Assembly: GCA_023374025.1 (NCBI GenBank)
Contig: SIJG01000147.1
Location: 237,687 to 301,686, forward strand
Length of the DNA stretch: 64,000 bases
Direction: 5' to 3'
Source: Heterodera schachtii
Taxonomy: Eukaryota > Nematoda > Chromadorea > Rhabditida > Heteroderidae
Shown: one piece after another, positions 1 through 64,000 of the stretch
Layout: each line of letters starts with the position of its first letter
Position numbering within the stretch: position 1 is the stretch's first letter
Program-made: the position numbers and the translations under genes
Notes under the pieces: model-generated
Told to the model about the DNA's origin: nothing
Database searches by the model: none
Seen by the model: only the letters and a program-made list of their open reading frames with translations

Positions 1-1497
1 AATAAAAAGCATCAAGAAGTAACCTTTCGATTAAATAAAACTACATAAAGATGAAATAATAAATTAAATTATTGAAAATTCATTGCTGATTTCTCTGGAT
101 AACTTGAATGGGGAAAAATAAAATAATGTATTAAATAAAAATAATTTTATAGAATATAATAATAACAAAAGCAATGCTTCAAAAATTTGATAAGATTTCG
201 GCTACAAGAAAATATAAATTGATAGATATTATGAGTCTGAAAGGACAGCTGAGACCCCGACTTGCTCGTGAAAAATAATACAATTTGTCGAACTAATAAA
301 ATTTATTGGCAAAATTAAAGACATAGCAGGTATTTTGAATGAAAAAAGGGATTGCATATATTTTGCTTACTTAAAATTGCAAAATACACAAAAAAATAAT
401 TCAAAAATGTCAAAAAATCATGAAAAATGCAACAAATCGCCAAAAATTTACGAAAATCCATAAAAATCAGCTAAAAATCTGAAAAAATGCATAAAAGACA
501 ACAAGAAAAATTAGTCAAAAAAACCAATTCAAATAAAAAATGCAAAGCTAATCTCTCTCCCCAAGCACCATCAAAATATTCTTTTTCCTCTTCTTAATTT
601 TGACCAATCCCAAGAGCATTGGTCCGCGAGATTGTTCTGTCGTTTTTAGTGATTAAAACATAGATATTTAATTTTAGATGTTCAAAAATATTTATAAGAA
701 AACTAAGTTTAATTTATTTTAATGAATATGAAAGATATTTAATTAAAAGAATTTTTAAAATATTAATGAGTAAATATTTATAATGTAAACAGTAATTTAA
801 AAATCTGCATATACACACAAATTGAAAAAAATATTTGAGATAATATTTAAAATGTAAAAACTTTTTTTAAATAAAAAAATCTCATGTATTTATTATAAAT
901 ATATAAAAACATGAAATGATTGAAATTTTTCTATTTAACTATTGACAATTTAAAGAAAATTAATAAAATTGGAAATAAGAATATCATAAAACAAAAATTA
1001 ATCCTTGGCCCAAGATTCAGTGTCCAATTAAATTAAATAATTCGGTATTCCAATCATTATCGAATGTACGCGATAAACCAAGAAAATCGTTTAAAAGGAA
1101 AACTAAAAAATACAAATTCCTACCCGAGCACAGGTGGCTGAAAGCAAATATTTTAAAAATATGAATAAAAAAGTTAAATAAAAAATTTAAAATTAATTCT
1201 AAAATATTTATGAGTAAAATATTTATTATGGAAAACTTAAATAAATAAATATTTCTTTTAACTATGGAACCTTAAGTAAATTTAAAAATTAACCATTTTT
1301 ATTATTTTTATAACTACATAAAGAAAACACCAGCAATGGGCGAAAAAGCAGATATTGTTTACTGTGTCCGATAACGTATTCATGATAAATGTTAATAATT
1401 GACTGGTTCGATTAGCGATGCGAGAGTTTATAATTAAAAAATATGTTTAATAGAAGATGAGTTTAAAAAGATAAAAACATTTTTAATTTAGGTAAAT

Positions 1498-1625
1498 GAT
1501 TGAATTCATATAATAAAATAACAATTAATTCAAAGAGACACCGAAAAATAAAATTTCTGCAAGAAGTCTACATAAAAAATAAAACGAAGCTGAATAGAAA
1601 CGCATAATGTTAATAAAAATAAAAT
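1498..1625 (+). repeat. diverged direct repeat, copy 1
   Basis: This stretch shares an ordered series of words with 4755-4855: TGAATTCATA, AATAACAATTAATT, AAAGAGAC, AAAATTTCTGCAA, then CTGAATAGAAAC against TTGAATAGAAAC. Both copies are non-coding and differ by substitutions and small indels, so the duplication is old. No terminal inverted repeats or target duplication are visible, so the family cannot be named. Confidence 0.6.
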
Positions 1626-4600
1626 ACACTAGTATGGGCGCCGGACTTTTATTGAGATTAATAATTTTTAAAATCTAAAATTCTTACCAAAAAAATAAAT
1701 GTAAAAAATGGAGATGAATTTTTGAGAAAATTTTTTGATTTTCTGATCACCAAGATGTTATGATGCCAAAAACTGGAAAATGTCAAATTTTGATTTTGTC
1801 TCTATGCTATATGTAAAAAAGGTTAAAACAAAAAATCAGACCATTAATATAACAAATAATTTATTTAATTTGTAAAAATTTCAATTTTGAATTAAACTAT
1901 AAGCAAATAGACATAATATAAAAATTTTCTAATGGATAGATTTTAAATTCAAATAAAGTGATCAAACATCTCATTGCGTAAAAAAACATTTTTATTTATG
2001 CATAAATTTGGTTAAAACATTATTACAAATTTATTTTTTTAAAAATTCATAATTAAAAAACCAAAACTAAATACTAATAATACATCCAATTACAAAAGTT
2101 ATCAATTAAAGGTATGAAATAAATTAGAAGTTTAATTAAGATTAATAAATTCTTCATATGTAAAGCGGATAAGTAAAGTTTTATTTATCAAGGAGAAATT
2201 TGGGCACGAAAACAAGATTCTGGGATTAATTCTAAATTAAAATGTTAAGATTAATCTTGGAAGAATTTTATAAGAAAAGCCAGGCGATTTAAAAAAATCA
2301 TATTAACCTGAGGTTCTATAAATTTATTGCAAAGAAAATAAGACAAAGAAATGACTATTATTTGTTGAAATTAAGAAGCACCAAAAGTTTATGCACATAA
2401 CGAAAACAATAATTTTAAATAATAAAATTCGAATTTACAAAAATATAATTCATTTTTTAAAAAAAACAAATAAAAAAGCTTATAAACTCAAGGCTAAAAG
2501 GGCAAAGTATAATGCGCGGGAAAACACTCGACCAGTCGAGAGTTTTTAAAAAATTACAAATATAAGCCTAAATAAATTTCTGAACGAATCTCATGAAAAA
2601 AACGGGTGATTTGGCAAGATAAAAAGAAATAGGTATAAAGCAAAACGTAAAAATTTAAAACCTGTAATTCATAATTGATGAATTTAAAACAAAGGATAGT
2701 TTTGTATATTCAATTATTATAAATTCTAGAAGTCAAAAAATTAGAAAATAAATATAAAACTTTTGAAAAAAATAAACCATGAATAAAAATCTCTTCAGTC
2801 TTTAAAAAGGAATTAATTTAATTTTATTATAACAAAAGGCTATGATGGAAGAAATAAATGAGGATGACAAAAAAATGTAAAATAATTATTAAATATAATT
2901 CAAAATATATAAACAAGAAAACCCGCGGGTATTAAATATGGAATGAAACATTATAAACCGTGCGAAAAAAAGACCCGTTGAACTTATCTATGAAAATTGA
3001 ATAATAGTATCGCAAAATATGAACAGACATAATGAATGACAAATTGTAAAAGTGTATTATTTAAAAATTTAATTTGCTAAAATTAATTTTTCATTACAAT
3101 TGACGGGCGCACCAACTCTTTAATACAAATGATTGAATTTATTAATAAATTTTTTAAACTCTAAAAATTTTAGAAGATAACCTAAAGTACATTATGATTG
3201 TTAATATCTGCTAAATTAATTAATCATTTTTTAAAATCAACAAGCATTATTTACTACCTACCTAATTATAATAATGAGAAAAAACAAATAAAATATTAAA
3301 AAATAAAATATCATTATTTGAAAATTTAAATATAAAAAAGGTCATTATAAATTAAAAAAGTCAAATTAATTTATTTAAAAAGATATTGAAAAGTGAACAA
3401 TATAATTTCAATAAAATTGCTATATTACAAAAAATTTGATTGTGGAGCATCCTACGAGAAGCAATTTTTAGGGCAAAAGCAAATAATAAATGCAATGAAA
3501 AATTAGTTGAAATTTCCTATTTAAATTTAATAAACAAATCTAACATTAATTCTTTGATGTTCTATCAAAAATCAAATAAAAATAATTTACTAATTTATTT
3601 GAATAAAAAAGGTAATTTATGGCTCAAACTCAGATAATATTTTTTTGTTGAAATTTGTGTACTTTAAAAAAACACTGTAAACGCAAATTACGCATTCATT
3701 TCAATCAATTACGAACAATAAAGTGTTTATATTGAAGGCCCATTGAGGCATTGAAGAGTGCTTCGATTCGCCAATTCCTGAGATTTTTAAATTTTCAAAT
3801 TATATATAAGAAATTAAAAAAACATATAAACGCGTATAAATTGAATTTCAATACTTGAAAAAATTATAAGTATTCACCTTTATTTGAATATAAATTTATT
3901 TTTTTATAAGATTACCATTGTAAGAAATGCATGAATTATTTCATATGAGTTTTATATTATAAAAGAAATTTTTAAAATCTGATAAAATATGCGGATAAGC
4001 AGAAACCCATATTACAATACCGATAAACGCAGCCAAAAATTTATTAGAATTATTAATTATATTTTTATAAATTTGGTTCTTAAATACATATCAAAACAAA
4101 CATAAAACTTGAAACATTTTAAATGTTAAATTGAATTAAGGATAAGATTTTTTTATTAATAAATAAAAAAGGTATTAAAGATTAAAATGAAAGAAATAAT
4201 GAGATGAAAACCATAAATTTTACTTCACTGTCGATAAATTTATGTTAATAATAGTTTCACGACCGTATATTACTAATAAAAACTTTTTAATAAAAAAACA
4301 TTAATATTTTTTGCTTATAAGTGAAAATTTATAAGACAAACAAAAATAATTAAATACAATTACAATATTTAAAATAAACATTTTTTATCGCTATTTAGAA
4401 TAATAAATAAAAACATTTAAATATAAAATTTTATAGGATTATTAATTTAGCTTTAGTTTATTACAAATTTTTGTTTAAAACTTATATTATTTTTATAAAA
4501 CATAATGACATACTTATTAACTAACCAAAAACGTAAGTTTAAATAATTTTAATAAATGTTTGTTAAAAATTGGAAAAATATTTGTAAATAATAATTGTTT

Positions 4601-4754
4601 ATCGTAGCATAAGAAGTACAGCAAAAAGATTTATTGCCATCAATTTTCAATAACATTCCTACAAAAATAAAATATAAATCATAAACATTTAACCGTTCGT
4701 CAATTCGAAAAGATTAATAAAAATAAAATAAAACACTTTTATAATTATGTATTA

Positions 4755-4855
4755 AGTGAATTCATAAAATAAAATAACAATTAATTGAAAGAGACCGAAA
4801 ACATTAAAATTTCTGCAAAATCTATATAAACAATGAAATTGAATAGAAACTCATT
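4755..4855 (+). repeat. diverged direct repeat, copy 2
   Basis: Second copy of the repeat at 1498-1625, in the same orientation. It shares the same word order (GAATTCATAA, AATAACAATTAATT, AAAGAGACCG, AAAATTTCTGCAAA, TTGAATAGAAAC) but is about 25 bases shorter because of internal deletions. Confidence 0.6.
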
Positions 4856-6724
4856 AAAAAATCTATGAATTATAAAACAAATAAAATTTAATTTAGAAGA
4901 TATATGCACAACTTGCCAGGCTTTAGCTCGAAATACCCTAATCAGAGTAAAGCCTTAAATCAAACTTATCCTTTAAAAATTAAATGCTATAGTGTAGCAA
5001 AAACATAAATTTATAATTAAGAAAACCTCCAAGGAACGAACATAAATTCGCCAGCAAGTGACTAGTATAAAATATTCAAATACTTTAATTAAATTTAATA
5101 TTTTCATCGGAATTTTCATACAAAATATTGCTTGAATACAGAAAATTTAATATTTATATTTTAGAGTTTTATTGTAAAATAAAGCTTAACTTAATTGAAA
5201 AAATTGAAATATTTGAATCAAAATAATGAAAATAGTTTATTTATTAATGAATATAATAAAAATGAAAACTATGATTGCGTATCACAAATTTTTCCGCCAG
5301 AGAATCAAAGACAACAAAATAAGGAAAATTTCGAATGAATTTATTTGTATCAAGTGCATTCAAATTTAATCATTTAACAAATAAAAAGCAAAAAACTGAA
5401 AGAAAATTAGAAAAAATTAATCAAAATAATTAAAAATAATTTTGTTCGTTCTTCAAGAAAAGTAAATAGAGTACTTGAACAAATAATATAATATATTTAA
5501 TTTATTATTTCAAAACAAATCAAAAATATAAAATATATATTATAGTTGCAGGAATTCCACTGGAAAATCAAAAATAGGATGTCGGGAGAAAATGATAACC
5601 ATCGAGTTTTACTCAAAAAATTAAAGATTTAGCAATTACATAATATTGATACAAAAGCGAATAAAACATTGATATATTTCAGTAAAAAACTTAATTTAAT
5701 AAAAAAATTAATCAGCAAACCTGTGAGTTTTGTTAAATTTTATTTTTTAAATATTTTTTGTTCGAATTTGTTTTGGAGATTATTGATGCAGCTTCTGAAA
5801 TTACTGACAAATGTTTCATTATTTTGCGCTTTCTTCGTTTAAATTTTAATTATATAATTTATTTACAAGCAATTTTGTTAATTAGCTTTAGTTCAAAAGT
5901 TTTTTTAAACTTCTTAATAATAAAGAATTAACATTAAATAAATTTGATTAAATTAATTTAAAAATGTTTCTAAGGTTTCAAAGAATTCATTAGGCAACGC
6001 ATAAGAAATACTAAGGGCGTAACTAAAAAAAATCGTATACAACTTTGAATTTTAGATTATAAATCATATATATTGATAAAATAATGAGCTTGTCAGGCAA
6101 AAATTAGCAAAATGTCAATATTTTTTATAAATGATTTTTAATCATAATGTACCAATATTCAGATGCAAAAAGAATTGAAAAATTTTAATTAAATATAAAA
6201 TTGACTTACAGCAATATTAAAACACGCAAAATAAATTTAGTCTAAGACAATGCGATTTTAATCCTATTTTTCAAGAATTATAAATCCAAGAAAAGATAAA
6301 ATACAATAAAATTTAAAATAAAAAATTTATACAAAGAATTTTCTGCGTATAAATTATGAAAAACATTATAAAAGATAAGTTCAAAAAATAATGCAACTGC
6401 GAAATAAAAAGGAAAATATTAAAAATGTGTTATGTGCAAAAAAAAACTCTTTAATACAGTATAATTTAAAGCTAGGAATTGTTTAAAAATGGTAAAATAT
6501 ACTCCAAAAAAGAAACAATTTCAACAAATAATTAAAATTCAAAAAAAATATTTCAAAATATAAATTAAATATTGAGGAAAATTTGTAAAGAAGAAATAAA
6601 AAATAACAAATTTAAAGATAAATAAAATTAAAACCTCTAAATGATAAATAACATCAAAAACGCATATAACAATTTTTATTTTTTCCCAAAAGCAATTATT
6701 AAAACAACAAATGATGCTTCTTCG

Positions 6725-7105
6725 TTGACTTTTATTATGCCTGAAATGCTTTTTTTGGGATTTCGTGCCTTTAATGCCTTTTTTGGCTTTTTTCCGAAAA
6801 TTCCTTAACAAAAATGCAATAAAAAAAATACACCTTTAAAAAAATTAGGTTTTAAAATTTTCCTTATTAGAAAAAAATTATTAAAATAATTAATAATCAT
6901 TTAAATAACCAAAATTAAGTCTTCTAATTAAGTTTTAAGTGTTTTTCTCCCTAAAAATCCTTAATTAAAAAAAGTTAAATGCCTTTTTTCATGCCTTTTT
7001 CGGGATTTTCGTGCCTTTTCATGCCTTTTTTCAATTTTTTTGTGTGCCTATTTTAGTGCCTTTTTCGCGATTTTTGGCGCCTTTTTAGCCGAGCTCTAAT
7101 TTTTA
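6725..7105. repeat. TGCCTTTTT-word degenerate array
   Basis: The word TGCCTTTTT, with variants CATGCCTTTTTTC, GTGCCTTTTTCG and GCGCCTTTTT, recurs irregularly many times from about 6730, with an AT-rich interruption at about 6800-6970, and ends at AGCCGAGCTCTAATTTT (7086-7102). The end resembles the GGTCTCTAATTT that closes the word-array elements at 15.42 and 19.25 kb. A looser relative with GCACCTATT and GTACCTATTTCTCG words lies at 16650-16715. The 90-codon minus-strand frame crossing it is low complexity and not a gene. Confidence 0.6.
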
Positions 7106-7540
7106 TGAATGCTGGCTGAGATGTGTTACGCAAAAGTCGATAAAATAATTGACTAAGAGCGCCAAAAAATCTCAGCCAGTTCAGCGAGAAAAAAAGTTTT
7201 AATGATTTAAAAATTTAATGAAGCTCAACTTAAAAATCAAATGCTTATTTAACATTACAAAAATTATTGTTGGGCCTTGAAAATACTTTAAATACGTTAT
7301 ATTTATTTATTTTTAAATGAAAATATGAATATACTTTGTCATTTGGTGCATAATAAAAATTTATTTAGTATTACATTTGTTTGAAAGAAAAAGCACAAAA
7401 CTTAAATGTTCATTTTATTTAAATTCGATTCATTGAAGAAAAAAACGACCAATGCTGAATATATATAGCAAGAACATATGAAGACAAATAAACGAATATT
7501 AAACAATTAATTGAATGAAAACGATTTAAAACTGCTTTCA
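7106..7540. other. AT-rich spacer
   Basis: A-rich sequence between the TGCCTTTTT array and the inverted-repeat element. I see no gene, RNA or repeat in it. Confidence 0.5.
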
Positions 7541-8465
7541 TACGTCGCCCCTATTGTGAATTTAAAAAAATTTACCATGAAATTGCCTTTCCCAACGGCA
7601 ATGGGAGTGATTTTATCAAAAAATCATCATGCACATCCAAACAACTTTTGGTTGGTGCTAGGTCGATGCGAAAAAAAAACTCTGAGTGTGGGCGATGCAA
7701 AAAAAATCCAGTGATTGATAAATTAAATAAATTAATTAAATAAATAATTCAATTCAAAATCGCGGCGCTGTCTGGTTAACCATAAGAAAGTTATTTTCAA
7801 TTTTTCGCATCCCTTCTCGTCAATTTTCTGCATTTGTAGTAGACGGACTCCATTGAGATCGTTTTGTAGAGCTCATCGAGCTGTACAAAAAAGTCGCTGT
7901 TACCGGCACTCTTAGCTTGGGTTGGCCATCGACATGGTCGGGGGCGAGGCTGAGGGTCCTCCGGAAGATGTGTCCGACCCATAACGGGCACCATTTGAAT
8001 GGATCAAGAACCGGACCAGGCCTGGGGAGATAGTTCTTGAAAAACTGAACAAAAAATTGTTCTTAAACCGGCCGGTCCGGATTCCGGATCAGGCACTTTT
8101 GGTGCCCCGAAAGTGGTGCGATAGGCTTCCGGAAAATGGCCAATCAATCACTGAGTTTTTTTCACATCGCCCCAACTGAGTTTTTTTTCGCATCGTCTCA
8201 GCACTCTTTTGGTTTACTTCTCCTTTGACCGCATAAAGCATCAGAAGGCCAATATCCGACTTTGAATTTTTCACTTCGTGTCACCATTGTTTTTGCTTTA
8301 TTAATGAAATATGATCATGCTTTTGTTTGTGCTAAAAACATGGAATATGCAACAACGAAAGGAATTGATAATTGGATTGAATAAACAAAAAATGATATCC
8401 ATTAGCCCTTGGGAAATGCAATTTCATGAATAATTTTTTTAAATTCACAGTCGGGGCACAAATGT
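7541..8465. mobile_element. decayed inverted-repeat (foldback/MITE-like) element
   Basis: The two ends are inverted copies. Segment 7545-7620 (TGTGAATTTAAAAAAATT, ATGAAATTGC, TTTCCCAA) matches the reverse complement of 8390-8460. Segment 7659-7715 (CGATGCGAAAAAAAA, GGGCGATGCAAAAAAA, CAGTGATTGAT) matches the reverse complement of 8143-8203. The right arm carries about 150 extra bases (8206-8389). The centre (7740-8140) is far richer in G+C than the flanks and contains paired short words such as CCGGCCGGTCCGG. Minus-strand frames at 7797-7994 and 8089-8274 are open, but I recognise no domain in them. A two-sided, non-autonomous DNA transposon or foldback element is the simplest reading. Confidence 0.6.
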
Positions 8466-8566
8466 TTGGGGCGCAAATGTAGAGGCGCAAATGTAGAGGC
8501 GCAAATGTAGGCGCGCAAATGTTCGGGGCGCAAGTGTAGGAACGCAAATGTAGGGGCACAAATGTT
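8453..8566. repeat. ~16-bp tandem repeat array (GCGCAAATGTAG)
   Basis: About seven copies of a unit close to GGGGCGCAAATGTAGA, 13-17 bases long, differing mainly in the G-rich spacer between invariant CAAATGT or CAAGTGT cores. It abuts the right arm of the inverted-repeat element, whose terminus GGGGCACAAATG looks like the first unit, so the array probably grew from the element end. The minus-strand frame across it (repeating CAP..AP..) is a translation of the repeat and not a gene. Confidence 0.85.
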
Positions 8567-8576
8567 GCAGCACCAC

Positions 8577-10256
8577 TAGGATAATGAAATATAAAATATC
8601 ACGAGCTCTGAAACTTGGCAACGATAATGACCTTCACCGTCAAGAAGAATAATAGTTAAAAATAAATCCTTGGAAGCCTGAAAGCTTGAAAATTAACTTG
8701 AATATGAATACCCTAATTAAAAAGGATAATTAATATTTAACTTAAAAAAAAACTAAATAGACATAAATTATTATTTTTTCTTGGCTTAAATTAAATATGC
8801 ATGAAGGCCATGAGAAAACCTTCGGAACTTTTTTAAATTGTTATTAATGGCAAAAGTTGATTAAATACTAAAGATAATTGTGCGAATTCAGTGAAGCCTA
8901 AAACCATGGTTATGTAATAATTGGAAAATTATAAAAAAAGTTAATAATTCTATAATAATAAAATAGCAACAAATATAATTATAATCACGTCATTATGTTA
9001 AGAAAAATTTTTTACAAATGAATTTATTTTTTACAAAAATTTTACTTAAAAAACAATATATTTAAATTTAAGCTATTATAATATGTATTACAACCAATAA
9101 TGACATTAAAGAAACAAAAAAGAGTAATAGATTAATCTATCTGGCAAGTAAGAAAGCAAAGGCCTTTAATTAAAATAAATATTTGAAATGCACTAACAAT
9201 GTTGGACAAAAATTATATAACTAACGTCCTTTCGGAACAAGGAGTTAAAGTGATAAAGTAAATAAATTAACAAAAAAATTATCAAAAATGGCGCATTTTA
9301 CACTCGAATAACTCAAAATGTATTTGATTTGCTATTATGCGGTCGAAAATTATAAAGAATAAATTTTTATTGCATTTTATGCATAAAACACCGGATTTTT
9401 TCCCAACATTTAGCACATATTTTGGTATTTTTAAAAATTATTTAATTAATTTTTACAATGCAATTTTGATTTAGTATTGAAACAAAAAAATTGTGAATAA
9501 GTTTAATAATATTAATAAAATTTCTTGTAAATGACACAATAAATAATAAAAAAGTAACTTATTTTATGCATAATTATAGAAAAGGAATAAATAAAAAATT
9601 ATGATAGAGCCTAACCTTATCCTGCATTATGCTTTCTTCTCCTTTCAACACAGTGATGAATCTGATAATTATGTTATTTATTTTCTAACTTAATTAATTT
9701 TGTGACCGGGAAAGAGGAGGATGTAAATTCTGAAATGCCAGTCTTAGTGCAAGATGGTATCCTTCTTGAGCATTATTAGTACTTGTCAAATTTGCAAGGA
9801 CTGCTGCATGGTGGTTCCATTTTTTGGGGTATTTTAGTGGCAAATGAGGAATTTTTACGGCTGAAATGAGGATTTTCAAAATTTTGAGATCGCATCTCTG
9901 AGATAGGCTGAAATATATACAAATATTAAAAAAGTTTTTGAATTACTAAAATTCTATTTTTTTTAATTATGATTATTTGACCAAAACATATCTCGCTAGG
10001 ATTACAGAATTTTTTAAAGAGATATTAAATATTTTGCCATAAGAAAATTTATTTCCACCAAATTGTTCATACCAGTGATGTGATTTTTATATGTTTAAAA
10101 TCCCGAAATATGAGTGTACATATCATCTTAGTTTTGAATACTTTTTAAAAAATACTTTACTTTTTTGAAAAATACTCATAAATATGTTATCATTTTTTCC
10201 CAAAATGCAATTTGTTAGAAAAGATATGTAGTTGGAAAAATTTTTAAATATATGAA
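8577..10256. other. AT-rich DNA, no feature seen
   Basis: Mostly A-rich sequence with a small GC rise near 9700-9860. The 61-codon minus-strand frame there has no recognisable motif. No RNA gene or repeat could be supported. Confidence 0.5.
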
Positions 10257-10316
10257 AACCCGACCTCGTCCCGACGGATTTGGCCAACCCCGACCCCGAC
10301 TTTTCTCACCCGCAGT
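10257..10316. repeat. CCCCGAC-word GC-rich array
   Basis: A 60-base GC-rich island made of ACCCGACC, GTCCCGACGG, CCCCGACCCCGAC and CACCCGC words in an AT-rich setting. It resembles the CCCCGAC arrays at 58.0-58.3 kb, but no inverted terminus or second array is visible, so it may be a one-sided remnant of the same class. Confidence 0.6.
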
Positions 10317-13300
10317 ATCCAATTTATCTTTTGGGCTTACAAAAATGATGTAAAAACTTTAATCCACAAAATTTTTTGAAAACTTTGTGTTTAATGACAA
10401 TCTAAATGAATAAAATGAAAAATTGAAAACCTCTCAAACTAAGAAATTGTTAAATTTTATAAAAATAGAGACAATTAAAATAAAAAATAGCAAATTATAA
10501 TCAAAAATGCCATTTAGTACAAATCACTTTATTTCGCCAACAAAAAGATATAATCCTCAGCCAATGTGAACTTTTGTAAAACAAATTGAATCGAATTTTA
10601 CAAAATTTTGTGTCTCTACAACAATATGAACCGGTCTTTGACCTATTAATTTTAGAACTTTGACTTTTTGACAAGAACTTAACTATATTATAATGAATAA
10701 AAATAAAGGTATTTAAACAATTAAATATTAAAAAATAATTCTTAGTAAATCAATGATGAGTAATTAAGGTGTATGAAAAAAATTTAAAAAAATAAAAGTA
10801 CAACAATTTAGGATTTGGAGCAAAACATATTTTCCGTTTATAAAAAATGATATTTAAAAATATAAGATATTCAAGCAATATTATCGATGTTTTTAATAAC
10901 ATAGATTAAGAAAAATACACCAAAACTACTTGGAGAATTTGTGAGTAAATTTTTATAAGTGAAAAAAAAGAAGAAAAATTTTGAAAAGGTTGTCATTAGA
11001 AGAAATAATTTAATTAACAAAAATAAAAATAAATCACCAAAAAAGTATTCTAATAAATTATAAAAATGAATAAAATGAAAGAATTGATTATAAATACCAA
11101 AGGCAAAATAAATAAAAAATTTAATAAAATATACCTTCATGTTTCTTTTAAAATAAAAATTAATGAAAATATACATTGCATCACTTGAAATATAAATCAA
11201 GTTTTAATATTTAATAATAAAAAATTGATTTGCACATAAATACAGTATTTAAAAGTAATCTAAATAAAAAACCATAACTTTAAAATTGCTTCAACAATCT
11301 TAGGAAGTAAAGAGTATAAAAAGAAAAAAACATTAAAATTCCTGAAGAAAATATATTTCATAGTTTTAAACAAAAACAACAGGACTAGAAAAAAATCTTA
11401 GAACGTGAACGAGAAGAATAGATCCGTGACACATGAACAGAAAAATGAAATAAAATATTAACTTGCATAATATTCAAAAAACGCGAAGAAGCATTGACTT
11501 ATTATTCCACCAAGTGCAAGATCAAAAAAAAATATAATTTACAATAAAAAATAAACAAGCTTGTTTTAAAAATTAGAGCAATTAATTACAAAGAATAGAA
11601 ATAATAAAAAGTGACAATGAACACAAAAAACATTAATGATTTAAAAAATATTAAATGTTCATTTAGGAAAAAGCGAGACCCACAGGGTCGTTGAAAAAAA
11701 AAGTAAAAGGCCGAGAATTTCAAGAAATTGTAAACCAAAAATTAAAAAAAAATTACCATCAAAATAAATTCAGCATCCTAAATTCTTTTTTAGGTAATGA
11801 AAAATTTTTTGTAAAAAATATATAAATACAAAAATAAATAATGAGCTTAATTATCTGTAAAAATGGTAAAAAAATGAAAAAAATAATTTACTTAAGCCCT
11901 AAATTTATGCTAGGAGGACAAAATTTAATTTATTTGATTAGAAAAAAATTAGAAATGAAAAGTAAATATAATTTTATTTTTTGATTTAGTTATGAATTAC
12001 TCGTTCTTCATTGTGACCCGACCCATTGCGTTCCGACACAATACAATAGGGTATCAATTTAAGTAAAAACAGCAATTTAAATAAAAAAAATATTCTTTAT
12101 ATTTATAATAAATTAAATTAAAACATAAGATTTATTTGCAATACCATTCATCAAAAAAATACATGCAGACTTTATCATAGCAGATGGAAATAAAAATATA
12201 TTTAAATAACAAAAGTAGTAAAGAATGCACACTACATTTCTAATGAGTACTATTAATTCAAATATAAAAAAAATAAAATTCATTATCAATTAAAAAATAC
12301 AAATATTTTAATAAATTAGAGAAAGAGCAATGCGACAATAGAATTTGAAATAAATAATAAAATACATGCTTTAATATGATAAAATTATATATGATTATCT
12401 CCAGAATATTATATCGTAAATACAACAAGCTACCGTTTGAGTAGAGCAGTAAACATTTAAAAATAACATTTTTATATCTTAAAAATTTGAAAAAATGTTT
12501 TAATTTTTAATTTTAATACAGCTCGCTGGAAATAAAATTTAATCCATAATGTATTTATGAATCTATTAACTATAATCTAGTGGTATAAATAAAAGAGTAT
12601 AAATTTAACCAAATAAAGAAACTAATAAAATTCAAATAATAATTTATTGCAAATAATTTGATACGGTATTTGAAAAACATATATTATATGAAAATAACAA
12701 ATAAATTATGCAAATATTTTTTTAACAATTTACTTCTCTACTTTTACGATATATAAATGTGTAAAAAGATATAATAAAATATTGTAATGTAATTAGTTCA
12801 TTTTTAATGACATTTATCTGAAAAATATATGAAAAATGATAATTGATTTATTTATTTTATTTAATATTATAAATGAAAATTACATAAAATCATAGAAAAA
12901 AGTTATAAAAATAAAATTAATGAATTATAGCTTAAAATAACACATAGAGGAATAGAAAAAAAATTTATATTTAAAAAAATTGTTTTAAAAACTTATGGCA
13001 AGCGAAATTTGAGTTTTAAACATAGCGAGAAATTTAAAATTAAACTATTGTTTAGATAAAAAATTTTTATGATAGCATTTTTATTGTGATGATTTTTCAA
13101 CAGGAAAGGCAGCATTTTAGACACCTAAATATGTAAATAAATATGACAAAAAATCTAAACGTCGCTATGTGTAACAATTTATGAAGAAAAATGTGATCAA
13201 CAGAACATTGCCAGTATTACACCGATCACAATTCATCAGATAATAAACGAAGTTCGACACCTGGTCAACAGCACATAATAATGATAAATTATAAATAAGA

Positions 13301-13860
13301 AAAAGGCAAAACTTTAATACTAATAATTCATCTATAAATAATTTTTAATGTTAGTAAATTCAAAAAGAATAGAAATTAAACAAATTGATGTAAGAAAAAA
13401 GGAGAAGAAACAATTTATACTTTTGATGAATAATGTAGAAAATTGTACGCTTATATATTCTTTTAAAAATTACTCTCAAAATTATATGAAATTTAAAAGA
13501 ACAAACAGCAAAATGAATGCAAAAAAAAAAACTTAAAATTCAAAAAAATGTACTCTCGATGATGTTTTGTAAAAAACATAAAATTAAATCAAATTCTCGA
13601 TGAAGTCTGCCATAATAATTTTATTATAAGTTATAAATACAAAAAAAAGAGTAAGTTCTCCGAAACAACAGACCGGAAGATGGAAACGCAACGCAACACG
13701 AAGTTTATTTTTATTACAAAAAAAAAATTCATAAACATATTGGAAGGCTGATTAAAAATCAAAAAGGGGTTAATAAAACCTCAGAAAAACTTAGATATTT
13801 TTTTTAAAAATTAAAAAATTAAAAAAACTTTTATACAAAATTTTATATGCAATACATATT
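10317..13860. other. A-rich gene-poor DNA
   Basis: A-rich, low-complexity sequence. Open frames at 10871-11200 (-) and 13348-13536 (+) have composition-driven residues (F, I, K, N, Y) and no motif. A short GC-richer patch at 12008-12040 contains GACCCGACCC and may be another trace of the CCCGA word class. Confidence 0.5.
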
Positions 13861-13882
13861 AAAAAAAAAAAAAAAAAAAAAA
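13861..13882. repeat. poly-A tract at strand-composition switch
   Basis: 22 consecutive A residues. Left of it the + strand is A-rich; within a few hundred bases to the right it becomes T-rich and stays so for about 30 kb. Confidence 0.9.
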
Positions 13883-14248
13883 TTAAATTTGCACTAACAA
13901 TTGCATCGAAAAAGAGATAATAAAGTTTACTGCCGAAATTATTGATTAATTTAAAATAAAAGCATAATTAAATAAAGATTTAGTTTTATTATAAATATTC
14001 AATCTTTTTTTTCCTGCAAATGCTATTAACTCGTTTAAAATTTTATTTTGCTTTTCTTTTCTTTTTACCAATTTAACAGTAAATTATTTACTTTTATTTC
14101 CTAATTTAAAAATAAATCATTTTAAAATTTCATACATTACGCTTGATTTTTAAATTGTTAAAAGTTTTTTCGTCAAAACACTTTAATTTAGAGAGTTTCA
14201 ACAATTTATTGAATTTTCTCCAAATATTAATGCCCTTATTTAAAGTAA

Positions 14249-15423
14249 AGACCGGACAACTGGGGTCGGAGAGATCCCGAGTCGGGATCCCGACCGAATC
14301 CCGTTCCCGATCAATCTCCCGATCCCGATCAATCCCGAAGATTTTTTTCGGGATCCCGCTGAATTATCGGGATTTGCAAAAACTCAATTTTTTTTATGTT
14401 TTGTGTCAAGTTTTGTTCAAATGCTTATCTAATATTTATAATTGATCAATTCCATTGAAGAAAAACAGGAATGGGAATTATATCATGTTTTTCGAAAATT
14501 TTCAAAATTCGAATAGCATGCCTAAAAATCAGATTTTAGGACCAAAAATTAGAACATTTAAAAACATAGCTTATAATTTTTTTTTAATTTAATTAATATA
14601 AATTTTTTTATTTTCGCCTTCTATGATCAGTTTTAACAATTTGAGAAAATTAGCAAATCGTTAAGTGCATCGGAACCAAAAAATTAGATTTTTATGATTT
14701 TTTTGCTGAGATTTTTTCAAAAACTTTAGGGGAATAAGGTGGAGGCCGGCGGTGCCGATAGGCGCCGCCGGAAAATTTTGTAATTTTGGATGCGATTTGT
14801 TAACAGATTTTGTCCAAAAAAACCAAAATTTTTAACGATTTTGAACAAAATTTTCAGGAAATAAGGATTTCTAGAGTCCGGCGCTGCAGTATGCACCGAA
14901 GGAAAAATACGTAGACAACAATTTCTAATCCAATTTTTGCATAAAATTCTTAGATATTGTTGTGTCATAATATTCCCTACAAGATTTAGAATAATATTTT
15001 AGGAATTAAAATTTTTTGATTATTCTTTTTTGAAAAAAATAAAAGTCACAAAATGGCCAACTTTTACGTTAAAATTTGAAAATTTTATTGTAATTTTGGA
15101 GACCTGTTGAAATTTTTTTGGCATTTTTACGGATTTTTTAAGAAAAATTAGCAAATGACAATATTTTTTAATTTAAAATACAAGATATTAATTAAAAAAT
15201 GGAGATTTTTTTAAAAATTATCATGACTTCAATCCCGCGGGATCTCGCGGGATTGGTAAAATGGTCGGGAGGGATCCCGGTTCGGGATCCCGATGAAATC
15301 CCGATCCTGATCAATCCCGATGAATTTAAAAAATCGTTCGGGACGGATCCCGAGGTCGGGATCCCGAATTTAATCCCGCGGGATCCCGAAGAAATCTCGC
15401 GGGATCCTGATCCCGTCCGGTCT
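14249..15423. mobile_element. GGGATCCCGAT word-array element with short inverted termini
   Basis: The ends are inverted: AGACCGGAC (14249-14257) and GTCCGGTCT (15415-15423). The similarity extends imperfectly outward (AAAGTAAAGACC against the complement of GGTCTCTAATTT). Next to each end is an array of GGGATCCCGAT/GATCAATCCCG words (14262-14362 and 15227-15420), largely self-complementary. The AT-rich middle holds a strong hairpin (14746-14771). No transposase frame exists; the 99-100-codon frames at 14143 and 15199 merely translate the words as repeated RDP/IPRD. Interpreted as a non-autonomous element of unknown family. Confidence 0.65.
14746..14771. repeat. dispersed hairpin motif GGTGCCGATAGGCGCC
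   Basis: CCGGCGGTGCC, GATA, GGCGCCGCCGG forms an 11-bp stem with one G-T style mismatch and a four-base loop. The same core recurs at 30361-30376 and 32120-32135 (reverse strand) and in weaker form at 34930-34950, 58137-58150 and 58878-58898. Flanking words TTGTTAACA and TTTTGTCCAAAAAA at 14797-14820 also recur beside the 30.36-kb copy, so a longer repeat unit is shared and not the motif alone. Confidence 0.75.
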
Positions 15424-15430
15424 CTAATTT
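14957..15430 (+). repeat. dispersed repeat, copy 1 (right half of word-array element)
   Basis: Matches 18787-19252 almost throughout: ATTGTTGTG, AGGAATTAAAA, a segment containing AAAGTCACAAAATGGCCAAC, and then the whole GGGATCCCGAT word array including TTTAAAAAATCGTTCG. It ends at CCGGTCTCTAATTT in both copies. The two copies are in the same orientation. Confidence 0.85.
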
Positions 15431-15989
15431 ATAGTCACCACAAGTTTTCGTTTTTCGATGATTATTATTTCTTTAATAAAATCGATTATCATTTGTAGTT
15501 TAATTTTAGATTTTTTGAAGTTTTTTATTACTTCGTTGGTCATTATAAACATAAGAAATTTTAAAAATTTTTATGCCATTATTAGAAAGACGTAAAAAAT
15601 CAAATTGTAAGTTTGATTGACTAATATTAATTATTGTATTATCAAATCTACTACAAAAAAATCAGATAAACTTTTTAAATGGCAAAAATTGTTCTTTTAA
15701 AACTTATTTAAATTTTTTTAATCCAGGTATTATTAATTATTTCTATTAATTAAATTAGAATAAGCCAAATATATATTAATAAGTTATTTTTAATTTTGAA
15801 ATTTTTTTTTAATTAACTCGATATTTTAACTGATATCTCGATAAAACATTCTGTTAAGGCTACTCATTTCATAACATTTTATAATTCAAAATGTGATTTA
15901 TTTTTTTAATTTACAAAAAATATAATTTCCAATTTTGCTTTTTTCTTTTAAAATTAATTTTTCAAGTTTGTTTTTACCTTTCAACCTAG

Positions 15990-16065
15990 TGAAAAAATTA
16001 TTTTAATTATAATGATTCAAATATTATTACTCATGTCGTATGGCTTGTGTTTACATCAGCATAAG
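15990..16065 (+). other. candidate mini-exon with signal-peptide-like reading
   Basis: An acceptor-like CTTTCAACCTAG is followed by TGAAAAAA and an ATG at 16012 opening 18 codons (MIQILLLMSYGLCLHQHK) that run straight into a donor-like GTCAGTG at 16066. The peptide is hydrophobic enough for a signal sequence. Short frames of this kind arise by chance in T-rich DNA, so this is a weak call that needs transcript support. No downstream exon was identified. Confidence 0.2.
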
Positions 16066-17261
16066 GTCAGTGCATAAATTTTTTTAGTTATTTAATGTTG
16101 CGAAAACCGATTTTAAAAAATTAATATTTGGTTCTATACAATAAAACAATTTAACGCCATTTCTATTTGTTTTTCCTTTAGTTTGTTAATTAAAAATATT
16201 TACCTTTTGGTTTTTCTCTTTTGGTACTTCTCCAATTAACTTTCATCTAATAATTAGAAAACATATTTTTTAAATTTGTTCTTTTTCGTCCGAAGGTGAG
16301 GTCTTCGGTACGGTGCTTGTTTATGGAATTTATTATTCCAATGTATTCTTCTGTATATAAATTTATTATCTTTAATGACTCAGTTTTAAATTAAATTTTT
16401 AATTTATTTTTCACTTAATGTTTTTATATTCAAGGTAATCACAAAAATTCCATATTTTCTTTAAAAAAACTTAATTCTCATGCATGGCATCGAATTTGGG
16501 TAATTAAATCCTACCAACATAGAAAAATATTAACGCCAAAAATTTAGAAATCTGATTCCGAAGTACATAAATCATGATATATTATAGAAATTTTAAGCTT
16601 TTATTATATGGTTATGTTCGTTTTCTGGCAACTATTTCGTCACCTTATTTTGCAGTTTTAGCACCTATTCGGCATTTTTAGCATCTAATTATGTACCTAT
16701 TTCTCGATTTTTTGAACTTAAAATTTTAACCTCAGTTGCTTTTTCTTAAAAAGTTGGAATTTTAGTGCCTAATTTGGTCATTTCTTTATCAGCAAAAATT
16801 ATTTTTATGCTTTCTTTTCATGCGTACTTTTCAATTTCAAATTTTTTATAATATATTTGTAAACTCTTTATGTAATAAAATTATTAAAAATTTTAACTAA
16901 ATTATTTCAAGTAAAACAAAATTGGATGTTGTTTTAATATTTGTTACAATGCAAACATAATTTTTTATAAAATTTTCTTAACCTTCCTGTACAAAATCTT
17001 AGCATAATAAGTTATTTGTTGATAACTAAGTATTTATGTGACTATTGAGTGTTTGGCATTCTAATGGGATTTATATTGGAATTTCGATAATTATTTATTT
17101 CAATTAATATTAATATTTATTATATTTATTTGTATGCGTTAAGTACTTTGTTTATATTTCGTAAATTAAATTATTTCTTCATTTATGTTTTTTTGTAGAT
17201 TTTCTAAAAAATTTCAAGTTTATTTTTCTTAATTTTATATTTTTCTTTCAATTAAAAATAG

Positions 17262-17355
17262 TGAAAAAGTATTACGGCTGCGATTTCTTCTTAATTCATT
17301 TGCCAAGGAGATCAACATTTATGTTGCGGCATCAATTTTATATTTAACTACACAA
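17262..17355 (+). other. candidate exon, histone H2A-like fold
   Basis: The segment lies between an acceptor-like AAAAATAG (ending 17261) and a consensus donor GTAAGT (17356). One frame is open across all 31 codons. Its C-terminal part reads IYVAASILYLTTQ, which lines up with the H2A alpha-2 helix consensus (V/I-Y-x-A-A-x-L-x-Y-L-T-A-E). The preceding VLRLRFLLNSFAKEI resembles the H2A V-x-R-L...YA-x-R-I region but lacks about four residues of the glycine/alanine loop. I could not find flanking exons for the N-terminal tail or the alpha-3 helix. It could be a divergent H2A variant, another histone-fold protein, a pseudogene fragment, or chance. Confidence 0.3.
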
Positions 17356-18786
17356 GTAAGTACTTTTTATTTCTTTTATGAGTTCATATTTACTTAAAGA
17401 ATCAAATATGAAATATCAGATTTCTAATTTTATTTCATATTCAATTATATATTTTAATTAAAGACTGTTCCTTTCTTTTATTTTCGCATTGGTTAATCTT
17501 ATTTTTACGGAAATTAAGTTGCTTAACTTGTTGTTTAATTTATTTTCAAATGGAAGATTATTATAAGTATGTAAATTTATGTTAAGGATAAATTCTGATA
17601 ATATTTTAAATTTTTATAATTTTTACTGCTATATTAACCAAAATGATATTATATCTTGATAATACTTCAAAATTTATCATGTCCCGCTATTGTTATAGCT
17701 TTTAGACGATTTTTGTGATATTTTCATCTTTCGGTACTTTTTGTTTGCCTTGTTTTGCTTTAGTTATCATTAATTTAACGTTTATATTAACTTTTTTAAA
17801 TAAATTATTTAATAAATGAAGCAGAAGACATATTAAAAGACTTTTCTTTTTCCATAAAAATTTTATTTATTCCTTTTTTTATTTTATATTCGTCAGGTAA
17901 GAAAGTGTTTCAAATTATCGAAACCCATTCAATAGTTTTTAATCCTGCAAATGCCTGTAATTTTTTTAGATGCTTTCGGTTTAATTTTAATGTTATCATA
18001 ATTTATTTATTATACTATTGTCTTCTCTATTTAGTTTAATTTTCAAAAAATTTTTTCATTTTTCAAAAAAATATGTTTATGTCTATATTTTCAAATTCAT
18101 TATATTTTCTTAAAATAAATAGTTGTTAAATAATATATATTTCATTATTTGCAAAATTAAATTGTTCTTCAATTTTATAGTGTCTTCATTGACTTAAATT
18201 ATTAAAATTTTAATGCAAATATGAATTTGTTTTTAAATAATTGTATTTAATAAAGTTAATTTTGTTGAAATAATATTTTTTGTTAAATAATTTTTGCTTC
18301 ATTATATTTATTTGAATAAATAATTCAAAAAATCTTGCATACGAAAAAAGGATGTTTTTTTGTCAATGATCTAATCTAATTTTTGTTTTAAAATTGTTTA
18401 TTTTATTTATTTTTAATAAAATGTCGTCCATATTTAGTGTATCATTTAAATATTTTTTAATTTTAAAAATATAGGTTGCTGCTTATATTATATAATATAT
18501 AAGCCTTTGTTAAATATTTTGAAAAGTCTCAGTCGCAGTTTTTATTTATTTCCTTTTTTATCGCAGATCTTCTTGCAATTCCAATAATTATTAATTTTAT
18601 TTATTCTTTTTTATAATATTTTCATATTATTTATTCATATTGGTTGTGTTTATATGGATTATTTTAAACTCAACGTTTGCATCTATGTTAAAAGCTGTTT
18701 CTTTTTTTTACTTTATTTTCATAAATTAATATTTTGTATAAATTATTTAAACTGTCTGTGGTTTAATAATATAATTTATTTTTTAA

Positions 18787-19252
18787 TTGTTGTGCATGAA
18801 ACTACCTAATAAGATTTAAAATATTATTTGAGGAATTAAAAAAATAATTTTTGATAATTCTTTTTTTAAAGGAATAAAAGTCACAAAATGGCCAACCTTT
18901 GCGTCAAATTTTGAAAATTTTCACAAGTATTTTGAAACTCATAAAAATTTTTTGGGATTTTAAGGGATTTTTAAAGAAAAATAAGCAAATTTTTAATTTA
19001 AAATTCAAGGTCTTAATTTAAAAAAATGAGATTTTTCCAAAAATTATCGTGACTTCAATCCCGCGGGATCTCGCGGGATTGGTAAAATGGTCGGGAGGGA
19101 TCCCGATTCGGGATCCCGATGAAATCCCGATCAATCCGGATGCATTTAAAAAATCGTTCGCGACGGATCCCGAGGTCGGGATCCCGAATTTAATCCCGCG
19201 GGATCCCGAAGAAATCCCGCGGGATCCCGATCCCGTCCGGTCTCTAATTCTT
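18787..19252 (+). repeat. dispersed repeat, copy 2 (5'-truncated word-array element)
   Basis: Same-orientation copy of 14957-15430. It contains the AGGAATTAAAA / AAAGTCACAAAATGGCCAAC segment and a nearly identical GGGATCCCGAT array (19052-19247), ending at CCGGTCTCTAATTC. The left array and the GGTGCCGATAGGCGCC hairpin are absent, so this copy is truncated. The 71-codon frame at 19049 is the word array in translation and not a protein gene. Confidence 0.85.
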
Positions 19253-21475
19253 ACTCATTTATAAGTACACCATTTTTAGCGCTTTATTCGACAATTTTTT
19301 TTAGTTAAATGAACGCTCTTTGTAATTTCCTTTTTAGTTTTATTTTATTAATTCAATAAAAATTATTTTTTACATGTGAATAATTTTAGATTATTTAGTA
19401 CTCCATCCTTCATTTTTCAATTCATTCTTGCCGCAATTAATGTTTTGCCCTTTAGCTTTTAATAAATTGACAAAGTAAATGAATGAAATTTTGTAATTTT
19501 TTAATACACTCAATTTATCCAAGATAAAAAATTGCATAAAAATTTCAAAAATTAAACAAATTTAATTAGAATGAATATTCTTTTGCAATATTTTTTTCTT
19601 TCGTATTAGCTCAGTGTGTATTTCATTCTAAGTTGTAATGAAACTTTTTTTCTTAAGTTTTTAATTTGCATTTGTGGAATAAATAAAAGTGTATTTGATA
19701 AAATTAATAGTTCTTATTAATTTCCATAAATTATATAATTCTCTAAATTAATTTGATTAAGAGAGACTTTTAAAATCTTGTTTCTAATTAAGTATGATTA
19801 ATTTTTCCCTTACAAAGAATGACCTTGAAATAATTATATTTTGAATTAATTTTTGTTTTTAAAGCTTATTAGTTCATTTTACAGTGAAAAATTATTTTTA
19901 TAATTATTTATTTTTTATAATTAATTACTTTAATTTAAAAAGCGTTGTTTTTGATAAAATATTTAAAAGTATATTTTAGCCTCGTCCCTACCATTTTTTC
20001 CTCTTGATCCACCGTTTCTGCCCTTTTGTCTTTGCCTCCGTCGCCAGAAGAAATTCATAACATTCGGATTTTGTTTTTTTTATGTGGATTAAAATCCATC
20101 AACCTTGTAACACATTTGTTTAAATGTGTTACATTTTATTTAAAATCAAATATTATAATCATATCTTTTTTAATTAAGTACTTTAATTTAACTTTTAAAC
20201 TTTATTGAGGTTTTAAGACCCTTTTTGAAAATATGAATAAATTTTATAGTTATTACATAGATACAAATTAAAATAATTTATTGTAACGCTTCCATCTATT
20301 AAAGGTTTGATTTTTTTTCTTCATTATTAATAATCATTTAGTTAAAATTTATATATTTTTAAATATTGTTTTGTAATTTTGAAAAATTAGCTATTGCTGT
20401 CACTTTTGAAATGTTATATATATATTTAATTTAAATTGGAAAAGTTTGGAAAATAAAGCCAGTAACTCAAAAAAATTTTATTCTCGGTCGAATAAATACA
20501 TCAATTTTCTATTTTTTCTGGCATTTGGTAAAAAAAATTCAAAAATGATCATCAAATTGTAGGATATTTGTTTGTTTTTTCGGATCAAAAGAGATCCTCA
20601 TTTTTTGCATTAATTTATTTCCAATAAAATTTCAAATTTTTGAAAAAATTTAACAAAACAAACATTGAAATAGTTTTTAAAAAATTGCGAAAATGTGTTC
20701 ATATACAATTTAATTAATTGAAAACATCTTTAATTTTACTTTACAATTATTTACAATTTGATTATTCCAAATTTGTGAAAGATTTGAAATTCCGTTTTTT
20801 ATTCAATTTAATTAATTTTTTTGCTCATCTATAACTAATCCAATTAAAACAAAAAAGAAAAAATTACCAAAAAATCTTTTAATGAAAAATTTGGAGAAAA
20901 ATGGGAAGAAAAAGAAGAATATCAACGAAATGAGCTGAATAACGTGAACTTGTTGAAATTTAAGAGAACATAAAGGAAAAAGCAAGAAATTATTCGGCAA
21001 AAAAATAGAACCTATATTGGGAAAAAAATCCAAAACATTTTTTTTGCATTTTGCAACATTTTTGTGCCAGTTTACCACAATTTATTCTTCCTTGTTTTGC
21101 CCCTTATATTTTCTTTTGCCAATTGTTGCACATTTTTGATGAAATTCCTCAATTATTCTTGCCTGTTTTTGACATTGTTTTTCCCAATTTCTCGCAAAAT
21201 TTTATTGTCTAATTTTATTTTGGCATTGTGTTTTTCTCAAATTTATTTTATTTCAACTCTTGGCAGTGTTTTCCAATGAATTAACATGTTACCTTTTTTA
21301 TTATGTTTCTAATAATTTTCTTGCCCACTACAAGAATTCAAAGTGTGTTGTATCATTCCATAGCTTTTTGTTAAAATTTATATACCTTGATTTGCTTTTT
21401 TGTTTTTACACCTTTAATTGTAGGAAAATTTAACTTAAACAAAGTTGGGGTTTATTACTCTAAATTTTTGCTAAT

Positions 21476-21560
21476 TTTTGTTTATTCTTGCGTTGTTTGA
21501 CTATTCCATAGTAAGTTTTTCTCAACATTAAAACTTTACGCTGTTTTTATTATTGCAAAA
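21476..21560 (+). repeat. imperfect direct repeat, copy 1
   Basis: The phrase TTTGTTTATTCTTGCGTTGTTTG, AAGTTTTTCTCAACA, TTAAAACTTTACGCTGTTTTTATTATT recurs about 232 bases downstream at 21708-21790 with substitutions. It is non-coding and part of a longer T-rich duplicated stretch. Confidence 0.6.
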
Positions 21561-21707
21561 TAAAACTGACAAATTGTGGACTGTATACCAAATTAAATTT
21601 TTATTTGTTGTAATGTATATTTTTAAATTTCTTTATTCAATTTATATTGTTAGTTATTAATTTATATTTTTTAACAAATTTGCTGTATATAACATCTTTT
21701 TCGTATA

Positions 21708-21790
21708 TTTTGTTTATTCTTGCGCTGTTTGTCGTTTCAAGTTTAAGTTTCTCGACAGTTAAACTTTACTCTATATTTTATTATTACTAT
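21708..21790 (+). repeat. imperfect direct repeat, copy 2
   Basis: Reads TTTGTTTATTCTTGCGCTGT, AAGTTTCTCGACAG, TTAAACTTTACTCTATATTTTATTATT, matching 21476-21560 in order and orientation. Confidence 0.6.
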
Positions 21791-23474
21791 CTAAAAGATG
21801 TAAAAATTAATTTTTTATTTATATTATTTATTTCTTACTTTTTTTTAATATTTTCAGCAATTTGATATATTTAGCAAAATTTAATTATGTAGATGAGAAA
21901 TTGATTTCTTGTTCAAATATTATTTAATTCCATTTTTTGTTCAGAATGTATTTTGCATTTTTATTGGTATTTGATATATTTAATTTAAAAATATAAATAA
22001 TTTCGAAAATAACATTAAACTGGAAAAAAATATTGCATATGATTTATTGTAATATTTGAAGGTAAATTAAAGTAAAAATGATGTTTTCTTTATTTAAAAA
22101 TATAAATATTAAATTAATTATCTCGGTTTTTGTTCGAAATTATGAACATGCGAGCCAATCTCGTTTCCTCTACGCAACACATAATCCAACAATTTTTTGA
22201 CACATATATTTGAAAAGAAGCCATTTTTTATATAAACATATTTGAATTTAATCAGTTTTAATGATTTAAAATACTATTGCTGTATTATTTTTTAAACTTT
22301 CAATATGTAAATTGTCAAGGTTCAAATGTTAATATTTTTATTAATTTCCGTATAATTTATTAGTTTCATTTTAAAAGAAAGATTAATAACATTTAAGTTA
22401 AAAAATTATTTATTAATACTCATTTATAAATAAAAATTAATTTTTACCCTTTTCATCAATTTAAAATTTAAAATTAATATTGTGATTAATATACTTTTTC
22501 AATGGTGAGTTGCCAATTTCGTCTTGTCTCAGATTTTAAAAAAAGTGAAGTGCATGTTTTTTAATTTTTATATTAAATTTAATATGTTTATTAAATTTTA
22601 ATTGCATTTTAAAGTATCTAACAGAGCGAGCTCCCAATTTCGATATAACTGAAACGTTGTTTGTTAAAAATGCTTCTTAATGTTCAATAAATTGTAGGTA
22701 TTTCAATTTAATTACTCCCGATTTATGCGCTTTTAATTATATTTTTCAATATATTGGTATTTTTATGCAAAGTTTGTCTTGTTATCTACAAGATTTAGAA
22801 AAATTCACATTGAAAAAATATTTTACGGTTAAATTATTTTCATTGATGCTAATTAAAGGTAGTGTTAATTTTAGAGTGATTATATTTTTAATTGTTGTAT
22901 TAAAAATCCTATTAATACATTTTACTGCGAAAAAAGAAGGAATTTTTTTATGCATTTTCTTTTATGTAAAAATTTATTTTAATAGGAGATTCAAATTATT
23001 GTTATGTAAAATTATTCGTTTATATAATAAAAATTTAGTAATTCTCATGCTCAAGACCTTCAGCTTGGTGGATTTCACATTTTTTTGGCTTAAATACTAT
23101 AAATTTATATTTTTATGTTGATATTTATCTATTTATTTTTTTTAATTAAAATTTTTATATTTCTTTATTTAGGCCATTTGCTTATTTATATTCAATAAGC
23201 GCACTATTTATATAAAATGAGTCCTGTGATTAATACAAAATTTATGCTGTAAAGATTTGTTATTTTTCTTTGGTGTATTTAGTTTTTAGTACAAAATTTT
23301 GATGTATGCTAACAAATGTTAATTAATGAAATAAAATATATTTAGCATATAAATGTTTCATTTATTCATTATATATTTTTATTTAAAGGTAAAAATAACC
23401 GAAGTTATGGGTCCCCAAAACCTAGAAAAATGACACTAGAAAAACCGTCTATAATTTGAAAATTTAATTTTTCC

Positions 23475-26400
23475 TATTGCGCTAAAAAACCGCCGCACAC
23501 TCGACTACGGCGGCCAGTAGGTGGGGCGAGACTACGGGTTACGGAAGAAGTCCGCGCGTGGTGCTGCCACTCTGCTCCCCCTCATTCAGAAGTATTGTTT
23601 GGAAGGCAGCATAATTTATTCGGATCAGTGGGCCGCATACAACCGTATTACTGAATTGGGCTTCCGGCACCAAACTGTAAATCACAAGAGACACTTCACT
23701 GATCCAGTTGACGGAACATGCACTAATCTTGTGGAAAACATGTGGAAGAATTGTAAGATGAAGTTTAAAAATATGTGTGGGACAACAATTGAAATGATTC
23801 CATCATATTTGGACGAATTTATGTGGAGGCAACACAACGGGAAGCACACGGAAGAAGCATTTGAAAATATTTTGAGACAGATGGGGGAATTATACCCATG
23901 GAATTAAAGGCATTTAATTATCTTTGTTGAAATTGATGTTAAATTGATGTTAAATTAATTAATATTTATTATTTTGGTGGTTTAATTGCCTTCGGTACTG
24001 AAGCGTCTTTTTTGCTTTGGGACTCAGTTGTCAATTGTAAAAATGAAACCTGATCAACTTTTAATATAGCTAGATCGATTTGTCTCGTCAAGAGCTGTCG
24101 ATTGATACCAATTTTGTTAAAAAAATTTTCATTTGACTTATTTTTTGTCCAATTTTATGGCCAGTTTTCGTGGGTTTAATCGGTGCAAAAACCAGTTTAT
24201 ACTTGTCGGATCAACTTCATCCTCGGATTTTTAGACTTAGCTCATCAAGAGCTTTCGAATGATACCAAATTTGTCTGGTTTCGATCGTTTTAAAAATCCC
24301 CCGGATAAGTCAGGAGTGCCCAAAAATGTAAGGTCGTTTAAATGCATGAAAATTGTACAAAAAGCAATTAATTCACACCACAATTGATATCAAAAGATAG
24401 CCTAAAGATTTCTCTATTCTTCAGTTAAATTTCAAACATTTTATTGAATTTCAATAATGTTAGGGTCAAATTGTTGAGTCAAAATTTTTCATACTTTTGG
24501 TTACAACTTTTGTTAATTTTAATTTTATAAGAATCTGTGCGTTTCTATCACATATTAATTTAAAAATCTTTAAATATACTTTTTTTTAATATTTTAAAGT
24601 TTTTTTATATTAAATCGTGGAATTTGATGCGGTTTTTCAAGGTAGGTTAAATAAATTATGTTTCAATTCGCCTCATTTGGTTGCTCAAATTCGAAACGTT
24701 CAGTTGAAAGTTTCATTAAAATATTTATTATATTTTAGACCACATTATTTTTAACCATTTTGGGTCATTTATATTATTGAAATGACAATTCGCATAATGT
24801 AATATTGACTACATTTCCATATTTAAAAATGCTTTCCTTTCGATCAATGGTTGCGACTGTTTTCGAGAATATAAATAGTTATCAATGGCATACATTTAGT
24901 TTATAGTTTTTCTTATCATTTTTCTTTCTTTTGTATTTTGCAAAATATTTAATTTTAATTTTTATATTTATGCCTTTAAGTTTTTATTGTAAAATATAAT
25001 TTTTCTTTGAAACTCTTGTCGAAGGTGAGATCTGTCTGTACTTTATTATTCGTTAATTTAAGTTTTTCCTTATTTTCAGCCTTTCAATTTTAATGGATTA
25101 TTTTCTGGTTAAGCTAATTTAATATAAATTTGTTATTCTTGCAAATATTGCATATGTATAATATCGGATTGTTATTTATATTTACATTTTGTAATTACTC
25201 CATTTAATTAATGTCACACTGATCCCAATTGCTCTGTGGGGAATTGCTATATAAATATATAAATTAAATTTATTATAATAAATGTTTTTTAATTAATATT
25301 TTTAATATTTTGGCTGCGTCCTCGGCCCCGTTCACACTAATTGTTTTTTTACGGAAGCTGATTCCGCCGTTACAAGATCAGCGTGAGTTATCCATTGCTT
25401 CAACATTTATCGTCAAATAGCATAATCAATTCGTGTCTTTCATTTTTATGTGATTAAGTTTTTTTGTAAACATTTTTTATAAACAATTTTTATTCAAATT
25501 CTCTTCAATTGAACTATTTTCTTATTATCTTTTATATTTTCAATAATGTTAATGTTTAATACAAACATTATTTTATATAATTTTAACTCAAGTAAATAAT
25601 TTATTTTTTAAAGAAATTTTAATATTATAATAATAAATTGATTAGAGTGATAAATTTGAGCATTTTTGTTTTTTGTTTACTATATAAGTTTAAAAAAAAG
25701 TCTTTATTAAATAGATTGGTAGGTTGTTTTTCTATTTTATTTTTTAAATTGCCAGAAGCCTTTTATTTTTATTAATTTATTATTAATTGTATATTATTTA
25801 TATTAAGTATCATATTATATGTCTTTAAATCATTCTCATGCATATGTAGAAGTAAATTTAATTTATCTAAAATGAAAATATTAAGGAGTTTTATTAGATA
25901 TCAACATTTAATAAATTTTTTATTTATTTGTATTAATTTTTTTCATGAGCTGACGGCTTTATTGACCAAGGTGAAGTAAAGATTTAAAGTCAATGATTTT
26001 AATTTATTTTCAAAATCTTTCTTAATTTTTTCATTCTTTATTTTTATTTCTAATGATCAATTCATGTTAATATATTGTTATCATATTAAAGATATTTTTT
26101 ATTTGCAAGCAATAGATAAATTTTAGATTTTAGCAGATAAATTATTTTTAACATAAAATTTATTTTTATGTTTTTAACTTTTTATTGAATAAAGTTACTG
26201 ATATTGAATAAAATAAAATTGCTCTTACAGAAGTCACTCATTTCGCTGGCATTTAATAGCTTAAATAGAATCTGCCAGCTGTTGGCCGTCAAATTAAATA
26301 TTTGTTTAATCGTTCGTGATGAATTTATCATACGCCTTTGTCGAATATAAATGGTTGCATTAAATTTTCAAATTTGACTGCTTATATTATTCTATCACTA

Positions 26401-26483
26401 GTAAGTTAGATTTTAAATGATTTTAAAAAATAAATTTTAGAATTTTTATCGATTTTCCGTAAACTGGCATATTTTCTTGCAAA
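23475..26483 (+). repeat. 3-kb tandem duplication, unit 1
   Basis: Begins TATTGCGCTAAAAAACCGCCG and ends CTTGCAAA; the same sequence runs 26696-29828 as a second, direct unit. The first ~950 bases (with the transposase fragment) and the last ~1 kb (25440-26483) are nearly identical between units; the middle (about 25200-25400 against 28430-28720) has diverged with indels. Probably a duplicated or twice-inserted transposon-derived segment. The start carries a small hairpin, CCGCCG with CGGCGG (23489-23512). Confidence 0.9.
23521..23907 (+). pseudogene. Merlin/ISXO2-type transposase, C-terminal DDE fragment (copy 1)
   Basis: 128 codons matching the C-terminal half of DDE_Tnp_IS1595/ISXO2-like transposases used by Merlin DNA transposons. 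Recognisable blocks are AATLLPLIQKY, the catalytic-aspartate block IIYSDQWAAYNRI (residues about 31-43), VNHKRHFTDPVDGTCTN, LVENMWKNCKMKFK where the third acidic residue is expected, and the family signature SYLDEFMWRQH (about 96-106). The first catalytic aspartate and the N-terminal part are missing. The frame follows a stop at 23518 and begins with GTG, not ATG; its first ATG is deep inside. It cannot make a working transposase alone. The encoded peptide is identical to copy 2. Confidence 0.85.
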
Positions 26484-26651
26484 AAAAAACTTGTTGAATA
26501 TTTGTGGGATTTGGGCACATTAAAGAAAGATCCTCGATGCCCAAACAATGCATGTCGCCGAAAAATGTCGATAGAAGTTGACTCTAGCAAAAGCGATGGT
26601 TGCCGATGGCGATGCTCAGGATGTGGAAAGTGGCTTTTTTATTTAAAATAA
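26463..26651 (+). pseudogene. Merlin/ISXO2-type transposase, N-terminal zinc-ribbon fragment
   Basis: An open frame running into TAA at 26649-26651 contains YLWDLGTLKKDPRCPNNACR, then a short spacer with KSDGCRWRCSGCGKW. The C-x4-C and C-x2-C pairs and the SDGxRWRC phrase match the N-terminal zinc ribbon of eukaryotic ISXO2/Merlin transposases. It lies at the junction of the two 3-kb units, about 90 bases upstream of the second DDE fragment and in the same direction, so both are parts of one broken gene. The linking region, which should carry the first catalytic aspartate, is absent. No equivalent is seen upstream of copy 1. Confidence 0.75.
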
Positions 26652-26695
26652 ATTTAAAAAATTTAAAGCTTGAGCCTAGCCTAAGATGATTAAAT

Positions 26696-29600
26696 TATTG
26701 CGCTAAAAAACCGCCGCACACTCGACTACGGCGGCCAGTAGGTGGGGCGAGACTACGGGCTACGGAAGAAGTCCGCGCGTGGTGCTGCCACTCTGCTCCC
26801 CCTCATTCAGAAGTATTGTTTGGAAGGCAGCATAATTTATTCGGATCAGTGGGCCGCATACAACCGTATTACTGAATTGGGCTTCCGGCACCAAACTGTA
26901 AATCACAAGAGACACTTCACTGATCCAGTTGACGGAACATGCACTAATCTTGTGGAAAACATGTGGAAGAATTGTAAGATGAAGTTTAAAAATATGTGTG
27001 GGACAACAATTGAAATGATTCCATCATATTTGGACGAATTTATGTGGAGGCAACACAACGGGAAGCACACGGAAGAAGCATTTGAAAATATTTTGAGACA
27101 GATGGGGGAATTATACCCATGGAATTAAAGGCATTTAATTAACTTTGTTGAAATTGATGTTAAATTGATGTTAAATTAATTAATATTTATTATTTTGGTG
27201 GTTTAATTGCCTTCGGTACTGAAGCGTCTTTTTTGCTTTGGGTCTCAGTTGTCAATTGTAAAAATGAAACCTGATCAACTTTTAATATAGCTAGATCGAT
27301 TTGTCTCGTCGAGAGCTGTCGATTGATACCAATTTTGTTAAAAAAATTTTCATTTTGACTTATTTTTTGTCCAATTTTATGGCCAGTTTTCGTGGGTTTA
27401 ATCGGTTCAAAAACCGGTTTATACTTGTCGGATCAACTTCATCCTCGGATTTTTAGACTTAGCTCATCAAGAGCTTTCGAATGATACCAAATTTGTCTGG
27501 TTTCGATCGTTTTAAAAATCCCCCGGATAAGTCAGGAGTGCCCAAAAATGTAAGGTCGTTTAAATGCATGAAAATTGTACAAAAAGCAATTAATTCACAC
27601 CACAATTGATATCAAAAGATAGCCTAAAGATTTCTCTATTCTTCAGTTAAATTTCAAACATTTTATTGAATTTCAATAATGTTAGGGTCAAATTGTTGAG
27701 TCAAAATTTTTCATACTTTTTGGTTACAACTTTTTGTTAATTTTTAATTTTATAAGAATCTGTGCGTTTCTATCACATATTAATTTAAAAATCTTTAAAT
27801 ATACTTTTTTTTTATTATTTTAAAGTTTTTTTATATTAAATCGTGGAATTTGATGCGGTTTTTCAAGGTAGGTTAAATAAATTATGTTTCAATTCGCCTC
27901 ATTTGGTTGCTCAAATTCGAAACGTTCAGTTGAAAGTTTCATTAAAATATTTATTATATTTTAGACCACATTATTTTTAACCATTTTGGGTCATTTATAT
28001 TATTGAAATGACAATTCGCATAATGTAATATTGACTACATTTCCATATTTAAAAATGCTTTCCTTTCGATCAATGGTTGCGACTGTTTTCGAGAATAATA
28101 AATAGTTATCAATGGCATACATTTAGTTTATAGTTTTTCTTATCATTTTTCTTTCTTTTGTATTTTGCAAAAATATTTAATTTTAATTTTTATATTTATG
28201 CCTTTAAGTTTTTATTGTAAAATATAATTTTTCTTTGAAACTCTTGTCGAGGGTGAAATCTGTCTGTCCTTTATTATTCTTTAATTTAAGTTTTTCCTTT
28301 CAACCTTTCAATTTGGATTATGTGTTATGGTTAAGCTAATTTAATATAAATTTGTTATTCTTTCAAATACTGCATATGTATAATATCGGCTTGTTATTTA
28401 TATTTGCATTTTGTAATTATTCCATTTAATTAATGTCGCGCTGATCCCCATTGATCTGCAGATGCATGCTGAATGTGACCTTGGCTTGAAACTCCGTGAT
28501 TGTTTTGAATTTATTAATTTTTTTATTTCGGGAATTGGTATATCCCTAAGTATATAAATTAAGTTTCTTATAATAAATGTTTTTTTATTAATGAAATTTT
28601 GTATATTTTTAATATTTTGCTGCGTCCTCGGCCCGGCCTCCACCATTTCATTTTTTGCTGTAGGTTTGAGCAGATTCCGCCGTTACAATATCAGCGTGAG
28701 TTATCCATTGATTCAACATTTATCGTCCATTAATTAGCAAATTAATCAATTTGTTTTTTTAATTTTTTATTTAAATAAGTTTTGTAAACCTTTTTTTTAT
28801 AAACAATTTTTATTCAAAATTCTCCTCAATTGAAATATTTTCTTATTTTTCTTTTATATTTTCAATGATGTTAATGTTTAATACAAACATTATTTTATAT
28901 AATTTTAACTCAAGTAAATAATTTATTTTTTAAAGAAATTTTAATATTATAATAATAAATTGATTAGAGTGATAAATTTGAGCATTTTTGTTTTTTGTTT
29001 ACTATATAAGTTTAAAAAAAAGTCTTTATTAAATAGATTGGTAGGTTGTTTTTCTATTTTATTTTTTAAATTGCCAGAAGCCTTTTATTTTTATTAATTT
29101 ATTATTAATTGTATATTATTTATATTAAGTATCATATTATATGTCTTTAAATCATTCTCATGCATATGTAGAAGTAAATTTAATTTATCTAAAATGAAAA
29201 TATTAAGGAGTTTTATTAGATATCAACATTTAATAAATTTTTTATTTATTTGTATTAATTTTTTTCATGAGCTGACGGCTTTATTGACCAAGGTGAAGTA
29301 AAGATTTAAAGTCAATGATTTTAATTATTTTCAAAATCTTTCTTAATTTTTTCATTCTTTATTTTTATTTCTAATGATCAATTCATGTTAATATATTGTT
29401 ATCATATTAAAGATATTTTTTATTTGCACATTTTATAAAATCCTTTTCATTAAGCAATAGATAAATTTTAGATTTTAGCAGATAAATTATTTTTAACATA
29501 AAATTTATTTTTATGTTTTTAACTTTTTATTGAATAAAGTTACTGATATTGAATAAAATAAAATTGCTCTTACAGAAGTCACTCATTTCGCTGGCATTTA

Positions 29601-29828
29601 ATAGCTTAAATAGAATCTGCCAGCTGTTGGCCGTCAAATTAAATATTTGTTTAATCGTTCGTGATGAATTTATCATACGCCTTTGTCGAATATAAATGGT
29701 TGCATTAAATTTTCAAATTTGACTGCTTATATTATTCTATCACTAGTAAGTTAGATTTTAAATGATTTTAAAAAATAAATTTTAGAATTTTTATCGATTT
29801 TCCGTAAACTGGCATATTTTCTTGCAAA
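26696..29828 (+). repeat. 3-kb tandem duplication, unit 2
   Basis: Direct copy of 23475-26483, about 124 bases longer. Extra sequence includes a ~28-base insertion near 29427-29453 and the altered stretch 28440-28700. The 82-codon minus-strand frame at 28398-28646 falls in the diverged part and has no recognisable domain. Confidence 0.9.
26742..27128 (+). pseudogene. Merlin/ISXO2-type transposase, C-terminal DDE fragment (copy 2)
   Basis: Encodes the same 128 residues as the copy at 23521-23907; the only base difference I noticed is a synonymous one near the start (TTA against CTA for leucine). It too follows a stop and begins at GTG. A zinc-ribbon fragment of the same family lies just upstream (26463-26651). 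Protein-level identity while the unit centres have diverged suggests either recent selection on the source element or local gene conversion. Confidence 0.85.
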
Positions 29829-29849
29829 TTTTATTTATTTTAATTTTAG

Positions 29850-29888
29850 CCATGAAAGATCATCTACTATTAATTTTAAGTCTTACAG
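29850..29888 (+). other. candidate mini-exon with signal-peptide-like reading
   Basis: AATTTTAG acceptor-like sequence, ATG at 29852, twelve codons reading MKDHLLLILSLT plus one base, then GTATTT. It begins just past the end of duplication unit 2. Phase 1 and a hydrophobic run suit a signal-peptide first exon, but the segment is very short and no downstream exon could be joined. Weak. Confidence 0.2.
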
Positions 29889-30302
29889 GTATTTATTTTT
29901 ATTTATTGCTTAAATTTTAGTTCATTTATTTTATTACTTCCTTTTACCAAATTAAGCCCTCTAATGGGTTTTATATGCTCAAAATTGTTACAAATAAATG
30001 GGATTTATAAAACATTTTTTATTTTTAAACTAAAGAAATATTTGATTGGCGAATTTTCACCAATAATCCGCAGGACGGCATTCATCTACGAGGAAGCCAA
30101 GAAAAACCGGTTATGTTCAACAATGTGTAGCTATTGCTTACAAAATGCCAAACTCAAACATATTTGAAACGAAAAATGTTATAGACTGCTTAGACAAATT
30201 TTATTTGTGTATTTCCTTTTTTATTGATACGGCACAACTGGAACCTATCGGCGACGGCATTTTCTTATCTTTTTATAATTTTCTTCGGTCGTTAAATGTG
30301 GT

Positions 30303-30385
30303 CATTTTTTGGACAAATTTGTTAACAATCTACATTAAAAAATACAAAATTTTCCCCGGCGGCGCCTATCGGCACCGCTGGACCT
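30303..30385 (-). repeat. dispersed hairpin-motif repeat
   Basis: Reverse-strand relative of 14746-14822. It has TTTTTTGGACAAATTTGTTAAC, then ACAAAATTTTCCCCGGC and the core GGCGCCTATCGGCACC (30361-30376). A partial second copy of the core, GGAACCTATCGGCGACGG, lies upstream at 30240-30257. No word arrays flank this copy. Confidence 0.75.
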
Positions 30386-31770
30386 CCCTCCCTATGTTTC
30401 AAAAAATTCTGAAAAACGCGCTGCAAAAAAGGTGTAATATTTATAGAAATAACCAAAAAACATTTTTGAAATCACTTTGAATTGTTTAAGATTTTAAAAT
30501 TTAGCTTGTTAAAATATTTTAAAATTTTTATTCTATTCACCCCAAAAAATAAATATCTAAATCTGTTTCATTTATCCTCTTTCTCTCTCTCACACACTTA
30601 TTGTTAGCCTATAATGATCTGAAAAATATTTGGTAAAACTGATTTATACCCGCCCAATCTCAGAACATCTTTTTCAAAAATTTTAATGTCATAAAAGAAG
30701 TATCCTAGAGTTTTCGAGGTCGCTGATCATGAATACGGCATCCATTTTGGCCAATTCCGAACCACGGACCCGAATTCGAACAAAACTAGAAAACCTAAAT
30801 TTTCGTTGTATTGCATAAAGTATATTTTATTGCAAGATTGGTACTTTCAAAATGTTTCCGTGTGTTTAAACCGATTTTTAACCAAAAATACGAAATTTGA
30901 AACATATGATTATGACCTTTTATTCGAGTTCGGGTCCTGGAATCTTCTAGATCACTTTCTGTTTTTTTCAAATCTTTTTTTTTTCTTTAATTTTCTTTCA
31001 CATTTTTTGGTGAGCGTTTAAATTAAATAAAATAACTTTTAAATTTTATTAGTTTCTTCATATTTAATTTTTGTTGAGGAAATTATCATTCGCCTTGTGG
31101 ATATTTGTGAGATAATAATATATACAATTACATTGCCAAATTATTCCATGGTAGGATGCTTGAGTTTTGCAGTATTCTCCATTTCTTGAATTGTTTATGT
31201 AATTGTTTTTATTTCTTTAATTAGATTGTTTAATACATAAAAATTTATTTTATTTTCTTATATTTTTTGTGCTAATATTTTTAATTTGAATTTATCTTAT
31301 TCGGTTTGCGTATCTCCTCACGACCCGTCACATAATATTAATCGGTTCGGTTTTAAGATATTATAATTTTTATAATATACATTATATAAATTATTAAGTT
31401 CAATTACTTGATTTTTTTATATGTTATATATTTTGTTTTTTAGTTTTTTATTTGTATGTTATATTTAAGATTTTTATTTAATCAATGTAATATTACTATT
31501 TGTTTTTTAGCATTCATTTCACTTTTTTTCACTCAACATGCATATTAAATTCGTTTTTTTCCATTTTTGTATAATTATTAATGTGATAAATAACAATGCA
31601 ATTGTGTGGCTTCCAGATTTTTCGGAACTATACCGCACATATTTCTTAGATTTTTCACCTAAAAAAAATCATGCAAAGCTTTTATTATGATCATAAGTTA
31701 CTCTTAACCAATTTTAGATTGGATTTTTTTAATAAAATTTTTACAATTAAAATTTTTTTTGAAAATTATG

Positions 31771-31884
31771 GATTACGCCAAATTACGGCCTTTTTGGACC
31801 TCCGTAATGACCTATTACGGATGGCCGTAACTGAAAAATCGCCGTAATTACGGATTACGGATGGCCGTAACTGAAAATCTTACG
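31771..31884. repeat. TTACGG-word array
   Basis: Iterates ATTACGG, GGCCGTAA and CCGTAAT words in both orientations, including a direct repeat of the ~20-base phrase ATTACGGATGGCCGTAACTG (31813-31832 and 31854-31873). The words are self-complementary, so the region can fold on itself. It runs directly into CGTCCAGCCCTGGTCGGG, the apparent left end of the next word-array element. Confidence 0.75.
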
Positions 31885-32460
31885 TCCAGCCCTGGTCGGG
31901 ACCAACCGGGAATTTTCCAATAGAAAAATTTTTTGAAAAAATTTTGAAAATTTCCAAACATTTTCATGGAAATGTTTTGGTTTTTTTTATTGTTTTTGCG
32001 TTAAAAAATGATTTGAAAAATCAAAAGTTGTTTTGCCTTTTTTCATTTTGTTTTTGTTTATGCTTTTTTGAATAAAATCTCTTAACAAAATAGAACTAAT
32101 TTTCAAAAATTTCTCCGCCGGCGCCTATCGGCACCACCTGACCGCCCCTGCCCCGAAAAGTTTGGAAAATCACAACAAAAAAAAGTATTTTAAATAACAA
32201 AAAAAAATGGGCAATTAATAAAGCATTTATTTGTAAAACCTTATATTTTTCATGCTTTGTAAAAGTATAGCTTTTATTTTAATGAAATTTTTTTTGAAAA
32301 AATGGATTTTTTATAAATTTTTCAATACCCGGTTTTACCGGGTACCCGGGCCCGGACCCGGTTTAAAAACTGGTACCCGACCTGGTACCCGGCTTTCCTA
32401 GACCCGGCAATACCCGGACCCGGTTTTTGCCCAAATACCCGGACCCGTCTAACCCTACTT
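31885..32460. mobile_element. CCCGG/TACCCGG word-array element
   Basis: Same plan as the 14.25-kb and 58.0-kb elements: a short left GC-rich word block (GTCGGGACCAACCGGG, 31896-31911), an AT-rich centre with TTTTGAAAATTT and the hairpin core GGCGCCTATCGGCACC (32120-32135), then a long right array of TACCCGG / GGACCCGG / GGTACCCGG words (32326-32450). It ends CCCGTCTAACCCTACTT. The complement of that end (AGTAGGGTTAGACGGG) resembles the AGTAGGGTTGCTCCCC terminus of the 58.0-kb element. No protein frame. The left boundary is uncertain. Confidence 0.5.
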
Positions 32461-35060
32461 AAAATATCAACGAAAGTATAAAATTAATCCATCCATATAC
32501 ATGGAAAATATTTTGAATCAAATAAATAGAAAATAATATTTTATTAATTATTGTGGCGCAAGATGCAAGAAAAGAAACAATTGCAATCCAGCATATATAG
32601 TAAAATATATATATATTAATTGGAAAAACAATGTAAAAGAGAAATTAATAATATTTAAATTCTTTTTTGTCTTTCTAAATTTTATTTTATAAATTATTTT
32701 AAATGTCGCAATTATAGTCCAATTAATGAAATATTTTTATTTTTATCTTTTCATTTTTTTAAACCATATATTATTTTTTAAATATATTTTTAAGAAAAAA
32801 TGTTTATTTTATTTAAATGATTTAATCTACAGGAATCCCTCTCTTCTTGCACCAATTCTGCATAAAAAACATTAATTTTCATTTATTTACACTTATTACA
32901 TAAATGAATAATTTTTTAAATGAATTATATATTAGCATTAATTATAAATCATCTCAATAATCAAAAATAAATTTTTATGCAGTATGATAAATCATCTGTT
33001 TTAAATTTTTCATTAATTTATCATTAAATTTTATTATATTTATTTATTTTTACATTCAATTCCAGAAGTGAAAAAATATTTTGCGAACTAATCCTAAACC
33101 TTTTTCTATTTAAAATTACACCATTTATATTTATCAAATTGGTGTCAGGTTAATAGATTGAAATTATATATAAACTTTTTAATAAAATTTTAAGTTAATT
33201 TATTATTTGCTTCTTTTTCTAATATTCTTAACAATTATTTAATTTTATTTAATTATTATATATAATGTTTAAGGTAAATTGTCAAGGATTTAAATAAAAC
33301 AAGTATATAATATTCCATTCTTATAAGTAAAAAAGCTTTTATTTTTCTACTTATTCGTAAAAATTTTATTTTTACATATAACAAAATATCTTGAATATTA
33401 TTTGTTCCCATAAAGTATATGATGTATTTTTATCTATTTATAATGCTTGTATGATAAATTTCATTTCATTGTAAGAAGCTTCTTTTAAAATGTTTTTTTT
33501 ACTATTTACTTTATTATTTAGTTTTAAATAATTTCTTCGTTTGTATTTTTTTTTTGTTTTATTTATTTATTTAATAATTTTTATCTTATATTATATTTTG
33601 TTTTTAACTAAAATCGACGAAGGCGACTTGAAATTTTTCGGTCACATCCGTTGCAGAAGCGGGCAAATTTTCCTTTTGGCATTTTCCGCAGACGGATCAT
33701 CGATGTAACGTTTTTTTAAACAAGTTTTTTTTCCGTTAGGATTGATGTAACAATAAAACAAAATTGGCATCGATATTATCATAGTTGAATAAAAATTATT
33801 GTGTTTAAATTTTGCAGTATTAATTTTCTTTTAAAATTTTTTTATATATTTGTTTTAATTAGTTTTTTATTAAATTTACTTTGTATATGTAGCACCGATG
33901 GTGACAGTAGTAGATATTTAACTTTGATTTAGTTGTTTTATTTATTTAATTATAAGTTATTTTGCATACAGGGCAATTTTCTGAAATTTTTTTTATTAAA
34001 TATTGTTTAAATTTTAATTTTCTTAAAATTACTAAATTTGTTTCAAAAATAAGATAAAGTGAAAATTTTTAGGCAATTATTTCATGAAAATTTATATTTT
34101 ATGCTAAAATGCTAATTCGATTTGTCATTTTAATTTTAAAATGGAATAATATACACATATTTTTATATCTATTTTAATTTATTTATTATTTGATAAATAT
34201 GCTTTTCTCATTAAATTTATGCAGCTTTTTCCAAACACGAAAAAAAATATAATGTTAATTTTAAATCTTTTATATAATATTATTCTTTTAAATTTTTGTT
34301 GTAAAATGTGTAGATTATTCTTCGAAACTCTTAATTTAGTGGGAAATTAAATCGTCCATTTCAAAAAAGAACAATTTTTTCTATTTATAATTTTATTAGC
34401 CAAATTATTTTATAATTGTCGATAAATTATGCACGGTATTTAGTTATTAATGTTTCCATATTTAAGTGCTTTTCATATATAATATTAAAATAATAATAAT
34501 GCATTTAATTTATATCCATGAATAATTAAATTAAATATAAAGATCTTTTTTAATAATTCTGTATAAAATCGTTTTATCATGATCCATGTTCGATTATCGG
34601 TGCCTCTTCATATGAACGTTTAGAATTTTTTAAATATCTAATTAAACTCTTTATTTTTTATTTAAATGTTAATTCTGTAAATTATATCACATCCTTTATA
34701 TTAAGGTTATTTATCGAAAAATAAACAAACACGAAATTTTTTTTACTGAAAAATTTCTAAAAATTTTTTAATCATTCTCAAAATTTGATCAAATAATTTT
34801 CTAAATCTTTTATAAACACATTTTTTATCATAAATTCATAAATTTTTTAAAATTATTATTTTTTAAATAAAGTTAATCTGTTACAATTTTCATTTTGTTT
34901 GTCGCATTATTTTATAATTTTTTGCGGAGGGCGCCTGTGGTGTCGATAGGAGCAAATTAGAGTGCAAATTTTAACAAATTTTGCCCAAAAAAATATTTAT
35001 AATTTGAAACACTCTTATTCTACTTATTTTAACAATTATTTGAAATATTAATAAAAAAAT
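32461..35060. other. T-rich gene-poor DNA
   Basis: Low-complexity sequence. A small GC-balanced island at 33608-33708 is open on both strands (listed). A degenerate hairpin-motif relative with GGCGCCTGTGGTGTCGATAGG lies at 34930-34950, followed by TTAACAAATTTTGCCCAAAAAA as in the other copies. The phrase TTCTTCGAAACTCTTAATTTAGTG at 34318 resembles TTCTTTGAAACTCTTGTCGAAGGTGAG inside the 3-kb duplication (about 25005). Confidence 0.5.
33608..33708. other. exon-like GC-balanced island
   Basis: About 100 bases near 45-50% G+C inside sequence near 20%. On the + strand one frame runs KIDEGDLKFFGHIRCRSGQI and on to TAA at 33706. On the minus strand another runs MPKGKFARFCNGCDRKISSR and stops at 33608-33610, with a C-x2-C pair. 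I recognise neither product. It could be a terminal exon, a repeat fragment or decayed mobile-element sequence. Confidence 0.25.
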
Positions 35061-35063
35061 TTA

Positions 35064-35131
35064 TAGTGTGTGGAGATCGAAACAAGACAAAAACCACTGA
35101 AAGCTAGAAGTTTAACCACTAGACTATATGT
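35064..35131 (-). pseudogene. tRNA-Glu-like pseudogene or SINE head
   Basis: Read on the minus strand, CATATAGTCTAGTGGTTAAA matches the 5' part and A box of animal tRNA-Glu (TATAGTCTAGTGGTTAGGAT). It is followed by TCTAGCTTTCAGTGG, which aligns with the anticodon arm with TTC in the loop, and by TTGTTTCGATCTC for the T loop and B box. The acceptor and T stems do not pair well, so it is not a functional tRNA as read. It may be a decayed tRNA gene or the head of a tRNA-derived SINE. Confidence 0.55.
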
Positions 35132-36250
35132 TTTTTTTGTTTCTTAGGGGAATATTTAGTGAAAATTTATCCAATTTTTAGGGCTATATTTTTCTGAAAT
35201 TTTTGGAAAGAATTTTGTTTTTCGTGCTTCTCTCACCAAGTACTATCCTCAAAAAAAAGGTTATAACCTAAAATCAGGTCTCTAATTATCACTTATTTTT
35301 ATAAACATAGATCAATTTATAATTTTTTTTCAAATACATTCATTGAAATCCAAAATATTTTGATGCTATTTTATGTCGGCCAAAAGGTGATTTTGATAAA
35401 TGTTCAGTTGGGAGCCCAGATAGATGGTCTACATATTAATTTAAATTTATCTTCATTTTTTTATTCGAGTAATATTTAATAAGATACTTTATAAATTATT
35501 TGTGAAAATTTATGAAATAAATTTTTCTTTCATTTCTTTATATTTATACTTTAATCATATTTCATGGTGTGGAATAAATTCTTTCTGCCCTCGCCACTTG
35601 CACCTTGATTTTTCATTTCTGATTGGAAATTTTTCCATCACTTTAATACAAATTTTTATTTATATTAATGATTAAATTATTTGCAAATTCTTTAGTTCTT
35701 ACAATTCAATAAAAATTCAAATATAAAAATGTCTTTATTATTTGATCATTTGTTTTAATTTTTTTGTTATATTCTTAATTTTGATGTTATTATTAGTTAA
35801 ATATTTTATTAAAATGTTTTGTTTTAAGATATAAATATTTGTTAATTAATTGTATCTATTCTCGTTTCTTTTTAGTGATTCAATATTACCTATACAAATT
35901 AGTATTTAAATTTCATTCAAAAATTAATAAGATTGTGAGTGCAATTTCGATTTTTTTTTTAAATTTCATTAACAGACAAAAAACCAAATAAATTGAATGA
36001 CTAAGGCGATATTTTGAAATATGTAATAAAATCTGTGCTAAAAAAATGTGCTAAAAACTTGTCGCCAAAAGCGACACAAATTTCTTTGAAATTTCTTTTA
36101 TTTTCCGTTCATTTTCATCGATCAATTTCCATTCGCTCGCTCCTCAATTATGAGTCATCTTTTCTCTTCTTCCTATTTTTATGGATTTTTGTCCATCTGT
36201 TTGTGCACATTTTTCACGTGCCTGGCCCCGCCCCCCATTGATTTGTGAGG

Positions 36251-36260
36251 GTATAAAAGC
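36251..36260 (+). promoter_or_regulatory. LTR TATA box
   Basis: GTATAAAAGC in the 5' LTR, with GC-rich sequence downstream. It stands about 175 bases before the AATAAA signal and is the likely start region of the retrotransposon transcript. An identical site in the 3' LTR begins at 43881. Confidence 0.6.
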
Positions 36261-36425
36261 CCGGCCCATTCTCCATTTTCCTCACTTCTTGCTTCTTCTT
36301 GCATATTTTTACAAGACCATTTCTTGTGAGATTTCTGCAAGCCACTTCGGCTTGTATCAGCATTAAGTCAGCCGGACAGTTTTCTGTCCAAGCAATTTGC
36401 ATTAAATTGTAATTGTGTTTATTTG

Positions 36426-36431
36426 AATAAA
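36426..36431 (+). promoter_or_regulatory. LTR polyadenylation signal AATAAA
   Basis: AATAAA downstream of the TATA box within the 5' LTR; the active copy for element transcripts would be its twin at 44056-44061 in the 3' LTR. Confidence 0.55.
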
Positions 36432-36753
36432 GATTAAGGAAAGGTCTTAGTCTTTTCTCTGTCTGTAAAAGGGACATTCAGGAGCCCTTTAATACAGACC
36501 ATTAAGCCGTTGACCCCCGTCGGGTCAGAAAAGGCTTACCAAAGGAAAGGAGAAGCATTTTCCTCCTTTCAATTTGTCCCTTCAGTAAAGGAGAGGAATT
36601 TCCTCCCCTTTAATTTGTCCCTTTGGACACTCAGTGAATTTCTGTCTTTTGGACAGAAGTTCTCTCTGCTTAAAAGACTCTCCCCTTCTGCCGGGAGAGT
36701 CAGCTTCCCCTTCTGCCGGGAAGTGCAATTTTTGTGGCTTTTTGCCCACAAAA

Positions 36754-36770
36754 TTGGAGCCCCGTAGGGG
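36754..36770 (+). promoter_or_regulatory. tRNA primer-binding site
   Basis: TTGGAGCCCCGTAGGGG begins three bases past the LTR end. Its TGG is complementary to the CCA tail of a tRNA primer, and the remainder should pair with that tRNA's acceptor and T stem. I could not assign the tRNA. The CCCC/GGGG inside can itself form a small hairpin. Confidence 0.65.
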
Positions 36771-36889
36771 TCGGCTTCCAGTCGTAAGCCTACCCTCCAA
36801 CCAAACGCCAATCCAAAGCGCAGCCGTAGCGCTTGGATCAAACGCACAACCCAAAGGGGTTCATTGCGTTTTCATCAAGCGTAAGAGCA

Positions 36890-37513
36890 ATGAGTGAGCT
36901 CTTGCGCATTTCCATTGCACCAATGGTGGTGCGTCTCAAGATGTACATTGAGACAGCCCAAGAAAACTTGGGCAAAGAGCTGGCGGACCAAAGTGTCCGT
37001 GCAGATCTTCTTGCAGAGAGACAAAATCTCTGCAAAGCAATTTCTCTTTTGGAGAAATACAATGGAAAATGGGAAGCCATTTTCCTGAGAGTGAAAGGAC
37101 AAGCTCTTCAAGATGAAGAGCAGAATTACAGAGACTTCAAGCCTGAAGGAAAGGCTTTCATGCATTGGGTCGACCAAGCCCGAGGGCTTGTCGACACCAT
37201 TGAAGGGGCTTTAGGCCTCTCGGAGCTGGGGGATGCAATTCCCCAGCCGAATCAGCCAGCACAAGTTGTGCAACAAGCACCAGTGGTGCATCAGCGTCAT
37301 GACGTGACGCTTCCGCCAATAACATTGCCCAAATTCTCGGGGGAACCCCGAGAGTGGCCTTTGTTTTGGAAGCTCTTCGAGACTTCCGTTGAAAGTCTTC
37401 AAATCGAAGACTTCAAAAAGCACATTTATTTGCTGGGATGTCTCCCAGAGAAGTCAGTTGCTCGGAGAGCAATTGACTTGTACCCGCCGTCAGATAAAAC
37501 TACCCAAGGGTAG
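36890..37513 (+). CDS. gag: BEL/Pao Gag N-terminal part (frame interrupted)
   Basis: Start chosen at the ATG of MSELLRISIAP (36890); the frame is open from 36833, but the first 19 residues have no Gag character. About 207 residues. The N-terminal half is rich in charged helices, and the block LPPITLPKFSGEPREWPLFW (about residues 144-163) is the DUF1759 signature of BEL/Pao Gag. The frame stops at TAG 37511 just after PPSDK; the continuation (VEILKKRFGDEK) lies one frame over from 37513. The break falls at a run of four A (about 37494-37497). A lost A in the element or in the assembly explains it better than programmed shifting, as no good slippery heptamer is present. Confidence 0.85.
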   Translation: MSELLRISIAPMVVRLKMYIETAQENLGKELADQSVRADLLAERQNLCKAISLLEKYNGKWEAIFLRVKGQALQDEEQNYRDFKPEGKAFMHWVDQARGLVDTIEGALGLSELGDAIPQPNQPAQVVQQAPVVHQRHDVTLPPITLPKFSGEPREWPLFWKLFETSVESLQIEDFKKHIYLLGCLPEKSVARRAIDLYPPSDKTTQG

Positions 37514-39321
37514 TTGAGATTCTGAAAAAGCGGTTTGGGGATGAAAAAACGATGGTGGAGTCCCTCCAAGCGGAGTTACTCCACCTTCCCAAACCAGCTG
37601 AATCCGTTCAGTCTCTGAGACAATTCTCAGAGTCCATCGAACGGATTTGCCATCAGTTGTTGGACTATGGAGAGAATGAACAAAATAAGTTCATGGCCTC
37701 CACAATTAAGTCCAAACTGCCCTATCACCTTCTCACCCAAGTGGTGGAGAAGGAAATGAGGGCAGGAGGAGCCTTCAACTGCACAGAGCTCCGAAGAGCT
37801 ATCACTTCAATCGTTGAAGTGAAAGAGGAAGTACAGAGATGTACTCAGGTTTTCCGTGGAGAGGAAAAACCTCGCAATTTTCCCCCTCATTCAAATGGGG
37901 GAAGAGCCAACCAAGGGAGAGGAACACCGTTCCGTTTCTCCCAGCCGTTCAGACAAGAACGGCAGTGGAGGCCAATGGAACGAAACGAACCGGTGAGGAG
38001 GATGTCTCCTCAACCGAATCGTTCCTTCTCGGCCATCAACAAACCACAAACCCCTATCTCAGATAGGGGGTCAAATCGCTTATGCTCCCTTTGTGAAGCA
38101 AAGGGGCATGCACCGAGCAGGTGCACAAAATACACCACTCCGGGGGCGCGAAGGAAGCGCCTTACGGATCAAGACAGGTGTATTAATTGCCTCATGATGG
38201 GGCATAACTCCAAGAACTGCACCTCACCCCGCAGGTGCAGTCATTGTGGTGAAAGACACCACTTTATGGTGTGTTTTGGAGAAAAGTCTCGAGAGGAAAC
38301 CTCTCGGGGCCAACCAAATAATCAGATGAAAAGAGAAGCGAGAAAATCCTATCAAAGTCATCTGACTATGAGCAAGCACGCTCATAAAAGCGTGCCCAGT
38401 TCGGAATGCTCACCCATCACTACAAATGTGATGACAAGCGTGATGACGAAAAAGCCTCACGCATTTCTAATGACCAGAAAAATACTGGTCAGATCCAAAA
38501 ATAATCGAAGAGTTTGGATGGAAGTTCCATTCCTCTTCGACCCAGGAAGTCAAACTTCCTACGCCTCCGACCCTCTCATCGAGAGGCTCAAGCCACCGAA
38601 AGTGACTTCCGAAGAAATGGAAGTCTATGGCTTCGGAGGAGAAAGGAATGGACCAATGAGGTTCCATTCTCCCGTGTATTCCATCCAAATCAGAAGAACG
38701 GATGGAAAGTGGGAAGAAATCCTCCTAAATAGGACGGAGAGAATTTCCACGCCATTCAAAATGGCAGAATGGAATTCTGAGGAATTCCCACTCAAAGGAA
38801 TGGACATGGCCGACGCTATGAGTTTTTCTCGGGAAGAGCCCGAAATACTCATAGGTGCCAGACATTTCTGGCAATTCTTCCAAGGGAAGGAAGAAGTTTC
38901 TCCCGGGTTGTTTGTAATTCAAACAACCTTGGGCCCTTTGGTTAACGGAGAGTCCGACTTTGGGCCGGAACTTCCGAACCCAGGACTATCAATGATGGCC
39001 ATTGATGAGTCCAATCAAGGGCAAATGCCGACCATTAAAGAAATTGAATATTTCTTTAATTTGGAGTCTTTGGGAATCAAAGACGATCCAAATGAAAATG
39101 ACGACCAAACAGCAATGAGCCTTTTTAACAAGTCCATCCGTCGAGAAAAAGACGGAAGGTACTCTGTTAAGTGGCCATGGAAGGAGGAGGTGCCTGACCT
39201 CCCTTCCAATTACCGCATGGCCTTTTCAAGGCTAATGTCTACTTTTGGTAAGCTTCGTAATTCTCCAGACTTAATGGAGCAATACGATGCTACCATTAGA
39301 GACCAATTGCAAAAGGGATAA
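37513..39321 (+). CDS. gag-pol: BEL/Pao Gag C-terminus, zinc knuckles, protease and RT start
   Basis: Frame open from 37513, first ATG at 37552 (residue numbers from there). It continues the DUF1759 Gag region, then carries three cysteine/histidine knuckles at about residues 178-242: CSLCEAKGHAPSRC, CINCLMMGHNSKNC, and a third beginning CSHCGERHH. A retroviral-type aspartic protease follows, active-site block FLFDPGSQTSYAS with the catalytic Asp at residue 330 (DPGS in place of the usual D-S/T-G). The C-terminal ~90 residues (FFNLESLGIKDD, RYSVKWPWKEEVPDLPSNY) are the start of the BEL/Pao reverse transcriptase. It stops at TAA 39319-39321; RT continues in another frame from 39312. As with the first break, the shift lies at an A run (39311-39314). 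Confidence 0.88.
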   Translation, partial: VEILKKRFGDEKTMVESLQAELLHLPKPAESVQSLRQFSESIERICHQLLDYGENEQNKFMASTIKSKLPYHLLTQVVEKEMRAGGAFNCTELRRAITSIVEVKEEVQRCTQVFRGEEKPRNFPPHSNGGRANQGRGTPFRFSQPFRQERQWRPMERNEPVRRMSPQPNRSFSAINKPQTPISDRGSNRLCSLCEAKGHAPSRCTKYTTPGARRKRLTDQDRCINCLMMGHNSKNCTSPRRCSHCGERHHFMVCFGEKSREETSRGQPNNQMKREARKSYQSHLTMSKHAHKSVPSSECSPITTNVMTSVMTKKPHAFLMTRKILVRSKNNRRVWMEVPFLFDPGSQTSYASDPLIERLKPPKVTSEEMEVYGFGGERNGPMRFHSPVYSIQIRRTDGKWEEILLNRTERISTPFKMAEWNSEEFPLKGMDMADAMSFSREEPEILIGARHFWQFFQGKEEVSPGLFVIQTTLGPLVNGESDFGPELPNPGLSMMAIDESNQGQMPTIKEIEYFFNLESLGIKDDPNENDDQTAMSLFNKSIRREKDGRYSVKWPWKEEVPDLPSNYRMAFSRLMSTFGKLRNSPDLMEQYDATIRDQLQKG

Positions 39322-42300
39322 TCGAAGAGGCCAGGAAAGCCCCTGGCACTCTTGAGCATTATATCCCTCATCAGGGAGTTCTTGCCAAAGGCAAGAAATT
39401 GCGCGTCGTTTACGACGCCAGTGCTCACACCAGAGGAACAAACAGTCTCAATGCCTGTTTGTATAGAGGCCCGGTAATACTGCCGGATCTCATCGGAATG
39501 CTTATGCGATTCCGATGTCCAAGATTCCCTCTCCTCTCCGACATCCAAGCAGCATTTTTGCAAATTGCTTTGGAACCGGAGGATAGGGAAGTCACCAAAT
39601 TCCTCTGGGTGAAGGATGTCAGTAAACCACTGACACCAGCAAATCTGATCACTTACCGATTTTGCCGAGTGGCATTCGGAGTGATCAGTTCCCCCTTCAT
39701 TTTGGCTGCGACTTTGCAGCACCATTTGAAGGGATACCATTCTCCAGTGGCCAACGAATTGGCCCAATCATTGTATGTGGATAACACTCTTCTTGAGTGT
39801 GAATCCGCAGAAGAGGCTTTGCATAAATATGCAGAGTCTAAAGCCATCCTTAAAGAAGGACTCTTTAACTTAAGGGAATTTGTAACAAATTCCCCAGAGG
39901 TTATGAAGGCGATTCCTGAAGAGGATCGCCTGAACAAGCCCAAGGTAAAAGTCCTAGGGCTCATTTGGGACATAAACAAAGACGAAATTGTCTTTGAGTT
40001 CCCAACTCATGGCTTAGAAAAGCAGGCAACACGCCGTCTTGTTCTAAGCTTCTTAGCCTCATTATTTGACCCTCTTGGTCTAATGGGGCCGTGCATTCAG
40101 CCCTTAAAGCTTTTCTTCCAAACTCTTTGGGAAGAAAAGAAGGGCTGGGATGATGTTCTTTCTGAGAAAGAACAAACTCAATGGGCCTCCTTCCAAGAAA
40201 ATTGGAAGGATCAGACCCTCAAAATCCCACGCAGAGCAATGCTACAAGGGAATCCATCCCTTGAATTGCATAAGGAAATTCGTGCTCTCGATGAATGCGC
40301 CTTTCACTTTGTCCGAACAGCCGAGAATCCGGCGGACATTGCAACGAGAGGCACAAAACCAGGAGAACTTAAGGATAAGTCTCTCTGGTGGAATGGTCCT
40401 TCCTGGCTGAAGGAAGACCATGATCAATGGCCTAAAGAAATGGAATTTAAAATAAAAGATCCTCCAGAGAATCTGGAGGAAGGGTCTCTGGATAACGAAG
40501 AGAACGTTTTCTTCGTTAATACCAGAACAGAGGACCTGCTTGAGAGTCCTCTGATTGACCCTAAAAGATTCAGCTCATGGACAAAGATTGTCCAAGTGAC
40601 TCTTTTTGTGTTAAGATTTCTCCGTCTGAAACTGATTCAGAGGGGAAATCCTCACCAACTTTTCGAGAGTCATCGAAAAGAAATCGCCAAAGTGTCCGAA
40701 AAAGGACCATTTTCAGCAGAAGATGTTCTCCTAGCAGAGAACCTTCTGATCCGCATGGATCAGATGAAAAAGGCTGAAGATTTCCTCAGCTATCCTTCTC
40801 TTAAGGATAGTGAGGGGATTTTGAGGCTTAAAACCAGGTTGGGACGGTGTGACCAACCTTTTGGTTTTAGCCATCCAATCATTCTCGGAGGACAATCCTC
40901 CATCCGAGACTTGATCATCTTAAAATGCCACCAGAAAAGGCATCATTTTGGGGTGGAAGGCACCCTCACTGAGTTCTTACTCGGGTATTGGACACCTCGA
41001 GCAAGAACTAAGGTCAAAAAAGTACTGAAGGGATGCCTTCGGTGCAAAAGGATGCAGGCATACCAGTTTGCATTGCCAAAAATGCCTCCTTTACCTGACG
41101 AGCGAGTATGCCGTCAGGCTCCGTTCAAAGCAATCGGCATTGACTTTCTCGGTCCAACCGAAACACGGTTGGCCGGAGAGAAAGTCAAGGCATGGATACT
41201 CCTTATGACTTGCCTCGTAACACGAGCGGTTCATTTGGAGGCCATGCTTGACACAACTGCCGAGTCATTCCTCAATGTTCTCCGACGTTTCATAAGTCGG
41301 AGAGGAAAGCCCGACTTAATTTGGAGTGACAATGCCACTTCATTTAAATTGGCTCAAAAAACCATTGAGCATTTGACCACTCCAGTAGTTGATCAAAACA
41401 CGCAGGAATTTTTCGCACTTAATAAAATTAAGTGGCGATTCATTCCACAAATCAGCCCTTGGGCAGGTGGCGTTTATGAACGCCTTGTCCAATTGTGCAA
41501 AAATTGCTTCAAAAGGACTTTGGGGAGAAAAGTCCTCAGTTATGATCAACTCATAACTTTTGTGGCTGAAGTTGAAGCCACATTAAACCATCGCCCTATT
41601 ACTTCTGTGTCAGAAGGGATGGATGAATTCCTGCCCCTTCGTCCAGTGGACTTCCTTCAACCGGAAGTCCAAATTCACTGGGACACAAATGGTGAAGAAT
41701 TCGATCCATTGGATCGAAATCTTTCATCCCACCAAAAATTAGTTGCCCTTTTTCAGGCAACTAAAGAATCCCATGAATTTTTCTGGGAAATGTGGCAAAA
41801 AGAATACCTCCTCCTTCTGCGGGAGAGAGGTAAATGGGACCACAAGAGTCCCCGTCTTCAGGACAAAACAGAACCAAAGGAGGGAATGATCGTCCTCATT
41901 CATGAGGAGTTCACTCCCCGAAACCAATGGTCTTTGGGAAAGATCATTGAGCTTAATGGCCGACCAGGGGCCATTAGAAGCGTTCAGTTGGAACTCCCAA
42001 TTCATGGGATAAAATCAAAGAGGTATGGAACCATGCCTCGGAAAATCATTATCACCCGTCCGGTGAATAAGATTTTCCCATTGGAAGTAGGATTTGACAA
42101 TCCTACAGAAAATGAAGAAAAATTTGAAGAGAGTTCAAATGGAACTCCTCAAATACCAAATGAGGAGGAAAATTCTCATTTGGAGGCACCAATTGAAAAG
42201 GAGACTGAAATTCTTCAATTGGTTGATCAACCAATTGATCAAAACCGGCATGGCATGACTACTCGCAGCAAAGCAAAGATGGGGACAGTTTTGAACTGTC

Positions 42301-43634
42301 TTTCCATCATTTTTGCCATGCTTGCATTGGTTGGAGCTTATCCAACCAATCACTGCAACGAGTGCAAAATTCCAAAGTGTTTGGCTGGAAACACTTCTTT
42401 TGTTCTCAGGGGGACATTACACTATGTCCAACCCGAACAAATAGAAGATTACAGTCCAAATCACTCCGAAAGAGTGATAAACAGCCAATCCAGTTGGCCT
42501 AACTGGAATTTTGATTGGAAGGCGACCCTTTGGTCTTTGATTGGCCTCCAATCATCACTCATCTTCATAATGATTATTTGTGTAGGCATTGTTTGCCTAA
42601 CAATTTTCATTAAACTTTCTCCTTTCTATAGACTTTGGAAATTTATTTCCTGGTCTATAACGAGAAAGGGGTACGGTAATGTGCCTACAGTATTGGCACT
42701 ACTGTACTTGGCCGGGGGAGGATCCTTCGGATGTGGTGTTGAATCACGTCCTATCCTCTCGGCATTCAAAAAATTTTGTGAGTCATCCCTTGTTCTGGGG
42801 AATGATTCATCGCTTCCATTGGATGGTGGTATAAAAGGGTGGCTGATTTGCCACCCAACCACACTCTTCAAATCATCCTTCCACGGAATGCCTATTCCCA
42901 TAAGAGAAGGGCCGTACTTCTCGGCTAGCCGGGTTGTCATACCCGAAAATGCCGAGATTCTCAATGATCGCCTTTTTGGCGATGAGAATCCCCACCGGGA
43001 CCCATGGTTTGAGGAAGACTGGGAGCCAGTCTTACCATTGGTTCCCGATCATGTTGATCGCCGGCTACGCGATCCAAGATTGGAAGAGGAGGAAGAAGAG
43101 AGAGCGAATGACGCTCCTCTCCGGCGTGAACGTCGAGTTCATGGCCGGATTGAGCCTCTGAGTTCATGGATTGAGCGATACCATGAACCCAGATGGTACG
43201 AGTCAGCACTTGACCGCCGTGCGGTCGAAGAGCGACTTCGCGGAGAACTCCGCGAAGGGGCCACATTGTTTTCAGAGCATGTTGGTCCAATTCGTGACAT
43301 CCATTTTGATGGATTCACGTGTTATGGACCGGAAAATCTCTACCTCTTCCGAGGTAGAACGGTAATGGATCATTACCAACGAATGGGTCACGAAATAGAC
43401 CCATTCATGCCTTGCCTACAAGAATATGTAGGCTTCAGCCCTCACGAAGGAGGGATGCTCGTCGACCTCTACCCGGTCGATCTGGTCAATATCCGTACCC
43501 GAGTCGGAGTTGCCTGGAGAGCGCCTGCAATGGTGGAGGGACATCATCCTCCTCCACGTGACCACCAGCTACCAGATGGACGACTGGAGAATCGTCCTCC
43601 GCGGGTGGCTCGTCGACTTCCAAATCGACGATGA
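39312..43634 (+). CDS. pol: BEL/Pao Pol (RT, integrase) with envelope-like tail; RNase H missing
   Basis: Residues counted from the ATG at 39399. RT: RVVYDASAH just inside the start, LLSDIQAAFLQI, and YVDN at 126-129 in the catalytic YxDD position. After IPRRA (about 277-281) the frame jumps within some ten residues to a region ending FHFVRTAENPADIATRG (about 302-318). The RNase H-like part expected between them, usually well over 100 residues, is absent. Integrase: HHCC finger H511, H515, C546, C549; catalytic D582 (IGIDFLGP), D644 (WSDNATSF), E694 (GGVYERLV); then a DUF5641-like domain. From M961 there is a signal-like hydrophobic run to about 980, a short cysteine-bearing stretch, a strong membrane helix at about 1045-1072, and a charged arginine/proline-rich tail to 1411. 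The last part has envelope-like layout but is far too short for a full envelope. Confidence 0.88.
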   Translation, partial: KGIIEEARKAPGTLEHYIPHQGVLAKGKKLRVVYDASAHTRGTNSLNACLYRGPVILPDLIGMLMRFRCPRFPLLSDIQAAFLQIALEPEDREVTKFLWVKDVSKPLTPANLITYRFCRVAFGVISSPFILAATLQHHLKGYHSPVANELAQSLYVDNTLLECESAEEALHKYAESKAILKEGLFNLREFVTNSPEVMKAIPEEDRLNKPKVKVLGLIWDINKDEIVFEFPTHGLEKQATRRLVLSFLASLFDPLGLMGPCIQPLKLFFQTLWEEKKGWDDVLSEKEQTQWASFQENWKDQTLKIPRRAMLQGNPSLELHKEIRALDECAFHFVRTAENPADIATRGTKPGELKDKSLWWNGPSWLKEDHDQWPKEMEFKIKDPPENLEEGSLDNEENVFFVNTRTEDLLESPLIDPKRFSSWTKIVQVTLFVLRFLRLKLIQRGNPHQLFESHRKEIAKVSEKGPFSAEDVLLAENLLIRMDQMKKAEDFLSYPSLKDSEGILRLKTRLGRCDQPFGFSHPIILGGQSSIRDLIILKCHQKRHHFGVEGTLTEFLLGYWTPRARTKVKKVLKGCLRCKRMQAYQFALPKMPPLPDERVCRQAPFKAIGIDFLGPTETRLAGEKVKAWILLMTCLVTRAVHLEAMLDTTAESFLNVLRRFISRRGKPDLIWSDNATSFKLAQKTIEHLTTPVVDQNTQEFFALNKIKWRFIPQISPWAGGVYERLVQLCKNCFKRTLGRKVLSYDQLITFVAEVEATLNHRPITSVSEGMDEFLPLRPVDFLQPEVQIHWDTNGEEFDPLDRNLSSHQKLVALFQATKESHEFFWEMWQKEYLLLLRERGKWDHKSPRLQDKTEPKEGMIVLIHEEFTPRNQWSLGKIIELNGRPGAIRSVQLELPIHGIKSKRYGTMPRKIIITRPVNKIFPLEVGFDNPTENEEKFEESSNGTPQIPNEEENSHLEAPIEKETEILQLVDQPIDQNRHGMTTRSKAKMGTVLNCLSIIFAMLALVGAYPTNHCNECKIPKCLAGNTSFVLRGTLHYVQPEQIEDYSPNHSERVINSQSSWPNWNFDWKATLWSLIGLQSSLIFIMIICVGIVCLTIFIKLSPFYRLWKFISWSITRKGYGNVPTVLALLYLAGGGSFGCGVESRPILSAFKKFCESSLVLGNDSSLPLDGGIKGWLICHPTTLFKSSFHGMPIPIREGPYFSASRVVIPENAEILNDRLFGDENPHRDPWFEEDWEPVLPLVPDHVDRRLRDPRLEEEEEERANDAPLRRERRVHGRIEPLSSWIERYHEPRWYESALDRRAVEERLRGELREGATLFSEHVGPIRDIHFDGFTCYGPENLYLFRGRTVMDHYQRMGHEIDPFMPCLQEYVGFSPHEGGMLVDLYPVDLVNIRTRVGVAWRAPAMVEGHHPPPRDHQLPDGRLENRPPRVARRLPNRR

Positions 43635-43678
43635 AAAGAATTTTGGCGAAGGAACGGCAACAGATGTCGCCATCCTTG

Positions 43679-43690
43679 AGGCCCGGAGAA
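43679..43690 (+). promoter_or_regulatory. weak polypurine tract
   Basis: The purine-rich sequence just before the 3' LTR (GAGGCCCGGAGA with a final A) is the only candidate plus-strand primer site. It is interrupted by CCC, so as a polypurine tract it is poor. Confidence 0.35.
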
Positions 43691-44381
43691 TGTCGCCAAA
43701 AGCGACACAAATTTCTTTGAAATTTCTTTTATTTTCCGTTCATTTTCATCGATCAATTTCCATTCGCTCGCTCCTCAATTATGAGTCATCTTTTCTCTTC
43801 TTCCTATTTTTATGGATTTTGTCCATCTGTTTGTGCACATTTTTCACGTGCCTGGCCCCGCCCCCCATTGATTTGTGAGGGTATAAAAGCCCGGCCCATT
43901 CTCCATTTTCCTCACTTCTTGCTTCTTCTTGCATATTTTTACAAGACCATTTCTTGTGAGATTTCTGCAAGCCACTTCGGCTTGTATCAGCATTAAGTCA
44001 GCCGGACAGTTTTCTGTCCAAGCAATTTGCATTAAATTGTAATTGTGTTTATTTGAATAAAGATTAAGGAAAGGTCTTAGTCTTTTCTCTGTCTGTAAAA
44101 GGGACATTCAGGAGCCCTTTAATACAGACCATTAAGCCGTTGACCCCCGTCGGGTCAGAAAAGGCTTACCAAAGGAAAGGAGAAGCATTTTCCTCCTTTC
44201 AATTTGTCCCTTCAGTAAAGGAGAGGAATTTCCTCCCCTTTAATTTGTCCCTTTGGACACTCAGTGAATTTCTGTCTTTTGGACAGAAGTTCTCTCTGCT
44301 TAAAAGACTCTCCCCTTCTGCCGGGAGAGTCAGCTTCCCCTTCTGCCGGGAAGTGCAAATTTTTGTGGCTTTTTGCCCACA
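43691..44381 (+). repeat. 3' LTR
   Basis: 691 bp, TGTCGCC to GCCCACA. Compared by eye with the 5' LTR it has one T fewer in the ATGGATTTT run (about 43811-43820) and one A more in GCAAATTTTT (44355-44365); no substitution was seen. TATA box at 43881 and AATAAA at 44056-44061. It is followed by AAACT, the target duplication. Confidence 0.95.
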
Positions 44382-44386
44382 AAACT

Positions 44387-47300
44387 CCCAAAAATGCCAA
44401 AATATGTCCTAAAATATGTGTTAAAATGGAAAAATCAAGTGTGTTTTTGCATAAAGAATTCCAAAAAATCTCATTCTTTAACATTTCGAGATTGACCGTT
44501 AAAAAGAAACCATGTTCTATCCTGCTACTTTATCCGTAATATTTATTTTTGCATAATTCGTCATTTCGTTTTTAAACATTATAAATTTATGTATTTACAA
44601 ATTATTTTTACATTATCATTTATCTTTATTTTTTAAATCATTAATCGTTATTGATTATTTGTTAAAACTTCTGCTGAGAACTTTTCGGACAGATCGACTT
44701 TCAATTTATATTATTATAATCTGTGTTATATTTCCATTATAAATTATAAATTTGAAGCATATTAATTACAAAAATGATTAGTTAAGACATTAGTGAGTCA
44801 TCGTTTCATGGTCAAAGTGTCTTATTTTCATTACGATGGTAATTTTATTTTTTATTTTATTTTTATATTATTTGTTTATATATTATTAAATAATTTATGC
44901 ATTAACATAATTTTTTAATTAATTGTTCTGTTTATATTTTTTAACCATGCTTCGATTTGATTCAAAATTTAGGCTTTAATAAATTTTTAAGCACAGCTTG
45001 GGTCCTTCAAAGATGAAATCACAGCGCGATTTAATATTAATCATAGGTAAATTTATTTTATTAATGAAACTAACTTATGAAAATCTTAGCTTAGCAACAG
45101 CAAACAAAATTCAATATTTAAAATTAAAAATTTGAAAAGTAATGTTGAAAAAAATAATAAACGACAATTGCTTAATTTATTATATAATAACTAAAAGACA
45201 AGTTAGCTATAAATTAAAAGAAAATAAAAAAAATGCATTTATTAATATAAAACCTTCAGAATCAAATTGATGCAAGTCACTTTCAACAAATGAAAATAGA
45301 AGAAAAATAGTCAATTTACAATTTAACAAAAAAATATAATATTTGTAATAAAAAACAATTCACATATTTATTAAATTCATAAAATTGTAAAAAAAAAAAG
45401 TTAAAATTCAACAAAGCAAGAAATTTTAATTACAACAAATTTTATTTTATTAAAAAATATTTACTTCCATTTAAATAAATTACATTATATTTTATGCAAC
45501 TTGATTAAAATAAATGATTATTTTATATACTAATTAAAGTTATTAAAAATTGCCAATGATTCCAATATAGAAATTGATGGACAAAAATTCAACACCATCG
45601 TATTTCTACCTAAATTAACCAATGGTTAATATTAAAGAATTATTTTCGAAATCACATAATATTATTTATTTTGCAAATAGCTTAATTAATAATTAACACA
45701 AAAATGTGCTGATTGCCACCGCTGATAAATTATTGATAATTTAATTGTGGAATTGTTATTTTTGTGGATTTTTAGTCAATTTTTTAATAAGAAAATGTCA
45801 ACAAATTAAAAAAATCACTAAACACATTGAAAAAATTTTGTACCCTATTATTTACTCATGATATTTTGCTCTTTATTTCGCAAATATATAAATTTAGAAT
45901 GTGCATACTTGGAAGGTTCAAATATGCCAATTTGTTTATGTGGAGAGAGAAATAATCATATTTTTTGAAACTTGAGTCAAAAAAAAATTATGTTTGAAGA
46001 AAGCAACCTAAAAATAAAGAAAACAAAAATAAATTTTCTATTTAAATATCAAAAGATAACATTAATTGAGAAATAATCCACAGCCAGTCGCATATGATCT
46101 GAATAAGAAACAAGAAAAGGAATTATATGCGTGACTATAATAATTTCAATTAATAATTTAAAAAGCATTAAAAATTGCAATATTTTTATTTTTTTTCGGA
46201 AAAATTCTTTGAAAATAATATAAACAACAAAATATAACTTTCTTATAAGTTTTTATATACATTATAAATAAAACGGTAATATTTGTGTAAAAAAATATTA
46301 ATACTTAATCAAAAAAAAATTTTTTTTTATTGGTGACTAATTGAATTTGGGTCCTTCAATTTTTCGATTATACAGTTTAAATGACGAGAATGGCTTTAAT
46401 TATAAATTGATCAAAATGCCAAAATAAATAAAACTTAAATATCCTTAGGTTATAAGTTATTGAGATAAATGACCATAAATAACACTATAATTTAATTATT
46501 GATAAATGACCACTCAATTACAATATTTTGTAGATAAACAAACGAAAATAATTTAATAAATGAAATTATAAACCGTGGGATGAGACACTTAAGGAATATG
46601 GACCTTGACAAGAGTTTAAAATATTTAAATTTTATAATAAAAGTTAAAATACATCAACAGTAATTTATTGTAAAAAGTAAATAAATATCATAGGACGACT
46701 ATAATTTCTTATTTATTCAAAAACCACACAAAAGTTACAAATTTTATGCGACCATATGGCTGAAACCATTAATTCAAATATTCAAAGAAAATTTGAGACA
46801 AAGAAATGATAAAACAACAAAAAAATTTATAATTAAAATAATATAATGAAAAGTTTTAGAAAATGAAAGGAAAATTAATTAAATAAAGAAATACGCAATC
46901 AAAATAATATTATCATATTGCAAAATAAGTTCATGGAACGATATCCCATTGTGCCGTGCCTGTACAATTTGAAAATAAAACATAACATTCATTTTTTCGT
47001 ATCGTTTGTAACAAAACAAATAATGGAAATGAGTGTTATAATAAGACAAAAAAAATATTATAGAACAAATATAAATTATTTAACAATTACATGATTATCC
47101 ATGAATATTTGATTAAAATAAGTGGACCAATTATATTAAATTTTTAATCTTCATTATGATTAAATTTCATTTAATTCTTAAATAATTAAAATTGCTTATA
47201 ATTTTCTAGTATATAATATCTTTGTAGGTGGGAATTTCCGAATGTATTTCCTATTCCTAATCTCGAGATAAAATTAATTTATCAATTATCACTTTAATAT

Positions 47301-48588
47301 TCATCTTCCCGAAAACAACAGTATTTTTTTAATCAATTGATGCTTAAAATTATATTAATACTTACTTGAAAAATACAAAAATGCATATAAAATTTATTAG
47401 CAATTAAATAAATATTTATATGAATTATGTTATAAAATTACCGAATAAAAAGGGTAAATATCTTATAATTTTGCACACAAATTTATATAGCTAAAATTAC
47501 ATTTATATTATTAACTATACCAATCAGATGATTTTAAAAAACAGTTCAAAATTTTTAAATATATATTTGAATGAACATTCAATATTAATCGAAACTTAAG
47601 TAAGTAATTAAGAATAAGCTTGAGTGATATACGGCATAGCGATGAGGTGACAATAAATACAACCAAAAAATATCTAAGGAAAATAATAATGCTAGGCGAA
47701 TGAAGCATGTTAGAAAAAGATGTGCCTGGTGGCATGAAGGCAGAAATCGAGGCGCTGATAGCCGAACTTTCTGAAAATTTTTATTATAACTATATAACAA
47801 AAATTAATAATCTTATTTAAAATTGAAAAAATGTTGAAAAAATAAATGAAAAAATAAATAAAGAATAACTCAAAGATAATTTAATAAATGAGCAAATGGC
47901 TAGACTTAAAGAGACATCGATTCTCTGAAAACAAGAATTGAAACAAAAAATTTAAAACAATTTTGAAAAATATAAAATTTCTAGATAAATTTTTAAATTT
48001 ATTGAAAGCGATTAATTAGTAAAATATGTTAATAAAAATAAAAATTGTCAACCATTTAAGAAAATGAATGGATGACGACTATCAACGACTTCTTTCCATT
48101 AAAAAATTATAAAAGTGAAAATATTATTTATACTTATCTTGGCATCAAATTGAATTAATTAAAATATAAAAGATTTTTTATAAATAGCAAAAAAAAAATA
48201 TTGAGAAAAACAATGAATGATCGGTCAAATGAATGATTATTAAAGAATTAATCAAATAAGAAGGATTTTGAAAAAAAACATAATTAAGTAAGATAAATAC
48301 AACAGCAAAACAGGAAAATAAAATAAAATAAAAATTGAAATCTAAAAATGAAAACAATTATTTAAATTTACTTTATTTAATAATATAATAATAATGTTTA
48401 ATATATAATCACTCGCATTTAATTTGTAAAAATTATCACTAAAAAACGAGGTTTTATTCTATAAATATTTAATTATGTCAATTGCACACACAAATGGTCG
48501 TTTACAGGCTTGATATAATTCTAAGCTAAAATAAAGATTATAAAATTTTTTTCGAATTTTTAACCAAAATTTCAAAAATTTTGAAAAG
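44387..48588. other. AT-rich DNA spanning T-rich to A-rich switch
   Basis: T-rich to about 45.0 kb, then A-rich. No gene recognised. The minus-strand frames at 47511-47735 and 47585-47800 are overlapping, low complexity and without motif. A mini-exon-like ATG at 45013 is listed separately. Confidence 0.5.
45013..45046 (+). other. candidate mini-exon with signal-peptide-like reading
   Basis: ATG opening MKSQRDLILII plus one base, followed by donor-like GTAAAT at 45047. It sits exactly where the + strand changes from T-rich to A-rich. Same form as the short frame at 29850-29888 (phase 1, about twelve codons). Very weak without transcript evidence. Confidence 0.15.
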
Positions 48589-48680
48589 TCCCGGTCCCGG
48601 GCGGGGTGCCAGCCCAAAAACTGGGAACGGAACCGGGAGTCCCGGAAAACGGGAGTCCCGGTCCCGGGATCCCGTCCCGC
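48589..48680. repeat. GTCCCGGGATCCCG word array
   Basis: GC-rich island of GTCCCGG, GGGAGTCCCGG, AACGGGAGTCCCG and CCCGGGATCCCGTCCCG words, mostly palindromic. It is preceded by TTTCAAAAATTTTGAAAAG, as in the other word-array elements. No second array or inverted terminus was found, so it may be a truncated copy of the class. Confidence 0.7.
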
Positions 48681-51600
48681 AAGAAAAGGTTATTAATTTT
48701 ATGCAATAATTTTTGTATAAATTATAAAATCATAAAAAATATATTATTAATTTGAACAAAAACGAATGAATATTTGGTCAAGATATGTTTATCTCTAAAC
48801 AAAAAAATGATTAGAAAATACAAAAGGGCTTACAATTTGAGCATAACCACGGCAAGTAAATAAAAAAATCACCAATACAAAAATTTTTAAATTTTAAGCG
48901 AAGATAAAATGGCAACCCAAACAATCAAACCGATCGAAAGAATGGGTGCATAAAACAGCTTATGAAAATACATTGTTATACTTGGCAGAACAATAATAAA
49001 AATTAAAAAATTAGAAAAAAAAGAATAAAATTAATATAAATAATTACTCAGTAAACATTGACAATAAGAGTCGTCGTTTCTGATTAGAACATATTGAAAA
49101 TCTTTCATAAAAGATAAGAAAGTTTAAAAAAAATTTGAAATTGTTAATTATCAAAAATTAAAGAAGACTCAAAATAAGGATTTCTAAGGTCGAATTTTAA
49201 TTAAAATTATTATTAACAACGATATAATTTTTTAAATTAAATTTATTTTAATAATGATTTTATTAGAGTTTTATAAGAATAGATAATTAATAGACCTTTT
49301 TTAAATAATAATTCTTAATTTAACCACTTTAAATAAATCTCTTGTTTGCCGTATCGTTTTGCACTAATTGTCTTTGCTGACTGAATACGGTTATATTTGC
49401 ATATTTATAAAATCTAAGAATTTTTTATTAAAAAATATTTAAAATTTAAAATATTTAATAAATACATTGAATCTCTTATTCTAAATATTATTTAAATATA
49501 AAAGCGAATAATTATGAATTTAATCATTTTAAATAAATCTATTGCTTGGCTTTGGTTGAAGTTCCGTTGATTGGTAAAGAACTTATGTATAATTTATTTT
49601 TGTTGAGTAATTAAAGTATTAATGTTTAAAATTTAGATCTTAAAAATGTTAAAAATAAATTGATTAATAAACTTTTTTTAACATTACTTTATTTTTTTAA
49701 TTAAATCAACAGATTATTATTTTATATATTATAATTCCTTTTCATTTCTTGTCCTTTTAAATTTTTAAAAATATTTAAATTTAATATCAAATATATTTAT
49801 TTTATATAAGTATTTAAATATTATAATAAGTGTAATTAATTATTATTAATATTTATTTTGTGAAAAATGAATCTGAATATAATCACATTTATTTTAGAAA
49901 TAATTTAATTAAATTGATGCTTAAATATACATTCTTCTAGAGTTTTATTGGATTTCGAATAAATGATTAATTAAAATTTACATAATATTAAATAAAATCA
50001 TCAGCAAGATTACTTTGAATTTTTTAAATATTTTAAGGTTCAATTGCGCCTAATTACAAAATAAAGCCTAAGCATAGAACTAGGCCCAAGCAATTTATCT
50101 TGAGTTGAAGTGCATACATTTCCATATAAGTATTTTTCCAATTTATATTTTTTGAGTTCATTTATGTTTTAGTCAATTTGTAATTGAACTTTGAAATATT
50201 TAAAAAAATTAAAAGTAATCTGGTTAATGGTTTTATTTAACACTAAGTAAATTTTAATCATTTTATTTGAAATCCAACAAAAATTTTGTGAAGTAACCTA
50301 GAACCTTTATTAATGAATTCATGAAAGATGACTCAATTATAGTCCCATTAAAAATTAAAAAGGAATAAAGGATGAATATGTAATACAAAAGAAAAATGAA
50401 CAAATGTCTTATGAAGAAAAGATTAAAAAATTTAGATAATTTAAAATAATTAGAAATTATTTATTTAAAATAAAATTATAATTTAAATCTAAATAAATAT
50501 TTGTTTCTACTCATTAAATAATAATTAACATTAAAATCAACTCATAGTTAAATACTGAAATATTTCCAGAATTATTGGTTACATAAAAAAAATAATTTAA
50601 TTAAAATAATTCGCATTAAGAAAGGCAACTTAAATTATAAATAAATAAAAGGCACCCGCAGGAAAATGACATAATGCTGTGAAAAACTGGAGAAATTGGC
50701 CATGATAAAAACATATTGAAACAAAAAACTTCGTCTAATTAAAACTTATTAAAGAAATTAATGCTATAGTAATGAAACTAACAGATGAATACAAAAACGT
50801 AATTTTAAACAAAAAAATTAATAATAAAAAATCAATAAATATTGGATATAACTAACCAATATGAGATTAGTTATTTGTATTAACAATTAAATAAATACCT
50901 CAATGAAAAATTTATTTTCATATAAATGAATATCAAATGGAGGCATTAGAATATTTAGAGTATTTTTTAATATTTAAGAGAATTCGAGGTTCACCGTACC
51001 AATGGCTTCCGCTGAGAAAAATTGAAATGTTATGGGGATAAACAGCGGGTATTGATTATTCAAATCGAGACAAAAGAATAATAATAAAATTTATTGATAA
51101 AAGATAGAAACAATAAAAATCTATCGAACAATTACTAAAAAGGTGGAAAAACTAACGAACAACCAAAAACATTTTATAAAATTTATAAAGCAAAAAATAT
51201 ATATATAAAGACTTAAATATTGTGAAAAATTAATTTTTTAACATCAAAAGACTACAAATTATTTATTTGTATTTTAATGGCCGAAAAATGAGTGCGAAAA
51301 AGGACCATGGACAGACAAGAGAAATTCAAATTAATTGATAAAACTAAAAATTCTTATCAGGATTAAAAAAACAGAGATCTTTCGAGGTTTTCAGTGATAA
51401 ATTTTTAGAGAAGGAAGTATTTTATAAAAGTTATAAGCAATTATACAAAATCAAAACCAATTAAAAGTTCAAATATTATTTTCCAAGGATTAGAAAAAAG
51501 TTAAACATCGAGGAGTAACCACTACTTGGTTATTAAAATAATATGATAAAATGATTAGTCTGCATTAAATAAAATTTATTAGAATTAAATGAAAATTTAT

Positions 51601-54600
51601 TTTTCAACTGGATAGAAAATTATTATTTATTTTTAAAATAATTTTATATATTCTATATAATTTTAAAGCATAAAATAATTTAAAACTTAAATCTTAGTTT
51701 TAAGAATTGGCCCTTAATTTTCGATGGTTAATTAAAAATATCAAAATAAAAATAATAAAGAATTTAAACTAATCAATGTAATGAATTTCCTTTTTGAAAT
51801 TTTACCAAATGATAAATGAAAATAAAACTTAAATCATTTGTTTTGATTGAATTGAAATGAAATTGCGAGCTATCCTGCATAAGTTTGAAATATTCATGAA
51901 AAAATTTATTGTTGATGCTTAACATAAATTCAGTTAAAAATAATAATTAATATAATTTTTAAAAGATAAATTAATAAAATGCAAATATGAAAATAAAAAC
52001 TTTTATTAAACAAATAAATATAAATTAATCAAAATTACGAAATAGAAACACTAAATAGAAATATATTTAAATTAATAAGAATAATATTTTCTTATTAATT
52101 TTAACTTGCCTAATCTGATTATTAATATATCGTAAATTCAGTAAAAAAAATATTCGTGGGAGACTAATTAACATACATTGATTTATAAAATTTGCATTTA
52201 AATTTAAATTTCAAATCAATGCTAAAGTTAGCATATTAAAATCAATCAATTTATGGTAGACAATCAAACATTGTTAATTAATTGTTTTAATTTATTAAAT
52301 TATTATCTTGATGTCATTTTGATTTTTTAAAAGTATAATTAATATAAAAATTTATAAATCTTTTTGAACTTGATTAATTAAAATATTTAAAATTTCTTAG
52401 ATATTACAAAAAACCTTGAGTTTAAAAAACATAGAAAAGGAAAAATATTAGTAATTTTTTATTATAAAAATAGAAAATTTGTGATAATAGAAAATTTGTG
52501 ATAAGTCTTCGCTAATGTGAGATAAAAACATGCGCTATGAATCAAAGAAATGTTTAAAAATATATTATTAATGTTCAAATTAACGGTATTGGTTTCTTTA
52601 TTTTTACATTATCCAATAAAAACACTTACATTACAAATAACTTTATTAATATTTATCATAATAAACAATTATTTAACCTTTTAATGAATGGAATTATTTT
52701 ATAATAAAAAAATAATAATAATTCGAAAATAAATTACAGTATAGATAATATAAAAAAATAAATCTTTAAAAGTGCGAGTTTTTTTACACACTTGCATTGA
52801 CATTAAACCACTCGCCGACGGAATGATCTTTTCTCGTTTTCTTTGAACGAGATAAAAAAGATAACGAGAATATTATACAAAAGATAATAAAAAGGGTTTA
52901 GAATAAAATTCAAAAAATAATTAATTATATAAAGAGATAATTATAAATCATAAAAAACTACAATTAATATTACTTCTCAAATTTATCTAATGCCTTTAAA
53001 AAATTTTTATTCGGATTACGATAAAATATTGTAATGTAAATTGATATTATTTCAATTTTTCGAAATAAAAACTTTTCTTTTTTTTTTAACAATTGAATGC
53101 ATTGATATAGTTTGTTTTTATATTTTTGCGACTTTTTGGGCATTTTAAGCTCAATTAAAAATATATATATTATGAAATAATTAAAGGAAGTAAATAAATA
53201 AAGAATAATAGGATGCGATTTATAGATAAAATGAATAAAATTAATTCAATAAATCAACAGTCATAAGAAGAATAATTTATAATGCAAATAAAAAATATTT
53301 AAACAGGCAAATTTTAAATTTTGAGATTAAACTTTGAGAATTAATTATATAAATCTTTTAAAAACATTCCAAATATAATATCGAAATTTGTTATTTTTTA
53401 AAAGTTAAGCAACCAAATGAAAATTACCTGAGAATTTTTGGGAAAACAGAATGTATGTTTATTTAGTAAAATTTTTTAACCAGTTTATAAAACTCATGTT
53501 CACAAAATTGTATTATCTATAAATTAGTTTTTAAATTTGAATTATTTTGGAAATACTGAAAAACATTTTAAATACTTGTAAAATATGAGTAATTAAAAAA
53601 TAAAATTATATCAATAAAATGTTAAATAATTATTTTGAAATAAAAGATAGAATAATTAATATACAAAAACTTCCCGAATTATTTGCACTATATTCATTAT
53701 GAAAACATTTTCCTGGAAATCCGGGAGACACTGAACATGAAAAATAAATTAAATTGCATAGATAATCAAATTCTATAAAGAAATATTTAAAAAGCAAAGT
53801 TATACTTTAGAAAAAAATCTTGTTATAAATGCAATAAAACTATTTATTATTTAATTATGATTACGACGCAAGAATAAAAGATGACAGAGAAATTAAGTAA
53901 ATTATAATTAATTAATTTCAATAAACATATTAAATGACAGAGACCAAAATCTACCAGAACAGCAGAATATATAATTTCATTGGTCATGAAAATGAACTAA
54001 AAAGACTATAATAAAAAACTTAAAAAATATAAAAGCCGAAAAAAAATTTAATAAAATTAACAGATCAGATACAAAATTATTATTATTATTATGAGACTAA
54101 AAGAACACAAAAATTCAAAATATTTGTAGTGCTATTTATAAAAAAAATTAAATGTAATTTAAAATAATTAATTGGAGATAGAAGCAACAAAATAAATACT
54201 TTAAACCCTTACTATTATTTTGAAAATTATTATTTAAAATCTCTAAAATTGATTAAAAACAATATAAATTAGCAAAGCCAATTCTAAATAAAAAATTTTC
54301 TAACTTAAGAATTTAGATTTTAAAAAATGTGAAAATAAATTGATTTCAAGTATTTGTTGATTGATTAAATTTTAAAAAATAAATAAAATAAATATTATTT
54401 TACAAAATAGAATAATAATCCAAAAAATAATAATAATCAGAATAAAAATTTTTTAATTTCAATCAAAAAAACATAATGAATAAAATAATTAATTTTAATA
54501 AAGTGAAAAATAATAAGAAAAATATTTTAATAAAAGAGAGCCATGCTTAGATATTTGTAATGGGCTTCATAGAAAATAATATTTGACTATTAATGTTTAT

Positions 54601-57600
54601 TCTTTCTGGAAGTTATCAGGTTAAAAGACATTTAATAAGTCTTAAAATTAACTAAGATATATTTAAAATTTAATTAATATTAAAAACTAAAACAAATGAT
54701 AATAAAGAAAAAATAAATTAGTAAGCCCAAATAAAAATGAACCAATGCAAAATAACAAATTTTCACAATTTAAATTCATTGAAAAACAAACAAAAACAAT
54801 AAAAAAATTGAGAATGAGTAAATACAAAGTAATTTATAAATATTTACAAAAAATTTTTTAGGTGTATTTAAGCGCAAAAATAACCCAATTTCACAAAGTA
54901 TCCTCCTACATCCGAAAGAAAAACTAAAGAACGAAATTCAATTGTTTATTATATTAATATTATACGAAAAAATCTTTAGCAAATAATGATGACATTTATG
55001 GTTACAAACAAAAGTAAAGTTGTGTTAGCAGTGTAAATTTAAATGGTAGTTGTTAAATAATAATTTTTAATAAATTTTGTTTAAATGATCGAATGAAAGT
55101 GATTAAAAATTTTCTTAAGTCAAAAAAAAATATTATTGTATATTATTTGTTGATAAATATTATTTAAATTAGTGAAAAAACATCGACAATTTGATCGGAA
55201 ATACAATACTAATACCCCCACATAAAATTTATTTAAATATTTATTAAATTATTCATTGAATCGTATAATAAAATTAAAGAAAAAAAATGCTTTAATAAAA
55301 ACATTATTATATAAGATTTATTTTTTTATACAAGACAATAAATAATAATAGTAAAAATCTTTTTAGGAAACAGAATTTAATCATTTAAAAATGAAAAAAA
55401 AACATATAAACCAAATCAAAAAAAAAAATTACTTAATCGAAATTAGAGAAAACAGATTTAATTGAAGTTTTATTCTAAGGTCAAACCTAAAAAAAAGTAT
55501 AAATGGTTAACTTATTAATATTTTAAAGAAATTTTTTTTTAGAAATTTGTGTTTTTTTTTTGTAAAATTTAATAAACTATTAGTTTCAGTATTATATACA
55601 TATATACCTTTTTCTCGGCCGACAATCTCTTTAAATTGGCGGGCTTTGCTTTTGGAAATATACGAAATAAAAAATGAATTAAAAATTATCTGGAGCTTTC
55701 AATTCTTATATTATTTGCCCCTTGAAAAATGCCTAAATAAAAACTCAAAAAATAATCACAAAATAATGTTATTTTTTCTGAAAAGCAACTAAGTAGTTGA
55801 ATATAAAAATTACGGACACTGGAAATTTTAAATGTAAAAATGTTGAAATTAAATATAATTAACCTTATAAAAAATTTAAAAAACTTAAACAATTAATAAT
55901 TTTTGAAATAAATATAATAAGCATTAATTTTAATTTAATTAAAATTCACAAAATCAATTTTAAAAAAACTATATAATAGTACAGTGAAAACATTTTTTTA
56001 TTTAAAGAAAAATAAAAATAAACCTAAAGGCACATTCTTTAATAATTCAAAATTATATCATATGAAAATAGAGATTTATTTAAAGTAAAAGAATATACAT
56101 ATATAATAAGTTTAAAATATTTAATTTATCAAATTGTTTTCAAAATTTTATTATTCACTCTTCGATAGAAAGAATTGAAATAAATAAAAAGGCTACATAA
56201 AGATTTGAAAAAGGCAAAAATTCTAAAATTGTTAAATCATATTTTAAAATAATTGTTAATTTTATAAAATTATTATTTTTGGACTGTAGATTGTAAAAAA
56301 AGGAACAAAAATAACATAAAAAAACAAACAAATCATAATCACATTACAAATATTAAAATGTCTAACTAAGAAAATGCAGAATCCTAAGGTAACAAATTCA
56401 GGGAATTAATTAAAAAATTTCACAACTATAAATATAAATTTTCTAAGAATTATTGCCAGTTTAAAAAATGTTTTTGTCTTAAAAATTAAATAATATAATT
56501 ATGCAATTAAACTTATAATTGCGCCCTTTTCCACATATAATTTCACAAGAACAAGCTAATAAAATACATAGAAAATTATTAAATAAATTTTAATTTGTTC
56601 TACCAAAAATCACTAAAATATTCGAATAAACAATTTTAAATTATAATAGGTGGCAAAAAAAATTTTTATAAAAAAAAATAGAAGAAATTAAATTAATACC
56701 CCTTCTGAAATTTTTTTTCAGTTAACTCAACAAGGTTAGGTTAAAAAATGTTTAATATAAAAATCAAAACTCAAATTATTACTTTTTAATTATTATTTAA
56801 AACAAGAAATAACTCGATTAATATAAATTATATTATTAAATTTTTTCTCAGCTTCTTAGTCATTTGTACAAATGAACTATCAATAAAAGAAAATTATTTT
56901 ATTACAGGAAAGCAAAAATTGAATAGTCATGAGGCAAGTAAGAAATATTCTGAGTATTAATAAGTATTCGAAAGAGAAATATGTATACAAAATAATATTT
57001 ATTAGGAAAACAATTAAAATATTTAAGCATAATTATAGTACAAATAAAGTAAAAACTAATAATTTAAGGAAGCAAAGTTTACCAAATATAATATTTAACT
57101 ATTGAAATACTTTATAAATGAAAAAAAAACAAAATTAAACCTGTTCACAGACTGGACATTGTCGTAAGGTTAACAATAAACGTAACAAAAAATCGGGAAC
57201 AAACAATTATTTGTTTATACCTAATTAAAACTGCCGAATAATTTTAAATGAATTTATCAAAATGCTTTAAAAGATATAAAAATAATCTTAAAAATAATAT
57301 ATCACAATAGAAAATATAGCAAACAATGGATATGATATTACTAGAAAGCAAATAAACAATAAAATTATCATAATTACTCAAAGAATAACAGCACCAACAG
57401 CAGTTTAAACAAAATTAATTTTTTTTTTATTAATAAACTTGCTTTACATTATGTTTTCGTAAATCATTAATTAGCTTTTTTAATACCATAATATTTGAAT
57501 CAACTAAATAAATAAGTCATAATAAATTATTATATAAACGACTAATAGATGTAACATTAAGACAAGTTAATATATTAAAAAAATTAGTTAACATTTTCAA

Positions 57601-57996
57601 AAATAATGCTTCATCACAATTTTCTCGGAACTACCTCAATGGACAAGAATATAACCAATATAATTTGCAACAAAAAAGAACATAACTGACGTATTTACAT
57701 TTTGAAAAACGAAAATTAAATAAAAATTTTTGATAAATAAAATTTTATTAAAATTTAATAATCGAAAGAATTTAAATTTAATTTTCTATAATATGCTATA
57801 ATTATAATTAATTTGAAAAGGCATTGTATAAATTTCTTTAATTTTTTAATATTTACCTATTAATGAGAAAAGAAGAAATAAAGCGGTTAATTCTGAATAA
57901 AAAAATAAATCTATATTCAATCAAAATTATAATTATAATTAAATTAAAGGCTTGAAAACTAATGAGAAAAAATCGCTAGTAGCGTTAGTCAAAAAA
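48681..57996. other. A-rich gene-poor DNA
   Basis: More than 9 kb of AT-rich, mainly A-rich sequence (49.3-50.2 kb is more balanced). No coding frame with believable composition, no RNA gene and no clear repeat was seen. The frames at 55547-55792 (+) and 55686-55892 (-) overlap each other and are compositionally driven. Confidence 0.5.
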
Positions 57997-58315
57997 GTAG
58001 GGTTGCTCCCCGTCCCCGAGCTCCCCGGTCCCCACCCCGATCCCCGACATTTTTGGGCCTATTCCCCGCCCCGACCTTTTTGAAATTTTGAGCACATTTT
58101 GTTTATAAATTAATTATAAATTCCGAAAAAATTTTCGACGGTGCCTATCAAAGAAAAAAATTTGTTTTTTGGGTTAAAATAAATTTGGTCATTCCCCGAT
58201 CGGGGTCCCCGACCCCCGACAATTGAGCTCCTCCCCGCCCCGAACCCCGACATGTCGCCCCCGAAGTCCCCAGCCCCCGACATTTGCTCCCCGAGGGGTC
58301 GGGGAGCAACCCTAC
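57997..58315. mobile_element. CCCCGAC word-array element with perfect 16-bp inverted termini
   Basis: 319 bp bounded by GTAGGGTTGCTCCCCG (57997-58012) and its exact complement CGGGGAGCAACCCTAC (58300-58315). Inside each end is an array of CCCCGAC / GGTCCCC words (58013-58080, 58195-58299). The AT-rich middle contains TTTTGAAATTTTGAGC and a degenerate hairpin core GACGGTGCCTATCA (58137-58150). Both flanks are runs of A, so the target duplication is ambiguous. No coding capacity; the 72-codon minus-strand frame is a reading of the words. This is the most cleanly bounded member of the word-array class. Confidence 0.75.
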
Positions 58316-58877
58316 AAAAAAGCATCAATTCCCCTAAGATACTAATAGAATGAAAAATCGCTTCTTAGATCCTCAACAAACCGCAGCAAAAAGGAATACC
58401 AGATAGTTTTGAAGATGAATTTAAAGCACTTACTTACAAAAAAAATAACAAAATTTAAAAAGTTTAAGAGAAAATATATTCAAGTATGTTTTAATCAATC
58501 TAATTAGCATTAATATTTCAGTTAAAATGCCACAGAATGACTATTATGGAGGTAACATCGAATAACTTTTACAATCAAAATTAATTTTCTTTTTTTTTCA
58601 TTAGATATTAATTTTTTAAATCGGGGTTATTTAATATTTTTAAGAGTTTGTTATAATCTAATGGCTTTTCATTTATAACATATTTTTTTATTTTTATTAT
58701 TATTTATTCTGATTTGTGAGTAGTGACCAAATTTTGTTAATTTCTTAAAGTTACTCATAATTTTGAAATTTTGTAGCATAATGTCAATACTTTCCTAGAA
58801 ATTTTAACTTTTGAAAAAAATTGGTCATTATTTTGACAAAAATCTATTAAAAATTAGTTAATTTTTTTAAATTTTTC

Positions 58878-58898
58878 CCGGCAGCGCGTATCAGCACC
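58878..58898 (-). repeat. dispersed hairpin-motif relative
   Basis: CCGGCAGCGCGTATCAGCACC is a diverged copy of the CCGGCGGCGCCTATCGGCACC core, preceded by AATTTTTC as at 30.35 kb. A similar variant (CCGGCGCTGCAGTATGCACC) lies at about 14878-14897 within the 14.25-kb element. Confidence 0.6.
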
Positions 58899-59164
58899 TA
58901 TACTTCGAAAATATGAATTTTCAAAGCTATACCTAATTTTCAAGTAAAATAAAACCAAAAAAATTTCCTAAAATTTCACAAATTTTATTTAAATTATTTT
59001 AAAATTTATCTTCTTGGATTCTCCATATGTTGAACTAGAAAAATTCATATTTTCAAAAGTTTTTATGAAAAGGCGCGCCGAAAAAGGCGATTTAAAAGTA
59101 AAAAATGGTCGTCATCAATTGGATCAAAATCTCAAAAATCAGCCCTTTTTTCGTGAAAATCAAT

Positions 59165-59350
59165 TTTTGTTTGTTCTTATGGCAGAAAAAATTTATGTTG
59201 TCTTAAAAATTAATGTATAAAAACGAAATTTTCACTTCATAACAATCGGGGATTAATTATAAAATATAATTATACAAATATTTTCTAAATTATTTTCCTC
59301 TAAAAAATTGAAAATGTTATCAAAATAATTGAGAAAATAAAAATTATTTT
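59165..59350 (+). repeat. diverged direct repeat, copy 1
   Basis: Shares ordered words with 60935-61110: AATGTATAAAAA, AATTTT-CA, GGATTAATTAT, ATAATATAATTATA-type sequence, TTTTCCT, ATGTTATCAAAA and TTGA-GAAAA. Both copies lie in the same orientation and are non-coding. Confidence 0.6.
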
Positions 59351-60934
59351 TGAGGGAACTATTTAATATCAATAAAGAAAATAATTAATTAAAAAAAATT
59401 TGTGAAAATAAAATTGAATTACTATATGTCGGCTTATTATTTTTCTTTTGCCAAATTTTATACAATAACCTAGTTAATTAGAAATAAGATTTCAATATTT
59501 ATTCAATTTAATGTGTAAATAAATTTCATTAAATTGAAAATTTTTGTCAATAATTCTATAATTCTATTAAAAGTATAAAATATAAACAATCCACAAAAAA
59601 ATCTAAGATTAAGCTAATAATAACTTGTAATGCTTCAAAATGTATTAACGTATTTATTTGCCAGTACTTTATCCAAATCATAAAAAAATTAATGGATTTA
59701 TTTATTTTATTAAAAATTTTTTTATTTAGTTAGTTTCTTTATTTATTTTTACTATAAATATTTTAGGCGTTACTAATATTTATTAATTAGTTCATTTGAA
59801 TTTTTATGATATTCAATTTTAGGAAAATCCCAAATTGTCATTCTTCATTATATTAATAAACAATCGATTCTAAATATTTTCAAAGAATTTCTGGGTTTAA
59901 GGTGAGTTTTTGAAAGTTTAACATTTAATAATCCTGTTTACTTATAAATATTTTATCAAACAACAGAAAATATAAAATATTTTAAATTATTATCATTATT
60001 ATTTTAAAATTATAAATGCCAAACACATTAGATAAATGTTTTTTACATAAATTTTTTCTTTACAATAATTTTAAATAAATTATTTATAAATTTTAAATTT
60101 ATATATCATTGCTAACTCATGTCGATTTATTTTGCAATTGCACTAGGTAAACAATTATTATTAAAAACCTGGTATGTGGTTGGTATGTTAATTATGATTG
60201 AAAATTGTAAATAAAACCGTTCTTGGAAACGCGAAAGAAGACTAAAGGAGAGTTGAACATGAAAATTTATAAATAACAATTAATTTTAATTATATTTTCT
60301 CTGTAAAAATTCATTGATGATAAAAAGTAAGGAAAATTATTTTTCAAAAACAAAATTTAAAAATTAATTATCATATAACTCTGGTAACATACAAGTATTC
60401 ATAAGACGAACAAACAATAATTCTTAAAGAATTTAGTTTAACCGATTTATACATATATAATTCAATAACAGAATGCATAAAATTATTTCATTAATTAAAA
60501 AAATATATTTAAATAAATCAAAATACAAATACAATCATACTATTAAATTTGCTTTTAATATCATCCAAATTTCTTTTATTTTTATTTTTTGGTGTTTTTT
60601 AAGCTATCTTCGGGCAATCAATTTTGTTGTGTGGCTACTTAATTATATAAATTTTATTCGAAGATAATTTAATAAAATGAATTTGGTTCTTTTCGGTTTT
60701 GTGACCCCCCTGAAATTTTCAAATAAAAAGTCATTTCTAGGGTAATCTCTAAAAACTATTAAATCATCAAAAATTGAATATTATTCCATACAAAAAATAA
60801 AAATTAAACACAAAATAAGTTTTACTCAGAAAAGAATCTATTTTGGCGACCTTTTTTTTTTTGTCTATCTACCGAATTTCGGTTTAAAAATTTATTTATA
60901 GTCGAAAAATTCTGAAGAATATATTATTTGTTTG

Positions 60935-61110
60935 TTCTCTTGAAAATAAATGTATAAAAAAATTTTACCATTGGATTAATTATGATAATATAATTATAAA
61001 AAATTATTGTCATAAATCATTGTTCTTTTCTTAATCATTTTCCTTTTAAAATTAAATGTTATCAAAAATAAATTGAAGAAAAATTTTAATTATAAATTAT
61101 ATCATTTTTA
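60935..61110 (+). repeat. diverged direct repeat, copy 2
   Basis: Second copy of the 59165-59350 repeat, with TGTTCTCTTGAAAATAAATG, GGATTAATTATGATAATATA, TTTTCCTTTTAAAATTAAAT and GTTATCAAAAATAAATTGAA in the same order. Several indels separate the copies. Confidence 0.6.
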
Positions 61111-62500
61111 ATAAATATTTTAATTTTATTTAAGATGCATTCTTATAAGTCTGATATAACTTTGATAAAACAGATGGAGGAAGAAAATATGTAAAAAAAA
61201 TTATTGAAATAAAAAGACGAAAAAAGCAAAAGCACAACAATTAATTATATATAAAAATGCTTTATTTCTACATATATCCGCTAGGAGAATTAAAAAAAGA
61301 GTGGAGGTGTCGACAGGAAGAACTTTTACTAAAAATTACTTCTCGATGGCCTTGAAAATTAAAAAAAAAAAATTATAATTTATTATAATAAAATTTAGAA
61401 TAAACGTTGTCCTGTGGAAAAGTATTAAATGAAAATTAAAAAATTAAAAATGAGAAATGATTTTATATTAAACAAAAACAATAAATATAAAAATCTAAAA
61501 ACAAATTTTCATTTCGTTTAAATCATCAACATAAATTATTTATTAATAAACAAATTAGTTTCATATGCTAGAAAAATATTTGAAGGAAATTTGAGCATTA
61601 AAAAAAAGCATTTTCATAGTATATAAACAAATTAAAGAGTTCAAAAAATATTTTATAGAAATAAATTAGCAGTTTTAAAAACTGAAAATTTTAATAAAAA
61701 TGGAAATATTTTCAAACTAAACTATACAGTATTTCAATGCGAACGTGAATTTCTAATTAAATAATGAAATTTATTATGATGTGCAGGTTCAAAAGAATCA
61801 ATTTGTTATAAAAATTTAATTTATAAAAAGCAATATATATATATAATACTTTTGTACAAATTAAATTTGAATTTATTTAGTGTAGGAAATTATTAGGTCT
61901 TTAAATAAGACTATTCTAATTTAAAAAAATACTTATATATATTGCAATTAATTTGAAAATAATCATGCTGATAAATTCAAAATAAATTCAAAATGAATAA
62001 AAAGAGAAAAAGCACACGTGAAAAATAACTCAGAGAGACTGTGAGAAATTATTAAATGAAACCCAATACGAAAATATTCTAAAAATATTATTATTATAAG
62101 TTTAGCTGGAATAAAGAGAATTTAAATAAATAAAATTTATAATAATAAAAAAAAATTTAAATATTTCTTAAGAATACACGGATACTATAAATAAATATTT
62201 TAATATATCAATAAATTTATTATCATCCCAAATGAAGTATTATATCTAAAATGAAAAAAATTCTTAAATTTTTGAATAAAACTTAATTTCAAAAAATCTT
62301 ATTATTAATAAAAATAAATAAATTAAGTAATAAAACCGAATATTTACATAAAAGCTAAGCCAAAAAGAAAGGAAAATAATTTTTTAAATAAAATTATAAA
62401 GTTTTAATGCAATATTACTTCTTTTAAGAGTTTCCGGGAGATCTAACCTCGAAATTGAAAAGAAAAACATCAGAAATAATATAAAAATTAATGGTTACTT

Positions 62501-62563
62501 CAGCCCCCCCCCCCAAAGCCAAGGGTCTGGCTACGCCCTTGCCCCCCCCCCCCCCCCCCCCCC
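62501..62563 (-). repeat. poly-C tracts flanking a transposon-end-like sequence
   Basis: An 11-C run (62504-62514) and a 22-C run (62542-62563) surround a short segment. Its complement reads CAAGGGCGTAGCCAGACCC, then TTGGCTTT. G-runs followed by AAGGGCGTAGCCAG are a phrase I associate with ends of DNA transposons in many invertebrate genomes, but I cannot name the family here. The long C run is prone to sequencing and assembly error. Confidence 0.5.
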
Positions 62564-62644
62564 TTCTTGATTTGCCTTTCGTTGGGATGGACAATATTTG
62601 ACGAATGTCCATTTTTTAAAAATTTTTCTTTCAAAATTAATTAT

Positions 62645-62845
62645 TTAGGGATTTTAATTGTCGGAGAACCCGATTCTGACATCGATTTCTACCCTATTCG
62701 AACCCAAGAACCGGACTCGAACAATAATTCATTGAAAATATTGGTCTCCTTCATTTTCGTCGTTCAATATTTCCAAGACAAGCATCAAATTCACTGTCAA
62801 TAAACTGGCCGGGTCTGGGTACCCGACCCGGATACCCGGTTTTTT
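62645..62845. repeat. GAACCCGA / TACCCGG word traces
   Basis: A looser word region (AGAACCCGATTCTGA, TATTCGAACCCAAGAACC, GGACTCGAAC at 62663-62722) is followed by a compact CCGGGTCTGGGTACCCGACC and ATACCCGG array (62808-62840). The compact part resembles the TACCCGG words of the 32.3-kb element. No boundary could be defined. The 78-codon frame over it is a reading of this repeat. Confidence 0.55.
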
Positions 62846-64000
62846 CACTACATAAACTTTAACAGAGTGATTAAGTCGATTAAAATAGCATTTGTTATTA
62901 TTATTTCCCGAATTATATTTGTTTATTCTAATAGAACCTTTTCTTTATTTTTATTTTTGCTGTTTTAAATTATCATTAGACAGGGTGACAAATTATTCCA
63001 TCCCAATGTTAAATTCTTTAAATTATCGAATGATAGAAAATCAATAATAATATATTATAATATTATTTATTTATTTATTTATTAAAAAGCCAATTAAATT
63101 CTCTCTAAGATGCTCGGAATGGTGCCAATTTAATTTGCGCAATTGCTAAAATTATATTCTTTCGATTTTTACGCATTAAATTATTTGAAAAAAAACTTTT
63201 GCATAAATAAAGTGTTGATGTTTAAGCTTGGTATTTATTAAGTATTTCTTTTTGAGTTTTGGTTGAAATTTCTTTATTAAAAAGCGAATAAACATTAAAT
63301 AAATTAATTAATTTGAGAGGAAAATTGGAAAATTATTGGGCACAAATAGCAAAAAAATATATAAATGGAAAAAAAGAATTAAACTTAAATAAAAATATGG
63401 AAACGTGTTTTTATGAAAAATAAATATTTATGAAAAATAAATGAATTTCTGGCATTTTATGTTTTTTTGTTATTTTTCATTGCATTTGGAATTGAAACCG
63501 GCAAAAGTCGATTAATTTTTGATGAAATATTCGTCAATGAATGGGACAAAAGATGAGAGAGAAAAAAACGAAGAAGAAAATGGAACCGAATCAATTGATC
63601 AAATGCCATATGATCTAATACCAAAACTGATCTAAATACGAAAATGGAACCAAATGACCAAAAGAAAAGTAAATGGTCCAAAATTTGAAGCAATTAAAGA
63701 AAAGTTGAAGCAAAAAGGAAAATATCAATGGAAAACAGAGGAAAAATTGAGAAAAAAATCGGAAAATTATTAGGCGCAGATCGACATAAATATACAATGG
63801 AAAAATGAATTAAATTTAAATTAAATATAACTAAAAGAGTTTTTATAAGCTAAAAAAGTGCGAATTTATTGAATGACTGATGATTTTAAAAGTTTAAATA
63901 ACCAAGGCAGACAGAAAGAATTGGTGAATGAATTGGCATTTTTAAAGAAATCATTTCGAAAATGGAAAAAAGAATTAGTGCCACAAAGTGACAATTATTT
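62846..64000. other. AT-rich DNA, no feature seen
   Basis: AT-rich to the window end. At about 63480-63740 phrases such as CCAAAACTGATCTAAATACG and AAATGGAACCAAATGACCAA alternate in a loosely repetitive, A-rich way. Overlapping minus-strand frames at 63457-63693 and 63615-63797 are compositional and show no motif. Confidence 0.45.

What the first reader, a model, noticed from the sequence alone, without database searches (positions are those of the whole stretch)
36060..44381. A retrotransposon tiled end to end with short perfect stem-loops, coding sequence included
Reading through the BEL/Pao element, perfect inverted repeats with 5-10-base arms and short loops follow one another every few tens of bases, in the LTRs, the leader and all coding domains. 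Examples with at least 8-bp arms: ACTCTCCC/GGGAGAGT 36677-36700; GTTCTTTCT/AGAAAGAAC 40155-40173; CCTTCCAA/TTGGAAGG 40189-40209; CCTCCAGA/TCTGGAGG 40461-40479; TCTGATCC/GGATCAGA 40745-40764; GGACTTCC/GGAAGTCC 41648-41670; TTCGATCC/GGATCGAA 41700-41718; CTTCGCGGAG/CTCCGCGAAG 43236-43257. Shorter ones include GCGTCG/CGACGC 39403-39418, GACCGC/GCGGTC 43212-43226 and CTACCTC/GAGGTAG 43340-43357. For loops of 3-12 bases, chance gives roughly one or two perfect 8-bp stems in 8.3 kb of random sequence; I read about a dozen without exhaustive search, and well over fifty stems of 5 bp or more. Codon choice must therefore be bent to make hairpins. The Merlin fragments and AT-rich flanks do not show this. 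Possible explanations are selection for a highly folded genomic RNA (packaging, protection from silencing or editing), or a mutational process such as template switching in reverse transcription that perfects near-palindromes. I know of no described retroelement family defined by this property.
Basis: partly seen in the sequence, partly recalled or inferred. Interest (0 to 1): 0.88.

Follow-up and report, generated by a model that had tools for sequence, protein, structure and literature searches.

The report
Retrovirus-like element tiled with RNA hairpins
A virus-like jumping gene of a plant-parasitic nematode, and its two closest sister families in the same genome, are written almost end to end in short perfect hairpins that appear to be kept by selection for a tightly folded RNA, a state known from some RNA viruses but stronger here.

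Summary
Element 36060-44381 holds 51 perfect stems with arms of at least 8 bp (loops 3-15) against 2.3 in dinucleotide shuffles; codon-preserving shuffles are rejected in all three open frames. Folding energy exceeds shuffles by 41-50% in families A and B and 39-42% in a piece of family C (350-nt fragments); [quoted passage not shown] The element is a nematode belpaovirus. Families A, B and C form one supported clade; other BEL/Pao loci, Gypsy-type and LINE-type loci and host exons lack the excess or show it weakly. Individual stems turn over while density stays. Variants shared between copies avoid stem arms (rate ratios 0.31, 0.55) more than private ones (0.76, 0.86). Pooled G-U tolerance and stronger sense-strand folding point to RNA, though substitutions do not favour G-U. 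Template switching left no trace that I could find. Best reading: selection for foldedness of the sense RNA, like GORS, in an LTR retroelement. The benefit is inferred.

The parts
36055..36059 (.). 5-bp target-site duplication AAACT (left copy; right copy 44382-44386)
36060..36750 (+). 5' LTR, TG...CA ends, tiled with hairpins
   Evidence: 99.7% identical to 43691-44381, no mismatch, two gaps; stems >=6 bp in 36060-36832 15 vs 2.6 expected for loops 3-15
36833..37513 (+). gag, first open piece (start of DUF1759)
   Evidence: PF03564 match below its cut-off; 19 stems >=6 bp vs 1.9 in codon shuffles
37552..39321 (+). gag end with zinc knuckles, protease region, start of RT (second open piece)
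   Evidence: assigned from position and cysteine motifs in the translation, motif reading recalled; no Pfam match; 42 stems >=6 bp vs 6.7
39399..43634 (+). pol (RT, A17 region, integrase) and remnant of env plus C-terminal region (third open piece)
   Evidence: PF05380, PF17921, PF18701 over cut-off, PF00078 just below it; 87 stems >=6 bp vs 17.0
39774..39785 (+). RT motif YVDN, hallmark of nematode belpaoviruses
   Evidence: the hallmark is described in PMC9094657
40271..40272 (.). 305-bp gap of this copy in the RNase H region relative to other copies
42372..42373 (.). gap of about 1.76 kb in env relative to L009; also absent from L011, L012, L013, L014
   Evidence: the corresponding stretch of L024 encodes a phlebovirus-like glycoprotein
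43691..44381 (+). 3' LTR
36676..36701 (+). hairpin, 9-bp arms
37011..37035 (+). hairpin, 9-bp arms
37064..37085 (+). hairpin, 9-bp arms
37802..37822 (+). hairpin, 9-bp arms
38216..38241 (+). hairpin, 9-bp arms
38906..38928 (+). hairpin, 9-bp arms
39034..39060 (+). hairpin, 11-bp arms
39491..39517 (+). hairpin, 9-bp arms
39874..39894 (+). hairpin, 9-bp arms
40110..40139 (+). hairpin, 10-bp arms
40154..40174 (+). hairpin, 9-bp arms
40188..40210 (+). hairpin, 9-bp arms
40460..40480 (+). hairpin, 9-bp arms
40493..40518 (+). hairpin, 9-bp arms
41647..41671 (+). hairpin, 9-bp arms
41739..41764 (+). hairpin, 9-bp arms
42156..42183 (+). hairpin, 9-bp arms
42215..42238 (+). hairpin, 10-bp arms
42326..42350 (+). 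hairpin, 10-bp arms
43236..43257 (+). hairpin, 9-bp arms with a 4-base loop (10 with a 2-base loop)
43381..43406 (+). hairpin, 9-bp arms
44306..44331 (+). hairpin, 9-bp arms (LTR copy of 36676-36701)

Best explanation
The element is an env-type nematode belpaovirus (BEL/Pao LTR retroelement) whose lineage has been under selection to keep its sense RNA (genomic RNA and mRNA) folded into a continuous string of small hairpins, mostly up to 9 bp with loops of 3-10. Shown here: the hairpins, their excess over codon-preserving nulls, their limitation at full strength to one clade among the loci tested, the turnover of individual stems with density kept, the avoidance of stem arms by variants shared between copies, compensatory changes in internal pairs, and, in pooled counts, tolerance of G-U on the sense strand. 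Inferred: that the RNA folds this way in the cell and that foldedness itself, not particular hairpins, is what is selected, as in GORS of positive-strand RNA viruses. Inferred more weakly (about 0.35): that the benefit is to hide or protect the RNA from host RNA recognition such as small-RNA silencing; packaging or compaction of the genomic RNA is the next candidate.
For: Stem excess in LTR plus leader and in all three open frames against dinucleotide and codon nulls. Energy excess on 350-nt fragments, sense strand, codon nulls: window ORF3 45.5%, A copy L009 50.0%, B copy L024 45.6%, C copy L043 41.7%; outgroups L028 5.1%, L032 0.7%. The sense strand exceeds the antisense in 4 of 4 (45.5 vs 38.0, 50.0 vs 42.9, 45.6 vs 33.3, 41.7 vs 24.9). 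Stems of >=7 bp holding exactly one G-U, pooled over L009, L024 and L043: 69 vs 23.1 expected, against 33/21.1, 35/19.4 and 28/16.8 for A-C, A-G and C-T; 38.7 would be expected if G-U were treated like a mismatch, Poisson p 7e-6. Shared variants avoid stem arms: pooled rate ratio 0.31 (A) and 0.55 (B) against 0.76 and 0.86 for private variants; slid controls near 1; with the window as reference 11/127 shared vs 47/190 private (stem/non-stem), p 0.0018; with L024 79/706 vs 102/509, p 2.9e-4. Stems stay intact more often than control stretches: 0.71 vs 0.44 at 6.6% divergence, 0.38 vs 0.17 at 14.8%. Internal double changes restore pairing 7:1, 8:1, 8:1 and 7:1 in four overlapping B comparisons against 40-43% in controls, p 0.006-0.024. 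A, B and C form one clade (100/99). Host exons: 3 stems >=6 bp vs 6.6 expected in 3426 nt.
Against: Among substitutions that hit stems, G-U outcomes are not favoured over A-C (376 vs 383 between A and B; within families 12 of 14 tests not significant, one favouring G-U at p 0.031 and one the reverse at p 0.043). In the window's own ORF3, stems of >=7 bp with one G-U (11 vs 6.7) are no more enriched than with one A-C (12 vs 7.2), and in L043 alone G-U (6/1.9) is like C-T (4/1.2). Pairs flanking perfect stems show no G-U excess (30 vs 34). If end pairs are included the compensation test is significant in 2 of 4 comparisons; closer pairs have too few changes to tell. Two of 11 B references (L017, L018) show no extra avoidance by shared variants, and Fisher p is under 0.05 in 7 of 9 A and 6 of 11 B references, which are not independent. 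Third positions alone give 0.64 vs 0.32 in A with p 0.14 for the window as reference. Direct repeats are also in mild excess. Predicted accessibility of 7-nt sites falls only 19-26%, modest for a shield. There is no transcript, probing or small-RNA data, and only one genome could be read.
Confidence: 0.72

Rival explanations
1. Mutational drive: the lineage's reverse transcriptase often switches to its own nascent strand and perfects near-palindromes; hairpins are a by-product that coding selection merely tolerates.
For: Template switching creates perfect hairpins and compensatory changes in other systems (PMC8794818, abstract and first paragraphs; PMC8604942, abstract). It would be tied to one RT lineage, as seen, and correction during reverse transcription could also remove stem-breaking variants before they are shared.
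Against: Arms with two or more differences are rarer than in controls in 14 of 14 comparisons (for example 4.6% vs 10.6% at 6.6% divergence); 1 of 121 clusters of three or more changes has a nearby reverse complement, though the test asked for the whole cluster plus three bases on each side. Differences between A and B do not fall on one arm more than in controls. Pooled G-U tolerance and stronger sense-strand folding are not expected from a DNA copying process.
Confidence: 0.12
2. Dispersed packaging or Gag-binding sites: each hairpin is a low-affinity site for Gag that compacts and packages the genomic RNA, as proposed for some small RNA viruses and phages (recalled, no call).
For: Spread over the whole RNA, local, tolerant of turnover, stems mostly up to 9 bp with short loops.
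Against: No common loop or closing-pair motif was seen by eye in the loops listed, only A enrichment (0.333 in loops vs 0.281 in the rest); no motif statistic was run. Close relatives L028, L032 and L041 do without.
Confidence: 0.13
3. DNA-level role: hairpins of single-stranded cDNA or cruciforms in the provirus, for example in reverse transcription or integration.
For: Perfect Watson-Crick arms dominate and are the same on both strands; substitutions do not favour G-U over A-C.
Against: Sense-strand bias of folding energy and pooled G-U tolerance.
Confidence: 0.02
4. Composition or codon artefact.
For: Long G+C-richer stretch in an AT-rich window.
Against: Dinucleotide and codon-preserving shuffles, other BEL/Pao loci and host exons of similar composition.
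Confidence: 0.01

Closest known systems
[quoted passage not shown]
   Same: Hundreds of consecutive local stem-loops over the genome including coding sequence; energy excess over shuffled controls; individual pairings poorly conserved between relatives; paired sites change less (PMC7642675, passages).
   Different: Host entity is an LTR retroelement, not an RNA virus; excess of 39-50% on 350-nt fragments against a genome mean of 15% for SARS-CoV-2 and 23.4% for the highest vertebrate RNA virus reported there, though that paper also gives a local peak above 50% in ORF3a. Here built largely from short perfect stems. My method is close to but not the same as theirs (non-overlapping fragments, 8 shuffles).
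Atlas virus and other nematode belpaoviruses (Tas, Cer13)
   Same: Gag-Pol-Env, YVDN in RT, phlebovirus-like Gn/Gc envelope (PMC9094657, passages; here).
   Different: The term RNA structure does not occur in that paper's main text; their folding was not measured here.
Ty1 genomic RNA structure
   Same: An LTR retrotransposon RNA with mapped structure, mostly short-range pairs shared between compartments (PMC9503155, passages).
   Different: Eleven well-structured regions covering about 19% of the RNA in the nucleus; no hairpin tiling in the passages seen.
Template-switch-generated hairpins
   Same: Perfect reverse-complement arms (abstracts).
   Different: No arm-conversion footprint found here.

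Membership tests
BEL/Pao LTR retroelement (Belpaoviridae) | LTRs with TG..CA ends, target-site duplication, Pao-type A17 domain, RT and integrase in order | tested here: met
   LTRs 36060-36750 / 43691-44381, TSD AAACT; PF05380, PF17921, PF18701 over cut-off, PF00078 just below
Nematode belpaovirus group (Tas/Atlas/Cer13-like) | YVDN instead of YxDD in RT | tested here: met
   YVDN at 39774-39785; also in family C, L065
Nematode belpaovirus group (Tas/Atlas/Cer13-like) | phlebovirus-like envelope | tested here: met
   PF07245 E 4e-68 in sister copy L024, with PF07243 and PF19019 below their cut-offs; most of this region is missing from the window copy itself
GORS | energy excess over order-shuffled controls through the genome, coding sequence included | tested here: met
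   6-14 stems per 500 nt along the element
GORS | pairings not conserved between relatives while overall structure is | tested here: met
   10-11 of 54-55 window stems >=7 bp intact in family B, 9 of 35-39 the other way; both families show the excess
GORS | paired sites vary less | tested here: met
GORS | structure present in the RNA in cells, with an effect on host recognition | not testable with these tools
   needs probing and cell experiments
GORS | RNA virus of persistent infection | tested here: not met
   it is an LTR retroelement, so it is not filed as a member; the comparison is that it works like GORS
Template-switch (quasi-palindrome) hairpins | multi-base conversion of one arm to the complement of the other | tested here: not met

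The most novel reading that the evidence does not exclude
One clade of envelope-bearing nematode retroviruses has evolved a hairpin-tiled coding RNA stronger than any GORS genome whose value I have seen: a retroviral counterpart of GORS about twice as strong, kept for foldedness and not for any given structure, with stems held below about 10 bp, as a shield of its genomic RNA against the nematode's small-RNA silencing.
Probability: 0.28. Interest if true: 0.9.

Novelty: new variant of a known kind. Interest (0 to 1): 0.74.

Why it matters
Whether genome-wide RNA folding is selected for its own sake, and why, is an open question in RNA virology. This case offers three sister families with the trait beside relatives without it in one genome, twenty copies of two families whose private and shared variants help to separate neutral decay from transmission, and a host phylum whose RNA silencing is well studied (recalled). 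It would widen the phenomenon from RNA viruses to LTR retroelements and give a natural with/without comparison.

Tried and rejected
Chance and composition: rejected by mono-, di- and codon-preserving nulls. A host-wide process: rejected, since the host exons and most other loci tested lack the full excess. It must be told that 11 of 25 other BEL/Pao loci have a nominal excess of >=6-bp stems (ratio 1.8-4.2, p 0.005-0.045 by 200 codon shuffles), five of them in a second lineage (L033, L045, L046, L050, L052), and so has one of two PF17917 loci taken as Gypsy-type (L055, 2.7-fold, p 0.045), so a mild form is wider spread. The labels Gypsy-type and LINE-type rest on the Pfam family used (PF17917, PF14529) and recall. 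In the host control three of eight stretches look antisense; Watson-Crick stem counts do not depend on strand. An earlier version read three of four exons on the wrong strand and was replaced. The first shared/private count called stems by majority and could be biased; one search replaced it with stems called in one copy, dropping copies that covered under 90% of a piece, sites with fewer than four other copies, and variants for which the reference held the rarer state. One-arm clustering between A and B showed no signal but is weak at about 73% identity, so closer pairs were used. Two scans of IMG/VR found no relative. Rfam at gathering thresholds and a tRNA scan of the window found nothing. 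Regular spacing of the hairpins: not seen (58.7 +/- 43.0). Codon register of stems: 71, 65 and 85 against 11.5, 14.6 and 12.4 in shuffles, no clear preference.

Full report
What was claimed and what is there. All 11 listed examples are at the stated places and perfect. Counting all maximal perfect inverted repeats with loops of 3-15 bases gives 286, 181, 104, 51, 22 and 4 with arms of at least 5, 6, 7, 8, 9 and 10 bp; dinucleotide shuffles give 111, 30, 8.1, 2.3, 0.6 and 0.2, and 0 of 200 shuffles reach any of the observed values. Shuffling synonymous codons, which keeps protein and codon use, is rejected in each open frame: arms >=8 bp 5 vs 0.1 (36833-37513), 7 vs 0.7 (37552-39321), 33 vs 1.7 (39399-43634), 0 of 200 each. 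LTR plus leader: 15 vs 2.6 for arms >=6. The excess is strongest at loops 3-10, is 2-6 fold at loops 11-30, and near 1 beyond about 40. Direct repeats are in milder excess, 14 vs 5.3, against 58 vs 3.4 for inverted ones over a like distance. Per 500 nt there are 6-14 stems of >=6 bp (loops 3-10) along the element. A non-overlapping set of 142 stems covers 2812 of 8322 bases; G+C is 0.49 in arms, 0.46 in the rest and 0.40 in loops.

What carries it. The element has 691-bp LTRs 99.7% identical, TG..CA ends and a 5-bp target duplication, hence a recent insertion. It encodes gag (DUF1759, below cut-off in this copy), RT with YVDN, the Pao A17 region, integrase and DUF5641. This copy is broken: three separate open pieces, a 305-bp gap in the RNase H region, and a gap of about 1.76 kb in env that L011-L014 also have (5 of the 9 copies examined, window included). 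In sister copy L024 the corresponding region matches Phlebovirus_G2 at 4e-68, with G1 and G2-C matches below cut-off. YVDN plus phlebovirus-like env are the marks of nematode belpaoviruses (PMC9094657, passages). Among the 120 of 358 protein matches that were listed, the best is from Heterodera trifolii (97% over 76% of the region), then Globodera rostochiensis (67%), Heterodera schachtii (58%), and Meloidogyne at 41-49%, so the host is most likely a cyst nematode of or near Heterodera; the species is not settled.

How wide it is. From the 52 matches, 19 loci were fetched (fragments and near neighbours left out). All eight other copies of the family (A; L009-L016) and all eleven of a sister family at about 73% identity (B; L017-L027) show it: arms >=8 bp 24-58 observed against 1.9-8.2 expected, the weakest being L016 and L027, which hold only parts of the element. 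Of 26 further BEL/Pao loci in the same genome (L028-L053, some near-identical to each other; taken from the 135 matches), one, L043 (family C), has it in full (29 vs 4.2 for arms >=6), confirmed on a second 3-kb stretch (arms >=8, loops 3-15: 10 vs 0.7). The other 25 have ratios of 0.3-4.2; 11 of them have p <= 0.045 by codon shuffles, with energy ratios of 0.97-1.18 over all 25. Two loci taken as Gypsy-type and one as LINE-type: ratios 1.3, 2.7, 1.2. Host HSP70 and myosin stretches: 3 stems >=6 bp vs 6.6 expected in 3426 nt, energy ratio 1.05. A maximum-likelihood tree of 29 sequences joins A, B and C with 100/99 support; the next rows L028, L032 and L041, joined to them only weakly (83/84), lack the property. 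So the full trait has most simply one origin and has been kept since.

Selection or mutation. Stems turn over: 10-11 of 54-55 window stems of >=7 bp are intact in B, and 9 of 35-39 B stems in the window, while B shows the same kind of excess as A. At smaller distances they last longer than control stretches: intact 0.71 vs 0.44 at 6.6% divergence, 0.38 vs 0.17 at 14.8%. The cleanest test separates variants private to one copy (mostly acquired after insertion, by inference) from variants shared by several copies (passed on through replication), with stems called in a single reference copy and only variants not carried by it counted. Rate ratios stem/non-stem pooled over references: private 0.76 and shared 0.31 in A; private 0.86 and shared 0.55 in B; stems slid by 20, 35 and 50 bases give 1.02-1.17 and 0.93-1.39. 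Shared is below private in 9 of 9 A and 9 of 11 B references; Fisher p < 0.05 in 7 of 9 and 6 of 11, not independent. At third codon positions 0.64 vs 0.32 (window as reference p 0.14) and 0.89 vs 0.59 (L024 p 0.0052). Internal pairs changed on both sides are restored 7:1, 8:1, 8:1 and 7:1 in the four comparisons of L024 with L018 and L017, against 40-43% in controls (p 0.006-0.024); with end pairs included 7:5, 9:2, 8:6 and 9:1 (p 0.24, 0.011, 0.29, 0.006); closer pairs have too few. Between A and B 159 of 311 double changes restore pairing, against 37% in controls. Template switching would leave blocks of change on one arm; there is no excess of arms with several differences in 14 of 14 comparisons, and 1 of 121 clusters fits, a 10-base palindrome. 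A subtle form in which correction acts before fixation is not excluded.

RNA or DNA. Pooled over L009, L024 and L043, stems with one G-U pair are 69 vs 23.1 expected, with one A-C 33 vs 21.1, A-G 35 vs 19.4, C-T 28 vs 16.8; G-U exceeds what mismatches would predict (38.7), p 7e-6. Energy excess on 350-nt fragments is larger on the sense than the antisense strand in 4 of 4 sequences, and in L065 (1.36 vs 1.25 on 120-nt windows); in the window's first open frame the two strands are alike (1.53 vs 1.52). Against this, the window's own ORF3 shows no G-U preference at >=7 bp (11 vs 6.7 for G-U, 12 vs 7.2 for A-C), substitutions within stems do not favour G-U over A-C (376 vs 383), and pairs flanking perfect stems show no G-U excess (30 vs 34). 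I take the sense RNA as the likely target, not as proven.

What it resembles. GORS, as described in PMC7642675 (passages), is large-scale pairing created by several hundred consecutive stem-loops, poorly conserved in position, with genome values of 7-9% for HCV, 15% for SARS-CoV-2 and 23.4% at most, and local peaks above 50%. The figures here with dinucleotide shuffles are 43.4, 48.8, 41.0 and 39.0% against 4.3 and -1.1% for L028 and L032; the method is similar, not identical. GORS transcripts induce less RIG-I and PKR response in fibroblasts (PMC3950689, abstract). That nematodes silence transposons with small RNAs is recalled. Predicted accessibility of 7-nt sites drops from 0.091 to 0.067 and from 0.113 to 0.092, against 0.109 to 0.101 and 0.106 to 0.101 in outgroups, so a shield would have to work through kinetics, proteins or longer targets. 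Arm lengths fall steeply above 9 bp in some copies (9, 10, 11 bp: 17, 3, 1 in the window; 18, 3, 1 in L009; 11, 1, 4 in L024), less so in others (11, 6, 3 in L015; 9, 3, 2 in L018); this would fit avoidance of longer duplexes but could also come from coding constraint.

Print status. Searches for retrotransposons with GORS, Pao with RNA secondary structure, Belpaoviridae with RNA structure, hairpins with codon usage in LTR elements, endogenous retroviruses with GORS, and LTR retrotransposons with minimum folding energy listed no paper whose title or abstract start describes this; I judged by those listings and by passages of PMC9503155, PMC3118150, PMC11118728 and PMC9094657. The library is open-access only.

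Noticed in passing
window 15230-15390 and 19056-19225: A palindrome-rich repeat with units like TCGGGATCCCGA and ATCCCGCGGGAT occurs twice and adds to the stem excess outside the element.
   Followed up: no
   Followed up: no
window 42372; L011-L014: Five of nine copies of the family lack the same large part of env, so an env-reduced sublineage seems to have multiplied.
   Followed up: partly
L033, L045, L046, L050, L052: A second, distant BEL/Pao lineage shows a weaker stem excess (2.8-4.2 fold for arms >=6 bp), so the tendency may have arisen more than once.
   Followed up: partly
families A, B, C: Stem arms become much rarer above 9 bp in several copies, as if longer perfect duplexes were avoided.
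   Followed up: partly
G000:C103:220094, C4:2518398, C13:1398835: Very long uninterrupted open frames (4364, 3240 and 3518 aa) around BEL/Pao A17 domains in this genome.
   Followed up: no
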